A stretch of 64,000 nt of DNA. Source: Methanosphaera sp. BMS (GTDB lineage Archaea; Methanobacteriota; Methanobacteria; Methanobacteriales; Methanobacteriaceae). Location: NCBI RefSeq assembly GCF_003268005.1, contig NZ_CP014213.1, forward strand, positions 1,302,001 through 1,366,000, given 5' to 3'. The number at the start of each line of letters is the position of its first letter. Position 1 is the stretch's first letter. The position numbers were made by a program, and so were the translations under genes. This document shows, piece by piece, positions 1 through 64,000 of this stretch. The notes under the pieces were generated by a model. The model worked only from the letters and a program-made list of their open reading frames with translations, searched no databases and was not told where the DNA came from.

Positions 1-67
1 CATCCAAAAAAAGTGGGAAAAGATTAATGATTGATGTATGTCATCAAGAAAAATAAGAAAAAAGGGA

Positions 68-916
68 TTATTTCAATTGTTCAAGCAATGCCTTTTCAAA
101 CGATTCATAAGATGGGGTCCTATCCGTGAATATTTCAAAAGCGGTTATTCCCTGATAAATCAGCATGTTTGTACCACTGATTGTGGTGGCTCCATTATCC
201 TTTGCCATTTTAAGTAGTTTTGTCTCCAGCGGATTGTAGATTATATCCATTACCACATGATTTCCATTTATTTTTTCGGTTTTTATGGGAGTATCTGCAT
301 CTACATTAGGATACATTCCTATTGGTGTGGTGTTTATGATTATATCCACATCTTCAAGTATAATGTCTGCTTTTTCAATGTCCACATAGCTTATCTGGTC
401 AAATCCCGTTTGTTTTTTTAGGTTGTCTATCAATTGAATTGCATTGTCCCTGCTTCTGTTTGCTATTGTTAAACTGTTTATTCCATGATTGAGCAATGTG
501 AATGTTATCGCCTTTGACGCTCCTCCAGCACCCAGTACGAGTACCTTTTTATCTTTAAGATCCGTGTATTTTTCAATGGACTTAACTGCCCCGGTTCCAT
601 CGGTATTGTATCCCCTGGCTATCCCATCCTTAAATCTTATTGTATTTACCGCATTGATTCGTCTTGCCGTGTCGTCAACTTCATCCAGGTATTCTATTAT
701 ATCCGTCTTGTAGGGTATTGTCACATTCAATCCAACCAATCCCATGGTCTTGGCCGATTCTATAAGATGGGATAAATTCCCTTTTTCTATCTTGAATGCC
801 ACGTATACATAGTCCATACCCAGTTGTTTATATGCCGCGTTGTGCATCGGTGGAGATAGACTGTGTTCTATGGGATTGCCTATTACGGCCACCACTTTTG
901 TCTTTCCTGTTATCAT
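68..916 (-). CDS. aroE: Shikimate dehydrogenase
   Basis: Catalyses NADPH-dependent reduction of 3-dehydroshikimate to shikimate in aromatic amino acid synthesis (cytoplasm). The 282-residue product has the family length. The substrate-site motif SLSPPMHN is at residues 19-26, catalytic Lys70 lies in NVTIPYK, Asn91 in NAVNT and Asp106 in GYNTDGTG. The dinucleotide-binding loop GAGGASKA is at 129-136 with NRSR at 153-156, and a Gln-containing MLIYQG motif is near the C-terminus. The gene is divergent from hisS across 390 bp. A T-rich minus-strand tail follows the stop codon (positions 40-67). Nothing unusual. Confidence 0.96.
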   Translation of the reverse strand: MITGKTKVVAVIGNPIEHSLSPPMHNAAYKQLGMDYVYVAFKIEKGNLSHLIESAKTMGLVGLNVTIPYKTDIIEYLDEVDDTARRINAVNTIRFKDGIARGYNTDGTGAVKSIEKYTDLKDKKVLVLGAGGASKAITFTLLNHGINSLTIANRSRDNAIQLIDNLKKQTGFDQISYVDIEKADIILEDVDIIINTTPIGMYPNVDADTPIKTEKINGNHVVMDIIYNPLETKLLKMAKDNGATTISGTNMLIYQGITAFEIFTDRTPSYESFEKALLEQLK

Positions 917-1306
917 ATGTTCATCTTCCTTATCAATTATCGATTATCACAAAAATAATTAAAGTCATCATATTGTTGTTTTACATATTTTTAGTTAAAA
1001 TTATTATACTATTAGTTATATATATTTAAATATTAGTAAATAATGAAAATGTCTGTATGAATTGTTGATGGATACAGTGATATCCTTTGACAGTTTATGT
1101 GAATGTTTAATTATTTTTTCAAGAGTTTAAAATGTGTCTTGTTTTAAAGTATATTTAAACCACCTATTTTTTTATATTATTAGGATAAGATGTGTTTTAT
1201 TTAGTTTTACCCTGGTTTATTTATCTTGACTGTATGGATTATGATTAATGTAAGTATTCCAGTATAGAATTAAATTTTATAAGTAATTTTAGGACGTGTA
1301 TTAAAT
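917..1306. other. Divergent intergenic region aroE / hisS
   Basis: 390 bp of very AT-rich DNA between divergent genes. A TATATATATTTAAAT stretch near 1015-1030 could serve as TATA box on the minus strand for aroE. TTTTATAA at 1275-1282 lies about 25 bp before the hisS ATG, so hisS may have a very short or leaderless transcript. I see no convincing RNA gene, repeat or small ORF here. Confidence 0.5.
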
Positions 1307-2590
1307 ATGGATTTTACAAAACCAAGAGGAACAAGGGATTTTCTAATAGAGGATATGAAGGAACGTAAATACGTTGAAAATACCATTAGAAAGACAGTTG
1401 AAAGTTATGGATTCAATGAGATAAAAACGCCGATATTTGAGGATTTGGAACTGTTTACCACAAAAAGTGGAGATGCAATAAAGGAGGAGATTTATCACTT
1501 CCAGGATAAGGGCGGCCGTGACTTGGCATTAAGGCCGGAACTTACAGCCAGCGTGTCACGTTTATATGACAACAACCTCCAGAAGAGTGCAAAACCGTTG
1601 AAGATGTACTACTTCGGCAGCTGTTTCAGATATGAACGACCACAGGCAGGACGTTTCAGACAGTTCTGGCAGTTTGGCGTGGAGGTTATAGGTGGAACAC
1701 CCGTCTATAACGAGGCCGAGATAATAGCAATGGCAAACGAGACCCTTAAAAGATTGAAGATTCAAAACTATGAGGTTGCAATAGGCCATTTGGGAATAAT
1801 AAAGGGTGTTCTAAACCACCTGGATATCCCATCAGATAAACAGACACAAATCATTGCCAGTATCGATAAGCAAGATTATGATTTGCTTGATGAAATCCTT
1901 ACAACATGCAATGTCAACGATGAATATAAAAACATCATCACAAGCATCATCAATGTCAACGGCTCACATGATGATTTAAACAGCATCCGGGATTTACTGC
2001 TGGACATACCAGAAAGTATGGAAGCATTAGAGCAGTTGAATGAAATATTGACCGTTGTTGAGGCATTCGGATTTGATGATTATACCGTGAAGTTATCCAT
2101 TGCACGTGGTCTTGACTATTACACGGGCGTCGTATTTGAGATATATGTACCCGAGCTTGGTGCCCAAAAACAGATTACCGGTGGTGGAACATACAAGCTA
2201 ACAAGCCTATTTGACAGTGAAGACGTAGAATCCACGGGATTTGCATTTGGTTTTGACCGTATCATGGAAGCGTTCCACAAGCAGAAACTTGAAGTGGAAG
2301 AGGACAACTACAACAAGGTACTTGTCGTTCCTATCAAGAAGGAATTCAAAATGGAAGCCATCAAGGTTGCACAATTACTTAGAAATGCAGATATCATAAC
2401 GGACATTGACCTTAAGGGCAAGAAGCTTAAGAAAAATCTGTCCTTTGCAAACAGCAACAACATCAACAATGTAGTGTTGATTGGAGCACAGGAAGTTGAG
2501 GATGGTACCGTTACGTTAAAGCATATGGATAGCAAAGAGCAGGTAACAATTCCACGTGATGAACTTGTGGACAATATACTAAACGAGTAG
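1307..2590 (+). CDS. hisS: Histidyl-tRNA synthetase
   Basis: Charges tRNA-His with histidine (class II synthetase, cytoplasm). The 427-residue product has the normal length. Class II motif 2 is visible as FRYERPQAGRFRQFWQFG (about residues 107-124). The histidine-binding signature RGLDYYTGVVFE and the motif 3 region TGFAFGFDRIMEAF also match. The C-terminal anticodon-binding domain covers roughly the last 90 residues. It is first in a tightly spaced plus-strand run with hisI, a PIN/KH ATPase, a TIM-barrel protein and endA. The promoter TATA-like element is unusually close to the ATG. Confidence 0.97.
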   Translation: MDFTKPRGTRDFLIEDMKERKYVENTIRKTVESYGFNEIKTPIFEDLELFTTKSGDAIKEEIYHFQDKGGRDLALRPELTASVSRLYDNNLQKSAKPLKMYYFGSCFRYERPQAGRFRQFWQFGVEVIGGTPVYNEAEIIAMANETLKRLKIQNYEVAIGHLGIIKGVLNHLDIPSDKQTQIIASIDKQDYDLLDEILTTCNVNDEYKNIITSIINVNGSHDDLNSIRDLLLDIPESMEALEQLNEILTVVEAFGFDDYTVKLSIARGLDYYTGVVFEIYVPELGAQKQITGGGTYKLTSLFDSEDVESTGFAFGFDRIMEAFHKQKLEVEEDNYNKVLVVPIKKEFKMEAIKVAQLLRNADIITDIDLKGKKLKKNLSFANSNNINNVVLIGAQEVEDGTVTLKHMDSKEQVTIPRDELVDNILNE

Positions 2591-2603
2591 GGAAGTGTAT
2601 TGT

Positions 2604-2993
2604 ATGATTGAACCTAACTTTAGGCATGAAATCAATGGTAAAAAGTTAGCAACCGCCATTGTCCAGGATTATAATACAAATGAAGTGCTGATGCTTGCAT
2701 TTATCGATAAAGATGCTTATATCAAAACAGTAAAAACCAAGAAGGCACACTTCTATAGTACCAGCAGAAATAAAATATGGCTTAAGGGTGAAGAGTCAGG
2801 CCATACACAGGAAGTACAAAAGATACTCTTTGACTGTGACAGGGATGCCGTGATATTCAAGGTCAAACAGAATGGTGGAGCATGTCATACTGGTCATTAT
2901 TCCTGCTTCTATAGCGTGCTGTCAAGTGACAATAACAGTCTTATAGAATTTGGCGATAAGGTATTTGACCCGGATGAAATCTATAGCAAGTAG
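2604..2993 (+). CDS. hisI: Phosphoribosyl-AMP cyclohydrolase
   Basis: Opens the adenine ring of phosphoribosyl-AMP in histidine biosynthesis (third step). The product is about 129 residues, the monofunctional archaeal form without a fused HisE domain. The metal-binding motif DCDRDAV and the zinc cysteines in GGACHTGHYSCFY are present. An in-frame GTG at 2595 would add three residues. I prefer ATG 2604 because GGAAGTG at 2591-2597 then sits at ribosome-binding distance. The gene lies 13 bp after hisS, so the pairing of a histidine synthesis gene with the histidyl-tRNA synthetase is functional as well as positional. Confidence 0.94.
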   Translation: MIEPNFRHEINGKKLATAIVQDYNTNEVLMLAFIDKDAYIKTVKTKKAHFYSTSRNKIWLKGEESGHTQEVQKILFDCDRDAVIFKVKQNGGACHTGHYSCFYSVLSSDNNSLIEFGDKVFDPDEIYSK

Positions 2994-3002
2994 GTGTAAT
3001 CC

Positions 3003-4844
3003 ATGAAAATTGTACCTGATACCAGCATTATTATAGATCAAATGCTTACCAAACTGATAGAGGATTGTTTTGAAAATGCGGAAGTGCTGATACCGGAGGC
3101 CGTGCAGTCAGAGATTGAAAACCATGCAAACAGAAGAAAGGATATTGGATATAGTGGTATTGATGAGCTAAAGAGGCTGCGTACCCTTGCTGATGAGGGA
3201 GTTATTGACCTTAAGTATGTCGGCAGACGTCCACAGTTGGATGAGGTTTCACTTGCACGCGGTGGTGAAATAGATGCGATGATCAGGGATATTGCAAGAA
3301 AACACAACGCCACCCTGGTTACCAGTGACAGACTTCAAAGTCAGATAGCAGAGGCACAGGGCATTGACACATACTTCTACCAGAAGCAGGCCCCGCAAAT
3401 TGTTAAAACCGAACTTGAGAAGTACTTTGCAGATGACATATCAAGCATACATCTTAGGGAAAATACCGTGCCAATGGCCAAGCGTGGAAAGCCCGGTCAA
3501 ATCGAGTTGATTGAACTTGACTATGTTCCGCTTAGATATAATGACCTTGACAGGATAACGAATGAACTGTTGGCTCAGACCCAGCTTAGACAGGACGCAT
3601 TTATTGAAATAGAAAAAAATGGAGTGAAAGTCATTCAATTCGGCAATTTAAGAGTAACTGTTGCCAAACGTCCATTTGCGGATGGATTTGAGATAACTGC
3701 CATTAAACCTGTTAACAGGCTTGACTTGATAGACTACGACGTTTCCGAGAAGTTGCTTAAAAGATTATCCGATGAGGCTAAGGGAATACTTGTAGCAGGT
3801 TCTCCAGGTGCGGGTAAGTCAACCTTTGCCCAGGCTTTGGCGGAATATTATCATTATGATTTGGAAAAGATTGTTAAGACCATGGAAAATCCTAGGGACT
3901 TGAATCTTGATGATAACATTACACAGTATGCTCCACTGGAGGGAAGCATGGAGGATACGGCTGACATACTTCTTCTTGTGAGGCCGGACTTCACTTTGTT
4001 TGATGAGGTTAGAAAGACCCGTGACTTTGAAATATACTCAGATATGAGACTTGCGGGTGTGGGAATGATTGGAATTGTCCATGCTACACGTGCAATTGAT
4101 GCAATTCAAAGATTTCTGGGACGATTGGAGTTGGGTGTCATCCCATCTGTCATCGATACTACAATCTATATAGAGGATGGTGAGATTAGATCAGTCTACT
4201 CCATTGAACTGACAGTCAAGGTGCCTACCGGTATGATTGAGGCTGACTTGGCAAGGCCTGTTATAGAAATAAAGGATTTGGAAACTGAGGAATTGCTGTA
4301 TGAAATATATACATATGGTGAACAGACAATCGTGATGAACGTCAACAAGCCGAAGGATTCAAATAAGGAGGACAAGTCATCAGTTGACAAGATTGTAACC
4401 CGTGTCATTAGAAATGAAATTTACAGGATAGTGCCTAACGTGGCTGTTGAGATATCACTGTTGTCAAATAACCGTGCACTTGTAGAGATTGACCCTGAAT
4501 ATGCAGGTACCATTATAGGCAAGAACGGCAAGACAATAGAGAAAATAGAGGAAAGAGCCGGTATAAGCATTGAAGTGCAGGACTTGGAAGTCAAGGAAAT
4601 TGAGGACAAGAAGATTATCCCTGTAAGCATTTCCGGCAACTATATCTCACTTAACTTTAGAAAAGAGGATATTGGTGCAAGTTATGATATCATAGTTGAA
4701 GGAGAGTATCTTTTTACCGCTACTGTTGGTAAAAAGGCCAATATCAGACTTAAAAGAAATATTGAGATGGGCGAGATTATCATCAAAGCCATGAAAAAGG
4801 ATGAACCGGTATATGCCAGACTAAGAAATGAGGACTTTTATTAA
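3003..4844 (+). CDS. PIN domain - PilT-type ATPase - KH domain protein
   Basis: A 613-residue archaeal three-domain protein. The N-terminal PIN nuclease-like domain (about 1-135) has the early acidic residue in VPDTSIIID and a later VTSDR. The central PilT/VirB11-like ATPase domain has Walker A GSPGAGKST near residue 265 and Walker B-like LLLVRPDFTLFDEV. The C-terminal KH RNA-binding domain carries IIGKNGKTIEKIEE. The family is conserved in euryarchaea and is thought to act in RNA metabolism, but its substrate is not established. AGGTG of the ribosome-binding site overlaps the hisI stop codon, so translation is probably coupled to hisI. Confidence 0.9.
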   Translation: MKIVPDTSIIIDQMLTKLIEDCFENAEVLIPEAVQSEIENHANRRKDIGYSGIDELKRLRTLADEGVIDLKYVGRRPQLDEVSLARGGEIDAMIRDIARKHNATLVTSDRLQSQIAEAQGIDTYFYQKQAPQIVKTELEKYFADDISSIHLRENTVPMAKRGKPGQIELIELDYVPLRYNDLDRITNELLAQTQLRQDAFIEIEKNGVKVIQFGNLRVTVAKRPFADGFEITAIKPVNRLDLIDYDVSEKLLKRLSDEAKGILVAGSPGAGKSTFAQALAEYYHYDLEKIVKTMENPRDLNLDDNITQYAPLEGSMEDTADILLLVRPDFTLFDEVRKTRDFEIYSDMRLAGVGMIGIVHATRAIDAIQRFLGRLELGVIPSVIDTTIYIEDGEIRSVYSIELTVKVPTGMIEADLARPVIEIKDLETEELLYEIYTYGEQTIVMNVNKPKDSNKEDKSSVDKIVTRVIRNEIYRIVPNVAVEISLLSNNRALVEIDPEYAGTIIGKNGKTIEKIEERAGISIEVQDLEVKEIEDKKIIPVSISGNYISLNFRKEDIGASYDIIVEGEYLFTATVGKKANIRLKRNIEMGEIIIKAMKKDEPVYARLRNEDFY

Positions 4845-4872
4845 GCATTGAATTATTCGGGAGATTATTATT

Positions 4873-5631
4873 ATGAAATTCAGTATTTCAACTCATGGAT
4901 TGTATCCTGCAAAGATTGAAAATGTTTTGGAGTTTATTGACAGGGTTCACTTCAGGTATTTGGAGATTGTTAAGGAATATCCATATTATGATGTGACAAG
5001 CGATGACCTATCAAGTTATGATATTAACTGCAGCATTCACTCACCAATCAGTGACATTAACATAGCAAGCCATATGGACAAAATCAGGGAGGCTTCAATC
5101 AGGGAGATTGAAGATTCCTTCAGGATGGCCAATGATATCAATGCCGAATGTGTCGTGGTTCATCCGGGTACAATTTCTTCGATGGCATATAAGTTTACCG
5201 ATAAGATTTTGGAGTACAACACGGACAGCCTAGTTAAGTGTCAACGACTTGCCGAGGAGTATGGCGTCAGGATGTGTCTTGAAAACATGCCCTTGGTTGA
5301 TGGACTGCTGTACTCGAATATTGATGCCCTCTTTGAGTTTGTTGAACAGACACTTCACTGTGACATTTGTATGGACGTGGGACATGCATATACCAATGCA
5401 TTCGGCGTTGATGAGATGTTCAAATCAAGTGATATCCGTCACGTGCATCTTAGCGACAATGACGGCTCATATGATATGCATGACGCGTTAGGCTCCGGGG
5501 ATATTGACTTTGTAGGGGTATTTGACACTCTTGAAAGGATTAAATATGACGGCATATGTGTCATTGAGGTTAAAAGTCTTGCCAATGTATATAAGAGCAT
5601 TGACTATTTGAAGAGTATTGAAAGGATTTAG
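4873..5631 (+). CDS. Sugar phosphate isomerase/epimerase-like TIM-barrel protein
   Basis: 252-residue xylose isomerase-like/AP endonuclease family 2 TIM barrel. Candidate metal ligands are the Glu in CLENMP, Asp and His in CMDVGHAY, the His pair around HVHLSDNDG and the Glu in CVIEVKS, in the family order. These motifs fit a divalent-metal-dependent isomerase, epimerase or endonuclease IV-type fold, but the substrate cannot be read from sequence. It lies 28 bp after the PIN/KH ATPase and its stop abuts the endA ribosome-binding site, so it belongs to the same operon-like run. Confidence 0.82.
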   Translation: MKFSISTHGLYPAKIENVLEFIDRVHFRYLEIVKEYPYYDVTSDDLSSYDINCSIHSPISDINIASHMDKIREASIREIEDSFRMANDINAECVVVHPGTISSMAYKFTDKILEYNTDSLVKCQRLAEEYGVRMCLENMPLVDGLLYSNIDALFEFVEQTLHCDICMDVGHAYTNAFGVDEMFKSSDIRHVHLSDNDGSYDMHDALGSGDIDFVGVFDTLERIKYDGICVIEVKSLANVYKSIDYLKSIERI

Positions 5632-5640
5632 GTGTTTATT

Positions 5641-6147
5641 ATGATGAATTCTATTTTAAAGGATGACCGTGTAATAGTTATTGATGAACATGCCCATAAC
5701 CTATATAATAAGCGTTATTATGGTAACCTTACCAATATCGGACTGGAGTTATCACTCATTGAAGCATTGTATCTTTTAAACAAGGACAAGATACTTATCT
5801 TTGATGGTGAAAACATCGTTGATGAAAAACGTTTGACTGGCATCATAAAGGACAGGCATATCTATTCCCATTATCTTGTCTATAGTGACCTTCGTACACG
5901 CGGCTATATCATCAAGACCGGATTTAAGTATGGAAGTGACTTCAGGATATATGAGCGTGGACATAGCCCCGGTGACGGTCATTCCAGTTTTCTTGTGAAG
6001 ATTTTGTCAGAGGAACAGAACATTAATGTCACTGACTTTTCAAGCTATGTTCGTGTAGCTCATGGTGTCCGTAAGACTTTGCTGTTGGCTGTTGTTGATG
6101 ACGAGTATGACATTACCTATTATAATGTTGAATGGACAAGGCCGTAA
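5641..6147 (+). CDS. endA: tRNA-intron endonuclease EndA
   Basis: Cuts introns from precursor tRNAs at bulge-helix-bulge structures. The product is about 168 residues, matching the short homotetrameric archaeal type. The catalytic triad is recognisable in the C-terminal domain: Tyr in DFRIYERG, His in GDGHSSFLVK and Lys in HGVRKTLLL. An upstream in-frame GTG at 5632 is possible. I prefer ATG 5641 because AGGTG (5630-5634) then forms the ribosome-binding site, overlapping the previous stop codon. It is the last gene of the hisS run; trpS follows after 177 bp. Confidence 0.94.
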   Translation: MMNSILKDDRVIVIDEHAHNLYNKRYYGNLTNIGLELSLIEALYLLNKDKILIFDGENIVDEKRLTGIIKDRHIYSHYLVYSDLRTRGYIIKTGFKYGSDFRIYERGHSPGDGHSSFLVKILSEEQNINVTDFSSYVRVAHGVRKTLLLAVVDDEYDITYYNVEWTRP

Positions 6148-6318
6148 CAGGTTTGTAGAGTGTTAAAAAGAATGGGATTTTACTTGGAAAGAATAATCTC
6201 AAAAAGCGAAAATGTAAAAAGGATTATTTGAAAGAAATAATTATTAAAGAAAAATCTAAAAAAATATATTATGACATATTAATATTATCTTTGAAATTAG
6301 TTTAAGGAGTGTTTTAAT

Positions 6319-7413
6319 TTGAATATGATTGATCCATGGGGTTCTTCCATCATTGACTATGAGAAGCTCACACAACAGTTTGGTATAAAGGCATTTAAGG
6401 ATGTTGTAGGTGACATTCCGGATGCCAGTAAATTGATGACCAGAGGAATCATCTTTGGTCATAGGGATTATGAAAAGATAACCGATGCATTGAATAACAA
6501 CAAGAAATTTGCTACCATGACCGGTATGATGCCCAGCGGCCGTATGCATATCGGACATAAGATGGTTGTGGATCAGCTTAAGTGGTATCAGTCCATGGGC
6601 TCTGACATCTACCTGTCAATTGCGGATATGGAGGCATATGCTGCACGTAACATAAACAAGGAGGAGTCAAGACGCCTTGCATTGGAGGAGTACATCGTCA
6701 ATTATATTGCATTGGGCCTTGATGTTACAAGGGATAACTTCCATTTGTATCTGCAATCGGAAAATGATGACGTTAAAAACCTGGCGTATCTGATTGGTAA
6801 GAAGATTACATTTAGCCAGATGCGTAGTATCTACGGTTTTGACAACAGTACCAACATATCTCATATCTACACGCCGCTTTTGCAGGTAGCCGACATTTTG
6901 CATCCACAACTGGAGGAACATGGCGGTCCTAAACCCGTCATTGTACCTGTCGGTCCCGACCAGGACCCACATATAAGACTTACAAGGGACATTGCGGCAA
7001 AGTTTAATGAAGAGTACTCCTTTGTTGAGCCGTCAGCTACGTTCCACCGCTTCATGACCGGCCTTACGGGAGAGAAGATGAGCAGCAGCAAACCTAAAAC
7101 CGCAATATACTTAACCGATACTGTTAAGGATGCTGTTAAAAAGACCAAAAGTGCCAAGACGGGCGGACGTGACAGTCTTAAAGAGCAGAAGGAACTTGGA
7201 GGACAGCCGGATAAGTGTTCAATATATGAGTTGCTTGTATACCATCTGGTGGATGATGACAGTAAACTGGAAGAAATCAAGGACAAATGTCTCAATGGTG
7301 AAATTCTCTGTGGCGAGTGTAAGGCATGTGCCTGTGAGCTGTTAGAGAAAATGTTTGAAGACTTGAACTCAAAAAGAAGCGAAGCCGAAGAGATTGCCGA
7401 AAACCTACTGTAA
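6319..7413 (+). CDS. trpS: Tryptophanyl-tRNA synthetase
   Basis: Class I synthetase charging tRNA-Trp. The 364-residue product has the HIGH-type motif PSGRMHIGHKM near residue 75 and the KMSKS-type motif GEKMSSSKP near residue 255. The N-terminal extension before the Rossmann fold is usual in archaeal TrpS. The start is TTG 6319, nine bases after AAGGAG (6304-6309); ATG 6325 is the alternative at 15 bases. A cysteine-rich patch (CGECKACACE) lies near the C-terminus. The gap upstream (6148-6318) separates it from the hisS-endA run. Confidence 0.95.
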   Translation: MNMIDPWGSSIIDYEKLTQQFGIKAFKDVVGDIPDASKLMTRGIIFGHRDYEKITDALNNNKKFATMTGMMPSGRMHIGHKMVVDQLKWYQSMGSDIYLSIADMEAYAARNINKEESRRLALEEYIVNYIALGLDVTRDNFHLYLQSENDDVKNLAYLIGKKITFSQMRSIYGFDNSTNISHIYTPLLQVADILHPQLEEHGGPKPVIVPVGPDQDPHIRLTRDIAAKFNEEYSFVEPSATFHRFMTGLTGEKMSSSKPKTAIYLTDTVKDAVKKTKSAKTGGRDSLKEQKELGGQPDKCSIYELLVYHLVDDDSKLEEIKDKCLNGEILCGECKACACELLEKMFEDLNSKRSEAEEIAENLL

Positions 7414-7483
7414 GCAGAATTAAAGCAATGGCTTCAGGTAAAGTTTATTAATTATTATCTACTAAAAGGTTATTATTAACGAA

Positions 7484-8113
7484 GTGATGAATGTGAATGT
7501 GAATATTAAAAAGATAAGTGTTGACTATTTTAACAGAATGAAGTATTACTGTTTATTATCAATGGTGATTTTTGTTGCATTTCTTCTGTTATCATACTTT
7601 TATCCATCATTCTTTAGTAGCATAATGAGTCAGGCTCTGCAGAACATGCGTGATGGTGTAACTAATGGACAGATACTTCTTGAGACAACGTCATTATTTA
7701 TAAATAACTTTACGGTTGCTCTAAACATTTATACCAGCGGCATCTACCTGAGCATTCCGTCACTTTATCTGCTGGCATATAATGCGGCCATGGTCGGTTA
7801 TACAGGTGCCAGTTTGCCATTGAATTACTTCTTGGCCTACACCCTGCCACATGGTATCTTTGAGTTGACTGCCATCATATTATCTGGTGCTGCCAGTTTC
7901 AGGTTGACTCATGGAATCCTAAAGTTATTTGCGGGAATCAACTTCAAGGTGGAAAATAAGGGGGAATATTTCTTCAGGAATGCCGAGAATTGTCTGATGA
8001 TGATTGTTGACAGTGCCGTGCTTATGGTTATAATCGCGGTATTGCTTCTTGTTGCGGCATTTATTGAAGCCAATATCACGTTGGGCATTGGCCAATTTGT
8101 TACGGGTATCTGA
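7484..8113 (+). CDS. SpoIIM-like integral membrane protein
   Basis: 209-residue polytopic membrane protein of the stage II sporulation protein M-like family (DUF95 type), common in methanogens, with no sporulation role in archaea. A first hydrophobic segment is near residues 22-45. A central hydrophobic run contains YTSGIYLSIPSLYLLAYNAA and PHGIFELTAIILSGAASF, the family hallmark. A final segment is near 170-195. Start GTG 7484 or ATG 7487 cannot be separated. The function is unknown; it may be a membrane organiser or transport accessory. Confidence 0.82.
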   Translation: MMNVNVNIKKISVDYFNRMKYYCLLSMVIFVAFLLLSYFYPSFFSSIMSQALQNMRDGVTNGQILLETTSLFINNFTVALNIYTSGIYLSIPSLYLLAYNAAMVGYTGASLPLNYFLAYTLPHGIFELTAIILSGAASFRLTHGILKLFAGINFKVENKGEYFFRNAENCLMMIVDSAVLMVIIAVLLLVAAFIEANITLGIGQFVTGI

Positions 8114-8413
8114 TAGTTTTAGAGTTGACTTCTGATGTTTTACTTCGAAATAATCCCCTTCCGCTTTATCTTTTTTAAAATGAATTATTTTATATGAATA
8201 TGACTTTCCTTTTTAGATGAGATATTTTCATTTATAAATGATAAGTAAATTATAACTTGTAAGTTATAACTTATAACATATAATAATTATTAATTAGTTG
8301 ATTATAGTTAAGAGTAAAATTAATTAAAATAGCCATATTTTTAAATATTAAATTAGAAATAAAATTAATTATAAATAATAATAAATTATATACTTTGAAA
8401 ATTACTAAAAAAG
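8114..8413. other. AT-rich gap with AAGTTATAAC palindromes
   Basis: 300 bp upstream of the unrecognised 8.4-kb gene. It begins with pyrimidine-rich runs that could end the SpoIIM-like transcript. Nine-base arms TTATAACTT and AAGTTATAA separated by GT lie at about 8250-8269. The overlapping 16-mer AAGTTATAACTTATAA is at 8261-8276 and recurs at 38836-38851. The rest is A/T-rich leader with no small ORF or RNA gene that I can support. Confidence 0.5.
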
Positions 8414-8422
8414 GTGTTTATA

Positions 8423-10030
8423 ATGGTTGAAGAATTAGAGGAAATATGGACAAATTATGATAGACAAACCGTATTTAATTATGTTGAAACAAGATTACAC
8501 CATTACTTATTTACTAAAATATTTAAAGATGAAGCAGAAATAATGGGTAAAATCATCGAAATATCACAACAGGAACTTACAGGATTTAAATTAGCATACT
8601 TCTTAAACATTCCTGAAACAAAGTACATCATAGAAAACTTCGATGAACTTGAAGAATACCTTGCAGATAAGGATACCACCGAAAAACCATACTCCAGCAT
8701 ACTTCAGGTAATCAAATACATGTTTGAAAACGTTAAAAACAGTGATGCAAACAAGGTTGAAAACACGAACTTTGACGGGGATAAACTGGCATGCATCAAC
8801 TCAACGATTCTGGACAACAAGAAGAAAATCAGCCAAATACTTAAAAGCGACCTGATGGCAGATTGCCAAGTGCCTGATATCGTAGACTTATACCTTCTTG
8901 AAGAGGCATGTAAGGCCAGTGATGAAATATACAACCTTGCAAAATCATATGAGGTTTATGATGAGCTATTTGTTTTCCCATCCAAAATGGAGCTGTACAA
9001 TACCATCACGACAAACATCCTAACGGCACTAAGCAATGACAAACTATTTGAATTGTACGTACTTTTAAATACCTTGGAGGTACTTGAAACCACAAAAGGT
9101 ACAATTACATTCCAGAAAGCAGGGGTATCCGAACTGGCCGAATACTACTACCAGGTAGAGGAAAATTCCATGGAACACACCACTGTTATGCAGATATTCT
9201 TCCATGACTTGCCTGAAGAGTTAAGTGCCAAGTTCAAACCGCTGCTCAAATATCCATACATCTGTCTACGTATGACAAACTCGGTAAAGGCACAGAACTT
9301 GACACGTGTAAGTTATTTGTTACTTGAAATTGAAAGAATTACGGATAACCAAATCAAGTATAAGTGTAAGGCTACTGAGGATATTCGTAACATTCTCGTT
9401 GTATGGGATCACCGTCTGTTCAATGATGAAAAGTCACACATCAAGGTACTTGACTACAAGACACTACAGATGGGACTTAACAAATCATTCGGTAACATCT
9501 TCAAATTCCCTAACATCGAAAACGTGGATGCAATCCTTGAATACCTGCCATACTTTGAAGATACGACAAACGAGTTTGTAAGAATCGAAAACGGTCAACG
9601 CTATTATGACGATGAGGCGGACTTCTTCAAGGATGACATCTATCAGGAAAACATCTACAGGACATATGACAACCTCAAGGATTGGGAGGAAAAAGGTTGG
9701 AATTACATCAACAACCATGAGCTAATCAAAAGGCTTGATCTTATCACAATCCAGAAGATTATCTATCTAATCATGCAGAAGGAAAATACCAGGCCAGGAT
9801 TTTTAGGTAAGCTTATGGAAGACGGTACCGTTTTAACCATCCTCAGAAGGTTAAAGGAAATCAGGGACATCAACAAAAGTGAAATTACAGAACTCTATTC
9901 ACCATATAAGAAACTCAAATGTTGTCCTATACACGATCCGGACTTCTATGCTGAGAAGGAAAAAGAGATGGATGGTCTTGTATCACGTCAGTCAGAGGAA
10001 TTCTCTGAAGATGAGCTGAACGTTAAATAA
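8423..10030 (+). CDS. Hypothetical protein, about 535 residues
   Basis: I do not recognise this family. The product is soluble, acidic, rich in Leu, Glu, Lys and Tyr, predicted mostly helical, with no signal peptide, membrane segment or nucleotide-binding loop. A weak CCPIHDPDFY motif near the C-terminus contains the adjacent cysteines and a His that could bind metal. The start is ATG 8423, preceded by AAAGGTG; the in-frame GTG at 8414 is part of that ribosome-binding site. It stands alone behind a 300-bp AT-rich leader. Codon use resembles its neighbours, so I see no sign of recent transfer. Confidence 0.75.
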   Translation: MVEELEEIWTNYDRQTVFNYVETRLHHYLFTKIFKDEAEIMGKIIEISQQELTGFKLAYFLNIPETKYIIENFDELEEYLADKDTTEKPYSSILQVIKYMFENVKNSDANKVENTNFDGDKLACINSTILDNKKKISQILKSDLMADCQVPDIVDLYLLEEACKASDEIYNLAKSYEVYDELFVFPSKMELYNTITTNILTALSNDKLFELYVLLNTLEVLETTKGTITFQKAGVSELAEYYYQVEENSMEHTTVMQIFFHDLPEELSAKFKPLLKYPYICLRMTNSVKAQNLTRVSYLLLEIERITDNQIKYKCKATEDIRNILVVWDHRLFNDEKSHIKVLDYKTLQMGLNKSFGNIFKFPNIENVDAILEYLPYFEDTTNEFVRIENGQRYYDDEADFFKDDIYQENIYRTYDNLKDWEEKGWNYINNHELIKRLDLITIQKIIYLIMQKENTRPGFLGKLMEDGTVLTILRRLKEIRDINKSEITELYSPYKKLKCCPIHDPDFYAEKEKEMDGLVSRQSEEFSEDELNVK

Positions 10031-10422
10031 CCACCATAATTTCTTTCTTTTTTTATTTTAAAAATATTCATTGCTTATTATAACTATTTTTTATCGTTGG
10101 ATTTCAAATATGTTCAATAATTGTTTATAAATGTAAATTCCCATTTGAGTTTTTCATAACATGTTAAAAAAACGTATTACTTTTATCTTTGACCATTTAT
10201 ATAATAGTATTACAATAATACGAGTATATAAAGCTTATTTTAAAAAAGTATTACCTATTGACCTTATTTTCTTCAAAAATCCATGAAAAATAGCTCATTT
10301 ATCAAATACTTTATATATAATAAAAATAAAATATATTATATGACAATGAGTAATACGAATTAATAATTTTATATTACTATTATCAAATCTTTAAAGAAAA
10401 AAATTTTCAAGGAGTAAATAAA
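10031..10422. promoter_or_regulatory. cbiM upstream region with GTATTAC boxes
   Basis: 392-bp non-coding region. GTATTAC occurs at 10174-10180, 10207-10213 and 10248-10254, and in reverse as GTAATAC at 10350-10356. The second copy is half of the palindrome GTATTA-CAA-TAATAC (10207-10221). The first and third are each followed 5-9 bases later by TTGACC, so they look like diverged direct repeats. A TATA-like TTTATATATA lies near 10310-10320, so the reverse box falls just after the expected transcription start. Position before a Ni/Co uptake cluster suggests a metal-responsive (NikR-like) operator; this is inference. Confidence 0.5.
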
Positions 10423-11046
10423 ATGCACATAGGTGATGGTTATCTCTCACTTCCAATTGACATAATCACATATATCATTGCAATCGTTGCATTGTATTTC
10501 GCATTCAAATGGAGCAGAGAAAACCTAGATGAAAAATACATACCATTACTTGCAGTGCTTGCCGCAGGAATATTTGCAATCCAATCATTTAACCTACCGG
10601 TACCATTTGGTTCAAGTGGTCATCTACTGGGTGCCGCATTGGTTGCAATCATATTCTGTAGCCCATATGCTGCAATAATAGTATTAAGTGTAGTGCTTAT
10701 ATTACAAGCATTGTTCTTCGGTGACGGAGGAATAACTACACTAGGAGCAAACATATTAAACATGGCAATAGTAGGTGGATTTGTAGGATTCTACGGATTT
10801 GACTTCTTAAAAGACAAAATCGGAAAATACCCAAGCATATTCATAGCCGCTTGGGCCGGTTGTTTTATAGCTGCCCTTGTAGCTGCTGTCGAAATGGCTT
10901 TAAGCGGAACATTCCCACTTGACTTAGGATTGTTCTACATGGGTGGATACCATGCAATGATAGGATTTATCGAAGCAATCATTACAGTAGTCATAATCAA
11001 AGGATTAGAATCTGTAAGACCAGACTTATTAGCTTGGAATAGGTGA
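10423..11046 (+). CDS. cbiM: Cobalt/nickel ECF transporter substrate-binding component CbiM
   Basis: 207-residue polytopic membrane protein, the substrate-specific unit of an energy-coupling-factor transporter for Co2+ or Ni2+. The mature N-terminus MHIGDGYLS provides the metal-binding His-rich start typical of CbiM/NikM. Further conserved motifs include the small-residue-rich [15 protein letters not shown] with a conserved His. It is followed by cbiN four bases later and by cbiQ. Methanogens need Ni for F430 and hydrogenases and Co for corrinoids; sequence alone does not decide which metal is carried. Confidence 0.93.
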
Positions 11047-11050
11047 TAAT

Positions 11051-11353
11051 ATGGAAGCAAAACATGTATACATAGGAATATTCGCAATAGCATTAATTGT
11101 ATGTGTCTTATCACCATTTTTAGCTTCAGGTGATCCTGATGGTTTAGAAGCATCAGCAGAACATATTGGTGAAACTCACGATGCCGCTATAGCAGCATTA
11201 GAAGCTGAACCTGTAGTAGCTCCAGTCATGCCTGATTATACATTTGAAGGCATGGAAGATAATCCTCTAGTAGGTGTGGCCTGTCTGATATTTGGAGCCA
11301 TCCTGACTGTAGCCTTAGCTTACGGAGTATTCTACGTAATAACAAAAAAATAG
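11051..11353 (+). CDS. cbiN: CbiN-like accessory component of the Co/Ni transporter
   Basis: 100 residues with an N-terminal membrane segment (about 8-26), an extracytoplasmic loop starting SGDPDGLE, and a second membrane segment (about 72-96). The PDGLE motif is the signature of CbiN and the NikN-type PDGLE domain, which assists metal loading of CbiM. The ribosome-binding sequence AGGTGAT overlaps the cbiM stop codon, implying translational coupling. Confidence 0.9.
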   Translation: MEAKHVYIGIFAIALIVCVLSPFLASGDPDGLEASAEHIGETHDAAIAALEAEPVVAPVMPDYTFEGMEDNPLVGVACLIFGAILTVALAYGVFYVITKK

Positions 11354-11523
11354 TATAAATGATATTTATACTCCCTAAACCCCTTTCCTTTTAATAACTG
11401 ATATTACAAAAACAGTTAATAAGATTATACAATTTAATTGAAAGATTATCCATCATATTGACAGAATATAATATATAACTAAAAAGACATAATTAACTAC
11501 TGACAACAACAGGGAGTAATGAC

Positions 11524-12318
11524 ATGGTAAGTGCAAGTGCATTAATGGAACAGGAACTTTTATCCAGTAAAGACAGCATTCTACACAACATCGACAGTAG
11601 GATTAAACTTATAGTCCTAATATTGACTATACTAGCTGCGGTTACAACAACAAACTACACGATTCTTGTCATACTTGAGCTATACCTTATAGCATTGGTT
11701 ATCATTGCCAAGATACCCCTCAAGCAGGCATTTATCAAGGTACTTGTAATACTGCCCTTCGGATTATTCATTGCATTATTTCAGCCGTTTATCCAGCCAG
11801 GAGATGTATTGTACACGTTACCGTTTGGAATCAATATAACACTGCAGGGTCTTCAATTTGCACAGCTTCTGTTGTCACGATTGGTGATAAGCATAACGGC
11901 CATCGTGTTATTCTCATTTATTACCCCAATGAACAGTATTGCAGAGGCATTCAGAAGGTTGCATATGCCAAATGAATTTGCAATGATTTTTTCATTGTTC
12001 GTCAGGTTCATATTCCTGTTTTATGATGAATTCGAAAGTATTCGGCAGGCACAAAACAGCAGATGCTTCAGCCTATCAAACAATACGCCATACCTGTGGA
12101 AGGTCAAACAGGTCGGATACGTATTTCTGATGATGTTTATTCGTTCATATGAACGTGGAGAAAGCGTGTACAACAGTATGGCAAGCAGAGGATATAGTGC
12201 CAGCAGTACAATATATTATAAGGATGAACGATTATCCCTAAACAGCATATTATACCTGCTTATTCCGGTAGTACTCATCATAGCATTAAATGTCTTGAAT
12301 TATCTGCATATAATTTAA
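11524..12318 (+). CDS. cbiQ: ECF transporter transmembrane component CbiQ
   Basis: 264-residue EcfT-type membrane protein that couples the CbiM substrate unit to the ATPase. Several membrane segments are visible between residues 28 and 130 and at the C-terminus. The cytoplasmic coupling helices normally carry two Ala-x-x-x-Arg-Gly-type motifs. Here the second is intact (SMASRGYS) while the first reads AQNSRCFS, with Cys in place of Gly. It lies 170 bp after cbiN. The ATPase cbiO, usually next, is absent from this window. Confidence 0.92.
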   Translation: MVSASALMEQELLSSKDSILHNIDSRIKLIVLILTILAAVTTTNYTILVILELYLIALVIIAKIPLKQAFIKVLVILPFGLFIALFQPFIQPGDVLYTLPFGINITLQGLQFAQLLLSRLVISITAIVLFSFITPMNSIAEAFRRLHMPNEFAMIFSLFVRFIFLFYDEFESIRQAQNSRCFSLSNNTPYLWKVKQVGYVFLMMFIRSYERGESVYNSMASRGYSASSTIYYKDERLSLNSILYLLIPVVLIIALNVLNYLHII

Positions 12319-12492
12319 GGCCTTCTATTTTTTCCATAATTATTTTTTTAGATTAGAAAGAAAACAAATAATAACTTTTTTAAATATCAAATTACATATA
12401 GTATAATCAATAATAAATGGTAATTATTTTATCAAAAATAGAATAAGATTACATTAAACCATAATTTCAAAGACCAATCAGGTGAAAATAAA

Positions 12493-13236
12493 ATGGAATC
12501 CATAATTAAATTAGACGACGTTAGAGTAAATACATGGGAAATGGGTAAAGTTAGAGCAGAAGTTAAAAATGCAGATGGAGTACCCTTAAACGGTAGGGCA
12601 ATTGTTAAAATCAATCATATTTCACGTATCCAGGGATATGTTGTAAACGGCATATTTGAAGAGGAACACGATTTTTCAGATTTATATGATGACGAATATG
12701 ACTTATACATGATTTACGGTGGAACAGAACACTCTGATCCTGCTGATGCTACTGCAAAGTTATATTTAAATCATGACAAACCAGTTGAAGTATCATTATT
12801 TGACCTGCAGAATGCCTGTTACAGATTAACCAAATGGATTGATGTAAACAAAAAACTACCTGGTAAAATAGCTATTAAAAAGGATCAGATAAGCATTGGA
12901 AACCTATTATATGCACTTGCATCAAGCATTACAAAGTTAAATGATGATGACCGCTCCAATATTATGATTACCAAATTCAACCCACCTAAAGTATCCAGTG
13001 AAAACATCACAGAAGAGATTCAGTTAACTCAGGACGAATATGTTTCAATAGCTGATGAGATTGTTTCAACAATGAACGATACCAAGGATAGCCCAGCCTA
13101 TGTTGAAGTCAACGGTGAAAAGCTCGGATTTATGAACTTGATTTACACGTTCTGTAAAATCGTGTCTAACAGTTCCGAAAATGGATTGATATCCAGCGTA
13201 TACATTAGACCTTGGAAGGATATTGTAGCAAAATGA
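12493..13236 (+). CDS. Protein with Ig-like N-terminus and two pseudomurein-binding-like repeats
   Basis: 247 residues. The N-terminal part (about 10-95) looks like a beta-sandwich (KVRAEVKNADGVPLNGRA). Two C-terminal segments resemble pseudomurein-binding repeats. The first, about residues 100-148, contains NKKLPGKIAI and ISIGNLLYALASSI. The second, about 175-225, contains DSPAYVEVNGEKLGFMNLIY. Such repeats normally hold proteins on the pseudomurein wall. No signal peptide or membrane segment is present, and AGGTGA before ATG 12493 supports this start, so its location is puzzling. It could be an intracellular relative acting on wall precursors. Confidence 0.65.
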   Translation: MESIIKLDDVRVNTWEMGKVRAEVKNADGVPLNGRAIVKINHISRIQGYVVNGIFEEEHDFSDLYDDEYDLYMIYGGTEHSDPADATAKLYLNHDKPVEVSLFDLQNACYRLTKWIDVNKKLPGKIAIKKDQISIGNLLYALASSITKLNDDDRSNIMITKFNPPKVSSENITEEIQLTQDEYVSIADEIVSTMNDTKDSPAYVEVNGEKLGFMNLIYTFCKIVSNSSENGLISSVYIRPWKDIVAK

Positions 13237-13717
13237 TTATTTTAATTCATTAACCCTTTTTTAATCTTTTTTTCATCTAATTTTTAATGTAGTTTCAATT
13301 ATAGTGCATTCATCTCAACTTTTTGAATATGAATATCGGCTTGCATATTTTAAAATTAGATGGACAAACTGCAGATTTCACATGTAATATTTTTCCGTGA
13401 TTAATAGTGGCACTTTTATTAAAGACAACATTGATAATTCACCATAGAAGCCCATCAAAATACCATATCGTAATAGCCAATTGAAACATAATCAAATAGC
13501 TAAGAAAATTTAGATAATTGGATGATATACATATGCATATTAATGTATACATATCAATATTTTTAAGAAAAAATAGGAAAATAAGAAAATACCAACAGGA
13601 ATATTAGTTAATAATATTAAGAATAAAATACAAAAAGATAACATAAAGTGGATATTTAAAAATTATATTTAAACTGATTTTAATTTAAAATTAATAAAAC
13701 TTATTTAGTGTGATAAA
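13237..13717. other. AT-rich intergenic region before the DRG GTPase
   Basis: 481 bp. T-runs at 13257-13264 and 13268-13274 probably terminate the upstream transcript. An imperfect inverted repeat beginning TGATATACAT and ending ATACATATCA spans about 13522-13557. I see no ORF or RNA gene. The leader of the GTPase begins somewhere in the last 100 bases. Confidence 0.4.
13252..13284 (+). terminator. T-run terminator
   Basis: Two T-runs within 30 bases, directly after the 12.5-kb gene. Oligo-T runs without a stem are the usual archaeal termination signal. Confidence 0.5.
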
Positions 13718-14815
13718 ATGTCAGCAGCAGAAGATAGAATTAAAGAGATTGAGGCAGAAATTAAGAAAACTCAAAAGAATAAGGCAACATCACACCATAT
13801 AGGTAAGCTTAAGGCCCAAATAGCACAGCTTAAAGAAAAGATTGAAAAACGTAACAGTCAAGGATCCAAGGGAGAAGGTTTCCACGTGAAAAAAAGTGGA
13901 GATTCAACTGCGGTACTTTTAGGATTCCCATCAGTGGGTAAATCGACAATCCTAAACTACCTTACAAATGCAAATTCAAAGGTAGGAGCATATGAATTTA
14001 CAACACTGGACATTGTACCCGGAATAATGAGTTATGAGGACGCTAAGATACAGATACTGGATATTCCAGGAATCATCAAAGGTGCAAGTAAGGGTAAGGG
14101 TAAGGGCCGTGAAATATTGTCTGCTACCAGAAACGCGGATTTAATCATCATGGTACTTGACGTGTTCCAGCCGGAACATATGGATGTAATCCTTGAGGAA
14201 GTGAGAAATATCGGTGTAAGGCCTAACGAGAAAAAGCCACTGGTAAAGGTATCCAAGAAGAAAATGGGAGGATTAAATATCGTCTCAACTGTACCACTAA
14301 CTTATATAGATGAAAAGACCATCCATTCAATTTTAAGTGAATACGGTATTCACAGTGCTGATGTGGTTATAAGGGAAGACGTTACAATAGACAGGTTCAT
14401 CGATGCATTGGAGCCAAACAGGGCATACATACCAATGACAATAGTAGTTAACAAGATAGACCTTGCAAGTGAGGAACACCTTGAAAAGCTACGAAAGAAA
14501 CTTCCAAATGCACTCTTTGTATCGGCAGACGATGGGATTATGATGGAAGAGATGAAGGAAAGGATATTCGTTGATCTTGACCTGATGAGACTGTACCTTA
14601 AGCCGCAGGGTAAGAAGGCTGATATGGATGAACCATTGATTATACGACGGGGTTCAACTATTGAGGATGTTGCTCGTAAATTACACAGGGATTTTGTCAA
14701 GAACTTCAAATACGCTAAGGTATGGGGTAAATCGGTTAAATTCCCTGGTCAAAAAGTGGGATTGGACCATGTACTTGAAGATCATGACATCGTAAGAATC
14801 ATCATTAAAAAATAA
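13718..14815 (+). CDS. DRG-family (Obg-like) GTPase
   Basis: 365-residue translation-associated GTPase of the archaeal/eukaryotic DRG family. A basic coiled N-terminal helix covers about 1-60. The G1 loop is GFPSVGKST near residue 69, G3 is DIPGI near 115, and G4 is NKID near 247. The C-terminal TGS domain occupies about the last 70 residues and ends [13 protein letters not shown] proteins associate with ribosomes; the precise role in archaea is unsettled. It is convergent with mptE across a 1-kb region that holds the candidate small RNAs. Confidence 0.94.
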
Positions 14816-14909
14816 TATTTCAAATTAAAGAAATGTTAAACACTTTTAATGTAATCTTTACAAAATATTGGGTAGCATATATATTATATAATGAGTATAT
14901 AATTAATTG

Positions 14910-15000
14910 TACCCACAAGAATTTTTATTATTAAAAATTGTGATTTCATCATATAATTGTCTATATAAAAAAATTATATAGAATCACAGTTTATTTTTAT
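14910..15000 (+). ncRNA. Candidate small RNA, copy 1
   Basis: Starts at the box TACCCACA (14910-14917), 32 bases after a TATA-like TATATATT. Outer stem TTGTGATT (14938-14945) pairs with AATCACAG (14982-14989). Inner stem CTATATAA (14961-14968) pairs with TTATATAG (14974-14981) around a five-base loop. A T-rich tail follows from 14990. Box-to-stem distance is 28 bases, the same as copy 3. Function unknown. Confidence 0.6.
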
Positions 15001-15356
15001 CTTATTTTTAGAAACTTTAAACCAATTTATATATAAATTATTCTGTTATTATTACTTTTTCAATCCATTATGAGTTATCTTGTCCGAATTGATTATGGAT
15101 GTTTTATCACACAGGCTAAGCACTTATTTTACCGATTTTAAACTAGGATCAGTATGCAATACTTTGCTAAGTGACATTTCACCAAACTAATGATACATGA
15201 CAACACATAGTTTAGATAGTAAAAATTTAGAAAAATCCAATTGTTAAAAATAGGTCTTGTTATTACGAACTTTTAAAAACATTGGATTGAAAATAAGCAA
15301 AATGTTAAGTAAAACTTAATTAATTTTATATGATAGTTTATGTAAATAATTAATTG

Positions 15357-15446
15357 TACCCACAGAAACATATAATTACATTTGTGATAAATATAATTCT
15401 TCACTAAATTATACTAGTCACAAATTCTTTTTATTAAACTTTTTTT
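15357..15446 (+). ncRNA. Candidate small RNA, copy 2
   Basis: TATA box TTTATATG at 15325-15332 lies exactly 32 bases before TACCCACA (15357-15364). Outer stem TTTGTGA (15381-15387) pairs with TCACAAA (15418-15424). Inner stem TATAATT (15392-15398) pairs with AATTATA (15407-15413). The inner stem differs from copy 1 but is still paired, which is covariation. A T-rich tail runs to 15446. Confidence 0.6.
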
Positions 15447-15672
15447 ATAAAGCATGTTTTAATTCATTCAACACTAATTTTAACGAATATTTTATTATAT
15501 TATAAGCTTATTCTATAAATACACAATTTAAATTTAATTTAATAAATGTTAAGTATAGTAAAAAAATAGTTCAAGTAGCTACGAAGCTTTAATTTTCATA
15601 GAATAGAAATAATCGAAATTTAAGAGTAAATAAGTTAAGGTTTATATGTTATTTCATTCATATTATATAGTA

Positions 15673-15757
15673 TACCCACAGACATATATAATTTAAAAAC
15701 TTGTGATTCAATAATTTTTCGTATGATTATTTCAATCACAGTTTTTCATTTTTTTCA
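15673..15757 (+). ncRNA. Candidate small RNA, copy 3
   Basis: TATA box TTTATATG at 15641-15648 is again 32 bases before TACCCACA (15673-15680). Outer stem TTGTGATT (15701-15708) pairs with AATCACAG (15734-15741). Inner stem AATAAT (15710-15715) pairs with ATTATT (15726-15731). T-runs at 15742-15746 and 15749-15755 form the terminator. The 3' end is about 55 bases from the mptE stop codon on the other strand. Confidence 0.6.
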
Positions 15758-15813
15758 AAATCCAAGATTACTAATTTTTAAGTTCAATTACCCGAATACT
15801 TGCAGTTGTATTT

Positions 15814-16524
15814 TCATTTGAGCATTTCAAATTCAATTTGAGGATTGTTTTTTATTAAATCATCGGTTATTCGTCGGGCATAATCCAATTTTAATCTTTT
15901 GATATCATCAGCCTTTTCTATCGTTTCTTTATTGTTTGGCCGTGAGTATTTAGTGGTATATTCACCGAAGTCCATACCCGCCAATATGATCTTCTTCATT
16001 TTAAGTGCGTATACTGCTATGTGTATTGCACGGTCCCCATCGGTAAATCCGCCATAGTTAACAACATGTCCTATTGGATTTGTTTGTGTTGTGGCAACTA
16101 CCCTTTCAAGTTGAGGAACATATTTTCTGATTTTATCCATGTTGTCTCCATGTGCATGTACATATATGGTTGATTTGTTTCTGTTTGAGTAGATGATGTC
16201 ATCCATTTTCCCGTCAAGGTCTGTGACAATAATGTCGGGGATTATCCCTTCTTCAACAAGTGCCGTTGTAGCCCCATCAGCTGCAATTATTATATAATTG
16301 TCTTCATCAAGTATGGTTTTAATTGATGATATATGTTTTTTTATTGATGGTCCTGCTCCAAAAATGATACATTTATCCACGCCATGTACATCAACCGTTG
16401 TTTTTTGATGAATTAATGAATCAAGCAGTTGTGCAGATATCTCATCGGCCTTCATATCATAGCCAAAATCATCCAATATCCGTTCATACCACTTATCCCA
16501 GTTATTGTATTTTACACTTATCAT
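15814..16524 (-). CDS. mptE: 6-hydroxymethyl-7,8-dihydropterin pyrophosphokinase, archaeal MptE type
   Basis: 236-residue protein of the DUF115-containing MptE family. It transfers pyrophosphate from ATP to 6-hydroxymethyl-7,8-dihydropterin in tetrahydromethanopterin synthesis. Visible motifs are FGAGPSIKKH (nucleotide-binding Gly-rich loop, about 51-60), AADGAT, PDIIVTDLDG (acidic metal-binding) and FTDGDRA. The architecture is unrelated to bacterial FolK. The cofactor is required for C1 transfer in methanogens. The gene is monocistronic on the minus strand, convergent with the small RNA region. Confidence 0.9.
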   Translation of the reverse strand: MISVKYNNWDKWYERILDDFGYDMKADEISAQLLDSLIHQKTTVDVHGVDKCIIFGAGPSIKKHISSIKTILDEDNYIIIAADGATTALVEEGIIPDIIVTDLDGKMDDIIYSNRNKSTIYVHAHGDNMDKIRKYVPQLERVVATTQTNPIGHVVNYGGFTDGDRAIHIAVYALKMKKIILAGMDFGEYTTKYSRPNNKETIEKADDIKRLKLDYARRITDDLIKNNPQIEFEMLK

Positions 16525-16750
16525 TTGACATCCGAATCCATAGTTTACTTATACTTAGATATATTGATTAATTACTTAAAAAAGATTATTGAAAAAGATT
16601 GAGAAAGATTAAAAAGAATGAAAAACATATATAGATATTAATATAGTAAGTTGTTAAATTTTAGATATTGTTGATATTAGTTAAACCAAATAACTAAATA
16701 ACCTTATTATAGAATTATTTTATTAAAATATCATATTTGGAGGATAACCT

Positions 16751-17902
16751 ATGGAAGATACATTATTAATGATTCCAGGACCAACTACCGTCCCTAAAAG
16801 AGTACTTGACGCTATGGCTCAACCTATTACAAACCACCGTGGACCTGTCTATGGTGAAATATTAGCCGAAACTACCGCTATGATGTCAGAAGTGTTCCAA
16901 ACTGATAATCAGTCATACCTGTTAACAGGATCAGGAACTTCCGCAATGGAAGCAGCTATTGCAAACATTGTCCAGAAAGGAGATAAAGTCATCAATGTCG
17001 TCAGTGGTAAATTCGGTGAAAGACTCCAACAACTAACAGAAGTGTTTGGTGGAGAATCAATAGAGGTAACAGTACCATGGGGTCAGGCAGTAGATCCTGA
17101 AGAAGTTAGAAAAGCACTTGATGAAAACAATGACGCAAAAGCCGTTACAATGATTCACAATGAAAGTTCAACAGCTGTAGTAAACCCAATTGAAGAGGTA
17201 GGTAAAGTATTGAATGATTATGATGCACTATTTGTTGTTGATACAGTTTCATCACTTGCAGGTGACACAGTTAAAGTCGATGACTATGGAATAGACATCT
17301 GTCTTAGCGGTTCACAAAAATGTATTGCAGCACCACCTGGTATGGCAGCCATTACAGTAGGCGATGATGCATGGAAAGTCATTGATGAGGTTGACTCACC
17401 TACATACTACTTGAACATGAAAAAAATGAGAAAAATGGGAAACAAAAATCCACCTCAGACTCCATATACTCCTAACGTATCATTGACCTATGCTATGAAT
17501 GAAGCATTAAGCATGGTCTTAGAAGAAGGACTTGATAACCGTATCAAACGTCACCACACAGGTGCTAAAGCAACTCGTGCAGCTGCTGAAGCATTAGGAC
17601 TTAGCTTGTTTGCCCGTGAAGGTGATCGTTCCAACACATTAACAGCTATCAACATGCCTGAAGGAGTAAGCGATGGTGATCTTCGTGGAACTATGAGAAA
17701 CAAATACCAAATTGAAATTGCAGGTGGTCAAGATCACCTAAGCGGTAATGTTTTCAGAATTGGTCACATGGGTATTACCGGTTTACATGAATTAGCAATG
17801 ACATTTACATGCTTGGAAATGACCCTTAAAGAGTTTGGATTTGAATTTGATGCAGGTAGCAGTGTAGCAGCAATTCAAGATGCTTTCAGTAAAAATATGT
17901 AA
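16751..17902 (+). CDS. Class V aminotransferase (alanine-glyoxylate/serine-pyruvate type)
   Basis: 383-residue PLP enzyme. The N-terminal IPGPTTVPKRVLDAM and GSGTSAMEAAI are the class V family signatures. Catalytic Lys190 is in LSGSQKCIAAPPG. Methanogen relatives are broad-specificity transaminases acting on Ala, Asp, Glu, phosphoserine or cysteate in different reports, so the physiological substrate is not fixed by sequence. TTGGAGGAT before the ATG is a strong ribosome-binding site and the codon choice suggests high expression. It is monocistronic with T-runs downstream. Confidence 0.9.
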   Translation: MEDTLLMIPGPTTVPKRVLDAMAQPITNHRGPVYGEILAETTAMMSEVFQTDNQSYLLTGSGTSAMEAAIANIVQKGDKVINVVSGKFGERLQQLTEVFGGESIEVTVPWGQAVDPEEVRKALDENNDAKAVTMIHNESSTAVVNPIEEVGKVLNDYDALFVVDTVSSLAGDTVKVDDYGIDICLSGSQKCIAAPPGMAAITVGDDAWKVIDEVDSPTYYLNMKKMRKMGNKNPPQTPYTPNVSLTYAMNEALSMVLEEGLDNRIKRHHTGAKATRAAAEALGLSLFAREGDRSNTLTAINMPEGVSDGDLRGTMRNKYQIEIAGGQDHLSGNVFRIGHMGITGLHELAMTFTCLEMTLKEFGFEFDAGSSVAAIQDAFSKNM

Positions 17903-17918
17903 TATTTTATACTGATTA

Positions 17919-17963
17919 CCCTTTTTTTATTACTTTTTTTATCGATTTTTGTATTTTTGTTTA
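17919..17963 (+). terminator. T-run terminator after the aminotransferase gene
   Basis: Several oligo-T runs, including an uninterrupted run of seven, directly downstream of the stop codon and before the amt TATA box at 17982. Confidence 0.55.
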
Positions 17964-17981
17964 ATTGTTTTTTGCAATACA

Positions 17982-18028
17982 TTTATATACTATGTAGTTT
18001 AAAGTAGTATTATCGGAAGTGTGATTCC
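17982..18028 (+). promoter_or_regulatory. amt-glnK promoter with NrpR-type operator
   Basis: TATA box TTTATATA at 17982-17989. A perfect GGAA-N6-TTCC palindrome lies at 18015-18028 (GGAA 18015-18018, TTCC 18025-18028), at the expected transcription start. This is the established operator of NrpR, the 2-oxoglutarate-responsive nitrogen repressor of Methanococcus and Methanobacteriales. A further TTCCGA at 18031-18036 could be a degenerate second half-site. Confidence 0.85.
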
Positions 18029-18115
18029 GATTTCCGATACTATATAAAATAAATTTAAGAAAAAATAAAAGAAAGAAAACAAACATAATAATAATTAACA
18101 AAGGAGGATTAATAA

Positions 18116-19691
<1,576 letters not shown>

Positions 19692-19851
19692 CATTTTTAA
19701 TACCTGAACTCCCATAACCCCCATTTTTTTAATAAAATATTGAAATAAATAAAAAAATAGATACTCAATATCCACAGAATATTGTTTATAAAACTTTAAA
19801 TCAAAGAAGGATAACTTTACTATAAAAAAAAGGATATTGGAGAAAAATCAA

Positions 19852-20538
19852 TTATTTTTCATCAAATTGTGGAATTCCAGTTATTCTTAGTCCACCATAG
19901 TGGGATTTGTATTTGATATTTAATCCGATAAGCAGTGGTGTGATTTTTTCTACCATACGTGCTTTTTCTAGTTTTCCACAGTCAATGCATCTTACACCTG
20001 GTATTTGTTCGATTAGTTCTGCAACTGTCTTTTTAGCGTCATTGTCATCACCTGATATTAAACAGTCACAGTCAATAGGCTCAGGTATGTTTTCCAGGTG
20101 TGAATTACTTATGTTGTTAAATGCTGATACTACTTTTACACTAGTTTTTTTGAGTATTTTGGCTGTTCTTTCAGCTGCTGATCCTTCCATTAAGTCAACA
20201 AATCTTGCAGGAGAACCACCGATGGCTGTTTCAAGTGGCACTGTTGCATCGATTAGTATTTTATCATCCACAAATTCCTTGATTGAATTTAATGTTGGTT
20301 TTTGTGCTGCAAGTGGTACCGTTAATATTAATAGTTCCCCTTCTTTTGCAGCGTCTTCATTTGCCATACCACAAATGTTTATATCATAATCTGATAATAA
20401 TTCTTTAACTTCCTCTACTTTTGTCAAAGCTTTTTCTTCGGTTCTTGAACCGACTATGATTTCCTCACCAGCTATTGCCAATCTTTTAGCGATGTTTAAA
20501 CCTTGTGCTCCTGTTCCACCAATAATTGCAACTTTCAT
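19852..20538 (-). CDS. fno: F420H2:NADP+ oxidoreductase
   Basis: 228-residue enzyme moving hydride between reduced coenzyme F420 and NADP+, the main NADPH source in methanogens. The N-terminal Rossmann loop GGTGAQGLNIA and the NADP-phosphate-recognising GSRTEEKA follow the family. AFNNISN in the middle and the C-terminal HYGGLRITGIP are also characteristic. It stands upstream (minus-strand sense) of nothing obvious, and its neighbour mdh is on the same strand 287 bp away. Confidence 0.94.
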   Translation of the reverse strand: MKVAIIGGTGAQGLNIAKRLAIAGEEIIVGSRTEEKALTKVEEVKELLSDYDINICGMANEDAAKEGELLILTVPLAAQKPTLNSIKEFVDDKILIDATVPLETAIGGSPARFVDLMEGSAAERTAKILKKTSVKVVSAFNNISNSHLENIPEPIDCDCLISGDDNDAKKTVAELIEQIPGVRCIDCGKLEKARMVEKITPLLIGLNIKYKSHYGGLRITGIPQFDEK

Positions 20539-20825
20539 ATTTATTACCTCATTTTGCTTAAAGATATTAATTGACTACCCATAATTAATAATCAAACTAA
20601 TTCTTAATTATACTATAAACTTAATATTATATATATTTATCTTTAAATAATTATAAAGAATATATAGACAATGTTTAATATTATGATAATATAAATGAAA
20701 ATAATATTGATAAAAACAGAAATATTTAATAATGTTATAAAAAAATAGGAAAAAAGATTTGACAATTATCATTATATTATTAATGATTAATAATGAAGAA
20801 TGAATATATCAAATATAATGATTTA

Positions 20826-21776
20826 TCATAATTCTAATACGTCTTTTATCTTGTATGTACACCTTTTAACGGCACGAGCAGCTTCAAAGAAATCCAATTT
20901 TTCATCTTCAGCCATCTTAACCGGCACAATAGTTTGTACCCCTCGTTTACATAAAATTACAGGAACACCCAACGATACATCATATACTCCTTCAACTTCA
21001 CCTTCCAAATAGGTACTGACACTTAAAATCTTATGTGAATCATTGACAATTGTGGCAATCAAATTTGATATAGCATATGCAGGGCCATACTCTGTAGCAC
21101 CCTTTTTACTGATTATCTTGTTACCAGCGGATTTAACAGATTTAACCAAGTCATGTATATCCAAATCACTATCTTCTACAAAATATTTCAATGGTATACC
21201 ACCGATAGTTGTAGAACTCAACAACGGAACCATATGATCGCCGTGTTCACCGATAACCCTCGTATGTATTTCCCCACTGTTGATATTATAATGCTTTGCA
21301 AGCATTGTCTTTAACCTAAGGGAATCAAGGTGATTCCCAAGACCGATAACACGTGATTTATCAAATCCACTAGCCTCTAATGCAATTGTTGTCATCACAT
21401 CAACAGGATTTGTTACTATCAATATTATGCAATCCGGTGCATATACTGCAATGTTTCTGGCATATTCCTCAATAATCTTAGCATTTGGAACGGCCAAGTC
21501 AAGTCGACTCATACCCTGTTTACGTGGTGTACCGGAAGTGATTAGAACAATCTCCGAACCTCTTATATCCTCATAGTCATAGGAAGGGGTTAATGTTACA
21601 TCAATGTTGTCAGCAGATAGTGCATCATACATATCACGTATTTCACCTTTTACTCGTTCATTACTAGTTTTTCTTGAAAACAATACTATTTCATGTATCT
21701 GATCTTCCTTAGCCAATTTGAATGCTACATTTTTACCAATCGTACCTGAAGCACCAATAATTGTAATCTTTACCAT
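20826..21776 (-). CDS. mdh: Malate dehydrogenase (LDH/MDH family)
   Basis: 316-residue NAD(P)-dependent 2-oxoacid dehydrogenase. GASGTIGKN is the dinucleotide loop, and FSRKTSNER after beta-2 suggests NADP preference. GTPRKQGMSRLDL contains two substrate-binding arginines, TNPVD follows, and the catalytic His is in GEHGDHMVPL. The pattern matches the archaeal MDH group (Methanocaldococcus MJ0490-like), although members of that group also act on lactate or other 2-hydroxy acids. Role: incomplete tricarboxylic acid pathway toward fumarate and succinyl-CoA. Confidence 0.9.
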   Translation of the reverse strand: MVKITIIGASGTIGKNVAFKLAKEDQIHEIVLFSRKTSNERVKGEIRDMYDALSADNIDVTLTPSYDYEDIRGSEIVLITSGTPRKQGMSRLDLAVPNAKIIEEYARNIAVYAPDCIILIVTNPVDVMTTIALEASGFDKSRVIGLGNHLDSLRLKTMLAKHYNINSGEIHTRVIGEHGDHMVPLLSSTTIGGIPLKYFVEDSDLDIHDLVKSVKSAGNKIISKKGATEYGPAYAISNLIATIVNDSHKILSVSTYLEGEVEGVYDVSLGVPVILCKRGVQTIVPVKMAEDEKLDFFEAARAVKRCTYKIKDVLEL

Positions 21777-21995
21777 CTTTTAATCAACCCCTTTAATTTG
21801 TTTAAATTTATATATTAATTTTATATATGTAATTCATAATAAAAAAAAGTTTTTATCAAAAGAAATATGAAAGTTTTTTGAAACAAGATTCTCCTGAAAA
21901 GAACAATAATAAAAAAATAAGAATAAAAGATATTGGATTACACGATTAAAAATAATAATTAAAAATAAATTCCAAAAAAAGTAGGAGTAGAGAGG

Positions 21996-22562
21996 TTATT
22001 CATTCATTTTATCCAAAGCAGCTTGAGCATTGACCTTGGTAAACCCAGTTTCTTCTATTTCAATTAAATCCTCTAATGCTTTTTTAGCTTCAGGTCCACC
22101 TATAGCTCCTAAACCAAGTACACTACCACTTCTTACATAGCTTTTTTCATCTTTTGATGCTTCAATTAGAACATCAAGTGAACTTGGATCAGCAATTTTA
22201 CTTATAGCCCATACTGCCTGACCACGAGCTCTCCAATCTTCACTTTTAGCTTCCTTATTTAATACTTCAAGAGCATCCGTTCCGTAGTCAGCTAATGCCG
22301 TACTTGCATGTCTTCTAACCCATTTGTTATTATCATACAGTAGTTCTGCTAAGACAGGAATACTGCTTGGATCTTTGAAACTTTTAACTATGTCAATTAA
22401 TGTAACCTTAATATTCTTGTGATAAGGTTTTAATAATTCTTCATGCAAAACTTCAATTTCTTCAGGCATATTCATGGCAACGGTATTTTCTGCCTCTAAT
22501 CTTACAAAATCATCTAAATCATTTAAGTCTTTGATAGCATTTCTTACATCTTCAGCACTCAT
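21996..22562 (-). CDS. HEAT-repeat protein (PBS-lyase-like repeats)
   Basis: 188 residues made of about five 30-residue alpha-helical HEAT repeats, for example SSIPVLAELLYDNNKWVRRH and PSSLDVLIEASKDEKSYVRS. No catalytic motif, signal or membrane segment. Such proteins are protein-interaction scaffolds; the partner is unknown. Monocistronic on the minus strand, 220 bp from mdh. Confidence 0.85.
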   Translation of the reverse strand: MSAEDVRNAIKDLNDLDDFVRLEAENTVAMNMPEEIEVLHEELLKPYHKNIKVTLIDIVKSFKDPSSIPVLAELLYDNNKWVRRHASTALADYGTDALEVLNKEAKSEDWRARGQAVWAISKIADPSSLDVLIEASKDEKSYVRSGSVLGLGAIGGPEAKKALEDLIEIEETGFTKVNAQAALDKMNE

Positions 22563-22854
22563 AATAATTCCTCATAAAATTTATTAATATTTATCATTAT
22601 GTTTTTTACTTTTCCTTATACATTAATAGTACTGTAAAGTATATATTTTTAACGAATTGCTTTTATTAACCGAATAGCAAAAATAGAGGCACATCATTAT
22701 TAAGGAATTGAAATTCCTACATAAGTTATATTAACCTATTAAAGAATATACAATAATATATGCATAATATAAAAGAGATATGCTTTAATCAAGAATTAAA
22801 AATGATTAAGAAATTAATTTGTGAAAAATAATATTTATATGAAGGAGAATAATT

Positions 22855-23826
22855 ATGTTTAAAATCACAGTCATACCGGGCGATGGCATAGGTACAGAAG
22901 TTATCCAATCAGCCGTTGAAATTCTTGAAACTTTAAATACCAAATTTGACTTTGTTTATCAAGATGCAGGTAAGGATTGCTATGATAAATGTGGTACGAA
23001 CCTACCATCAGATACCATTGAGTCCTGTAGAATCAGTGATGCCACATTATTTGGTGCTGTTACATCAATACCTCAACAAAAAAGTGCTATAGTAACTCTT
23101 AGACGTGAACTTGACCTGTATGTTAACCAAAGACCCATAAGATCATATGAAAAAGAAGACATAAACTTCACGATTATACGTGAAAACTCAGAGGGACTAT
23201 ATGCAAATATTGAGGAAGATCATGGTGATGAATGCATTGCCACTAGAAAAATTACATACAATGGCTGTGAACGCATCATAAAATATGCATTTGAATATGC
23301 AAACAAGACTAATAGGAAACGAGTTACAGCAAGCCACAAAGCCAATGTTTTACCCGTAACCGATGGAATTTTCAAGGACACATTCTATAATATTGCAGAG
23401 GCCTACAAAAACATTGAATCTGATGATTATTATATAGATGCCACTGCAATGTATTTGATAACCAAACCAGAATACTTTGAGGTCATAGTTACAACAAATT
23501 TATTTGGAGACATACTCTCAGATGAAGCAGCCGGAGTTGTCGGTTCCTTGGGATTATTGCCATCAGCAAACATTGGAGATGAAACGGGATTATTTGAACC
23601 AGTACATGGCTCAGCACCAGATATTGCAGGCAAAAACAAGGCCAACCCAATAGCAACAATATTATCAAGTGCATTAATGCTTGAATACTTGGGAATAAAT
23701 AATGAAGCAGAACTAGTTAACAATGCAGTGGAAGATGTTATCAAGGAAGGAAAAGTCAAAACACCCGACCTTGGAGGCAATCACAATACAAACGATATAA
23801 CAACAGCCATACTCCAAAAAATGTAA
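22855..23826 (+). CDS. Isopropylmalate/homoisocitrate dehydrogenase family enzyme
   Basis: 323-residue beta-decarboxylating dehydrogenase. GDGIGTEV at the N-terminus, ENSEGLYANIEE in the phosphorylation/substrate loop, and PVHGSAPDIAGKNKANP in the cofactor region are diagnostic. In methanogens two paralogues occur: LeuB for leucine and isoleucine synthesis, and AksF (threo-isocitrate/homoisocitrate dehydrogenase) for coenzyme B. Sequence by eye does not decide between them, so I give no gene symbol. GAAGGAG at a good distance supports ATG 22855. Confidence 0.88.
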   Translation: MFKITVIPGDGIGTEVIQSAVEILETLNTKFDFVYQDAGKDCYDKCGTNLPSDTIESCRISDATLFGAVTSIPQQKSAIVTLRRELDLYVNQRPIRSYEKEDINFTIIRENSEGLYANIEEDHGDECIATRKITYNGCERIIKYAFEYANKTNRKRVTASHKANVLPVTDGIFKDTFYNIAEAYKNIESDDYYIDATAMYLITKPEYFEVIVTTNLFGDILSDEAAGVVGSLGLLPSANIGDETGLFEPVHGSAPDIAGKNKANPIATILSSALMLEYLGINNEAELVNNAVEDVIKEGKVKTPDLGGNHNTNDITTAILQKM

Positions 23827-24138
23827 TATCTTTAAAAAAATAATTCTATAATTCTTCAACAAAATATATTATTAGTATAAAGAACATAAATATAAATATA
23901 TAATTTATTTATTTAGTTAAAATAATAACAAATGGGCTTTAAAAACAACACACCCATAAGAATAATTAACTTTAGTGAACCCTAAGAACAAAGGGGGATA
24001 GCTTGGTTACTTCAATATTTGATAACCCAAGAATTTTCTGTCATATTAGATGGAAAATGTTCATAAATAACTAAAAAATAAGCTAGAAGAATTTTCTAGT
24101 AATCAAATGAATATTATTTACCTTGGAGGGTACAATAA
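23827..24138 (+). promoter_or_regulatory. Structured 5' leader of the FBP aldolase/phosphatase gene
   Basis: 312 bp with a TATA-like element at about 23891-23903, implying a leader near 200 nt. Hairpin 1: CTTGGTTA (24002-24009) pairs, with one bulge, with TAACCCAAG (24023-24031). AACCCTAAG at 23978-23986 could pair with the same CTTGGTT instead. A third stem CTAGAA (24083-24088) pairs with TTCTAG (24094-24099) ahead of the ribosome-binding site TTGGAGGGT. A regulatory leader or a small RNA is possible. Confidence 0.4.
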
Positions 24139-25233
24139 ATGAAAACAACTGTAAGTATTATTAAAGCAGATATTGGTAGTGTAGGTGGACACGCTGTAAC
24201 ACACCAAGCTCTTAAAGACAAATGTAATGAAATGTTAGCACAAGCTAAAGAAAGTGGATTATTAACTGATTTTTACATAACCAACTGTGGTGACGACATC
24301 GATATGATAATGACCCACACCAACGGACCAGACAATGAAGAAGTACACAAATTAGCATTTGATACTTTCATGGCCGGAACTGAAATTGCAAGAGATTTAA
24401 AATTATACGGTGCAGGTCAAGACTTATTATCAGACACATTCAGTGGAAACATAAAAGGTATGGGTCCAGGTAGTGCAGAAATTGAATTCAAAGAAAGAGG
24501 CTCAGACCCAGTCTTTGCTTACTGTTGTGACAAAACAGAACCAGGAGCATTTAACTTACCATTATTCAGAATGTTTGCAGACCCATTCAATACTGCAGGA
24601 TTAGTAATCGACCCTACATTACACGGTGGATTCGACTTTGAAGTATATGATGTAATTGAAAACAGAAAAGTTACAATGTCCTGTCCGGATGAAATGTACG
24701 ACTTATTAGCATTAATCGGTTCAACAGGTAGATATGTAATTAAAAGAATCTTCAGAAGATCAGATGGTGAAATAGCAGCAGCTGTAAGTACCGACAGATT
24801 AAACTTAATGGCCGGTAAATACATAGGTAAAGATGACCCAGTTGCAATTGTAAGATCACAATCCGGATTCCCAGCTGGTGGAGAAACATCCGAACCATTC
24901 GCATTCCCACACTTAGTAAGTGGATGGATGAGAGGATCACACAACGGTCCTTTAATGCCTTGTGCTGAAGCTGATGCAAGACCTGTAAGATTCGACGGAC
25001 CACCACGTGTATTAGGACTTGGTTTCCAAGTAAGTAATGCCAGATTAATTGGTCCAGTTGACATGTTTGCAGATCCAGCATTTGATGAAGCAAGAAAAAC
25101 CGCTACAAAAGTAGCTAACTACATGAGAAGACATGGTCCATTTGAACCTCACAGATTACCTTCTGATGAAATGGAATACACAAGTCTTCCTGGTGTACTA
25201 GAAAAACTTGAAGACAGATTTGAAGATATGTAA
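24139..25233 (+). CDS. fbp: Bifunctional fructose-1,6-bisphosphate aldolase/phosphatase
   Basis: 364-residue archaeal type V FBPase that both condenses triose phosphates and dephosphorylates fructose 1,6-bisphosphate, making gluconeogenesis one-way. The N-terminus MKTTVSIIKADIGSVGGH, the lysine-bearing GKYIGKDDPVAIVRSQSGF and the metal/substrate loops GPGSAEIEFKERG and FPAGGETSEPFAFPH are characteristic. Codon choice is strongly biased, as in highly expressed genes. It is preceded by a long leader with possible alternative stems and followed by the CA(A/T)CAT array. Confidence 0.95.
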   Translation: MKTTVSIIKADIGSVGGHAVTHQALKDKCNEMLAQAKESGLLTDFYITNCGDDIDMIMTHTNGPDNEEVHKLAFDTFMAGTEIARDLKLYGAGQDLLSDTFSGNIKGMGPGSAEIEFKERGSDPVFAYCCDKTEPGAFNLPLFRMFADPFNTAGLVIDPTLHGGFDFEVYDVIENRKVTMSCPDEMYDLLALIGSTGRYVIKRIFRRSDGEIAAAVSTDRLNLMAGKYIGKDDPVAIVRSQSGFPAGGETSEPFAFPHLVSGWMRGSHNGPLMPCAEADARPVRFDGPPRVLGLGFQVSNARLIGPVDMFADPAFDEARKTATKVANYMRRHGPFEPHRLPSDEMEYTSLPGVLEKLEDRFEDM

Positions 25234-25262
25234 TTTTTTACATATTCATTTTTTTTTATTAG
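25234..25262 (+). terminator. T-run terminator after fbp
   Basis: Two T-runs (six and nine) immediately after the stop codon, before the repeat array begins. Confidence 0.5.
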
Positions 25263-25315
25263 TGACCCCCATATCAACAAAGCAATTTTTACAATTTTTT
25301 TATTAGGTTGAAATA

Positions 25316-25904
25316 CATCATTAACTTCAATAATATTTTCTTAATGATTATTAAAACTCATCATAAAATAAACATTAAAAAAATACAAATTCATCATTGA
25401 AAAATTAAGTCAACATGGATGTTTCATTAAATTCAACATAACTTTTTTTATGAAACATTACTAAAAATCAATGTCAACATAATTATTTTTAATCATCATT
25501 GAATTCATCATAATTACATCATTTCATCATTGAAATGCAACATATTTCATCACTCATAAGTAGAAAAAATTAAAATTCAACATTGAACAATATACCAATA
25601 AAATTATATAAAAATAATAAATAATGCTAAAAAAATAGAAATAAATATAAGAGTAACATTAAAATAAGTAAACTTCTGAATCTGAATTTTTTAAGAAAAC
25701 AACATTAAAACAACATGAAAAAATATAAATTCATCATAAAAAAAGTGAAGTCAACATAATGAAAATATCACTTCAACATAGAAACCTTTAAATACATCAA
25801 AGAATAAATAATAAAATATGAAATACAACATGATAAAAATTGACTCAACATTTGATTCCATAGATTACAACAGTCTAGGTCAAATGAAACAAAGAAGTCA
25901 ACAT
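25316..25904 (+). repeat. Array of 20 same-oriented CA(A/T)CAT motifs
   Basis: CA(A/T)CAT starts at 25316, 25359, 25392, 25411, 25434, 25475, 25494, 25506, 25517, 25525, 25538, 25578, 25700, 25711, 25732, 25752, 25774, 25826, 25846 and 25899. All are on the plus strand, often as GTCAACATAA or TTCATCATTGAA, with a few near-matches (AACATTA) between. Most spacings are near one, two, four or five helical turns. The array sits between the convergent 3' ends of fbp and metX, so it is not a promoter. The whole gap 25234-25957 has no ORF. It resembles iterated binding sites for a ribbon-helix-helix protein. Confidence 0.75.
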
Positions 25905-25957
25905 AAAAAAAATGTCAATATTAAAATCAATAATGATTCAATAAGGAATAAAATATA

Positions 25958-27433
25958 TTAATCCTTATAAATCAAATTAGAGAGATGGGCAGTTGTAATA
26001 ATACCTATTACATTATTGTCACGATCAATTACAGGTAAACCAGAAATATTGTGTTCTTTAAGCTTGGAAGAGACATCATAAATTGAGTCATCTTCATAAC
26101 AAGTTAAAACATCTTTAGTCATTATTTCATCAATAGTATCTGAGTCAGTAGCAATTGCTTTAGATAAATCCCAAGCAGTTACTATACCTATCAATTGATT
26201 TTTGTCATTAAGTACGGGTATGTGTGTTTTATTCCCATTTAACATTAATTCAGCTGCCTCTTTAATTCCCTGATTCACTGATAGTGTGAGAACTTGTTTA
26301 GACATGACATCTTTAACACGAGCCTTTGATAGGAAATTTGATAAGATATAATTCAGTTGACCATTTTCAATAAGAAATGCATCATGACCATATTCAGAAT
26401 TTAACTTAGAATAGGATACATCGACGTTAAGTGAATTAAGTACCATTACAATTTCTTCAAGTTGTTCTTGTGTATAAAGCCAATCAGATGATATAGATAT
26501 AATTAGCATACGTGATTTGATATGTTTAAGTCCTTCCTCAAGGGAATTATTAACACGCAAGTCAAAGTAATCCAATGCTTTAGTAAGGTAAAGGTAACTA
26601 TTGGCGTCGAAGCGTTTAGTAAATGAAAATCCTTGGTGCTTAAGGTAACTTTCAACTTGGAACTCCGTATCAAAGTTGTAGCTAAATTGATCTTTGTCCT
26701 GAAGACGTCTACCAAATTTCTCACGCATCGAATCATTACTGAGATAAGTGATATGTCCAATCATTCTTGCTAATGATAATCCATATTCCGGATAGGAATT
26801 GGTATTGTAATATTTACCTTGATTCCAAGATGGATCTTCAAGTATTGCTCTACGTTGAACCTCATTAAATGCTATTTGTTGAGTAGTAGAGTAGGCTCCA
26901 GCAGCTATTACAATAGCATTGCGTATCATGTGCGGATATGATACCGCCCATTGTAATGTTTGCATACCACCCATTGAACCCCCAATGATAGCAAAGATAT
27001 ATTTAATATCAAGATAGTCTAGTAACTTTTTTTGTGCATTAACCATATCCTTAATGGTGATTATTGGAAAATCCAATGCATAAAAGTCACCTGTATCTGG
27101 ATTTATGTCACTAGGCCCTGTTGATCCTTTGCAACTGCCGATAACGTTAGAACATATGACAAAATATTTTTTTGTATCTATAGGTTTACCAGGTCCTATT
27201 ATGGAATTCCACCAGCCAGGCTTTTCATCACCATCATGCCAGCCGGCAGCATGTGCACTTCCGGTAAATGGATGACAAACCAATATTACATTGCTTTTTT
27301 CATCATTTAAAGTTCCATATGTTTCATATGCAATTGTAGGTTTTTTTAATTTTGTACCAATTTCCAATTCCAAATCTTCTTCCAAATGACAATATTGTGT
27401 TTTTATCATACCTATCGATTTTCCATAGCTCAT
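25958..27433 (-). CDS. metX: Homoserine O-acetyltransferase with C-terminal CBS pair
   Basis: 491 residues. The N-terminal alpha/beta-hydrolase domain (about 1-365) transfers an acetyl group to homoserine; the nucleophile is Ser in [12 protein letters not shown], and the C-terminal catalytic His is in YGHDAFL. Residues about 370-491 form two CBS domains ([14 protein letters not shown] and [13 protein letters not shown]), an arrangement common in methanogen MetX proteins and probably adenine-nucleotide sensing. It lies 129 bp downstream of metY on the same strand; together they make homocysteine. Confidence 0.93.
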
Positions 27434-27562
27434 GTTCTCACCCCTATTAATTTATTTTCTATTAATAATCTTTATTTATTTCATGGTATATATTTTTAAA
27501 GTATTTTTTTGAAAAAATCATTGAAAAAAAAGGTAGGTGGGAGGTTAAAAAGTATTGTATAA

Positions 27563-28852
27563 TTATTGGATTTTATCCAATGCCTGGTCCACATCAGCCA
27601 GTATATCCTCTAAATCTTCGATTCCAACAGAGAATCTAATCAAATCTGGGGTTACACCAGTAGCTAGTTGTTGTTCTTCGGTAAGCTGTGAATGTGTAGT
27701 GGATGCTGGATGTATTACCAATGATTTTGCATCACCTATATTAGCCAGTAAGGACAATAGTTCAGTATTGTTTATAAATTGGATTGCTCCGTCATATCCT
27801 GATTTTAATCCGAAGGAGACTATTCCACCATAACCTTTTTCCGCATATTTTGATGCTATTTTATGGTTTGGACTGCTTTCAAGTCCGGAATAGGTTACCC
27901 ATGCTACTTTTGGATGTGCTTCCAAGTGTTTAGCTACTGCTAAAGCGTTTTCTGCATGTTTTTCAATCCTTAAACTAAGTGTTTCAAGTCCCTGCAGGAG
28001 TAAGAATGAACCGAATGGACTTGGTACAGCTCCGGTATCTCTTCCCAGTACTGCTCTTATTCTTGTAGTGAATGATGCAGGACCAAATGTTTCATAGAAT
28101 TTTAATCCGTTGTATGTTTCATCGGGTTGTGTTAATCCAGGGAATTTTCCATTGTCCCAATTGAATTCTCCTTTTTCTATGATGATACCACCGAGTGTTG
28201 TTCCGTGTCCTCCAATGTATTTTGTTGCACTGCTTGCTATTATGTCTGCACCGTGGTCAAATGGTCTGACTGATCCTATTCCTACGGTATTGTCTGCTAT
28301 TAATGGTATGCCGTTTTCATGTGCTATCTCGGAGATTACATCAAAGTCAGGTATGTCAAGTTTCGGGTTTCCAATGGATTCTACATATATTGCACGTGTT
28401 TTTTCATCTATAGCATCAGCAAATTCATCCGGTGACTGTGAATCTACAAATTTTACTTCTCTTCCCAAATCTTTTAATGTGTTTTCAAATAATTCAAATG
28501 TTCCACCGTATAAGTTATCTGCTGATACAATATTATCTCCTACTTGAGTCAGGTTAATTATAGCATAGAATATTGCGGATAATCCAGATGATGTAGCATA
28601 TGCTGCTGTTCCACCTTCAATTGCAGCCATTCTTTTTTCGAAGGCTTCCGTGGTTGGATTTGTCAGCCTTGTATATATGTTTCCACCTTCCTGTAGGGCA
28701 AATCTATTTGCAGCCTGCTGGGTGTCGTCAAATACGTAGGATGTTGTTTGGTATATAGGTACTGCTCTTGATCCGCTATTGTCGGTTTCTTCTTGTCCTA
28801 CATGCAGCCCTATTGTGGCAATATTTTTTTTATTCTTTATTTCGTACGCCAT
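27563..28852 (-). CDS. metY: O-acetylhomoserine sulfhydrylase
   Basis: 429-residue PLP enzyme of the Cys/Met metabolism family, making homocysteine from O-acetylhomoserine and sulfide. The PLP lysine lies in ASSATKYIGGHGTTLGG and the cofactor-contacting tyrosine region in IYTRLTNPTTEAFE. The roughly 430-residue length is that of O-acetylhomoserine-specific enzymes, longer than cystathionine gamma-synthases. It is followed by metX, which supplies its substrate. A perfect 16-bp palindrome at 28971-28986 is a possible operator. Confidence 0.94.
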   Translation of the reverse strand: MAYEIKNKKNIATIGLHVGQEETDNSGSRAVPIYQTTSYVFDDTQQAANRFALQEGGNIYTRLTNPTTEAFEKRMAAIEGGTAAYATSSGLSAIFYAIINLTQVGDNIVSADNLYGGTFELFENTLKDLGREVKFVDSQSPDEFADAIDEKTRAIYVESIGNPKLDIPDFDVISEIAHENGIPLIADNTVGIGSVRPFDHGADIIASSATKYIGGHGTTLGGIIIEKGEFNWDNGKFPGLTQPDETYNGLKFYETFGPASFTTRIRAVLGRDTGAVPSPFGSFLLLQGLETLSLRIEKHAENALAVAKHLEAHPKVAWVTYSGLESSPNHKIASKYAEKGYGGIVSFGLKSGYDGAIQFINNTELLSLLANIGDAKSLVIHPASTTHSQLTEEQQLATGVTPDLIRFSVGIEDLEDILADVDQALDKIQ

Positions 28853-28970
28853 TATATCACTTCTTTTTGTTTCTTTTGTCTTTATTAATCTATGTTTAAA
28901 ATGTATTTTATAAGTTATTATTTTTTAAGTATAATCATTTTAAGAAATATAATTTTCATTCAAAAAATTA

Positions 28971-28986
28971 TATAACAATTGTTATA
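28971..28986. promoter_or_regulatory. Perfect 16-bp palindrome TATAACAATTGTTATA
   Basis: Lies in the 242-bp divergent region between metY and the RHH/coiled-coil gene, about 120 bp upstream of either start codon. It is a likely dimeric repressor site, but which gene it controls is not clear. Confidence 0.45.
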
Positions 28987-28997
28987 TTTTTTATAGT

Positions 28998-29039
28998 ATA
29001 TATATTTAACTGATACAAAGTCAACATGAAAAGCAACAT
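28998..29039 (+). promoter_or_regulatory. Promoter of the RHH/coiled-coil gene with two CAACAT sites
   Basis: A TATATATATTTA element around 28998-29008 is followed by CAACAT at 29022-29027 and 29034-29039, in the same orientation and 12 bases apart, at or just after the expected transcription start. The block GTCAACATGAAAAGCAACAT closely resembles units of the 25.3-25.9 kb array. Position fits autorepression by the gene product. Confidence 0.6.
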
Positions 29040-29094
29040 TAAAATAATATTAACTATAAATATAAAATCAATATAAAATGGGAATCTGATAAAA

Positions 29095-30057
29095 ATGTCT
29101 GAAGATAAAATTATACGAAAAACTATACAAATAAAAAATTCATTATGGGATCAATTTCAAAATAGGATAGAAGAGATATATGGCACAACCTATAAAAAAC
29201 AGGGCGAAGCAATAGAAACAGCAATAACAAACTATGTAAACAATATAGATCAGGACCCTAATGAAAAAGAAGAGTTAAGAGATACGATAAACAATTTAAA
29301 ACAGGAAAATACCCAACTTAAATTAGACGAAAAAGAGGCCCAGAATAAAATTCAACAATTAGATTCCCAAATGCAACATAAGGATAATGAAATTCAACAC
29401 TTAAACAAAGAAGTCGAAAGACTTGAAGAAGACAACAACAATAAGAATAATGAAATAAACAACATGAAACAACAGTCACAAAACAACAGATCCCAACTCG
29501 AATCAAAAATAGATGAACTAACCCAAATCAATGAAAATCTTTCATATGAGAATAAAAAGTTAACTGATGAGAAAACAAGTGCCAAACTACAGTTAAATGA
29601 CTATGAAAAGGATATCCAAAATATAAACGATAAGGAAAAACTTCTACAACAAAACATTGATAAGTCAAATAGGAATAATGAAATTCTTCAAAAACAGGTA
29701 AATGACCTTAAGGAAGATAAAAAGAAAAACCTTGAAGAAATCGAAGAACTTAAAAAAGAAAGAAAAAGATTACAGACAGAAAATAATCAGCTTACACAGA
29801 ATCTTGTAGATTCAGAAGCCCAATATGAAAACCAGCTCTCCGAGTACAAGAAGGCAGTAAATAAAAAGGAACATACACAGGAAGTATTGAACAAACAGCA
29901 ATTAGAGTTAAACGAAGCATTGAAAAAATTGGAAAAATACTCCTATGCTATGGGTAAGCTGGAAAACATGAGCCTAATCGACAGACTATTTAACAGAATA
30001 CCTGAAGAGGTCAAGGAATTAGTTGCCGCAGAGAAAGCAGAGGAATTAACTGAATAA
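29095..30057 (+). CDS. Ribbon-helix-helix-like DNA-binding protein with long coiled coil
   Basis: 320 residues. Residues 1-50 contain RKTIQIKNSLWDQFQNRIEE followed by YKKQGEAIETAITNYV. This beta-strand/helix/helix pattern resembles MetJ/Arc (RHH) domains. Residues about 55-285 are an almost uninterrupted heptad coiled coil rich in Gln, Asn, Lys and Glu. The last 40 residues form a short conserved-looking tail (SLIDRLFNRIPEEVKELV). I do not recognise a named family. Two CAACAT motifs at its promoter, and 20 more 3.2 kb away, suggest that it binds that motif. Its 3' end overlaps the convergent helicase gene by 12 bp. Confidence 0.7.
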   Translation: MSEDKIIRKTIQIKNSLWDQFQNRIEEIYGTTYKKQGEAIETAITNYVNNIDQDPNEKEELRDTINNLKQENTQLKLDEKEAQNKIQQLDSQMQHKDNEIQHLNKEVERLEEDNNNKNNEINNMKQQSQNNRSQLESKIDELTQINENLSYENKKLTDEKTSAKLQLNDYEKDIQNINDKEKLLQQNIDKSNRNNEILQKQVNDLKEDKKKNLEEIEELKKERKRLQTENNQLTQNLVDSEAQYENQLSEYKKAVNKKEHTQEVLNKQQLELNEALKKLEKYSYAMGKLENMSLIDRLFNRIPEEVKELVAAEKAEELTE

Positions 30058-31938
30058 ATCCTCCAAGAAGATGGTGTCAAATAGGGATATCGAATCGAAC
30101 AGATTATTCATATTGGTGGCACCATCCAACAATGACCTATCTGCTATAATTATCAACTTTTTTCTAGCCCTTGTTATTGAAACGTTTAACTGATTCTTCT
30201 GGGATAAAAACTTTTTTTGAAAATCATTCAGAAGTCTTCTTGAACTTTTACAGAATGAAATTAATATAACATCTTTTTCTCTTCCCTGAAATCTGTATAT
30301 TGTATCACATTCTATATCCAATTGCTTATCTTCAAGCAATCCCTTGATATACATTTTCTGTTTTTTGTAGGGTGTTATCACACCTATTTCATCACATGAT
30401 ATTTCATTTATAATAAGTGCATCGATTATTGACATGACCAGTTCTGCCTCATATTCGTTGATGCATCCGCCGTCGGTATTCAGTTGATAGTATTCCACGT
30501 TTGATGTGTCGATGAGCGTTACTGGTGATTCATCAAGCAGCAGATGATTGTCATTGATTAATACCAGTTTTTTATATACATTTTTTTCATGACTTTTAAG
30601 TCGGTTGTTATAGTAGAGTTTGCTTGATATGTCAGATATCTGGGGATTCATACGGTATTGTATATTGAGAAATGTGTAATCATCGGGATATTTTTCTATC
30701 ATATGGTTGAATATTGACTTTGTTAGTATTGAATCATGATTTATGGTGATGGGCTGAAGTTGCATGTCATCTCCTATAAGTATGAACTTATCTGTCTTAA
30801 GCAGTGCTATTAATGCCAGGTATGTTGGTACTTGACTTGCCTCATCCATGATTACGTAATCAAATTCCATGTCCTTGGTCAGTGCTGATGAAGAGGATAG
30901 TACAGTGGATGCTATAATTTGTGCATGTTGATATACATCCGTTGTTATTATTTTCTTTATTTCATCTATTCTATCATTATTTTTAGATATCTCTTCAATA
31001 ATATTGCTTCTGATTAATTTAGTGTCGATATTTCGAAGGCTATATTCATTATTATCGAGGTGATAGAATTTTGATATTATTCTTCTAATTAGTGAGTGAT
31101 GATTATTTTTCTTTACCAGCATATATTCATCATCAACAGATAATCTTTCGTATTTACTTTGATCTTCTCTTAACAATTTATTCCGCAATTCAAGGTCCTT
31201 GATGATTGGAAATGATGGGTGTTTTTTTAACTTAGAATCGATATGGTAGTGGTGTAGTTTAGGATTTATTTTATCCCTATTTCCTATTCGTAGAATATTG
31301 TCCTCGGGCAAGTCGCCCAGCTTTTCCAAGATGTTGTCTATGGCTATGTGGGTGTGTGTTGTAATCAGAATTCTATAATTGTTACTGTAGAGGTATTTTA
31401 TTATTTCCACAATGGAATGGGTCTTACCAGTTCCGGGCGGCCCCTTGATTATATGAAACTTCCTTGTTGAGATGGAACTGTTTAATGCCAACTGCTGTCG
31501 CTGGTTCAATGATTTTACATTGCATTGTTTGTCGTCATATCTGTTATTATAATCATCAAGCAGTGCCTCTAAAACTTCAATATTTTGTTGGTTAAGCTTA
31601 TTGTCCTTTATTGCTGTAAGCAAATTTTCAAGTTTAAGTATTATAATATCATTTTGGAGGTTGTTTATTTTTATTTCCTGATTTTTATAGAATGATGACT
31701 TATTGTTTAGCTTTATTTTCAAGTTCTTGTTATTGTTTTTAAGTATGATGCCCTGTATTTTATTTATCTCCACTGTTGTGTTTTGAGCTATCTTGGATGA
31801 TTTGTATAATGATACACCTATGATGTCATCTTTGATGTCTGTTATTCGTCCACGTATTTGCTTGTTGTTTATTTTCTCTTTTCTTATCAGGTCTTCAAAG
31901 TCCGTGATAAAATCTTTTAATATGTATTTGTTAATCAT
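30046..31938 (-). CDS. Superfamily 1 helicase, Upf1/Dna2-like
   Basis: 630-residue ATP-dependent helicase. The N-terminal region (about 1-130) is beta-rich, like the 1B/stalk domains of Upf1-like enzymes. Walker A is GPPGTGKTHS near residue 165, motif Ia follows in TTHTHIAIDN, motif II is MDEASQ, motif III GDDMQLQPI, motif IV QYRMNPQIS, and motifs V and VI are in TIYRFQGREKDVILIS and VSITRARKKLII. Substrate (DNA or RNA) is unknown. It converges with the RHH/coiled-coil gene with a 12-bp overlap of 3' ends. Confidence 0.92.
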   Translation of the reverse strand: MINKYILKDFITDFEDLIRKEKINNKQIRGRITDIKDDIIGVSLYKSSKIAQNTTVEINKIQGIILKNNNKNLKIKLNNKSSFYKNQEIKINNLQNDIIILKLENLLTAIKDNKLNQQNIEVLEALLDDYNNRYDDKQCNVKSLNQRQQLALNSSISTRKFHIIKGPPGTGKTHSIVEIIKYLYSNNYRILITTHTHIAIDNILEKLGDLPEDNILRIGNRDKINPKLHHYHIDSKLKKHPSFPIIKDLELRNKLLREDQSKYERLSVDDEYMLVKKNNHHSLIRRIISKFYHLDNNEYSLRNIDTKLIRSNIIEEISKNNDRIDEIKKIITTDVYQHAQIIASTVLSSSSALTKDMEFDYVIMDEASQVPTYLALIALLKTDKFILIGDDMQLQPITINHDSILTKSIFNHMIEKYPDDYTFLNIQYRMNPQISDISSKLYYNNRLKSHEKNVYKKLVLINDNHLLLDESPVTLIDTSNVEYYQLNTDGGCINEYEAELVMSIIDALIINEISCDEIGVITPYKKQKMYIKGLLEDKQLDIECDTIYRFQGREKDVILISFCKSSRRLLNDFQKKFLSQKNQLNVSITRARKKLIIIADRSLLDGATNMNNLFDSISLFDTIFLEDLFS

Positions 31939-32410
31939 AATAGTTGTAATAATAAATTATATAATAAGTAATACATATAATTTGCTGGACAATAATAGAA
32001 GCATAATTAATGAAAAAACAAGTTTTATTTTGAATGAATAATAAAGAGAAAGAACTCTTTATTAAACATTATAGGATATAATAGAAATAGATGTGACTCC
32101 ATTTCATAAATACCTTAAATGTACTGATTAATACTCCTTAAAATCAATACAAATAAGTTAAGTTTTATAAGTTTTTAACAATTTTGTAAATTGTGTTTAA
32201 TTATCTTTAATTAAACAATTAAATCTATGTATCAAATATATAATAAGTTTTAGCATAATTACAACATATTAAAAAATACGATAAACAGTCAAACTATATA
32301 AAAGAGTATTTGTCAGTAATTGTTTATAAGAAATCAATTATGTATATTACCATAAATGAAAAAAAGGCCGTTAATCACTATTCAAAAATAAAAAAGGATA
32401 AAGGAAAAAA
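31939..32410. other. AT-rich gap upstream of the helicase gene
   Basis: 472 bp. It contains the helicase promoter (minus strand, near 31950-31980) and the T-rich 3' tail of the ABC permease transcript (minus strand, 32365-32410). A nine-base stem AATAAAGAG (32040-32048) with CTCTTTATT (32055-32063) forms a hairpin with a six-base loop but has no T-run on either side, so its role is unclear. No small ORF is convincing. Confidence 0.4.
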
Positions 32411-34684
32411 TTATTCCCTTGATTTTTTCAGGGATTCGACCATGTCAATCTCCTTGATTTTACGACTTAACAATAAGTTAACTACTATGGTTAAACCTAT
32501 TACGCAAACAAATGTTATCATTATCGTCGGCAGGTTATAGTTTATGGGATAGTAGAACGTATCCCCCGATGAGTCCATGATTACCCTCAAGACCTTATAG
32601 CCCAGGGGTACTCCCAGGATAAATCCGATTGATGCCAGGAATATATGTTGGGCTAGAAACATCCTACGTATGATGCCGCTGGTAAAACCCAAAACCTTCA
32701 GGGTAGCAAGATCTATTTCAACCTCAGTAAAAGATAAAATTCCCAGGCCATAGAGCATCACTATAGAAAGCAGCAATGCAAAGATAAGAAGTATTGCTAT
32801 TAACAGATTACCAGATTCCATCATATCATCCCAACTTTTTTGTAAGTCGTCAATGGTAAATATGGCGGATATTCCATCGTAACTACCATTAACAGCGTTT
32901 CTGGTTACAATCATCGTTGGTGTGAAATTTATGTCAAGTTTATCCGATTTATCTTGACTGATGGTTATTCCCTGATTGGATGGATCTGCATTAATCTCAT
33001 CAATGATGGAGTTAATCCACTTGTCTTCTCCATATAATCTCCACTGGATACTATCCCCCTTATCCACTCCCAGTATTTCTGCTGTTTTTCTGGTTAATGT
33101 TACACCATCATGAGGCAGTTTCATCGCCTTCATTTTTTCATCTGTCGGTGTGATAAGTGAGGTGTCGTTATATACGTTTAGGTTTACTGTCTTTTTGATA
33201 TCATTGGCCCTTATTTCTATGGGTTTTGTCATTATCTGTGTTCCGTTGACCTTTTTTGTCACGTCATCAACTTGGGCTATCGTTGCATTTTCCTCTATTA
33301 TAAGTTGGGTTTCATAGTGATTGATAGTTCCATACTGCCATGTTTTTAAGTCATTCATCCCATCCGACATGCCAAATGCGGAGATTAATAATATTGTACA
33401 ACCGATTATGCTTACGACCGTTACAAGAGACCTTATCTTGTTTCTTTTGATGTCACGGATATTCCAGCGGGCATTGAATCCCAACTTTTTCCATATTACC
33501 GTTTTTTCAAGTATTGAATTGCCGGATATCTTTGGTGGCTTAGGTTCCAATGTCTCTGCGGGCGTTTGTCTTACGATGTTTTTTGTGGATAGATATGTGA
33601 ACAATACTGATATAACTATCAAGAGTAATGCAACATATACAAATGAGATATCAAATCCGGATTTCCATACGGGAAGTGTGTAGAATGAACTCATTGATGG
33701 ATAGAATAGGTATGGTAAAGAGTTTACGCCTATTACCAATCCGAGAACGCTTCCGGCTACCGTAAGATATAATCCATAGGATATGAAATGATATATGAGT
33801 GATTTGTTACTGAAACCAAGTGCCTTTAATGTTCCAATCTGTGTTCTCTGGTGTGATACTATACGTGTCATTGTGGTTATTAAGGTCAGTAGGGCAACCA
33901 CTACAAATATCACCGGAAACATGCTTCCAAGCATCTTATGCTGATCGATTTCAGACTGGAATTGCAGTACGCTGGTATGGTCCTTGAATGGAAGGAACGT
34001 GTAGTTTTTAAGCTTTACATTGTCATCCAATTTACCCTGATACTTTTCAGGTGTGTCTTTTGTTTTTATCAATAGCGTCGTATATGGGATGTTGTCTGTT
34101 GGATATGCCTTGTATGATGCGTAGGCAAAACCCTGTAGTTTAAAGTCAGGTATTATACTTTCATCTGACTGTTCATATACGTATTCTGGTGAATAACCCA
34201 GTCCGCGTATGGTCTTTTCTATGTTTAATCCATTGTATTTGAGAGTTATGTTATCTCCTATCTTTAGATTATGGGCATCTGCAAATCTTTTGTCCATCCA
34301 TATTCCATCCTCATCATCGAGATTTATGTTCTGTCCTTCTACAGCCTGGTATTTGGATATCTTGTTTGATTCTATGTAGTGAAGCTTCACCGTGGGATTC
34401 GAGTCCATCTCTGCGGTGGTACTTATTACAAGTTGTCGTTCAACATCATCGGTTGAATCCATGTTTTTTATTTTATCTAAGGTGGTGTTATTTATATTAT
34501 CAGAGTATACCCATATATCTGCCATGTTGTTGTCCTGGTAGAATGAATCGACTGTTTGTTGTATTCCCGTTGCCTCTGCTCCTACGCCGGCATAGATCAT
34601 GAGTGTTAGAAAGGACATGAGAAATATTGATATAAATTGCATTTTGTGTTCTTTCATGTCCCTTAGCATCTTTCTAATTAGCAT
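32411..34684 (-). CDS. ABC transporter permease, FtsX/MacB-type
   Basis: About 757 residues with a first transmembrane helix near 15-40, a large extracytoplasmic domain, three helices near 270-390, a second large extracytoplasmic domain, and three C-terminal helices. This is the duplicated FtsX-like permease layout. The upstream GTG codons at 34696 and 34693 are in frame. I prefer ATG 34684 because GTGGTGAT just before it matches a ribosome-binding site overlapping the ATPase stop codon. Such pairs export lipids, peptides or act mechanically on the envelope rather than import nutrients; the substrate is unknown. Confidence 0.88.
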
Positions 34685-34689
34685 TTGTA

Positions 34690-35394
34690 TCACCACTCTA
34701 TCTGGTCTATGTCCATTGGATTTCGGTTTATTTCCACATCTTCTATTTGTCCATTTTTGATGTGTATTATTTTATCTGCCAGGTATGACAGTTGGTTGTT
34801 ATGTGTTACTATGATTACCGTTGTTTTATGTTCTCTGGCTAAGTTTAGAAGCATGCCGATTATATGGTATCCTGTATTGGAGTCCAGTGCACCTGTAGGT
34901 TCATCACATAATAGCAGTGCAGGTTGTTTGGATATTGCCCTTGCTATGGATACTCTTTGTTGTTCTCCACCGGATAGTTCTGATGGGAATTGATTGGCGT
35001 GTTCTTCGAGGCCTACCTGCCTTAGGTATTTGATGCCATCTATTTTGTTATCTATCACGTCATTTATTAGTTCTATATTTTCTATTGCCGTTAGGTTTGG
35101 TATGAGGTTGTAGAATTGAAAGATGAATCCTACTTTATCTGCACGATATTGTGTTAGTTGTTTTTCATTGTAGTTAGATATTTCCTCATTGTCTACTGTT
35201 ATGGTACCGCTTGTTAGTTTATCCAGTCCTCCAAGTAGATTAAGCAGTGTTGACTTTCCACTTCCTGATGGTCCCAGTATTACTACGAACTCTCCCTCAT
35301 CTATTGTGAAGTTAAGATTGTTTGCAGCTTTGAGTACATTTGTTCCTATTATGTATTCTTTTGTTACGTTCTTAAATTCTATGATTTGTGACAT
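34690..35394 (-). CDS. ABC transporter ATP-binding protein, LolD/MacB-type
   Basis: 234-residue ATPase partner of the FtsX-type permease. Walker [11 protein letters not shown]-loop FQFYNL, signature [14 protein letters not shown], Walker [13 protein letters not shown] and the switch His in IVTHN are all intact. AAGGAGG ahead of the ATG is a strong ribosome-binding site. The stop codon overlaps the permease ribosome-binding site, so both are co-translated. The promoter region (35395-35639) is shared with the divergent 99-residue protein gene and includes a DtxR-like box. Confidence 0.93.
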
Positions 35395-35576
35395 TGTTTT
35401 ATTTACCTCCTTTTGATTTATTTATTCAAATATGTTATAGCGTATTTTCATGAATAGATTTGAATAATTATTTTTATTTAATTTTTATTGAAATGGAAAT
35501 TGTTTTTTAATCAATATATTAATTTCTTACAAAAATCAGCACTATGTAATAATTATATAACAACTACTATATATAT

Positions 35577-35590
35577 TTAGGTAAGCCTAA
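35577..35590. promoter_or_regulatory. DtxR-like operator TTAGG-TAAG-CCTAA
   Basis: Inverted repeat TTAGG (35577-35581) and CCTAA (35586-35590), resembling operators of DtxR/IdeR-family metal-dependent repressors. It sits just after the TATATATATTTA element of the 35640 gene, 183 bp from the ABC transporter start, in the shared divergent region. Confidence 0.5.
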
Positions 35591-35639
35591 AATTACATCC
35601 TGATAAAATAAATACTTAACAAGATACAGATATAATAAC

Positions 35640-35939
35640 ATGACAGAAGAGAAAATAGAACAATTGGAAAATAGAATAAAGGAATTAGAAACCACCAATA
35701 AGATAATCCAAGATGAATTAGATGCCAAAACAAACGATTATAAGAAAATGGCCATGGAAGTAGGACAGGTCATCTTCCAGAATGAAGATTATGAGTATGA
35801 GATAAAAAAACTCAAAGAAAAAATAGAATCATTAAATAATCAAATCGAGATGTTGAAAACAGAAAACAATGAATTAAAAAAATTTAAAGAAGAAGTGGAA
35901 TCATCCACCACGTGGAAACTAAAATCAAAATTCTCATGA
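35640..35939 (+). CDS. Small coiled-coil protein, 99 residues
   Basis: Heptad-rich, highly charged helical protein from residue 3 to about 88, with a short tail ending TTWKLKSKFS. There is no signal peptide, membrane segment or DNA-binding head. The tail resembles the STTWKL segment found in some coiled coils attached to glycosyltransferases, but that is a weak impression. It is divergent from the ABC exporter and convergent with the nitroreductase gene 7 bp away. I cannot assign a function. Confidence 0.7.
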   Translation: MTEEKIEQLENRIKELETTNKIIQDELDAKTNDYKKMAMEVGQVIFQNEDYEYEIKKLKEKIESLNNQIEMLKTENNELKKFKEEVESSTTWKLKSKFS

Positions 35940-35946
35940 TGGACGA

Positions 35947-36498
35947 CTATAAAAGTTCATCGGCAAATATAACATAATCCTCTTTTATACTCTTTTTTGG
36001 TACTTCATAGTCATCTGCAGGATAACCCAATACCACATGGCCAACACCTATATAATCCTCTGATAAGCCCCATACCTTAAGCAATTCCTTGGCCTGTACT
36101 GAATCAAATTCTTCACGAGCCCTGTGAATCCAACATGACCCTATATCCAATGCCGTTGCTGCATTCAATATATTGCCAATGGTTAATGACGCATCCTCGA
36201 CACATGTAGGTACATTCTTATCGGCAAGAACTATCAAAAGTGTTGGAGCATTATAGAACGGATCAATATCACCCAACTTTTCTTGTATTTCATCAGGAAA
36301 ACAGGACAAGTTCCACTTGGAGAATCTTTCAATGATATCCTTTCTTTGGATAACAATTATCTTTGGTGATTGAAGGTTCATACCACTAGGGGCATTACAT
36401 GCGGCATCCAATATTTCCCTCAAATCATCATCGCTTATCTGTTTATCGGTAAATTTCTTTACGCTTCTTCTTGTTTTTAGAGCTTCCATACAATCCAT
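35947..36498 (-). CDS. Nitroreductase family protein
   Basis: About 183 residues, FMN-dependent oxidoreductase fold. RRSVKKFTDKQISDDDL and AACNAPSGMNLQSPK are the FMN-binding N-terminal motifs, and GVGHVVLGYPADDY is the C-terminal one. An upstream in-frame ATG at 36549 would add 17 residues. I prefer 36498 because AAAGGTG lies at the right distance. The substrate is unknown; methanogen members may act on quinone-like or nitro compounds or flavins. Confidence 0.88.
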   Translation of the reverse strand: MDCMEALKTRRSVKKFTDKQISDDDLREILDAACNAPSGMNLQSPKIIVIQRKDIIERFSKWNLSCFPDEIQEKLGDIDPFYNAPTLLIVLADKNVPTCVEDASLTIGNILNAATALDIGSCWIHRAREEFDSVQAKELLKVWGLSEDYIGVGHVVLGYPADDYEVPKKSIKEDYVIFADELL

Positions 36499-36553
36499 AT
36501 TATTTTCACCTTTTGTTTTTGTTTTTAAATTGTTATATTTATTTATCATTACA

Positions 36554-37708
36554 TTACTGTATATACTTTGTCAATCTTTTTATGGCATCATGCTTTTCTT
36601 TATTATCAAGCTTTGCCTGCTCCAGGGAATCCTTGATTGTCTGTATAGAATGGTCATATACCTCCCTGTCAACAGGATATGGGAAGCCGTCCTTTCCCCC
36701 ATGGGCAAAGCTATACTTAACGGGATCTTCCCAGCTTGCCTTCTTACCATATACCAGGTCACTGATTAGTGCAAGTGCCCTTATCTTCTTTGGCCCGATT
36801 CCCTTGAGGGATATCAGTTCCCTGTAATTGTCGGGCTGTACTTCATAAGCATTCTTGAGTACTTCAAATTCCCTATCGGATAAGTCCATATCCAGTACTG
36901 GATGATGTGAGGGCATGGTAAAGTTCGGTTGATTGTTAAATGAAGTGGGATCATCATCCGTAGAGTCAAGGTTGAAGTAGTCGCTTAATAATGTCTGTTT
37001 AGGATCCTTTCTTTTAAAGTATGTTCGTAGATGTTCAGGGTTATCGTTTATCAAGTCAACGCTTATGTCCCTAGCCTCCCTACTATCCTTGCTTGACATG
37101 TCCAATGTATCCGGTTCTTTCTTGTCACATTCAATCGCAGTGTGCGGACTTGAGAGGAATTCGTCCAAATCCGTGCTCATCCAATGATAACGGCGTGCAT
37201 ACTTGTTGTCCAGGTTCATACCCTGCTGGACTACGGCCCAACTGCCCTCCTCCGTTAAGAAGAAGTTATGCTGATATAATGTGTACTTATCCTGTATGCA
37301 GGAGTTATCAATCTTTGCAGATAGCTTTGATGACCTGACCAAGTAATCTGTTGTCTTATCAGATAAGTTAAATTCATCCCCCATCCTGAGCAGTTGTCCG
37401 GGAGTTTTCAGTGAATTTTTACCCTTACCACCTAGAACCGCTATGCCATGTTCTTCGGCATTCAGGCTTGCACGCAATGCACCGCATGTTGTAGTGGTTG
37501 TACCCGAGGAGTGCCAGTCAAATCCTATAACACATGAGAATGCCTGAAACCAGTATGGATTGGATATTCTGTTTAAAAATTCCTCATGTCCATACTCCTC
37601 CAGTATGACCTCCGTAATGGCCCCCGATAACTTTACCATCCTATGCCATAGCCACCGCGGTGTATGATCGGTATGTAACGGCAGATTCACAAAACCTTTT
37701 CTTTGCAT
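36554..37708 (-). CDS. DUF763 family protein
   Basis: 384 residues matching the DUF763 family found in archaea and some thermophilic bacteria. Its N-terminus is FVNLPLHTDHTPRWL, with a central DWHSSGTTTTTCGALRASL stretch. Near the C-terminus, LISLKGIGPKKIRALALIS is a helix-hairpin-helix motif, suggesting DNA binding. Conserved His/Asp residues near the N-terminus could be catalytic. No biochemical role is established. It is probably co-transcribed with the nitroreductase gene downstream (55 bp gap). Confidence 0.88.
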   Translation of the reverse strand: MQRKGFVNLPLHTDHTPRWLWHRMVKLSGAITEVILEEYGHEEFLNRISNPYWFQAFSCVIGFDWHSSGTTTTTCGALRASLNAEEHGIAVLGGKGKNSLKTPGQLLRMGDEFNLSDKTTDYLVRSSKLSAKIDNSCIQDKYTLYQHNFFLTEEGSWAVVQQGMNLDNKYARRYHWMSTDLDEFLSSPHTAIECDKKEPDTLDMSSKDSREARDISVDLINDNPEHLRTYFKRKDPKQTLLSDYFNLDSTDDDPTSFNNQPNFTMPSHHPVLDMDLSDREFEVLKNAYEVQPDNYRELISLKGIGPKKIRALALISDLVYGKKASWEDPVKYSFAHGGKDGFPYPVDREVYDHSIQTIKDSLEQAKLDNKEKHDAIKRLTKYIQ

Positions 37709-37909
37709 ATATTATGTTATAACCTTTAAGTAATATAAATGTGAAGCGGGATTGATAAGTACTGGAGTACCATTTAATTAATTACGAAAGTATTTAAATA
37801 GTATCATGAACAAAATTATAGAATACTTTATTTAGTATATTTACATATATAATATACAGTGGAATATATATGATTGAATTTGTTAATTTGAGTAAATAGG
37901 GAGGTTAGT

Positions 37910-38596
37910 ATGAATACTAAATTAATATTAGCAATAGCAATCGTTGCATTAGTAGGAGTGGTTGCTGCAACATATCAAATAAATAATACAAATAATTTAA
38001 CCAATTCATATACGGATGTTGAACCTGAATTACAGGTTGAAGCCGGTGCTAGTGATAGTGTAGATTCTGTTATCGGTGCTGACTCAGCAAATAGTGCTAG
38101 TTCAAATAAGAATAAGCAAACTGCAAAAAAAAGTTCTTATAAAAGCAGTTCTAAACAGAACAATAAGGTATCTTCAACAAGAAATGGAGGTTCATCCTCA
38201 AGTGGTTCCTCAACCGGCACATCAACTGCATCAACCGGTGGTTCCGGCCAGAATGCAGGTAGTCAATCTACGATAGATGCTTATAGTGTTGCCCGTAGTG
38301 CAGGTATTCAAATGGGTGCTACATCAACCAGATTTATCAGTTCATTTATTGTTGACGGTACAGTGTATAATGTTTACGGACAGTATAAGAATGGTAAGCT
38401 CGTTGGTGAGACCGAAGTAAACACCAAAACAGGTCAGATTACCGGTGGAGCATATATTGGTGAAGTAACTGGTGACAGCAGCAATAATGATAATAGTGGT
38501 AGCAGTTCAGCTAACACAGATAGTGGAAGTAGTAGCTCTGACAGTGGTAGCGATACACCTGTTATAGTTGATATTACTAATGAAACCGAAGGATAA
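37910..38596 (+). CDS. Secreted or membrane-anchored Ser/Asn-rich protein
   Basis: 228 residues. A hydrophobic N-terminal segment (5-21) forms a signal peptide or anchor. A low-complexity Ser/Gly/Asn/Lys linker covers about 55-120. A compact domain (about 123-185) contains SVARSAGIQMGATST, the region around YNVYGQYKNGKLVGE and VNTKTGQITGGAYIGEV. A second Ser/Asp-rich tail follows. The compact domain vaguely resembles PepSY-like folds (strand-rich, ending in TGQI), which I cannot confirm. GGGAGGTTAGT precedes the ATG. It lies beside the giant adhesin and may be another surface protein. Confidence 0.7.
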   Translation: MNTKLILAIAIVALVGVVAATYQINNTNNLTNSYTDVEPELQVEAGASDSVDSVIGADSANSASSNKNKQTAKKSSYKSSSKQNNKVSSTRNGGSSSSGSSTGTSTASTGGSGQNAGSQSTIDAYSVARSAGIQMGATSTRFISSFIVDGTVYNVYGQYKNGKLVGETEVNTKTGQITGGAYIGEVTGDSSNNDNSGSSSANTDSGSSSSDSGSDTPVIVDITNETEG

Positions 38597-38610
38597 CGGT
38601 TTCCCTTTTT
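38582..38610 (+). terminator. Hairpin terminator overlapping a stop codon
   Basis: GAAACCG (38582-38588) pairs with CGGTTTC (38597-38603) around an eight-base loop that contains the TAA stop codon (38594-38596). A T-run follows at 38606-38612. It looks like a bacterial-style intrinsic terminator. Confidence 0.65.
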
Positions 38611-38931
38611 TTAAATATTTTTTTTAATCGTTTCTTTTTCTTGCAATCAATTTTCTTAATTATGGTTTTTAATAATAACTATAAATCAGCATTGTCTAAT
38701 TATTTTAATTCTTTAACATCTAGGGGACAACAACTCCTATCGAATCATTCCTTGTTACCTATTTAATTATTGTTAGGATATATCAGGATTGGAGAAGATT
38801 GTTTTAAAATTAATAACTTATAACTTTTTACATATAAGTTATAACTTATAAGTTAAGAGTTTAATAAAAAAGATTGTTGGAAAATAATATGGATTAAATA
38901 AATTGTTGTTTTTAAAAAATAGTAAGAAAAA
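38611..38931. other. AT-rich convergent intergenic region
   Basis: About 320 bp between the two hairpin terminators. It contains the 16-mer AAGTTATAACTTATAA at 38836-38851, also present at 8261-8276, flanked by further TTATAACTT-type repeats (38816-38857). I see no ORF or RNA gene. Confidence 0.45.
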
Positions 38932-38960
38932 AACTTTGAAGGAACTAAGCCTTCAAAGTT
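38932..38960 (-). terminator. Perfect hairpin terminator of the giant adhesin gene
   Basis: Eleven-base arms AACTTTGAAGG (38932-38942) and CCTTCAAAGTT (38950-38960) with a seven-base loop. On the minus strand the hairpin is followed by a T-run (complement of 38926-38932). It lies nine bases after the adhesin stop codon. Confidence 0.75.
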
Positions 38961-38968
38961 ATAAAAAA

Positions 38969-40960
38969 TCATACTTTTAGAATTGTAGTATAGGTAGCAC
39001 GCGTAGATGAATAAGCTTCTCTACCAAGTGTTACAATCATGACTTCCTTAGGATTAGATGTCATTGAATCAATAGTCATACTGATTTTTCCATCCATTGC
39101 AGAGTATTTGATTACTTCTCCAGATGTATCCTTCATAGTTACCCCATTAACTTTTATGTTGAATCTGGTGTTTCCTACAACGTCATTTTTCTGATAATCC
39201 TTAATGACGGCATTAATTGTTATCTTCTTAGTTGCCTGTTTGAATGTCACATTATAGAACTGGACACTTGTCGTTGACTGTTCGATATTGTATGTGGTCT
39301 GATTTGAAGCATCAACATAGTCCGGATGAGTATAGTGTGCTACAACCGTGTAGTTTTTATAGTCATCTGTACCTAAGACTTTTCCTCCAACTCCTCTAGG
39401 TATTCTATACTTGTAGGAGCCGGTTCCATTCTTGATGGATATTTGAACCGTCTTGTTGTTTGCATCGGTTAATGTTATTCCGTTGACTTTTAATGTTGCA
39501 AGTGCTTTTGCTGAGTTGATCGGTGCAACATTATTTTTGTTATGAGTCTTGTCTGTAACATTAATTGTAAATACAATATTCTGATTTTGTTGAACCATAT
39601 TTGGGGTGGCTGTTACAACAACTTGTGCTTTTCTTAATGATATATTCATTTTAGATGAAGTGGTTGTCTTGGATGAATTATAGTTAGCATTTCCACTATA
39701 TGCTGCGTCAAGTTTTTTGGATGAAACCAATTTATTGTTTGCAACAAATGTGTAATTTGCCCATCCGTCTTTAACACCTATTTTTACTATTGGATTATCT
39801 CCCTCTAATAGTCCACCTTTACGTAGTGTCTGACCATTGAACTTGTAGATTACATATCCACCGTTTAATGGGTTACCGTTAGTATCTGTAACTCTTGCTG
39901 AAAGAGTCATATTCTCTTCAACAAATGCTGTTACTGGACTTACGGTAATTACGCTGGCTTGTTTAGGGAGGTTGGAAATGGTAGTGGTGGCACTACCATA
40001 TGCTTCACGGTTACCTGTTACAAGAGTTATGTTTTTAACTTCTTTTACATTATCAGGTAGTTTAAAGTCTACATCGACTTTACCATTTGTAGCATTGAAT
40101 AGTACCGGTTTACCATTTTCATCCGTAAGTGTTATTCCATTGACTTTTACTCCGACAACATTTGTACCTACAACGTTATCCCCATCTCCTTCAACTAGGT
40201 TTGCATCGATTGATACTGTACGGTTATCCATTGTCACCTTATCAACAACAAATGAGATGTTATCTTCTCTTTCGATGTTGAAGTTGGACGTGTTACGTAC
40301 ATCATAGTAGTCAGGATGGTGATATACAGCTGTTACTGTGTAGTTTTTGTAGTTACCTGTGTTACCTTTCATTCCACCCATACCGTTAGGTATGTAGTAT
40401 TCGGTCTTAGCAACTCCATTTACAACTGGTACTTTTAGGACGTTTCCATCAGCATCTTTGACGGTTAGTCCATTGACTTTGAATATCACATAGCTTCCCG
40501 CATCATTTATTGGCCTTACGTCACGTAGGTTGTGTGTAATGTCGTAAATGTCTGCAACAAGTGTGATGTTCTGTCTTTGTTTTCCAATTGTTGGTTCTGT
40601 TGAAGCGATTACTTGAGCGGTTCTTAGGCTTACGTTTGCCGGTGTTGTACCATCAGTTCTGTTTTCAGCGTAGTGTTCATTTGCAATGTATACTGCGGTG
40701 ATGTTTTTAGAGCTGATTAGTTCTCTTGTAGCAGTGAATGTGTATTTGGCTACACCGTCTACTACTGGAACTTTAAGTACATTTGCACCTGATAGTTTTC
40801 CACCATCTTTGAGTGTTACACCGTTTATCTTGAAGATTACATTTCCTTCAGTTACTTTGTCACCGTTTGCATCGGTGATGTTAGCTTGTAGGATGATTTC
40901 CTCTTCAACATATGATTTGATAGGATCTACAACTATTTTTACGCCTGCTTTGGATACGTT
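38969..40960 (-). repeat. Duplicated C-terminal module of the adhesin
   Basis: Two consecutive modules of about 330 residues (about 40954-39959 and 39958-38969). Equivalent landmarks include YVEEEIILQANITD versus FVEENMTLSARVTD, and LRTAQVIASTEPTIG versus LRKAQVVVTATPNMV. Each module holds about three beta-sandwich domains. As the terminal segment, it is the best candidate for cell-surface retention. Confidence 0.7.
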
Positions 40961-43900
40961 GAATTTCGTGTCAACTTTTGTAGCTTCATGGTCATCATCA
41001 CCTGCATAGGTGACTGTTACATTGTTGACTCCAACTGTATCTGCTGGGTATGTGTAGTTGTATACTCCATTTTCATCTGTTTTTACAGGTATGTCTTCAC
41101 CGTTTACTGTAATTGTAACTGGTGCGTTTGGAATTGGATTTCCATCCTCATCAGTTAATTTACCACTTATCTGGGTGGTGTTACCGTATGTAGTGTTTTT
41201 GATTGGATCCGGCGTAATTGTTGAGTTGTGTTTTGGAACATTGACTGTTACGTCTTTTGTCGTAGATGGATAATCATCTGTAGGCAAGGTTTCAACAGTT
41301 AGATTATGTTCTCCAGGTTCCAGTGGAACTGTTATGTCAACGGTTCCGTTGTGTACTGTACCATTTCCAATTACTGTACCGTTTTCATCTTTAATGACTA
41401 CTGGTATGTCATCAACTGGGTCTCCATCCTCATCGGTTACGTTTACTTGTATGGTTGTGTTGGTAGGGTTTGAATCTGTAACATTAGCATCGGTAGTTAC
41501 ATCTATTTTATCAACTGTGAATTCTTTGGATTCACTTGCTGGGTTATAGGTTTCATTACCTGGGTAATCCACGGTTACTGTGTGATTACCTGCTTTTGCT
41601 ACTGTGTAAGTTTCATAGTTACCATCATCATCTGTAGTTACGGTGTCAATTACAACTCCGTCAATGCTTATTTCTATTGGTGCATTTGGAATTGGATTGC
41701 CATATTCGTCCGTGAGTGTACCGTTAATTTCAAGTGTTTCATTTGCCTTGATAGGACTTGTAGTGTCTACTGTTAGGTTTGAATCAACTTTTTCCACATC
41801 AATGATTGTGATGTTTTCTGTTGCTTTGCCAACAGCGGATTGGTTGGTAGCGTTACTTGCAAGGTAGTAATCGTTTTCCTGGTATTCCACTTGTACAAGT
41901 AGTTTTCCGGATTCGCTTACTGGGATTGTAATGTTTGCTACGCCATTTGTTAATTCTTCACTAGCAAGTTGGTTACCGTCAATGTCTTTGACTATTACAA
42001 TACCTTCTGTTACAGGTTCGTTTGTCTGGTTGGTTACTTTAACGCCTACTGTTACGTTTGTGGTTGTATTGTTTAATATTTCCACGCTTGTTTTTGTAGG
42101 TATTTTAGTTACATCTATTACCGTGATGTTTTCATTAGGTGTACCTATAGCACTGCTGTTAGTAGCGTTGCTTGCTAGGTAAATATCGTTTTCCTGGTAT
42201 TGAACGATAACTCTAATTTCTCCTGCTTGTTCTGCTGGGATAGTTATGTTTGCTTTACCGTTTGCCAGTACTTGTGATTTTAAGATGTTTCCAGATTCCT
42301 CCATGACTATGACCGTACCTTTGCTTACAGAATCACCTGTCATGTTGGTTACGCTTACACCTATCGTTACATTACTTAATGTTGTGTTTAAAATCTCAAC
42401 TGTTGTGACTGTTGGGATTTTTGCCACGTCTATTACAGTAACGTTTTCATCAGGTGTACCTATAGCACTGCTGTTAGTAGCGTTACTTGCAAGGTATATA
42501 TCGTTTTCCTGGTATTCAACTATTACTCTGAGTTCTCCGGCCTCATTTACCGGTAGAGTTATAGTTGCCTGACCACCAGTTAGGATTTGACTTGTGATTA
42601 CCCGTTTGTTATCAGCATTTCTTACTAATACTTCACCTTTGGTTACTAAGTCACCTGAACTGTTTGTAACGTTTACACCTATCGTTACATTGCTTAAGGA
42701 ATTGTTTAGGATTTCCACACTTGTTATTGTAGGTATTTTACTTACATCTATTACGACAACTTCTTCATCAGGTGTTCCTATAGCGGACTGGTTGACAGCT
42801 TTACTTGCATTATAGATATCATTTTCCTGATATTCAACGACAACTTTAACTTCGCCCACACTGTCTGTTGGAATTACTATTGTAGCTTTTCCACCATCTA
42901 ATGTAGCGGCTGTTATTATTTTGTTGTTTGTAGCATTGCGTACTATTACTTCACCTTTTCTTACTAAGTTAAGAGTTTCATTGGTTACATTTACAGCAAT
43001 AGTTACATTACCGACTGTGTGATCTAATATTTCTACATTTGTGATTGTAGGTATTTTTTCAACATCAATAACGGTTATGTGTTCTTGAGGTGTACCAATG
43101 GCTGACTCGTTAGTAGCATTGCTTGCAAGGTATATGTCATTTTCCTGATACTCGACAACAACTACGAGTTTTCCTGCGTCATCAGCAGGTATGTTGATTG
43201 TTGCACGTCCGTTTACCAGTGTAGCATTTGTTATATTTTCACCGTTTAGGTCTTTAACGTATACTTCACCAGTTGTTACTGGAATTTCAGTCATGTTTGT
43301 AACCGTTACGCCTATTGTTACATTGCCGAGAGTATTGTTTAATACTTCAACCGTTGTTTTTGTAGGTATTTTGGTTACATCAATGATTACAACTTCTTTA
43401 TCAAGAGGATCGATAGCTGACTCGTTAATGGCTTTACTTGATAGGTAAATGTCATTTTCCTGATACTCAACTACAACCTTAAACTCTCCAGCGTGTTCTG
43501 CCGGGATAGTGATTGTAGCTTTACCATATGCTAGGCGAGCTTCAGCAATCTTATTGCCTTGAGTATCAAATACGTATACGTCACCTTCACTTACAAGTTC
43601 AGTGCTACTGTTTGTTACGTTAACAGCAATAGTCACATTACTTAAGGTAGTGTTTAAAATTTCAACATTTGTGATTGTTGGGATTTTATCCACACCAATG
43701 ACTATGATGTTTTCGTCGTCAGGACTGATTGCTGACTCGTTTATAGCGTTACTTGCAAGGTAAATCTCATTTTCTTGGTATTCTACAATTACTTTTAATT
43801 CTCCAGCTTTTGTTACTGGCAGTTGAATAATTGTTTTTTCTCCAGATAATTCTTTACTAATTATTGTTTCACCAGATTCATCTTTAATAACTACTGTACC

Positions 43901-46900
43901 TATAGTTACAAGATCTCTGGTTTCATTTGTAACATTTACACCGATTGTTACATTTCCAAGAGTTGTGTTTAGTATCTCAACACTTGTAATTGTAGGTATT
44001 TTAGTCACATCAATAATAGTGATGTATTCATCATCTGTTCCAATAGCTGACTGGTTGACAGCTTTACTTGCATTGTAGATATCATTTTCAAGATATTCGA
44101 CAATGACTTTAAGTTCTCCTACACTACCTGTTGGAATAACTATTGTAGCTTTTCCACCATCTAATGTAGTGGAGTTTAATATTGCATTGTTTGAAGCGTT
44201 GCGTATTACTATATCACCTTTTCTTACTAAGTCAAGAGTTTCATTGGTTACATTTACAGAAATAGTTACGTTACCTAATGTATGGTTTAAAATTTCTACG
44301 CTTGTAATTGTAGGTATTTTATTTACATCGATAACTACAACTTCTTCTGTAGGTGTATTAATGGCTGACTCGTTAGTAGCATTGCTTGCAAGGTATATGT
44401 CATTTTCCTGATACTCGACAACTACCATTAGTCTTCCTGAGTCATCACATGGGATGTTGATTGTTGCACGTCCGTTTACCAGTGTTGCATTTGTTATTTT
44501 TTCACCGTTTAGGTCTTTAACGTATACTTCACCGGTTTTTACTGGACTTTCAGTCATGTTTGTAACCGTTACGCCTATTGTTACATTGCCGAGAGTATTG
44601 TTTAATACTTCAACCGTTGTTTTTGTAGGTATTTTGGTTACATCGATGATTACAACTTCTTCATCAGGAGTATCGATAGCTGACTCGTTAATGGCTCTAC
44701 TTGGTAGGTAAATGTCGTTTTCCTGATACTCAACTACAACCTTAAACTCTCCAGCGTGTTCTGCTGGGATAGTTATTGTAGCTTTACCAGCTGCTAAGGT
44801 AGCATTAGCAATCTTATTGCCTTGAGTATCAAATACGTATACGTCACCTTCACTTACAAGTTCAGTGCTACTGTTTGTTACGTTAACAGCAATAGTCACA
44901 TTAGTTAAGGTAGTGTTTAAAATTTCAACATTTGTGATTGTTGGGATTTTATCCACGCCAATGACTATTATGTTTTCGTCGTCAGGACTGATTGCTGACT
45001 CGTTTATAGCGTTACTTGCAAGGTAAATCTCATTTTCCTGATACTCAACGACTACTTTTAGCTCACCGGCTTTGCTTATCTCTAGAGGAACAATTGTTAC
45101 TCCATCGATTGGCACGTTTTTGAGTATATTTCCTTGAGCATCCTTAATGTATACTTCACCTGTAGTTACAATATCAGTAGTTTCGTTTGTAACGGTTATG
45201 CCTATTGTTACATTACCAAGGGTAGTGTTTAATATTTCTACACTTGTAACTGTAGGTATTTTTTTTACATCGATAACTGTGACATTTTCCAATAGTGTGC
45301 CTATTTGGCTTTTATTGGTAGCATTGCTTGCTAGGTATATATCATTTTCATTGTAGTGAACAATCACACTTAATTCTCCGGCTGCTACATCATCAAGTGT
45401 TATAGTAGCTTTTCCTTTAATTAGTTCTACAGTGATTATTTCACTATTGTCTAAGCCTAATAATGATACATATCCTTCAGATACAAAGTGTCCAGTTTTG
45501 TTTGTAACGTTTACCTCCAGCACAACATTGTTTACTGTAGCATTTACTATTGTAACTGTTGTATTTGTAGGTATTTTACTTACATCTATTACTGTGATGT
45601 TTTCATCAGGTGTACCTAAAGCACTGCTGTTTGTAGCATTACTTGCATAGTAAATGTCGTTTTCCTGATATTCGACTATTACTTTTAGCTCACCAGCGTG
45701 AGTTGCAGGGATGAGTATAGTAGCTTGTCCATCGGTTAATTTTTTACTAGTCAACATTTCTCCTGTCTGAGCATCTTTAACATATACTTCACCTATAGAT
45801 ACGAAATCAAGGTTTTCATCTGTGACTGTTACTCCAATTGTTACATTGGTTAATGTATTGTCAAGTATCTCTACAGTTGTAATTGTAGGGATTTTCTCAA
45901 CATCAACTATGATGATTTCTCCTTGAGGTGTACCGATAGCTGACTCGTTTGTAGCATTGCTTGCAAGGTATATTTCATTTTCATTGTAATGTACAACTAC
46001 CATGAATTCTCCTGCAGGAACATCATCTAGGGTAATGTTAACTTCACCATCAGTTAAATCTTTTGTAACTATTACTTCACCATTAGTATTAAGTACGGAT
46101 ACTGACCCGGTTGAAACTTTTTGGGCTTCATCGGTAGTATTGGTTACTGTGATAGCTAATGTCACGTTTCCAACTGTGTTGTTTATTATTTCCACGGTTG
46201 TTTTTGTAGGGATTTTTGTAGCAGTGAACGTTACGTTTTCACTTTCTGCCTGTGCAATTGTTTCAGTACCGACAAATGTTGCATTTGCATGGTAATCTCC
46301 AATTGTTAATGGTGTGTATTCATATGAATAGATACCATCATGGATTTCTACTTCACCTACTTCGTCTCCATTTACAAAGATTTTAACTATTCCTGATTCA
46401 ACTGGTGCATCTGTATCATCACGTACTTCACCAGTTATTGTTACTGGATCTCCTACGATTACTGATTCAGGCACAGCTTCAATTGTTATTGTAGCGGTTT
46501 GTGGAAATACTTCAATATCGATTACGTTTTCATCAGGTTGACCTATCTTATCAGAGTCTGTAGCGTTGCTTCCAAGGTAAATCTCATTATCAATGTATGT
46601 TACGTTTACACCGATTGGGCCAACTTCGTTAACATCCAGTGTTAGGTTTATTCCACCGTTTACTAAGTCACCTTCAGCAATTACTAGACCTGTACTGTCA
46701 CGTACTACAACATGACCTGTTCTTACAGGTTCATTTGTATTGTTGGTTGTGGTAATTGCCAATGTTACATTTCCAACAGTGTTGTTGAGTATTGTAACGT
46801 TTGTTTTTGTAGGGATTCTGTTTACGGTGAATGTTATTTCATCACTTGTGACGATTGGCTCATCATTTGCATCATAATATGTTGCATTTGCGGTGTATTG

Positions 46901-49900
46901 ACCGTAAGTTACGTATTGACTGCTGATACCATTTAGATACTCATCAGGTGAGTCGTATCTGATTTCTGTTCCGTTGGATAATGTTACTATTACATATCCG
47001 TCTTCTACGAATGTTACACCATCAGCATAGGTTACTTTACCGTTGATTGTTATGTATTCACCCACAAGGATTTCGTCTTTATCAGCATTGATTGTGATAA
47101 GCACTGCTGTGTCAACGGTGTCTATGTGAGTAAATTCATTACCGTCGCGTGTTTTACCTGTACTGTTTAGGTATGTGTCGTTTCCAGGATAGACTACTGA
47201 TACTTGGATCTCAGCTTCATCACTGTCTATTTTTATAATAGTGTCCTGACCGGTTATATCCACGGGTCTGGATTCGCCGTCAACAGTTAGGTTTAGTTTA
47301 CCTTCGGTGATTACTTTGTTAAACTGTGTATCAGTTACTCTTACACTTATAGTCACATTGCCTTTTGTATTGTTTAAAATATCTACTGTTGTAGCTGTAG
47401 GTATTTTACTTACATTGAATGTGGCATTTGCACTTACATATTCATAAATGTCATTTATGAATGATGCGTTTACAGTGAAATTACCTGCAATGTCACAGTC
47501 TTTTGTAAATTGGATTATTCCGTTTCTGCTTGTTGTCCTATTTTCGGAGAATACAACATTTCCATCTTGATCATATATTGTGATGTTTACTGGAGCTCTT
47601 GATATAGGGTTATCATCCATATCATAGAGGCCTACCACTATACGTACACTTTGACCTACGAATCTTTCGTCAGGTGTGACGTCTAATTCGATTTGTGCAT
47701 GGTCTTTATCTGCTGTAATCTCATCGAATGGTTCATCAAGATTATCGGCATCCATTCCAATACTTTCAAGGTATGTGTCATTACCGAGGTATTTGACACT
47801 TACACTTACCGTATCGGTTGTTGTAATATCTAATCCTATTACGGTTTGTGTGCCTGTGATTCTCTCGGTTGTTGTTGTACCATCCACAGTTACTTCAAGT
47901 ATACCGCTTGTAATAGCAGCATCATTTTCATCAGTAACGTTTACGCCAATAGTTACATTTCCTACTGTATTGTTGATTATACTTACAACTGTATTTGTAG
48001 GTATTTTATTTACAGTGAAGGTTGTGCTATTGGTTTGTTTGTTGATTAAGTCATTACCGACAAATTCAACTTCTGCAGTGAATATTCCTTCCTTATATGA
48101 TGTGTAGTTTACGCTGTAGTATCCGTCTTCTAGTGTTGTTACGTCAAATCTTGTGCCGTTTACCCTAATTACTAGGTCTTCTCCAACGATTGCCGTACCG
48201 TTTGCATCTACAAAGTTACCTGAAATATTGTATACTGCTCCTACTGTTGATTCTGTAGGATCTACATTTATACTTAAAGTTGAGTTGTGTAGTTTTGCAG
48301 TTATATTGGTAAATAGTTCATGTGTAACATTGTCATATCCGGTACTTGCTTCATAGGTATCATTACCAAGGTATCTTACGGTAATTGCCACTACTTTTCT
48401 GTTTTGTGTTACAGGAACTGTGATTCTTGTAACTCCAGTTTCATTAATCTCATAGGTGTATGTTCCTTCGAGGATAGCGATAGATAATAGTTTTCCACCA
48501 CTTGTAATGTTTGAACCATTCAATGCATCTTTTACTTCAACGTCTATCTGTAGGTTACCCATTGTATCATTTACAACAGTTACATACGTATTTGTTGGAC
48601 GTTTGTCTACTTCGTAGGTTGTAGATGCATTTGTTGGGTTTACATAATCGTTTCCACCATAAACGGCAGTTACGTTTATTATTCCAACTTTTAGTGAAGT
48701 TCTGTTGTATTCATAGAATCCATCTTTAACTTCAACGTTTGGTATAAATTGTACTACTTCACCGCCATATATTAAAGTTAGGTTTACTACACCGTTAAGT
48801 GGGTTTCCCATTCCGTCAACAAGTGTACCGTTGTAGGTTATGTTGTTGAATACGTATACAGGACTTGGTCCTTCCTTAATGGTTAATGTAGCGTTCTGTT
48901 TGTCAGCGGTGATATCGGTAAATTCGTTTAGTTGATCCTGGTCATATCCGATACTTGGTAGGAATGTGTCGTTTCCAACATATTCTACTTTCACATCAAC
49001 CGTGTTGGTAGTTGTGATATCCAATGGAATATTGGTTACTGTTCCAGTTATTGGGTATGATACAGGTTCTCCATCACCGATTGTTACATTAATTGTACCT
49101 TCGGTAATTGGAAGATCGTGGAACTTATCAGTTACACTTACGTTTATACTTACATTTCCAACGGTATTATTAGCAATAATCACTGTTGTGTTAGTAGGTA
49201 ATTTTTCACCAGTATAACTTGTAAGATTGGTTGCATTGTTGTACTTGTCACTACCGTTGTAGTAAGCCACAACTTCAACAACATCAGGTATATGCACATG
49301 TCTTACATAGGTGTAGTAACCTGCACCGTTGGTTGTTACGTTTACTGCATCCATACCATTGAATGATAAGGTTACAGTAGCATCTGCTATAGGCATTCCA
49401 CTAGCATTCATTAATGTACCTATTATCGTCATACCTGTGGTTACAGGAACTGAATCACGGAATGTACCGACTGTTAGTGTTACATTCTGTTTTTCAACGT
49501 CAACTTCGGTAAATGGTGTGGATCCTTCTTCGGTTCCGTTCATACCAGTACTTGGGTTGTACTTTGTATCACCAAGATAGTTAACCGTTACATGTACCGT
49601 ACCACTAGTTTCAACATCAAGTTTAACAGGAATAACTCCACCGGTTACTTCAATAACCTGAGCAGGTTGACCTTCAACTTCTACAGTAATGTTTCCACTG
49701 GTTACCGGATTGTCACGTTCATCGGTCACATTTACATCAATAGTTACATTACCTGCAACATTGCTTACAACTGTAACAACTGTAGTAGTGTCCAGTTTAG
49801 ATACTTCAAAGGTTGTCTCATTACTGATTGAACCTACTGTACCAAGCGTTGACGTAAATGTAGCGACTGCTGTAATTTCACCAGCTCTAACGGTCGTGTA

Positions 49901-52900
49901 CTCATACTCGTAAACACCGTTTTCATCAGTGAACAGATCATGTCCAACAGAGTCAACAACTAACGTAATTGCACGGTTAGCCATTATCTCTCCAAGACCA
50001 TCCTTAAGCGTACCGTTAATCATTACAACATCACCCACTTTAGCATCACTAGCATTATTGTAAATGGTTAGATTTGCATGCTGGGTTAATACTGTAATAT
50101 TTGTAATGTTACCCGTACTTGCCTCATAAGTAGCATTACCATTGTAAACTACCGTTACAGGAGTATAACCTGCATGTTCAACAGGCAATTCAATATGAGT
50201 AACTCCACTTACATTGATACTGATAGGATCTAATGTCTTATCACCTACAGTAACAGTTAAAGTACCTTCTTTAAGGATTACATCAGTTTCAAGAGCATCC
50301 TCAACAACAACGTCAATACTTGTAGCACCAACGGTATTGTTCACAACCGTTACACCGGTTATGGTAGGACGTTTATCCACTTCATATATGGTTGAATTCT
50401 GAACCGCATTGATTGTGTCATTACCATCGTAGTAAGCAGTTACGTTAAGAACATGACCAACAGCGATGGATTCTCTCGTCCATGAATAATGTCCGTCTTC
50501 ATCCGTCTTGACTGTTTCATTTCTTGCAATCTCAGTAGTACCACTCATTACGATAATACGTATTGTAGCATCCTTAATAGGTTCACCCATACCGTCAAGT
50601 AAAGTACCTTCATATGTAACATCCTCGTATACATATACAGGACTTGGACCTTCCTGTATGGTTAATGTAACGTTCTGTTTGTCAGCGGTGATATCGGTAA
50701 ATTCGTTTAGTTGATCCTCATCATATCCGATACTTGGTAGGAATGTGTCGTTTCCAACATATTCTACTTTCACATCAACCGTGTTGGTAGTTGTGATATC
50801 CAATGGAATATTGGTTACTGTTCCAGTTATTGGATATGATACAGGTTCTCCATCACCGATTGTTACATTAATTGTACCTGCGGTAATTGGAAGATTGTGG
50901 AACTTATCAGTTACACTTACGTTTATACTTACATTTCCAACGGTATTGTTTGCAATAATCACTGTTGTGTTAGTAGGTAATTTTTCACCAGTATAACTTG
51001 TAAGATTGGTTGCATTGTTGTACTTGTCACTACCGTTGTAGTAAGCCACAACAGCAACAAGACCAGGTATATGCACATATCTTTCATGTGTGTAGTAACC
51101 TGCACCGTTGGTTGTTACGTTAACTGCATCCATACCATTGAATGATAAGGTTACAGTAGCATCTGCTATAGGCATTCCACTAGCATTTAACAGGTAACCA
51201 GATATCATCATACCTGTGGTTACATAAACTGAATCACGGAATGTACCGACTGTTAGTGTTACATTCTGTTTTTCAACGTCAACTTCGGTAAATGGCTCTG
51301 AACCATCATCGGTTCCGTTCATACCAACACTAGGGTTGTACTTGTCATTACCAAGATAGTTAACCGTTACATGTACCGTACCACTAGTTTCAACATCAAG
51401 TTTAACAGGGATAACTCCACCGGTTACTTCAATAACCTGAGCAGGTTGATCTTCAACTTTTACCTCAATGTTTCCACTGGTTACCGGATTGTCACGTTCA
51501 TCAGTCACGTTTACATCAATAGTTACATTACCTGCAACATTGCTTACAACTGTAACAACTGTAGTAGTGTCCAGTTTAGATACTTCAAAGGTTGTCTCAT
51601 TACTGATTGAACCTACTGTACCAAGCGTTGACGTAAATGTAGCGACTGCCGTAATTTCACCATCTCTAACGGTCGTGTACTCATACTCGTAAACACCGTT
51701 TTCATCGGTGAACAGATCATGTCCAACAGAGTCAACAACTAACGTAATTGCACGGTTAGCCATTATCTCTCCAAGACCATCCTTAAGCGTACCGTTAATC
51801 ATTACAACATCACCCACTTTAGCATCACTAGCATTATTGTAAATGGTTAGATTTGCATGCTGGGTTAATACTGTAATATTTGTAATATTACCCGTACTTG
51901 CTTCATAAGTAGCATTACCATTGTAAACTACCGTTACAGGAGTATAACCTGCCTGAGTTGTAGGTAAGTCAATATGAGTAACTCCTGTAGAGTTAATTTC
52001 AACATCAAATGATTCGGCATCTCCAACTGTAACTGTCAAAATACCATTAGTGAGTACTGTATCAGTATTAATTGCATCTTTGACAACTACATTAATGTCT
52101 GTAGCACCTACTGTATTATTTAGAACCGTTACACCTGTTGTTGTAGGACGTTTATATACTTCATATACGGTTGAATTCTGAACCGCATTGATAGTGTCAT
52201 TACCATCGTAGTAAGCAGTTACGTTAAGAACATGACCAACAGCAATGGATTCTCTCGTCCATGAATAATGTCCGTCTTCATCCGTCTTGACTGTTTCATT
52301 TCTTGCAATCTCAGTAGTACCACTCATTACGATAATACGTATTGTAGCATCCTTAATAGGTTCACCCATACCGTCAAGTAAAGTACCCTCATAGCTAACA
52401 TCCTCATATACATATACAGGACCTGGTTTTTCTTGTATGGTTAATGTAGCGTTCTGTTTGTCAGCGGTGATATCGGTAAATTCGTTTAGTTGATCCTCGT
52501 CATATCCGATACTTGGTAGGAATGTGTCGTTTCCAACATATTCTACTTTCACATCAACCGTGTTGGTAGTTGTGATATCCAATGGAATATTGGTTACTGA
52601 TCCAGTTATTGGATATGATACAGGTTCACCGTCACCGATTGTTACATTAATTGTACCTGCGGTAATTGGACTGTCATAATGGAATTTGTCAACTACGCTA
52701 ACGTTAATGCTTACATTTCCAACAGTATTGTTGGCAATAATTACTGTTGTGTTAGTAGGTAATTTTTCACCGAAATAACTTGTATGATTGGTTGCATTGT
52801 TGTACTTGTCACTACCGTTGTAGTAAGCCACAACAGCAACAACATCCGGTATATTAACATATCTTACATAGGTGTAATAACCTACACCGTTGGTTGTTAC

Positions 52901-55900
52901 GTTTACTGCATCCATACCATTGAATGTTAAGGTTACAGTAGCATCTGCTATAGGCATTCCACTAGCATTCAATAAGGTACCGGTTATCGTCATACCTGTG
53001 GTTACATAAACTGAATCACGGAATGTACCGACTGTTAGTGTTACATTCTGTTTTTCAACGTCAACTTCGGTAAATGGCTCTGAACCATCATCGGTTCCGT
53101 TCATACCAGTACTTGGGTTGTACTTGTCATTACCAAGATAGTTAACTGTAACATGTACGGTACCGTTAGTTTCAACATCAAGTTTAACAGGAATAACTCC
53201 GCCGGTTACTTCAATAACCTGAGCAGGTTGATCTTCAACTTTTACCTCGATGTTTCCACTTGTAACTGGCATGTTACGTTCATCGGTCACGTTTACATCA
53301 ATTGTTACATTACCTGCAATATTGCTTGCAACTGTAACAACTGTAGTTGTGTCCAGTTTGGATACTTCAAAGGTTGTTTGGTTACTTAATGTATCAACTA
53401 CACCTTCCGTATCGTAGAATGTTGCGACTGCCGTGAATGTGCCTTCTTTGACAGTTGTGTAGTTGTATTCATATCTACCGTTTGCATCTGTTGTCAGGTA
53501 GTGTGAGACCTCATCGAGGACTAATGTAATTTCACGGTTAGCCATTGGTTGGTTACCGCCGTCTTTGAGTGTACCGTTAATCATTACAACATCACCAACT
53601 TTAGCATCACTAGCATTATTGCTAATGGTTAGGTTTGCTGTTTGGGTAGTTGCCGTAATGTTTGTAATGTTACCCATACTTTCATTGTATGTAGCGTTTC
53701 CATCGTATTTAACTGTTACTGCTATATATCCAGCGTGGGTTGTAGGTATGTCTATGTGAGTTGTTCCGGTACTGTCAATGTTTTTGGTAAATTCATCTGT
53801 ACCGACAGTAACTGTTAATGTACCTTCCTTGAGTATTACATTATCTTCAAGAGCATCCTCAACAACTACGTCAATGCTTGTAAATCCTACTGTGTCATTT
53901 ACAACATTTACAATAGTGGTTGTTGGACGTTTGTTAACTGTGTATACAGTGGAATTGTTTACTGCATTGACAACCTCATTACCACCATAGTATGCTGTTA
54001 CGTTAAGAAGCTGACCAACAGCAATGGATTCTCTCGTCCATGAATAATGTCCGTCTTCATCCGTCTTGACTGTTTCGTTTTTAGCAATCTCATTTTCACC
54101 GCTCATTACTATAATGCGTATTGTAGCATCAGCGATTGGTTTGCCCATACCGTCAAGTAATGTACCTTCATATGTTACTTCTTCATATACATATACTGGA
54201 CTTGGTCCTTCTTCAATTGTTAATGTAGCGTTTTGTTTAACTGTTACATTTATGATTTGATCGGAACCGCTTTCGTTGGTAGCTATACTTGCTTCGTATT
54301 TTTCATCACCAAGATATTTTACTTTTACAGTAAATGGTACGCCAGCTTCATCAATGTTGAGTTTTACTGGAGTAGTTGTTCCATTGATATCTACGGTAAA
54401 TGGTGTTTGTTGCAATACAGTTACTGTGAATTGTCCTTGTGTAACTGGGTTGTTGTCTTTGTCAACTACAGTTACGGCTATTGTTACGTTACCTGCAGTA
54501 TTGTTTAGTAGGGTCATTGTTGTTGTTGTAGGTATTTTGACTACATCAAATGTATCTTCATCTGAAGTTACGGTATCATAGAATGTTTCCATACCATCAT
54601 ATACTGCTTTAACTGTGTAAGTATCAGCCCGTGATTTGCTTACATTATAGGAATATTGGCCGTTTGAATCTGTGATAACTGTAGTTACTCCTTCATCATC
54701 GATGAATAGTCTTATAATTGCATTTGCAATTGCATGTTCACCATCGGTGGTTAATTTACCTGTGATGGTTACGTTTTCATCGACGTATACTTCATCTTCA
54801 ACTGCTTCACATGTTAATGTTGGTTTAAGAAGTGCAACTGAGATATCTTTAGTTGCAGTAGTACCCTGATAAAGTTCATCTTCAGCAAATTGTGCTGTTA
54901 CACGTAATGTTGAATTGTCTTTAGGTGTGTATTGTACTTCTATTACACCATTAACTGTTGTAAGACCAGTTGTGTCAATATTTTGACTGTTTACATTTAT
55001 GATAATTGATTTACCATCAATTACCTCTTTTGCATCGGTAGTATTTGTGAGATTTACTTTGATTGTTATTGTCTTGTTTACTTCAGCATCAGTGACGTCT
55101 TCGATTGTAATTAATGTTGGCATTTTAATTACTCTGTATGCGGTAATTGCTTCTGCCCCATTGGTTACATCAAGTACATAGTCGTATACGGCTTGTACTA
55201 CATATGAGTCTGCACTATATGCTAGGAATTCATCCCAAGGATTTGTAGTTACTGTGTATGAATAGTTTCCATTAGTGTCAGTTGTTACATTAGCGATGTT
55301 TTCTCCATTGATGTACAATTTAATTTTTGCATTACTAATGTTTCCGACCTGGTCATGTAAATTACCTGATATCACTATGCTTTGATTTACATAGGATGGG
55401 TTTGGATTTACATTTACTGATAAGTCAGATGGCATTAAATCTGCTTTGACGATTGTTTCATTTACACATGGCTTGAATGTGTAATTTCCATCATAGGTTA
55501 CACGTATTGTAACTTCTGATATGTTTGTTGGCGTGTATGCAATGATAAATTTACCATCAGTACCCGTTACATTATTGAATGTTGCTACTACATTATTATT
55601 TACAATAATTTCAGTAGTTACTGGAGCACCAGCAATTATAGCATCATTTTCAGTATCTTTTAATGTTACTGTTGCAGTGAATTCTTCTTTAGCATAACGT
55701 ACACCATCTACTTCTATAGTAGCATTTGTAGGTATTCTGCTGTCTAATACTTCAATTATTTCAGAGTCTTCACTGTATAGATATACATCATTTTCTCCGA
55801 ACATACCTTTAACTGTTATTTCACCAACTGTATCTGTGTTATATGAAATAGTTGCTACTCCATTAACTACATTTACAGGTGCTTGTTCTTGATCGTTGAT

Positions 55901-58900
55901 TATGAATGTGAAGTTTCCATTATAGTTAACTACTGGATAACCTTCTAATCTTTCGATACTGTCATCCACTTCAACATTGGCTGTAATAGTTATTGTAGAA
56001 CGGTTGTATACATCGTTTTCCATTGGGTTAATGGTTACTTTTGTAGGTATTTTAACGATGTCATATGCTTTGGATTCTGTTGCACCATTAGTTACATCTA
56101 ATACCATATCATATTTAGCTGTAACTTGATAACGTGTTCCAGTGTATTGTAGGTATTGTCTTAGATTTTCATCATCATTTGTTAGGACTAATGAATATTC
56201 ACCACTGCCATTTGTATTTACAGTAGCTACTTCTTCACCATTTATTGAAATAACTATAGGTGCATACGGAATGTATTCGGATACTTCATCAGATAGTTTA
56301 CCTGATATAATTACAGTTTCATTTATGTAAGCAGGATCAGGATTTACATCCAATGTTAATCTGCTTGCAATAAGTGATGCCTTATCCCTAGCAGTATTGC
56401 TGCTAGCATTGTATACTTCATCTCCATCGAATGCTGCTGTAATTACAACATCTGTGATGGTACGAGGAGTATATTCAAAGCTTATTTGACCATTTGCATC
56501 AGTAGTATCATGTATTTGTCGAACTACCACATTATCAATTGTTACATTTGCATGTACAGTTTTACCTTGAAGGATAATATTATCAGTAGCATTTCTTAGA
56601 GTTACTGTAATATTAAATGGTCTTTTTACAACGTTTACATTTGTAATGTCTATGTCGATTGTAGTGTTATAACGGTATATTTCTACATTTGTAGTTGTGT
56701 TTTCTGCTGCATAATTTGCATTGTCATAATAACCTATGTCAACAGGGAATACTCCTGCTACATCTGATACTAATTCAACAATGAAATCACCGTCAACTGT
56801 TTTATTAGCAGTGTAGGTTATATCATTGATTTTCATTGTTATTGTACCGTCAGTTAGTTTGGTTTCCCCAACGGTTACATTTACTCTTACGCTAGCAGTT
56901 TCACCAATTGTGTTGTTTACTACTTCTATTACATTTATTACTGCATCACCTGCGTTAACTGGAATGTCATCTACAGTAGTATCGTCACTACCATTATAGT
57001 AATCATTTTCAACATATACTGCTTTGATACTTAAAGGCGTATTGTCTGCAGGAACATATGTTGTGGTTGCAACTCCGTTTGCTACATCGATTGTGCCGAT
57101 TGACTGGTCATTTACATAAAATTCCACGTAACCTTCGTTAACTGGAGGTAAATTATTTCCAACCGGATTTACATTTGCCGTGATTGTGAATTCCTCATTA
57201 ACCTTAGCAGGACCATTAGCAGTGATTGTGGTTGTAGTGTTAATCTTATAAACATCAAATGTTGTACTGATTGACTCTGCCTGATATTCCTGTCCAATAT
57301 CATATATTAATACTGGAATATTCTTTCCTGCATGTTCAGATGTTAAGTTTACTTCATAATCATTATCTGAAGTTAAATTAGCAACATATGTCTTTCCTTC
57401 GATATCCATTAGAATGGTACCAAGAGTTAATTTTCTTTCACCATTTGTAACATTTACCTTAATGGATACTGTTTGATTTATAGTGTTATTTGTAACACTT
57501 ACAACAGTAATATTTGCATCTCCTTTTGCAACTATTATTGATTCTTCACTATCATCTTCACTAGGATTATAATAATCATCACCAATAAATTGTGCAGTTA
57601 CGGTTAATTCTCCTCTTTGTGTAGGAGTATATTTAATTGTTGCAATTCCATTTGTTACATTTACTGCTTCTTGTCTATGACCATTAATAGTAAATACAAC
57701 CGTTCCATTGGAGTTTACTACTCCTGTTTCTGGGGTTACAGTTGCTGTAATAGTCATTTCACTATGTACTTTAGCCTCAGGTAATGCGTTAACGACTGTT
57801 GTCGTATCAATTTTTTCAACTGTTACATCTTTTGTAGCAACACTGGCCTCATATAAATCGTCACCGTCAAAGGTTGCACGTACTATAATTGTACCGGCAT
57901 TTTCTGATTTGACTGATGGAATTGTTACGATACCATTATTTGTCTGTAATGTGTACTGTGTTGTTTCTCCATCAATTGTAACATTTACATTTACTGTTTT
58001 TTGATTGATTACTTCCTTAGCATCAGTGGTATTTGTTAAGTTAATTACTATATCGAATGTTTCATTAATTTTAACAGTACTAGGTGTTATGATGTCTAAT
58101 GCAGTTTCAATTTTATTTACAGTATATGTGGTATGTGCTGCAGGACTGTTATATGTAACATCCCTTTCTCCACCGTATTCTGCTATGACAACATAAGGTT
58201 GGCTATTATATGCTAGATATGGATAGTATTGATTGTTTTTAGCCATGTCTAAATAGTAATAACCGTTATCATCCGTTAATACTATGATTCTTTCTCCATC
58301 ATTGATGGATAATGTAACGTTTTGATTTTTGATAGGTCTATCATTGTAGTATTTTGCATAACCATAAATTTTTATGGATTCATTTACGAATATTGGTGTT
58401 TTATTCACGGCTACGGTTAATTTAGCTGTTGGTAATTCTATCTCGGAAGTATCAATAATTTTATAATTGCTTGATTTGAAATAGTAATCATCACCATTGA
58501 AATTAGCTGTAATGTTGATTGTGTGAATGTTTTGTGGTTCGTAAGCTACAGTAATAGTTCCCTGACCATCTGTTATTTTAACATCATATATTTTTGGAGT
58601 TCCGTCAACAGTTACGTTTACATAAATGTTTTTACCTTCAAGAGCTTCTCCGCCTGTCCTATTTGTTAATTTGACTGTTATGTCAAATGATTCAAATACT
58701 TTGAATTGATCAGTTGAGGTTGTTATCTCGATATCGGTTACATAACGATCGTCGATTACGTTTATTTGGTTGGTGTCATCATCACCTAAGTAATAATCAT
58801 CACCTGCAAATGTACCTGTGACTGAAAATTCACCAGCGGTAGTTGCTGGATAGGTTGTGGTTGCAACTCCATCCACTACGTCAACTGTTACACTTTGTTC

Positions 58901-61900
58901 TCCATTAATTATGAATGTGAATGTACCTGCTGAATTGACCGGTGGATATCCACCAAGTGTTGGGTTTACATATGCCTTGATTTCAACAGGAGTACCGGTT
59001 GTTGTGGAAACTTCCGGAAGTGTTACAGTTGTAGGAACTTTAGTTACTTCAAATGTTTCTGTAACAGGACTTGTTACATAATACTGGGTTCCACTGTATG
59101 TAGCGGTGACTGTTTTTGTTCCTATTGTAGGACTACTGTAATCTGAAAATGTTGCACTTATTAATTCATCGGTTTTTGTAGCAGTGCTTGTATAAACATC
59201 AATTGTAATGGTAATACTACCAGTATCTGTCACATCCTGTCCGTTGAACTGTAGATGTGCTGTAATACTTGCTGTTTGATTGATATATACATTACTAATT
59301 TCATCAATTACCAATGTTGCCTCTACTGGATTCATTGTGAGTGTTTCTGAACCAGTACTGTATAGGAATAATTCATTTTCACCGAATGAACCGGTTATGC
59401 TTATTGGTCCAACTGTATTTGCTGTGTATGTAGTTGTTGCAACTCCATTTACTACATTAACTGTTGTTTCTTCACCATTAATTATGAATGTGAAATTACC
59501 ATTATAGTTAATGGCTGTTGGATTATCAATATCTTCAACTACATTAGCTGTAATTGTTATTGTATCACCATATGAAACTACTCCACCTGTTGCGGATGTT
59601 GTTACGTCAGTTATTGTAGGTACTTTTGTTACAGTAAAGCTACTTGTATTGGTTTGGCCATTTGCATTATTTTCAATGCCGTCAAATGTTGCGGTTAATG
59701 TGAATGTGCCAATTGGTGCTTTTGCTGTAAAGGTTGTTGTGAATGTTCCATCACTTTCAGTAGTCACATCGTTTATGGTATAACCGTCTGCAGTAAGGTG
59801 TACTGTCTGACCGGCTATTTTTGTACCGTTAGCATAACTGAGGTTACCTGTTATGGTAAATGTTCCGTTGATGTGTTTACTGTTTGGAGTTACACTTACA
59901 TTTAATAACGTATCAGCTAGTGCAATATCTTCTCCACGGATTGTTGTTTGATTTTCGCTTGATTTGAAAACATTATTTCCAGCATATCTTACAACAATAA
60001 GTATATCTTCACTGTTACTTTCAGGAATAAAGCTTACGCTTGTATATCCATCATTATCAGTGTTTGATACAGTGTATGTTGTACCACCGATTGTTACGGT
60101 TAGTGGCTGATTTGCTATTCCAGGATTTGGAACATCAGCATCTGTTAGAGCTGTCTGGTTAACTAATCTGAATTGAATAGTTGCCGTCTCTCCGACAGTA
60201 TAACTGTCAGCCCCTATTATCCAAACTTCAGTTGGATCTTTAGATGAGTCAATAACCAAATCTGTAGTGTCGAATATTGGATATTCTCCATCAAACATGT
60301 GAAGTGCACCGACTGGCACTGTGCCAGTTTCCTGAACATAATCTGAAACTTTTATGCCAGTTACAGTGTAATCACCGTTAGCGTCTACCGTAGTGGTAGT
60401 TATAGGAGTACCACTAATGTTTAGTGTAACGGATTTTCCTGCAATGCCTTCCATTCCTGTTATTGTGTAACGTACATATGGGTCTGCATCAGTACCTTTA
60501 TAATTAATTTTAATGAATTGATTTATAGGTAGTGTTTGATCATCAGAATCTACTCTTTGATCAATACTGATTTGTCCATCGTCAATTCTGTTTAATAATT
60601 CATTATAGTCATCATTGCTTAATGTGACTGATACTTCTGCAATACCATGCAATACTCTTACATCATTGAAGTATGAATTTCCAATTGTAATGTTTACTCT
60701 ACCGTCATCTGTCCAGTCATCAAATTCTTTATCAGTAACGTTTATTTTAAGTGTTACATTACTTACATAGTCAAGGTTTCCAGTAATGTCAAATGTATCA
60801 TCAAGTGTTACTGTACTTGGATTTACATCCACAGTAATCTTAGCTACGTTGAATGATAAGTTTTTACTGAATGTTACTTCTTGACCTTCATGTGTTACTG
60901 GAAGTAGTAGAATAACTGGTATTTTACCTTCTCTATCACTTGTGTATACATATTCGAAGTGACCTGTAGCATCTGTTTGGCATGGATATTCCACACTGTC
61001 AATCATTAATGTAAAGTCAATTACCTGTGGGTCATAGAACTCTTGGGTAGCAGAGCTAACTTCATAGTAGTCATGTTCATTAGCTACTACATTGAATGTT
61101 AAAGTTCCATCCCTTACTTTGTTTCTTTCTTCACGACTTAATGGTATTTCATAATCGATATTTCCACCGATAACTTCCAATTCTCTTGCAATAATAATAT
61201 CTTCACCAGTAGTACTGTCATGAGCTGTGATATTTATTGTACATTCAGGTACTTTTCTATTGTTATCTGTTGGGTCAGTTATATTAATATCCAATACAAC
61301 ATAACCTAAATAGTTAAAGTCACCTGAAATAGTTACATCTTCACCGACATTTACTGCTTTTGGTTCAAGAGTCCCGTTTAATTGGACAACTTGGAAGTTT
61401 GTTCTACCATAAATGTCAAATAATTCATTTAAATGATATGTGGCAAGAACAGGTGTTCTACCATATTCTAATGCTGTTGCTTCATACTCATAGTAACCTT
61501 CATTATCTGTAGTTACTGTATGTTCTCTGTCATATACTAAAAGAGTAATTTCAGAGTTATTTACTGAACTGTTACCTATTAATGTAGGTGTAATTAAGGC
61601 TGTATCATTACATGTGAATACTATGTTAAGACTGCTTGGGTCTTCCATGTATTGTATCATGTCACGATTACTTACATATACCGTAACGGTCATGTCATTT
61701 TGATCAATTTCCATGTAACTGGCTAATAATTCACCTTGACCTTCATCGTATTGGCCACCGTATAATGTGACATTTAGATATGGATTGTCTCTGAGGTTTA
61801 CGTTATCAACGTGTACATTATATGTGAAATTGGCCACATAATCAAGGTAACCGTAAATCATTACTTTATCATTTAATCTGTCAACAGCAGGTACTGCTGT

Positions 61901-64000
61901 AGCATTTAAAGTAGCTCTGGTTACAAAGTAATTTGTACTTGCACTGTCAGTAGGAGTATATGCATATACGGTTTTTTCACCTACTAATCGGGTTGTACGA
62001 TAATGTTGGTAATAACCATTTTCATCAGTATGGGCTGTTACTACATCTGAACCTACTCTTAGAGTTACTTCTTGATTTGCCGCATTGTTGGATGCACCGA
62101 TAGGTACTGCGGTTAATGGAGCATGTTCGATGTTATCGTATAATGCTATGAATTGTAGGCTTTGATAGTCATTTACTTCATCTAGTGTTGCAGGAATAAG
62201 TACTGTTGCTGAACCGCTGGATACGTCAATATATCTGGCTACTAATTCACCGAGTTGTCCATTTTCATTACGGTATAGACTAACCCTTTCATGGATATTT
62301 GGATCTCCACCGGTAATCTGAACCTGAATAGTATTTTCAAATGATTCATAGTTACCAAATATTTTTACTAGATGTCCTTCTCTTACAATCTTAGGATCTG
62401 CATTGACACTAAGCATGTGTCTCCTATAGTGTTGATAATGTTTATAATCAGAGATAAAGCTTACTCTTAAATCATCAACTGTTAATGGAGTTATTTCATC
62501 CTTATCAAGAGTAATAACTGCAGTTCCATTTACAACTGGGAAATCACCTATGAAATTACCATTAGAATCTGTGACCCTAATAGTACCATTGGTTACTGTA
62601 GTATTATATCTTGAATAATTATAATAACCATTAACACCAACTTCAGAGTGTCCTGGTTCATATCTAGTATCCATTACATCAATATTGACAGTTAATGTTA
62701 AAGTTTCTGCTCCATCAACCACATTAGTAATTACTGGATCAGTTACATTTAATGCATTGTTAACATATGTGTTGTTGGCAACAAGATGTGTTCGAGGATT
62801 ATAATAATCCGGATCTAAATAACCAAACAATATATCTTCATATAATCCAGTAGTACTATCAAGAGGAATAACGGTGTTGTTATTAAAAGTGTTGTTAACT
62901 ATTTGAATATTTTGATACCATGATGGTGTACCATCTGCATTAGAACAAAAGTTAATTATCCATGGATGATACTCACCATTTTCCCATATTTCATTTGAAT
63001 CAAAAGTGTTACCATATGCATAAAGAGAAGGTGCACTTAAAACATGAGGATTCATATAGACAATAGATGAACCTTCCAAGTGGTTCTTAGCTATTGTATT
63101 ATTTATTAAACAAAATACTCCTTCAATATTAAATAAACAAGATGTTCCATATCCAATATTTTCAGAAATATCATTACCTATAAGTGTTAAATTACCACTC
63201 ATTGCATAGAATAAACAATCTTCTTCCTCATTTCTTACATGACCATCAGGTAAATAGTTATATTTAATGGTATTGTTTTCAATTACAAAAGTCTGAGAAC
63301 CCATTTCTACATCTACAACAACACCCTTTTTAATACCCGTGTTATATTCAATAGTATTATTCCTAACTTTCACATTTGTAGAAGATAATTGAACACCAAA
63401 GACTGTACCTTGATTTGCACTATTATTAATAATAGTGTTTCCTTCTATCAAAACATCATTTTGAGTATTTAGATAAAATGCTGCAGACATATTAGTTGCA
63501 GTATTATTGAAAATTCTATTATTAATTATTCTAGCCTCAGTTACTCCAGAATCTAGCCTAAATACAGTACCATTATCACCTGTATTGTTTTCAAAAGTAC
63601 AATTTGATGAGTATACCTTACCAGCAATTCCATGGACAATATGTGTAGCACTATTATTTACAAAAGTACTGTTGATAAGATTAATACTACCATGCCAATT
63701 AGAAACAATTAACGATGTACCCCCACCATTAATCATAGTTAAATTTGCTAAAGTAATCATTCCATCATTATTAGATTGGAAAACTGTAATACCATTAGCA
63801 TTAATAGTTTGTCCATTACCATTGATAACTAATTGTTTAACTTGAGTATTTTCTGTAATTTGAATCAACTGATCTGCAGTATATGTTCCAGGATTAAGAG
63901 TAATCCTAACTACGTCATCCATAGTATAAGTTCGTCCATTTATTATATTCAGAATATCCTGATAATTATTAGCAGTATAATTATACTGTGCAGCCTTAAG
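38969..64000 (-). CDS. Giant adhesin-like surface protein, N-terminus outside the window
   Basis: An open minus-strand frame runs without a stop from the right edge to 38969, at least 8,343 codons. The Met codon at 63922 is internal, since 26 further in-frame sense codons precede it. In protein order: a parallel beta-helix (edge to about 62760) with recurring I-x-N-N-x-F ladders; four larger beta-sandwich modules (62400-60200); a mixed Ig-like series; three tandem 593-residue units (54238-48901); further Ig-like domains; fourteen 105-residue repeats (about 46215-41795); and a duplicated 330-residue C-terminal module. N-glycosylation sequons are dense and cysteines rare. There is no LPXTG motif, C-terminal membrane helix or pseudomurein-binding repeat. 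It is probably extracellular and mediates adhesion; the ligand is unknown. Confidence 0.9.
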   Translation of the reverse strand, partial: LKAAQYNYTANNYQDILNIINGRTYTMDDVVRITLNPGTYTADQLIQITENTQVKQLVINGNGQTINANGITVFQSNNDGMITLANLTMINGGGTSLIVSNWHGSINLINSTFVNNSATHIVHGIAGKVYSSNCTFENNTGDNGTVFRLDSGVTEARIINNRIFNNTATNMSAAFYLNTQNDVLIEGNTIINNSANQGTVFGVQLSSTNVKVRNNTIEYNTGIKKGVVVDVEMGSQTFVIENNTIKYNYLPDGHVRNEEEDCLFYAMSGNLTLIGNDISENIGYGTSCLFNIEGVFCLINNTIAKNHLEGSSIVYMNPHVLSAPSLYAYGNTFDSNEIWENGEYHPWIINFCSNADGTPSWYQNIQIVNNTFNNNTVIPLDSTTGLYEDILFGYLDPDYYNPRTHLVANNTYVNNALNVTDPVITNVVDGAETLTLTVNIDVMDTRYEPGHSEVGVNGYYNYSRYNTTVTNGTIRVTDSNGNFIGDFPVVNGTAVITLDKDEITPLTVDDLRVSFISDYKHYQHYRRHMLSVNADPKIVREGHLVKIFGNYESFENTIQVQITGGDPNIHERVSLYRNENGQLGELVARYIDVSSGSATVLIPATLDEVNDYQSLQFIALYDNIEHAPLTAVPIGASNNAANQEVTLRVGSDVVTAHTDENGYYQHYRTTRLVGEKTVYAYTPTDSASTNYFVTRATLNATAVPAVDRLNDKVMIYGYLDYVANFTYNVHVDNVNLRDNPYLNVTLYGGQYDEGQGELLASYMEIDQNDMTVTVYVSNRDMIQYMEDPSSLNIVFTCNDTALITPTLIGNSSVNNSEITLLVYDREHTVTTDNEGYYEYEATALEYGRTPVLATYHLNELFDIYGRTNFQVVQLNGTLEPKAVNVGEDVTISGDFNYLGYVVLDINITDPTDNNRKVPECTINITAHDSTTGEDIIIARELEVIGGNIDYEIPLSREERNKVRDGTLTFNVVANEHDYYEVSSATQEFYDPQVIDFTLMIDSVEYPCQTDATGHFEYVYTSDREGKIPVILLLPVTHEGQEVTFSKNLSFNVAKITVDVNPSTVTLDDTFDITGNLDYVSNVTLKINVTDKEFDDWTDDGRVNITIGNSYFNDVRVLHGIAEVSVTLSNDDYNELLNRIDDGQISIDQRVDSDDQTLPINQFIKINYKGTDADPYVRYTITGMEGIAGKSVTLNISGTPITTTTVDANGDYTVTGIKVSDYVQETGTVPVGALHMFDGEYPIFDTTDLVIDSSKDPTEVWIIGADSYTVGETATIQFRLVNQTALTDADVPNPGIANQPLTVTIGGTTYTVSNTDNDGYTSVSFIPESNSEDILIVVRYAGNNVFKSSENQTTIRGEDIALADTLLNVSVTPNSKHINGTFTITGNLSYANGTKIAGQTVHLTADGYTINDVTTESDGTFTTTFTAKAPIGTFTLTATFDGIENNANGQTNTSSFTVTKVPTITDVTTSATGGVVSYGDTITITANVVEDIDNPTAINYNGNFTFIINGEETTVNVVNGVATTTYTANTVGPISITGSFGENELFLYSTGSETLTMNPVEATLVIDEISNVYINQTASITAHLQFNGQDVTDTGSITITIDVYTSTATKTDELISATFSDYSSPTIGTKTVTATYSGTQYYVTSPVTETFEVTKVPTTVTLPEVSTTTGTPVEIKAYVNPTLGGYPPVNSAGTFTFIINGEQSVTVDVVDGVATTTYPATTAGEFSVTGTFAGDDYYLGDDDTNQINVIDDRYVTDIEITTSTDQFKVFESFDITVKLTNRTGGEALEGKNIYVNVTVDGTPKIYDVKITDGQGTITVAYEPQNIHTINITANFNGDDYYFKSSNYKIIDTSEIELPTAKLTVAVNKTPIFVNESIKIYGYAKYYNDRPIKNQNVTLSINDGERIIVLTDDNGYYYLDMAKNNQYYPYLAYNSQPYVVIAEYGGERDVTYNSPAAHTTYTVNKIETALDIITPSTVKINETFDIVINLTNTTDAKEVINQKTVNVNVTIDGETTQYTLQTNNGIVTIPSVKSENAGTIIVRATFDGDDLYEASVATKDVTVEKIDTTTVVNALPEAKVHSEMTITATVTPETGVVNSNGTVVFTINGHRQEAVNVTNGIATIKYTPTQRGELTVTAQFIGDDYYNPSEDDSEESIIVAKGDANITVVSVTNNTINQTVSIKVNVTNGERKLTLGTILMDIEGKTYVANLTSDNDYEVNLTSEHAGKNIPVLIYDIGQEYQAESISTTFDVYKINTTTTITANGPAKVNEEFTITANVNPVGNNLPPVNEGYVEFYVNDQSIGTIDVANGVATTTYVPADNTPLSIKAVYVENDYYNGSDDTTVDDIPVNAGDAVINVIEVVNNTIGETASVRVNVTVGETKLTDGTITMKINDITYTANKTVDGDFIVELVSDVAGVFPVDIGYYDNANYAAENTTTNVEIYRYNTTIDIDITNVNVVKRPFNITVTLRNATDNIILQGKTVHANVTIDNVVVRQIHDTTDANGQISFEYTPRTITDVVITAAFDGDEVYNASSNTARDKASLIASRLTLDVNPDPAYINETVIISGKLSDEVSEYIPYAPIVISINGEEVATVNTNGSGEYSLVLTNDDENLRQYLQYTGTRYQVTAKYDMVLDVTNGATESKAYDIVKIPTKVTINPMENDVYNRSTITITANVEVDDSIERLEGYPVVNYNGNFTFIINDQEQAPVNVVNGVATISYNTDTVGEITVKGMFGENDVYLYSEDSEIIEVLDSRIPTNATIEVDGVRYAKEEFTATVTLKDTENDAIIAGAPVTTEIIVNNNVVATFNNVTGTDGKFIIAYTPTNISEVTIRVTYDGNYTFKPCVNETIVKADLMPSDLSVNVNPNPSYVNQSIVISGNLHDQVGNISNAKIKLYINGENIANVTTDTNGNYSYTVTTNPWDEFLAYSADSYVVQAVYDYVLDVTNGAEAITAYRVIKMPTLITIEDVTDAEVNKTITIKVNLTNTTDAKEVIDGKSIIINVNSQNIDTTGLTTVNGVIEVQYTPKDNSTLRVTAQFAEDELYQGTTATKDISVALLKPTLTCEAVEDEVYVDENVTITGKLTTDGEHAIANAIIRLFIDDEGVTTVITDSNGQYSYNVSKSRADTYTVKAVYDGMETFYDTVTSDEDTFDVVKIPTTTTMTLLNNTAGNVTIAVTVVDKDNNPVTQGQFTVTVLQQTPFTVDINGTTTPVKLNIDEAGVPFTVKVKYLGDEKYEASIATNESGSDQIINVTVKQNATLTIEEGPSPVYVYEEVTYEGTLLDGMGKPIADATIRIIVMSGENEIAKNETVKTDEDGHYSWTRESIAVGQLLNVTAYYGGNEVVNAVNNSTVYTVNKRPTTTIVNVVNDTVGFTSIDVVVEDALEDNVILKEGTLTVTVGTDEFTKNIDSTGTTHIDIPTTHAGYIAVTVKYDGNATYNESMGNITNITATTQTANLTISNNASDAKVGDVVMINGTLKDGGNQPMANREITLVLDEVSHYLTTDANGRYEYNYTTVKEGTFTAVATFYDTEGVVDTLSNQTTFEVSKLDTTTVVTVASNIAGNVTIDVNVTDERNMPVTSGNIEVKVEDQPAQVIEVTGGVIPVKLDVETNGTVHVTVNYLGNDKYNPSTGMNGTDDGSEPFTEVDVEKQNVTLTVGTFRDSVYVTTGMTITGTLLNASGMPIADATVTLTFNGMDAVNVTTNGVGYYTYVRYVNIPDVVAVVAYYNGSDKYNNATNHTSYFGEKLPTNTTVIIANNTVGNVSINVSVVDKFHYDSPITAGTINVTIGDGEPVSYPITGSVTNIPLDITTTNTVDVKVEYVGNDTFLPSIGYDEDQLNEFTDITADKQNATLTIQEKPGPVYVYEDVSYEGTLLDGMGEPIKDATIRIIVMSGTTEIARNETVKTDEDGHYSWTRESIAVGHVLNVTAYYDGNDTINAVQNSTVYEVYKRPTTTGVTVLNNTVGATDINVVVKDAINTDTVLTNGILTVTVGDAESFDVEINSTGVTHIDLPTTQAGYTPVTVVYNGNATYEASTGNITNITVLTQHANLTIYNNASDAKVGDVVMINGTLKDGLGEIMANRAITLVVDSVGHDLFTDENGVYEYEYTTVRDGEITAVATFTSTLGTVGSISNETTFEVSKLDTTTVVTVVSNVAGNVTIDVNVTDERDNPVTSGNIEVKVEDQPAQVIEVTGGVIPVKLDVETSGTVHVTVNYLGNDKYNPSVGMNGTDDGSEPFTEVDVEKQNVTLTVGTFRDSVYVTTGMMISGYLLNASGMPIADATVTLSFNGMDAVNVTTNGAGYYTHERYVHIPGLVAVVAYYNGSDKYNNATNLTSYTGEKLPTNTTVIIANNTVGNVSINVSVTDKFHNLPITAGTINVTIGDGEPVSYPITGTVTNIPLDITTTNTVDVKVEYVGNDTFLPSIGYDEDQLNEFTDITADKQNVTLTIQEGPSPVYVYEDVTYEGTLLDGMGEPIKDATIRIIVMSGTTEIARNETVKTDEDGHYSWTRESIAVGHVLNVTAYYDGNDTINAVQNSTIYEVDKRPTITGVTVVNNTVGATSIDVVVEDALETDVILKEGTLTVTVGDKTLDPISINVSGVTHIELPVEHAGYTPVTVVYNGNATYEASTGNITNITVLTQHANLTIYNNASDAKVGDVVMINGTLKDGLGEIMANRAITLVVDSVGHDLFTDENGVYEYEYTTVRAGEITAVATFTSTLGTVGSISNETTFEVSKLDTTTVVTVVSNVAGNVTIDVNVTDERDNPVTSGNITVEVEGQPAQVIEVTGGVIPVKLDVETSGTVHVTVNYLGDTKYNPSTGMNGTEEGSTPFTEVDVEKQNVTLTVGTFRDSVPVTTGMTIIGTLMNASGMPIADATVTLSFNGMDAVNVTTNGAGYYTYVRHVHIPDVVEVVAYYNGSDKYNNATNLTSYTGEKLPTNTTVIIANNTVGNVSINVSVTDKFHDLPITEGTINVTIGDGEPVSYPITGTVTNIPLDITTTNTVDVKVEYVGNDTFLPSIGYDQDQLNEFTDITADKQNATLTIKEGPSPVYVFNNITYNGTLVDGMGNPLNGVVNLTLIYGGEVVQFIPNVEVKDGFYEYNRTSLKVGIINVTAVYGGNDYVNPTNASTTYEVDKRPTNTYVTVVNDTMGNLQIDVEVKDALNGSNITSGGKLLSIAILEGTYTYEINETGVTRITVPVTQNRKVVAITVRYLGNDTYEASTGYDNVTHELFTNITAKLHNSTLSINVDPTESTVGAVYNISGNFVDANGTAIVGEDLVIRVNGTRFDVTTLEDGYYSVNYTSYKEGIFTAEVEFVGNDLINKQTNSTTFTVNKIPTNTVVSIINNTVGNVTIGVNVTDENDAAITSGILEVTVDGTTTTERITGTQTVIGLDITTTDTVSVSVKYLGNDTYLESIGMDADNLDEPFDEITADKDHAQIELDVTPDERFVGQSVRIVVGLYDMDDNPISRAPVNITIYDQDGNVVFSENRTTSRNGIIQFTKDCDIAGNFTVNASFINDIYEYVSANATFNVSKIPTATTVDILNNTKGNVTISVRVTDTQFNKVITEGKLNLTVDGESRPVDITGQDTIIKIDSDEAEIQVSVVYPGNDTYLNSTGKTRDGNEFTHIDTVDTAVLITINADKDEILVGEYITINGKVTYADGVTFVEDGYVIVTLSNGTEIRYDSPDEYLNGISSQYVTYGQYTANATYYDANDEPIVTSDEITFTVNRIPTKTNVTILNNTVGNVTLAITTTNNTNEPVRTGHVVVRDSTGLVIAEGDLVNGGINLTLDVNEVGPIGVNVTYIDNEIYLGSNATDSDKIGQPDENVIDIEVFPQTATITIEAVPESVIVGDPVTITGEVRDDTDAPVESGIVKIFVNGDEVGEVEIHDGIYSYEYTPLTIGDYHANATFVGTETIAQAESENVTFTATKIPTKTTVEIINNTVGNVTLAITVTNTTDEAQKVSTGSVSVLNTNGEVIVTKDLTDGEVNITLDDVPAGEFMVVVHYNENEIYLASNATNESAIGTPQGEIIIVDVEKIPTITTVEILDNTLTNVTIGVTVTDENLDFVSIGEVYVKDAQTGEMLTSKKLTDGQATILIPATHAGELKVIVEYQENDIYYASNATNSSALGTPDENITVIDVSKIPTNTTVTIVNATVNNVVLEVNVTNKTGHFVSEGYVSLLGLDNSEIITVELIKGKATITLDDVAAGELSVIVHYNENDIYLASNATNKSQIGTLLENVTVIDVKKIPTVTSVEILNTTLGNVTIGITVTNETTDIVTTGEVYIKDAQGNILKNVPIDGVTIVPLEISKAGELKVVVEYQENEIYLASNAINESAISPDDENIIVIGVDKIPTITNVEILNTTLTNVTIAVNVTNSSTELVSEGDVYVFDTQGNKIANATLAAGKATITIPAEHAGEFKVVVEYQENDIYLPSRAINESAIDTPDEEVVIIDVTKIPTKTTVEVLNNTLGNVTIGVTVTNMTESPVKTGEVYVKDLNGEKITNATLVNGRATINIPCDDSGRLMVVVEYQENDIYLASNATNESAINTPTEEVVVIDVNKIPTITSVEILNHTLGNVTISVNVTNETLDLVRKGDIVIRNASNNAILNSTTLDGGKATIVIPTGSVGELKVIVEYLENDIYNASKAVNQSAIGTDDEYITIIDVTKIPTITSVEILNTTLGNVTIGVNVTNETRDLVTIGTVVIKDESGETIISKELSGEKTIIQLPVTKAGELKVIVEYQENEIYLASNAINESAISPDDENIIVIGVDKIPTITNVEILNTTLSNVTIAVNVTNSSTELVSEGDVYVFDTQGNKIAEARLAYGKATITIPAEHAGEFKVVVEYQENDIYLSSKAINESAIDPLDKEVVIIDVTKIPTKTTVEVLNNTLGNVTIGVTVTNMTEIPVTTGEVYVKDLNGENITNATLVNGRATINIPADDAGKLVVVVEYQENDIYLASNATNESAIGTPQEHITVIDVEKIPTITNVEILDHTVGNVTIAVNVTNETLNLVRKGEVIVRNATNNKIITAATLDGGKATIVIPTDSVGEVKVVVEYQENDIYNASKAVNQSAIGTPDEEVVVIDVSKIPTITSVEILNNSLSNVTIGVNVTNSSGDLVTKGEVLVRNADNKRVITSQILTGGQATITLPVNEAGELRVIVEYQENDIYLASNATNSSAIGTPDENVTVIDVAKIPTVTTVEILNTTLSNVTIGVSVTNMTGDSVSKGTVIVMEESGNILKSQVLANGKANITIPAEQAGEIRVIVQYQENDIYLASNATNSSAIGTPNENITVIDVTKIPTKTSVEILNNTTTNVTVGVKVTNQTNEPVTEGIVIVKDIDGNQLASEELTNGVANITIPVSESGKLLVQVEYQENDYYLASNATNQSAVGKATENITIIDVEKVDSNLTVDTTSPIKANETLEINGTLTDEYGNPIPNAPIEISIDGVVIDTVTTDDDGNYETYTVAKAGNHTVTVDYPGNETYNPASESKEFTVDKIDVTTDANVTDSNPTNTTIQVNVTDEDGDPVDDIPVVIKDENGTVIGNGTVHNGTVDITVPLEPGEHNLTVETLPTDDYPSTTKDVTVNVPKHNSTITPDPIKNTTYGNTTQISGKLTDEDGNPIPNAPVTITVNGEDIPVKTDENGVYNYTYPADTVGVNNVTVTYAGDDDHEATKVDTKFNVSKAGVKIVVDPIKSYVEEEIILQANITDANGDKVTEGNVIFKINGVTLKDGGKLSGANVLKVPVVDGVAKYTFTATRELISSKNITAVYIANEHYAENRTDGTTPANVSLRTAQVIASTEPTIGKQRQNITLVADIYDITHNLRDVRPINDAGSYVIFKVNGLTVKDADGNVLKVPVVNGVAKTEYYIPNGMGGMKGNTGNYKNYTVTAVYHHPDYYDVRNTSNFNIEREDNISFVVDKVTMDNRTVSIDANLVEGDGDNVVGTNVVGVKVNGITLTDENGKPVLFNATNGKVDVDFKLPDNVKEVKNITLVTGNREAYGSATTTISNLPKQASVITVSPVTAFVEENMTLSARVTDTNGNPLNGGYVIYKFNGQTLRKGGLLEGDNPIVKIGVKDGWANYTFVANNKLVSSKKLDAAYSGNANYNSSKTTTSSKMNISLRKAQVVVTATPNMVQQNQNIVFTINVTDKTHNKNNVAPINSAKALATLKVNGITLTDANNKTVQISIKNGTGSYKYRIPRGVGGKVLGTDDYKNYTVVAHYTHPDYVDASNQTTYNIEQSTTSVQFYNVTFKQATKKITINAVIKDYQKNDVVGNTRFNIKVNGVTMKDTSGEVIKYSAMDGKISMTIDSMTSNPKEVMIVTLGREAYSSTRATYTTILKV
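41795..46215 (-). repeat. Fourteen tandem 105-residue Ig-like repeats (315 bp)
   Basis: Each unit begins KIPT, contains NVT-rich strands near its start (as in LNTTLGNVTIGVNVTN) and ends near YQENDIYLASNATN and a -VIDV- strand. Equivalent DNA positions are about 315 bp apart. A related but separate unit lies at about 46500-46830. Units 5-8 and 9-12 are part of a larger duplication. Confidence 0.85.
42530..45060 (-). repeat. 1,260-bp segmental duplication (four 105-residue units)
   Basis: Near-identical DNA at an offset of exactly 1,260 bp. For example, TTGTGATTGTTGGGATTTTA occurs at about 43671 and 44931, and a long matching stretch beginning near 43441 is repeated near 44701. 1,260 bp is four repeat units and keeps the frame. 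Confidence 0.8.
48901..54238 (-). repeat. Three tandem 1,779-bp units (593 codons each)
   Basis: Equivalent landmark positions are 48901, 50680, 52459 and 54238, each exactly 1,779 bp apart. The two units nearer the C-terminus are almost identical over long stretches. The third has diverged but kept the length through compensating one-codon indels (FHYDSPIT versus FHNLPIT, and one codon fewer after TVTVG). Each unit holds about six Ig-like domains. Confidence 0.88.
62760..64000 (-). repeat. Parallel beta-helix region of the adhesin
   Basis: About 400 residues of irregular 20-25-residue rungs rich in Asn, such as IINNRIFNNTATN, VLIEGNTIINNSAN and VKVRNNTIEYNTG. This is the pectin-lyase-like/polymorphic outer membrane type of right-handed beta-helix. 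It continues past the window edge. Confidence 0.8.

Follow-up and report, generated by a model that had tools for sequence, protein, structure and literature searches.

A Methanosphaera-specific family of putative small RNAs with a 5' box complementary to mtaB leaders

Three modules between a GTPase gene and mptE

The window (the whole stretch of DNA analysed, 64,000 nucleotides of the 2,868,093-base Methanosphaera sp. BMS genome, G000) includes a gap of about 1 kb between the 3' ends of two convergent genes, one for a GTPase ending at 14815 on the + strand and mptE ending at 15814 on the - strand. The first-pass annotation had recognized this convergent gap and proposed that it holds three paralogous small-RNA-type genes with promoters of their own, a proposal that the results below support. 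The features are:

13718-14815, + strand: DRG/OBG-type GTPase gene (MMR_HSR1, MMR_HSR1_Xtn and TGS domains), constant left neighbour of copy A
14878-14885, + strand: TATA-like element of copy A, box 32 nt downstream
14909-15005, + strand: putative small RNA, copy A, approximate ends; orthologue just 3' of the GTPase gene in other Methanosphaera
14910-14917, 14938-14943 with 14984-14989, + strand: copy A box and outer stem, followed by a T-rich tail
15325-15332, + strand: TATA-like element of copy B, conserved promoter spacing
15356-15440, + strand: putative small RNA, copy B, approximate ends; orthologue convergent to mptE in other Methanosphaera
15357-15364, 15382-15387 with 15418-15423, + strand: copy B box and outer stem, followed by a T-rich tail
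15641-15648, + strand: TATA-like element of copy C, conserved promoter spacing
15672-15757, + strand: putative small RNA, copy C, approximate ends; otherwise only in the close relative G013
15673-15680, 15701-15706 with 15736-15741, + strand: copy C box and outer stem, followed by a T-rich tail
15814-16524, - strand: MptE-like gene (PF01973), convergent, constant right neighbour of copy B

All three modules have the same order: a TATA-like element (starting at 14878, 15325 and 15641), exactly 32 nt to the box TACCCACA (at 14910, 15357 and 15673), 18-21 nt, a TTGTGA...TCACA hairpin and a T-rich tail. The 32-nt distance had been noted at first pass and is exact in every copy; the 25-28 bases given there for the second spacer also agree, as 28, 25 and 28, if counted from ACCCACA, apparently the annotation's own way of counting, while the distance from box to TGTGA is 21, 18 and 21 nt in copies A, B and C. 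TACCCACA occurs three times in the window, always inside this gap, a count that is not in itself unusual (mean 2.67 in shuffled sequence). What makes the arrangement notable is the fixed layout together with the similarity of the three copies, which align in register over 53 nt at 72-75% identity. Their hairpins have z-scores of -2.8, -4.1 and -3.9 (A, B and C) against dinucleotide shuffles, and the gap has no ORF of 60 or more amino acids.

Some neighboring features may be recorded here. The region between copies A and B (window 15040-15300) is less AT-rich and has CACTTA/TAAGTG inverted repeats, possibly the remnant of another element; in G011 the gap at the same place is longer still (1.2 kb). 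The promoters of the putative sRNA genes share TGTAAANTTTAA(T/C) about 45-60 nt upstream of the box (window 15300-15311, for example), not obviously present in mtaB promoters and possibly a regulator site for the sRNA genes. Upstream of the GTPase gene, at window 10423-12318, are ORFs for CbiM, a PDGLE-domain protein and CbiQ (cobalt/nickel uptake), and most related genomes with long enough contigs have a CbiQ relative close by; cobalt is a requirement of the methanol corrinoid system.

Distribution and predicted structure within the genus

A search with 4227 Rfam models found nothing in the window at the gathering threshold and nothing at E<=1 in four related loci, in keeping with the earlier remark that no family with these features is known. 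In DNA searches the module was present in most genomes of the same genus. A covariance-model search of relatives, the check suggested at first pass, was carried out with a model built on 27 copies: 18 of the 20 Methanosphaera genomes proved to have one to three copies, and a search with stricter filters found no copy in 119 genomes from the rest of the taxonomic family; at the level of sequence the RNA is restricted to Methanosphaera. A nineteenth genome, the sister species G016, has a single diverged long form, read by eye, with the same 5' box and the same terminal stem; an insertion between box and terminal hairpin (L116 5244-5450), predicted to form a long hairpin, makes the spacer 115 nt long instead of about 20. 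Used as a query against relatives, this long form had no convincing homologue outside the genus, its other matches at E<=0.001 resembling AT-rich background. A covariance-model match in G018 (E=0.8) was rejected as lacking the box (TACCAACA); the GTPase gene was not found in G018 either, probably because of an assembly gap.

Synteny is strict wherever contigs reach. Copy A lies about 100-130 nt beyond the GTPase stop codon in most genomes and moves with the GTPase gene where the block is inverted (G003, G008, G019), and copy B faces mptE; the third copy, C, is common to the window genome and G013 only.

In 31 sRNA copies the box is invariant and the TATA-like element keeps its spacing. The outer stem is paired in 92.1% of cells genus-wide, vs. 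88.3% in shuffles and 30-44% when slid; the sequence of its core hardly varies, and the few compensatory changes are at the edge (A-U to U-A or C-G, and U-A to A-U in G010). Inner stems vary between copies and species, and 20 of the 31 fold better than shuffles (p<0.05). The first-pass annotation had read covariation from the three window copies, which cannot show it by themselves because their outer stem is nearly constant and their inner stems cannot be aligned base by base; in the genus-wide set it is real, if modest. Copy A has two overlapping inner stems that exclude each other, ATATAATTT/AAATTATAT and CTATATAA/TTATATAG. The string (A)CATATAATT is found in nearly all copies, in the hairpin-loop region of A and right after the box in B; alignments A2/A3 also place it in the 5' single strand of copies B/C.

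A two-state switch RNA, in which the box would alternatively form a helix with the TGTG of the stem, had also been proposed and was rejected on two grounds. The box is predicted to be single-stranded, 90-100% unpaired in the ensemble, and the compensatory change in the G010 stem (TAGTGA/TCACTG) keeps the stem pairing while breaking the proposed pairing with the box.

Could the modules be something other than genes, that is, terminator hairpins of the GTPase gene followed by AT-rich spacer resembling promoters by chance? The gap is AT-rich and lies between gene ends, and a hairpin with a T-run is indeed terminator-like. This explanation is nevertheless hardly credible given independent TATA-like elements at fixed spacing and a conserved box in 31 copies, orthologues that keep their place and strand and follow the GTPase gene through its inversion in G003, G008 and G019, and sequence that changes while structure stays. 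Features of trans-acting sRNAs found here include an own promoter, a hairpin with T-rich tail, intergenic position and the lack of an ORF, together with a conserved, predicted unpaired seed that has an invariant complement in mtaB leaders, as described below.

Complements of the box in mtaB leaders and sense copies beyond nikR

The perfect complement of the box, TGTGGGTATA, is present in all 28 distinct mtaB leaders collected from 14 Methanosphaera genomes, 34-52 nt upstream of the ATG; G016 has it. ATGTGGGTATA is common to all 28, with positions farther out varying, and TGTGGGTATA is absent from mtaB leaders in three genera without the RNA. In most mtaB genes the motif is close to the predicted 5' end of the mRNA. 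In group 1, the larger set, the start predicted from the TATA element falls between about -8 and +2 relative to the motif, which would place the motif at the 5' end of the mRNA as the box is at that of the sRNA. In group 2 the start is uncertain: the nearest TATA-like sequence would put it downstream of the motif, which would then not be transcribed; this counts against seed pairing. Group-2 promoters (e.g., L201, L204, L213, L219) also have, upstream of the leader motif, two inverted elements, AAGTATTA and TAATAC(TT), spaced by about 30-45 nt; the pair looks like a transcription-factor site.

The complete genome G014 (1,767,403 bases), presumably M. stadtmanae DSM 3091, allows these sites to be enumerated by pattern searches, the source of all motif counts here. 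The M. stadtmanae genome has 32 sites of TGTGGGTA, the complement of the box, vs. 61 for a reversed control. Three of them lie in 5' leaders of ORFs of about 461-467 amino acids, one of them MtaB (Pfam PF12176, E=4.5e-212; NCBIfam NF040651 above cut-off) and the other two matching this tested MtaB at 94% and 78-79% identity; a fourth lies after another copy of this promoter, and what comes next is masked. The longer TGTGGGTAYAA has six sites: two at sRNAs, two at mtaB genes, one at an mtaB-like promoter with masked sequence downstream, and one at nikR. TACAA variants of the motif elsewhere in the window genome were set aside as background, those inspected (part of the total) being inside or next to ORFs.

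The remaining TGTGGGTATAA sites in good genomes are mostly just beyond nikR (NikR identified by PF08753) and antisense to it. The nikR strand itself reads TTATACCCACA, 10-43 nt after the stop codon, and 18 of 20 Methanosphaera genomes have this sense box, UAUACCCACA, just past that codon, vs. none of 10 loci from other genera; the two exceptions are G006, with the near-miss TATACCCACT, and G016, with none. Conservation spans ten bases, TATACCCACA, and drops outside them; the box has no promoter or TATA at fixed spacing, and it keeps to the end of nikR whatever gene comes next. Its strand and its conservation indicate that the nikR 3'UTR has an element in the same sense as that of the sRNAs, and as sequence it is at least as good an mtaB complement as they are, flanks adding little to the nikR-mtaB pairing and mostly not exceeding shuffled flanks. 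An example of (T)TATACCCACA is at G014:C1:1390067-1390077 (nikR loci L289-L307). In G008 and G019 the box occurs twice in tandem. The mtaB complements and the nikR copies, visible only by comparison with other sequences, go beyond the first-pass annotation and point to the likeliest function.

The interpretation that we favor, and hold to be rather probable, is that the sRNA 5' seed pairs with mtaB leaders and that the nikR 3'UTR has the same anti-mtaB element. Several observations count against pairing: the seed is only 8-11 bp long, the leader motif is predicted to be only about 32% unpaired, and box and leader, both being invariant, offer no covariation. In whole-length duplex predictions for copies A and B the box is not chosen as the best site; such energies were discarded as uninformative for these two copies, since AU-rich pairing dominates them. 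In favor of pairing, the sRNAs have only G or A, each able to pair with U, opposite an invariant U of the mtaB leader.

One alternative is that TGTGGGTAYAA (10-11 bp) is a DNA operator through which a single factor co-regulates mtaB operons and, with the site reversed, the sRNA genes, whose own function would then be something else. Promoters of sRNAs and of group-1 mtaB genes have the motif overlapping their predicted start, at a nearly equal distance from the TATA element; in group 2 it may sit between TATA and start. The motif shows no covariation, as would be the case for a protein site. Such an operator would not, however, be expected just past the nikR stop codon and away from any recognizable promoter, and orientation is fixed by class, box-sense in sRNA genes and nikR and complement-sense in mtaB. 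In addition, the C/G variant of most sRNA copies never appears in mtaB or nikR, an asymmetry expected from G.U pairing and unlike a degenerate protein site. The position beyond nikR, the fixed orientation classes and the tolerance of G or A opposite the invariant U lead us to prefer RNA pairing and to consider an operator unlikely.

Another alternative is that the RNAs are real and act through a protein that binds box and stem, the mtaB match being a by-product (for example, if mtaB or nikR mRNAs were decoys). The outer stem is nearly invariant, beyond what pairing alone would require, as protein binding might explain; a protein that reads UACCCACA, however, leaves unexplained an exact, invariant complement in 28 of 28 mtaB leaders, and this model seems very improbable.

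A possible mechanism and its setting

Under the pairing model, each copy would be a small non-coding RNA, about 85-95 nt long and specific to Methanosphaera, that starts from its own TATA promoter at the box or a few bases before it and has a hairpin and a U-rich tail at its end. Its 5' box (U-R-UACCCACA) would stay single-stranded and serve as an antisense seed, with UGUGGGUAUA as its partner, invariant and close to the 5' end of the mRNA for MtaB, the methanol:corrinoid methyltransferase; the variable hairpin would be a stability and terminator module. As the seed site is well upstream of the ribosome-binding GGTGA, control of mtaB mRNA stability or of access to its 5' end is likelier than blocking of the ribosome site. 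The nikR 3'UTR may feed nickel status into the mtaB leader, or may act as a competitor. The sequences themselves show the anatomy of the genes, their conservation and synteny across the genus, the perfect complementarity and the restriction to Methanosphaera; transcription, pairing in the cell and the direction of regulation are what we infer from them. More tentatively still, and with somewhat less than even confidence, a genus-wide RNA network on methanol methanogenesis may be envisaged, in which two to three sRNAs and the nikR 3'UTR present one anti-mtaB seed to all mtaB 5' ends and link nickel to methanol post-transcriptionally.

Among methanogens, sRNA162 of Methanosarcina mazei is likewise intergenic, is proposed to pair in trans through a single-stranded region, and has a role in switching between methanol and methylamine (PMC3510493). 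It differs in masking the ribosome-binding site of a transcription-factor gene and in also having a cis target (PMC3510493), whereas the Methanosphaera paralogues share a 5' seed of 8-11 nt aimed upstream of the mtaB ribosome site; the two are set apart by description, Rfam having given no match. M. mazei sRNA154, which is reported to stabilize some target mRNAs and to block translation of another, uses hairpin loops, has nitrogen-fixation targets and is conserved in Methanosarcina, not in Methanosphaera (reviewed in PMC5867862). It is a precedent for stabilization, as sRNA162 is for antisense control in a methanol/methylamine context. Literature available without subscription yielded no Methanosphaera sRNAs or start-site maps, and nothing on the control of the multiple mtaB copies.

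Bacterial trans-acting sRNAs of the 5'-seed class have a short single-stranded 5' seed, a 3' hairpin with U tail, and multiple copies and targets. The Methanosphaera RNAs resemble them in their conserved 5' seed, 3' hairpin with U tail and several copies, and differ in having archaeal TATA promoters and, as predicted partners, a single type of target gene together with an mRNA whose 3'UTR has that seed too; we know of no chaperone such as Hfq for them. The trans-acting sRNA is a known kind, while the family, its predicted target and the seed shared with an mRNA 3'UTR appear to be new.

Methanosphaera are obligate H2-dependent methylotrophs, and their entry reaction is therefore the one catalysed by mtaB. 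A steep rise of Methanosphaera mtaB mRNA in the rumen after feeding has been reported (PMC10658910). An sRNA family with an exact seed match in mtaB leaders, and the same seed in the nikR 3'UTR, make a testable control system for the path from methanol to methane, and would constitute an archaeal sRNA-target pair backed by genus-wide conservation of both partners. The sequences suggest that this family controls a key step of methane formation from methanol in the gut genus Methanosphaera.
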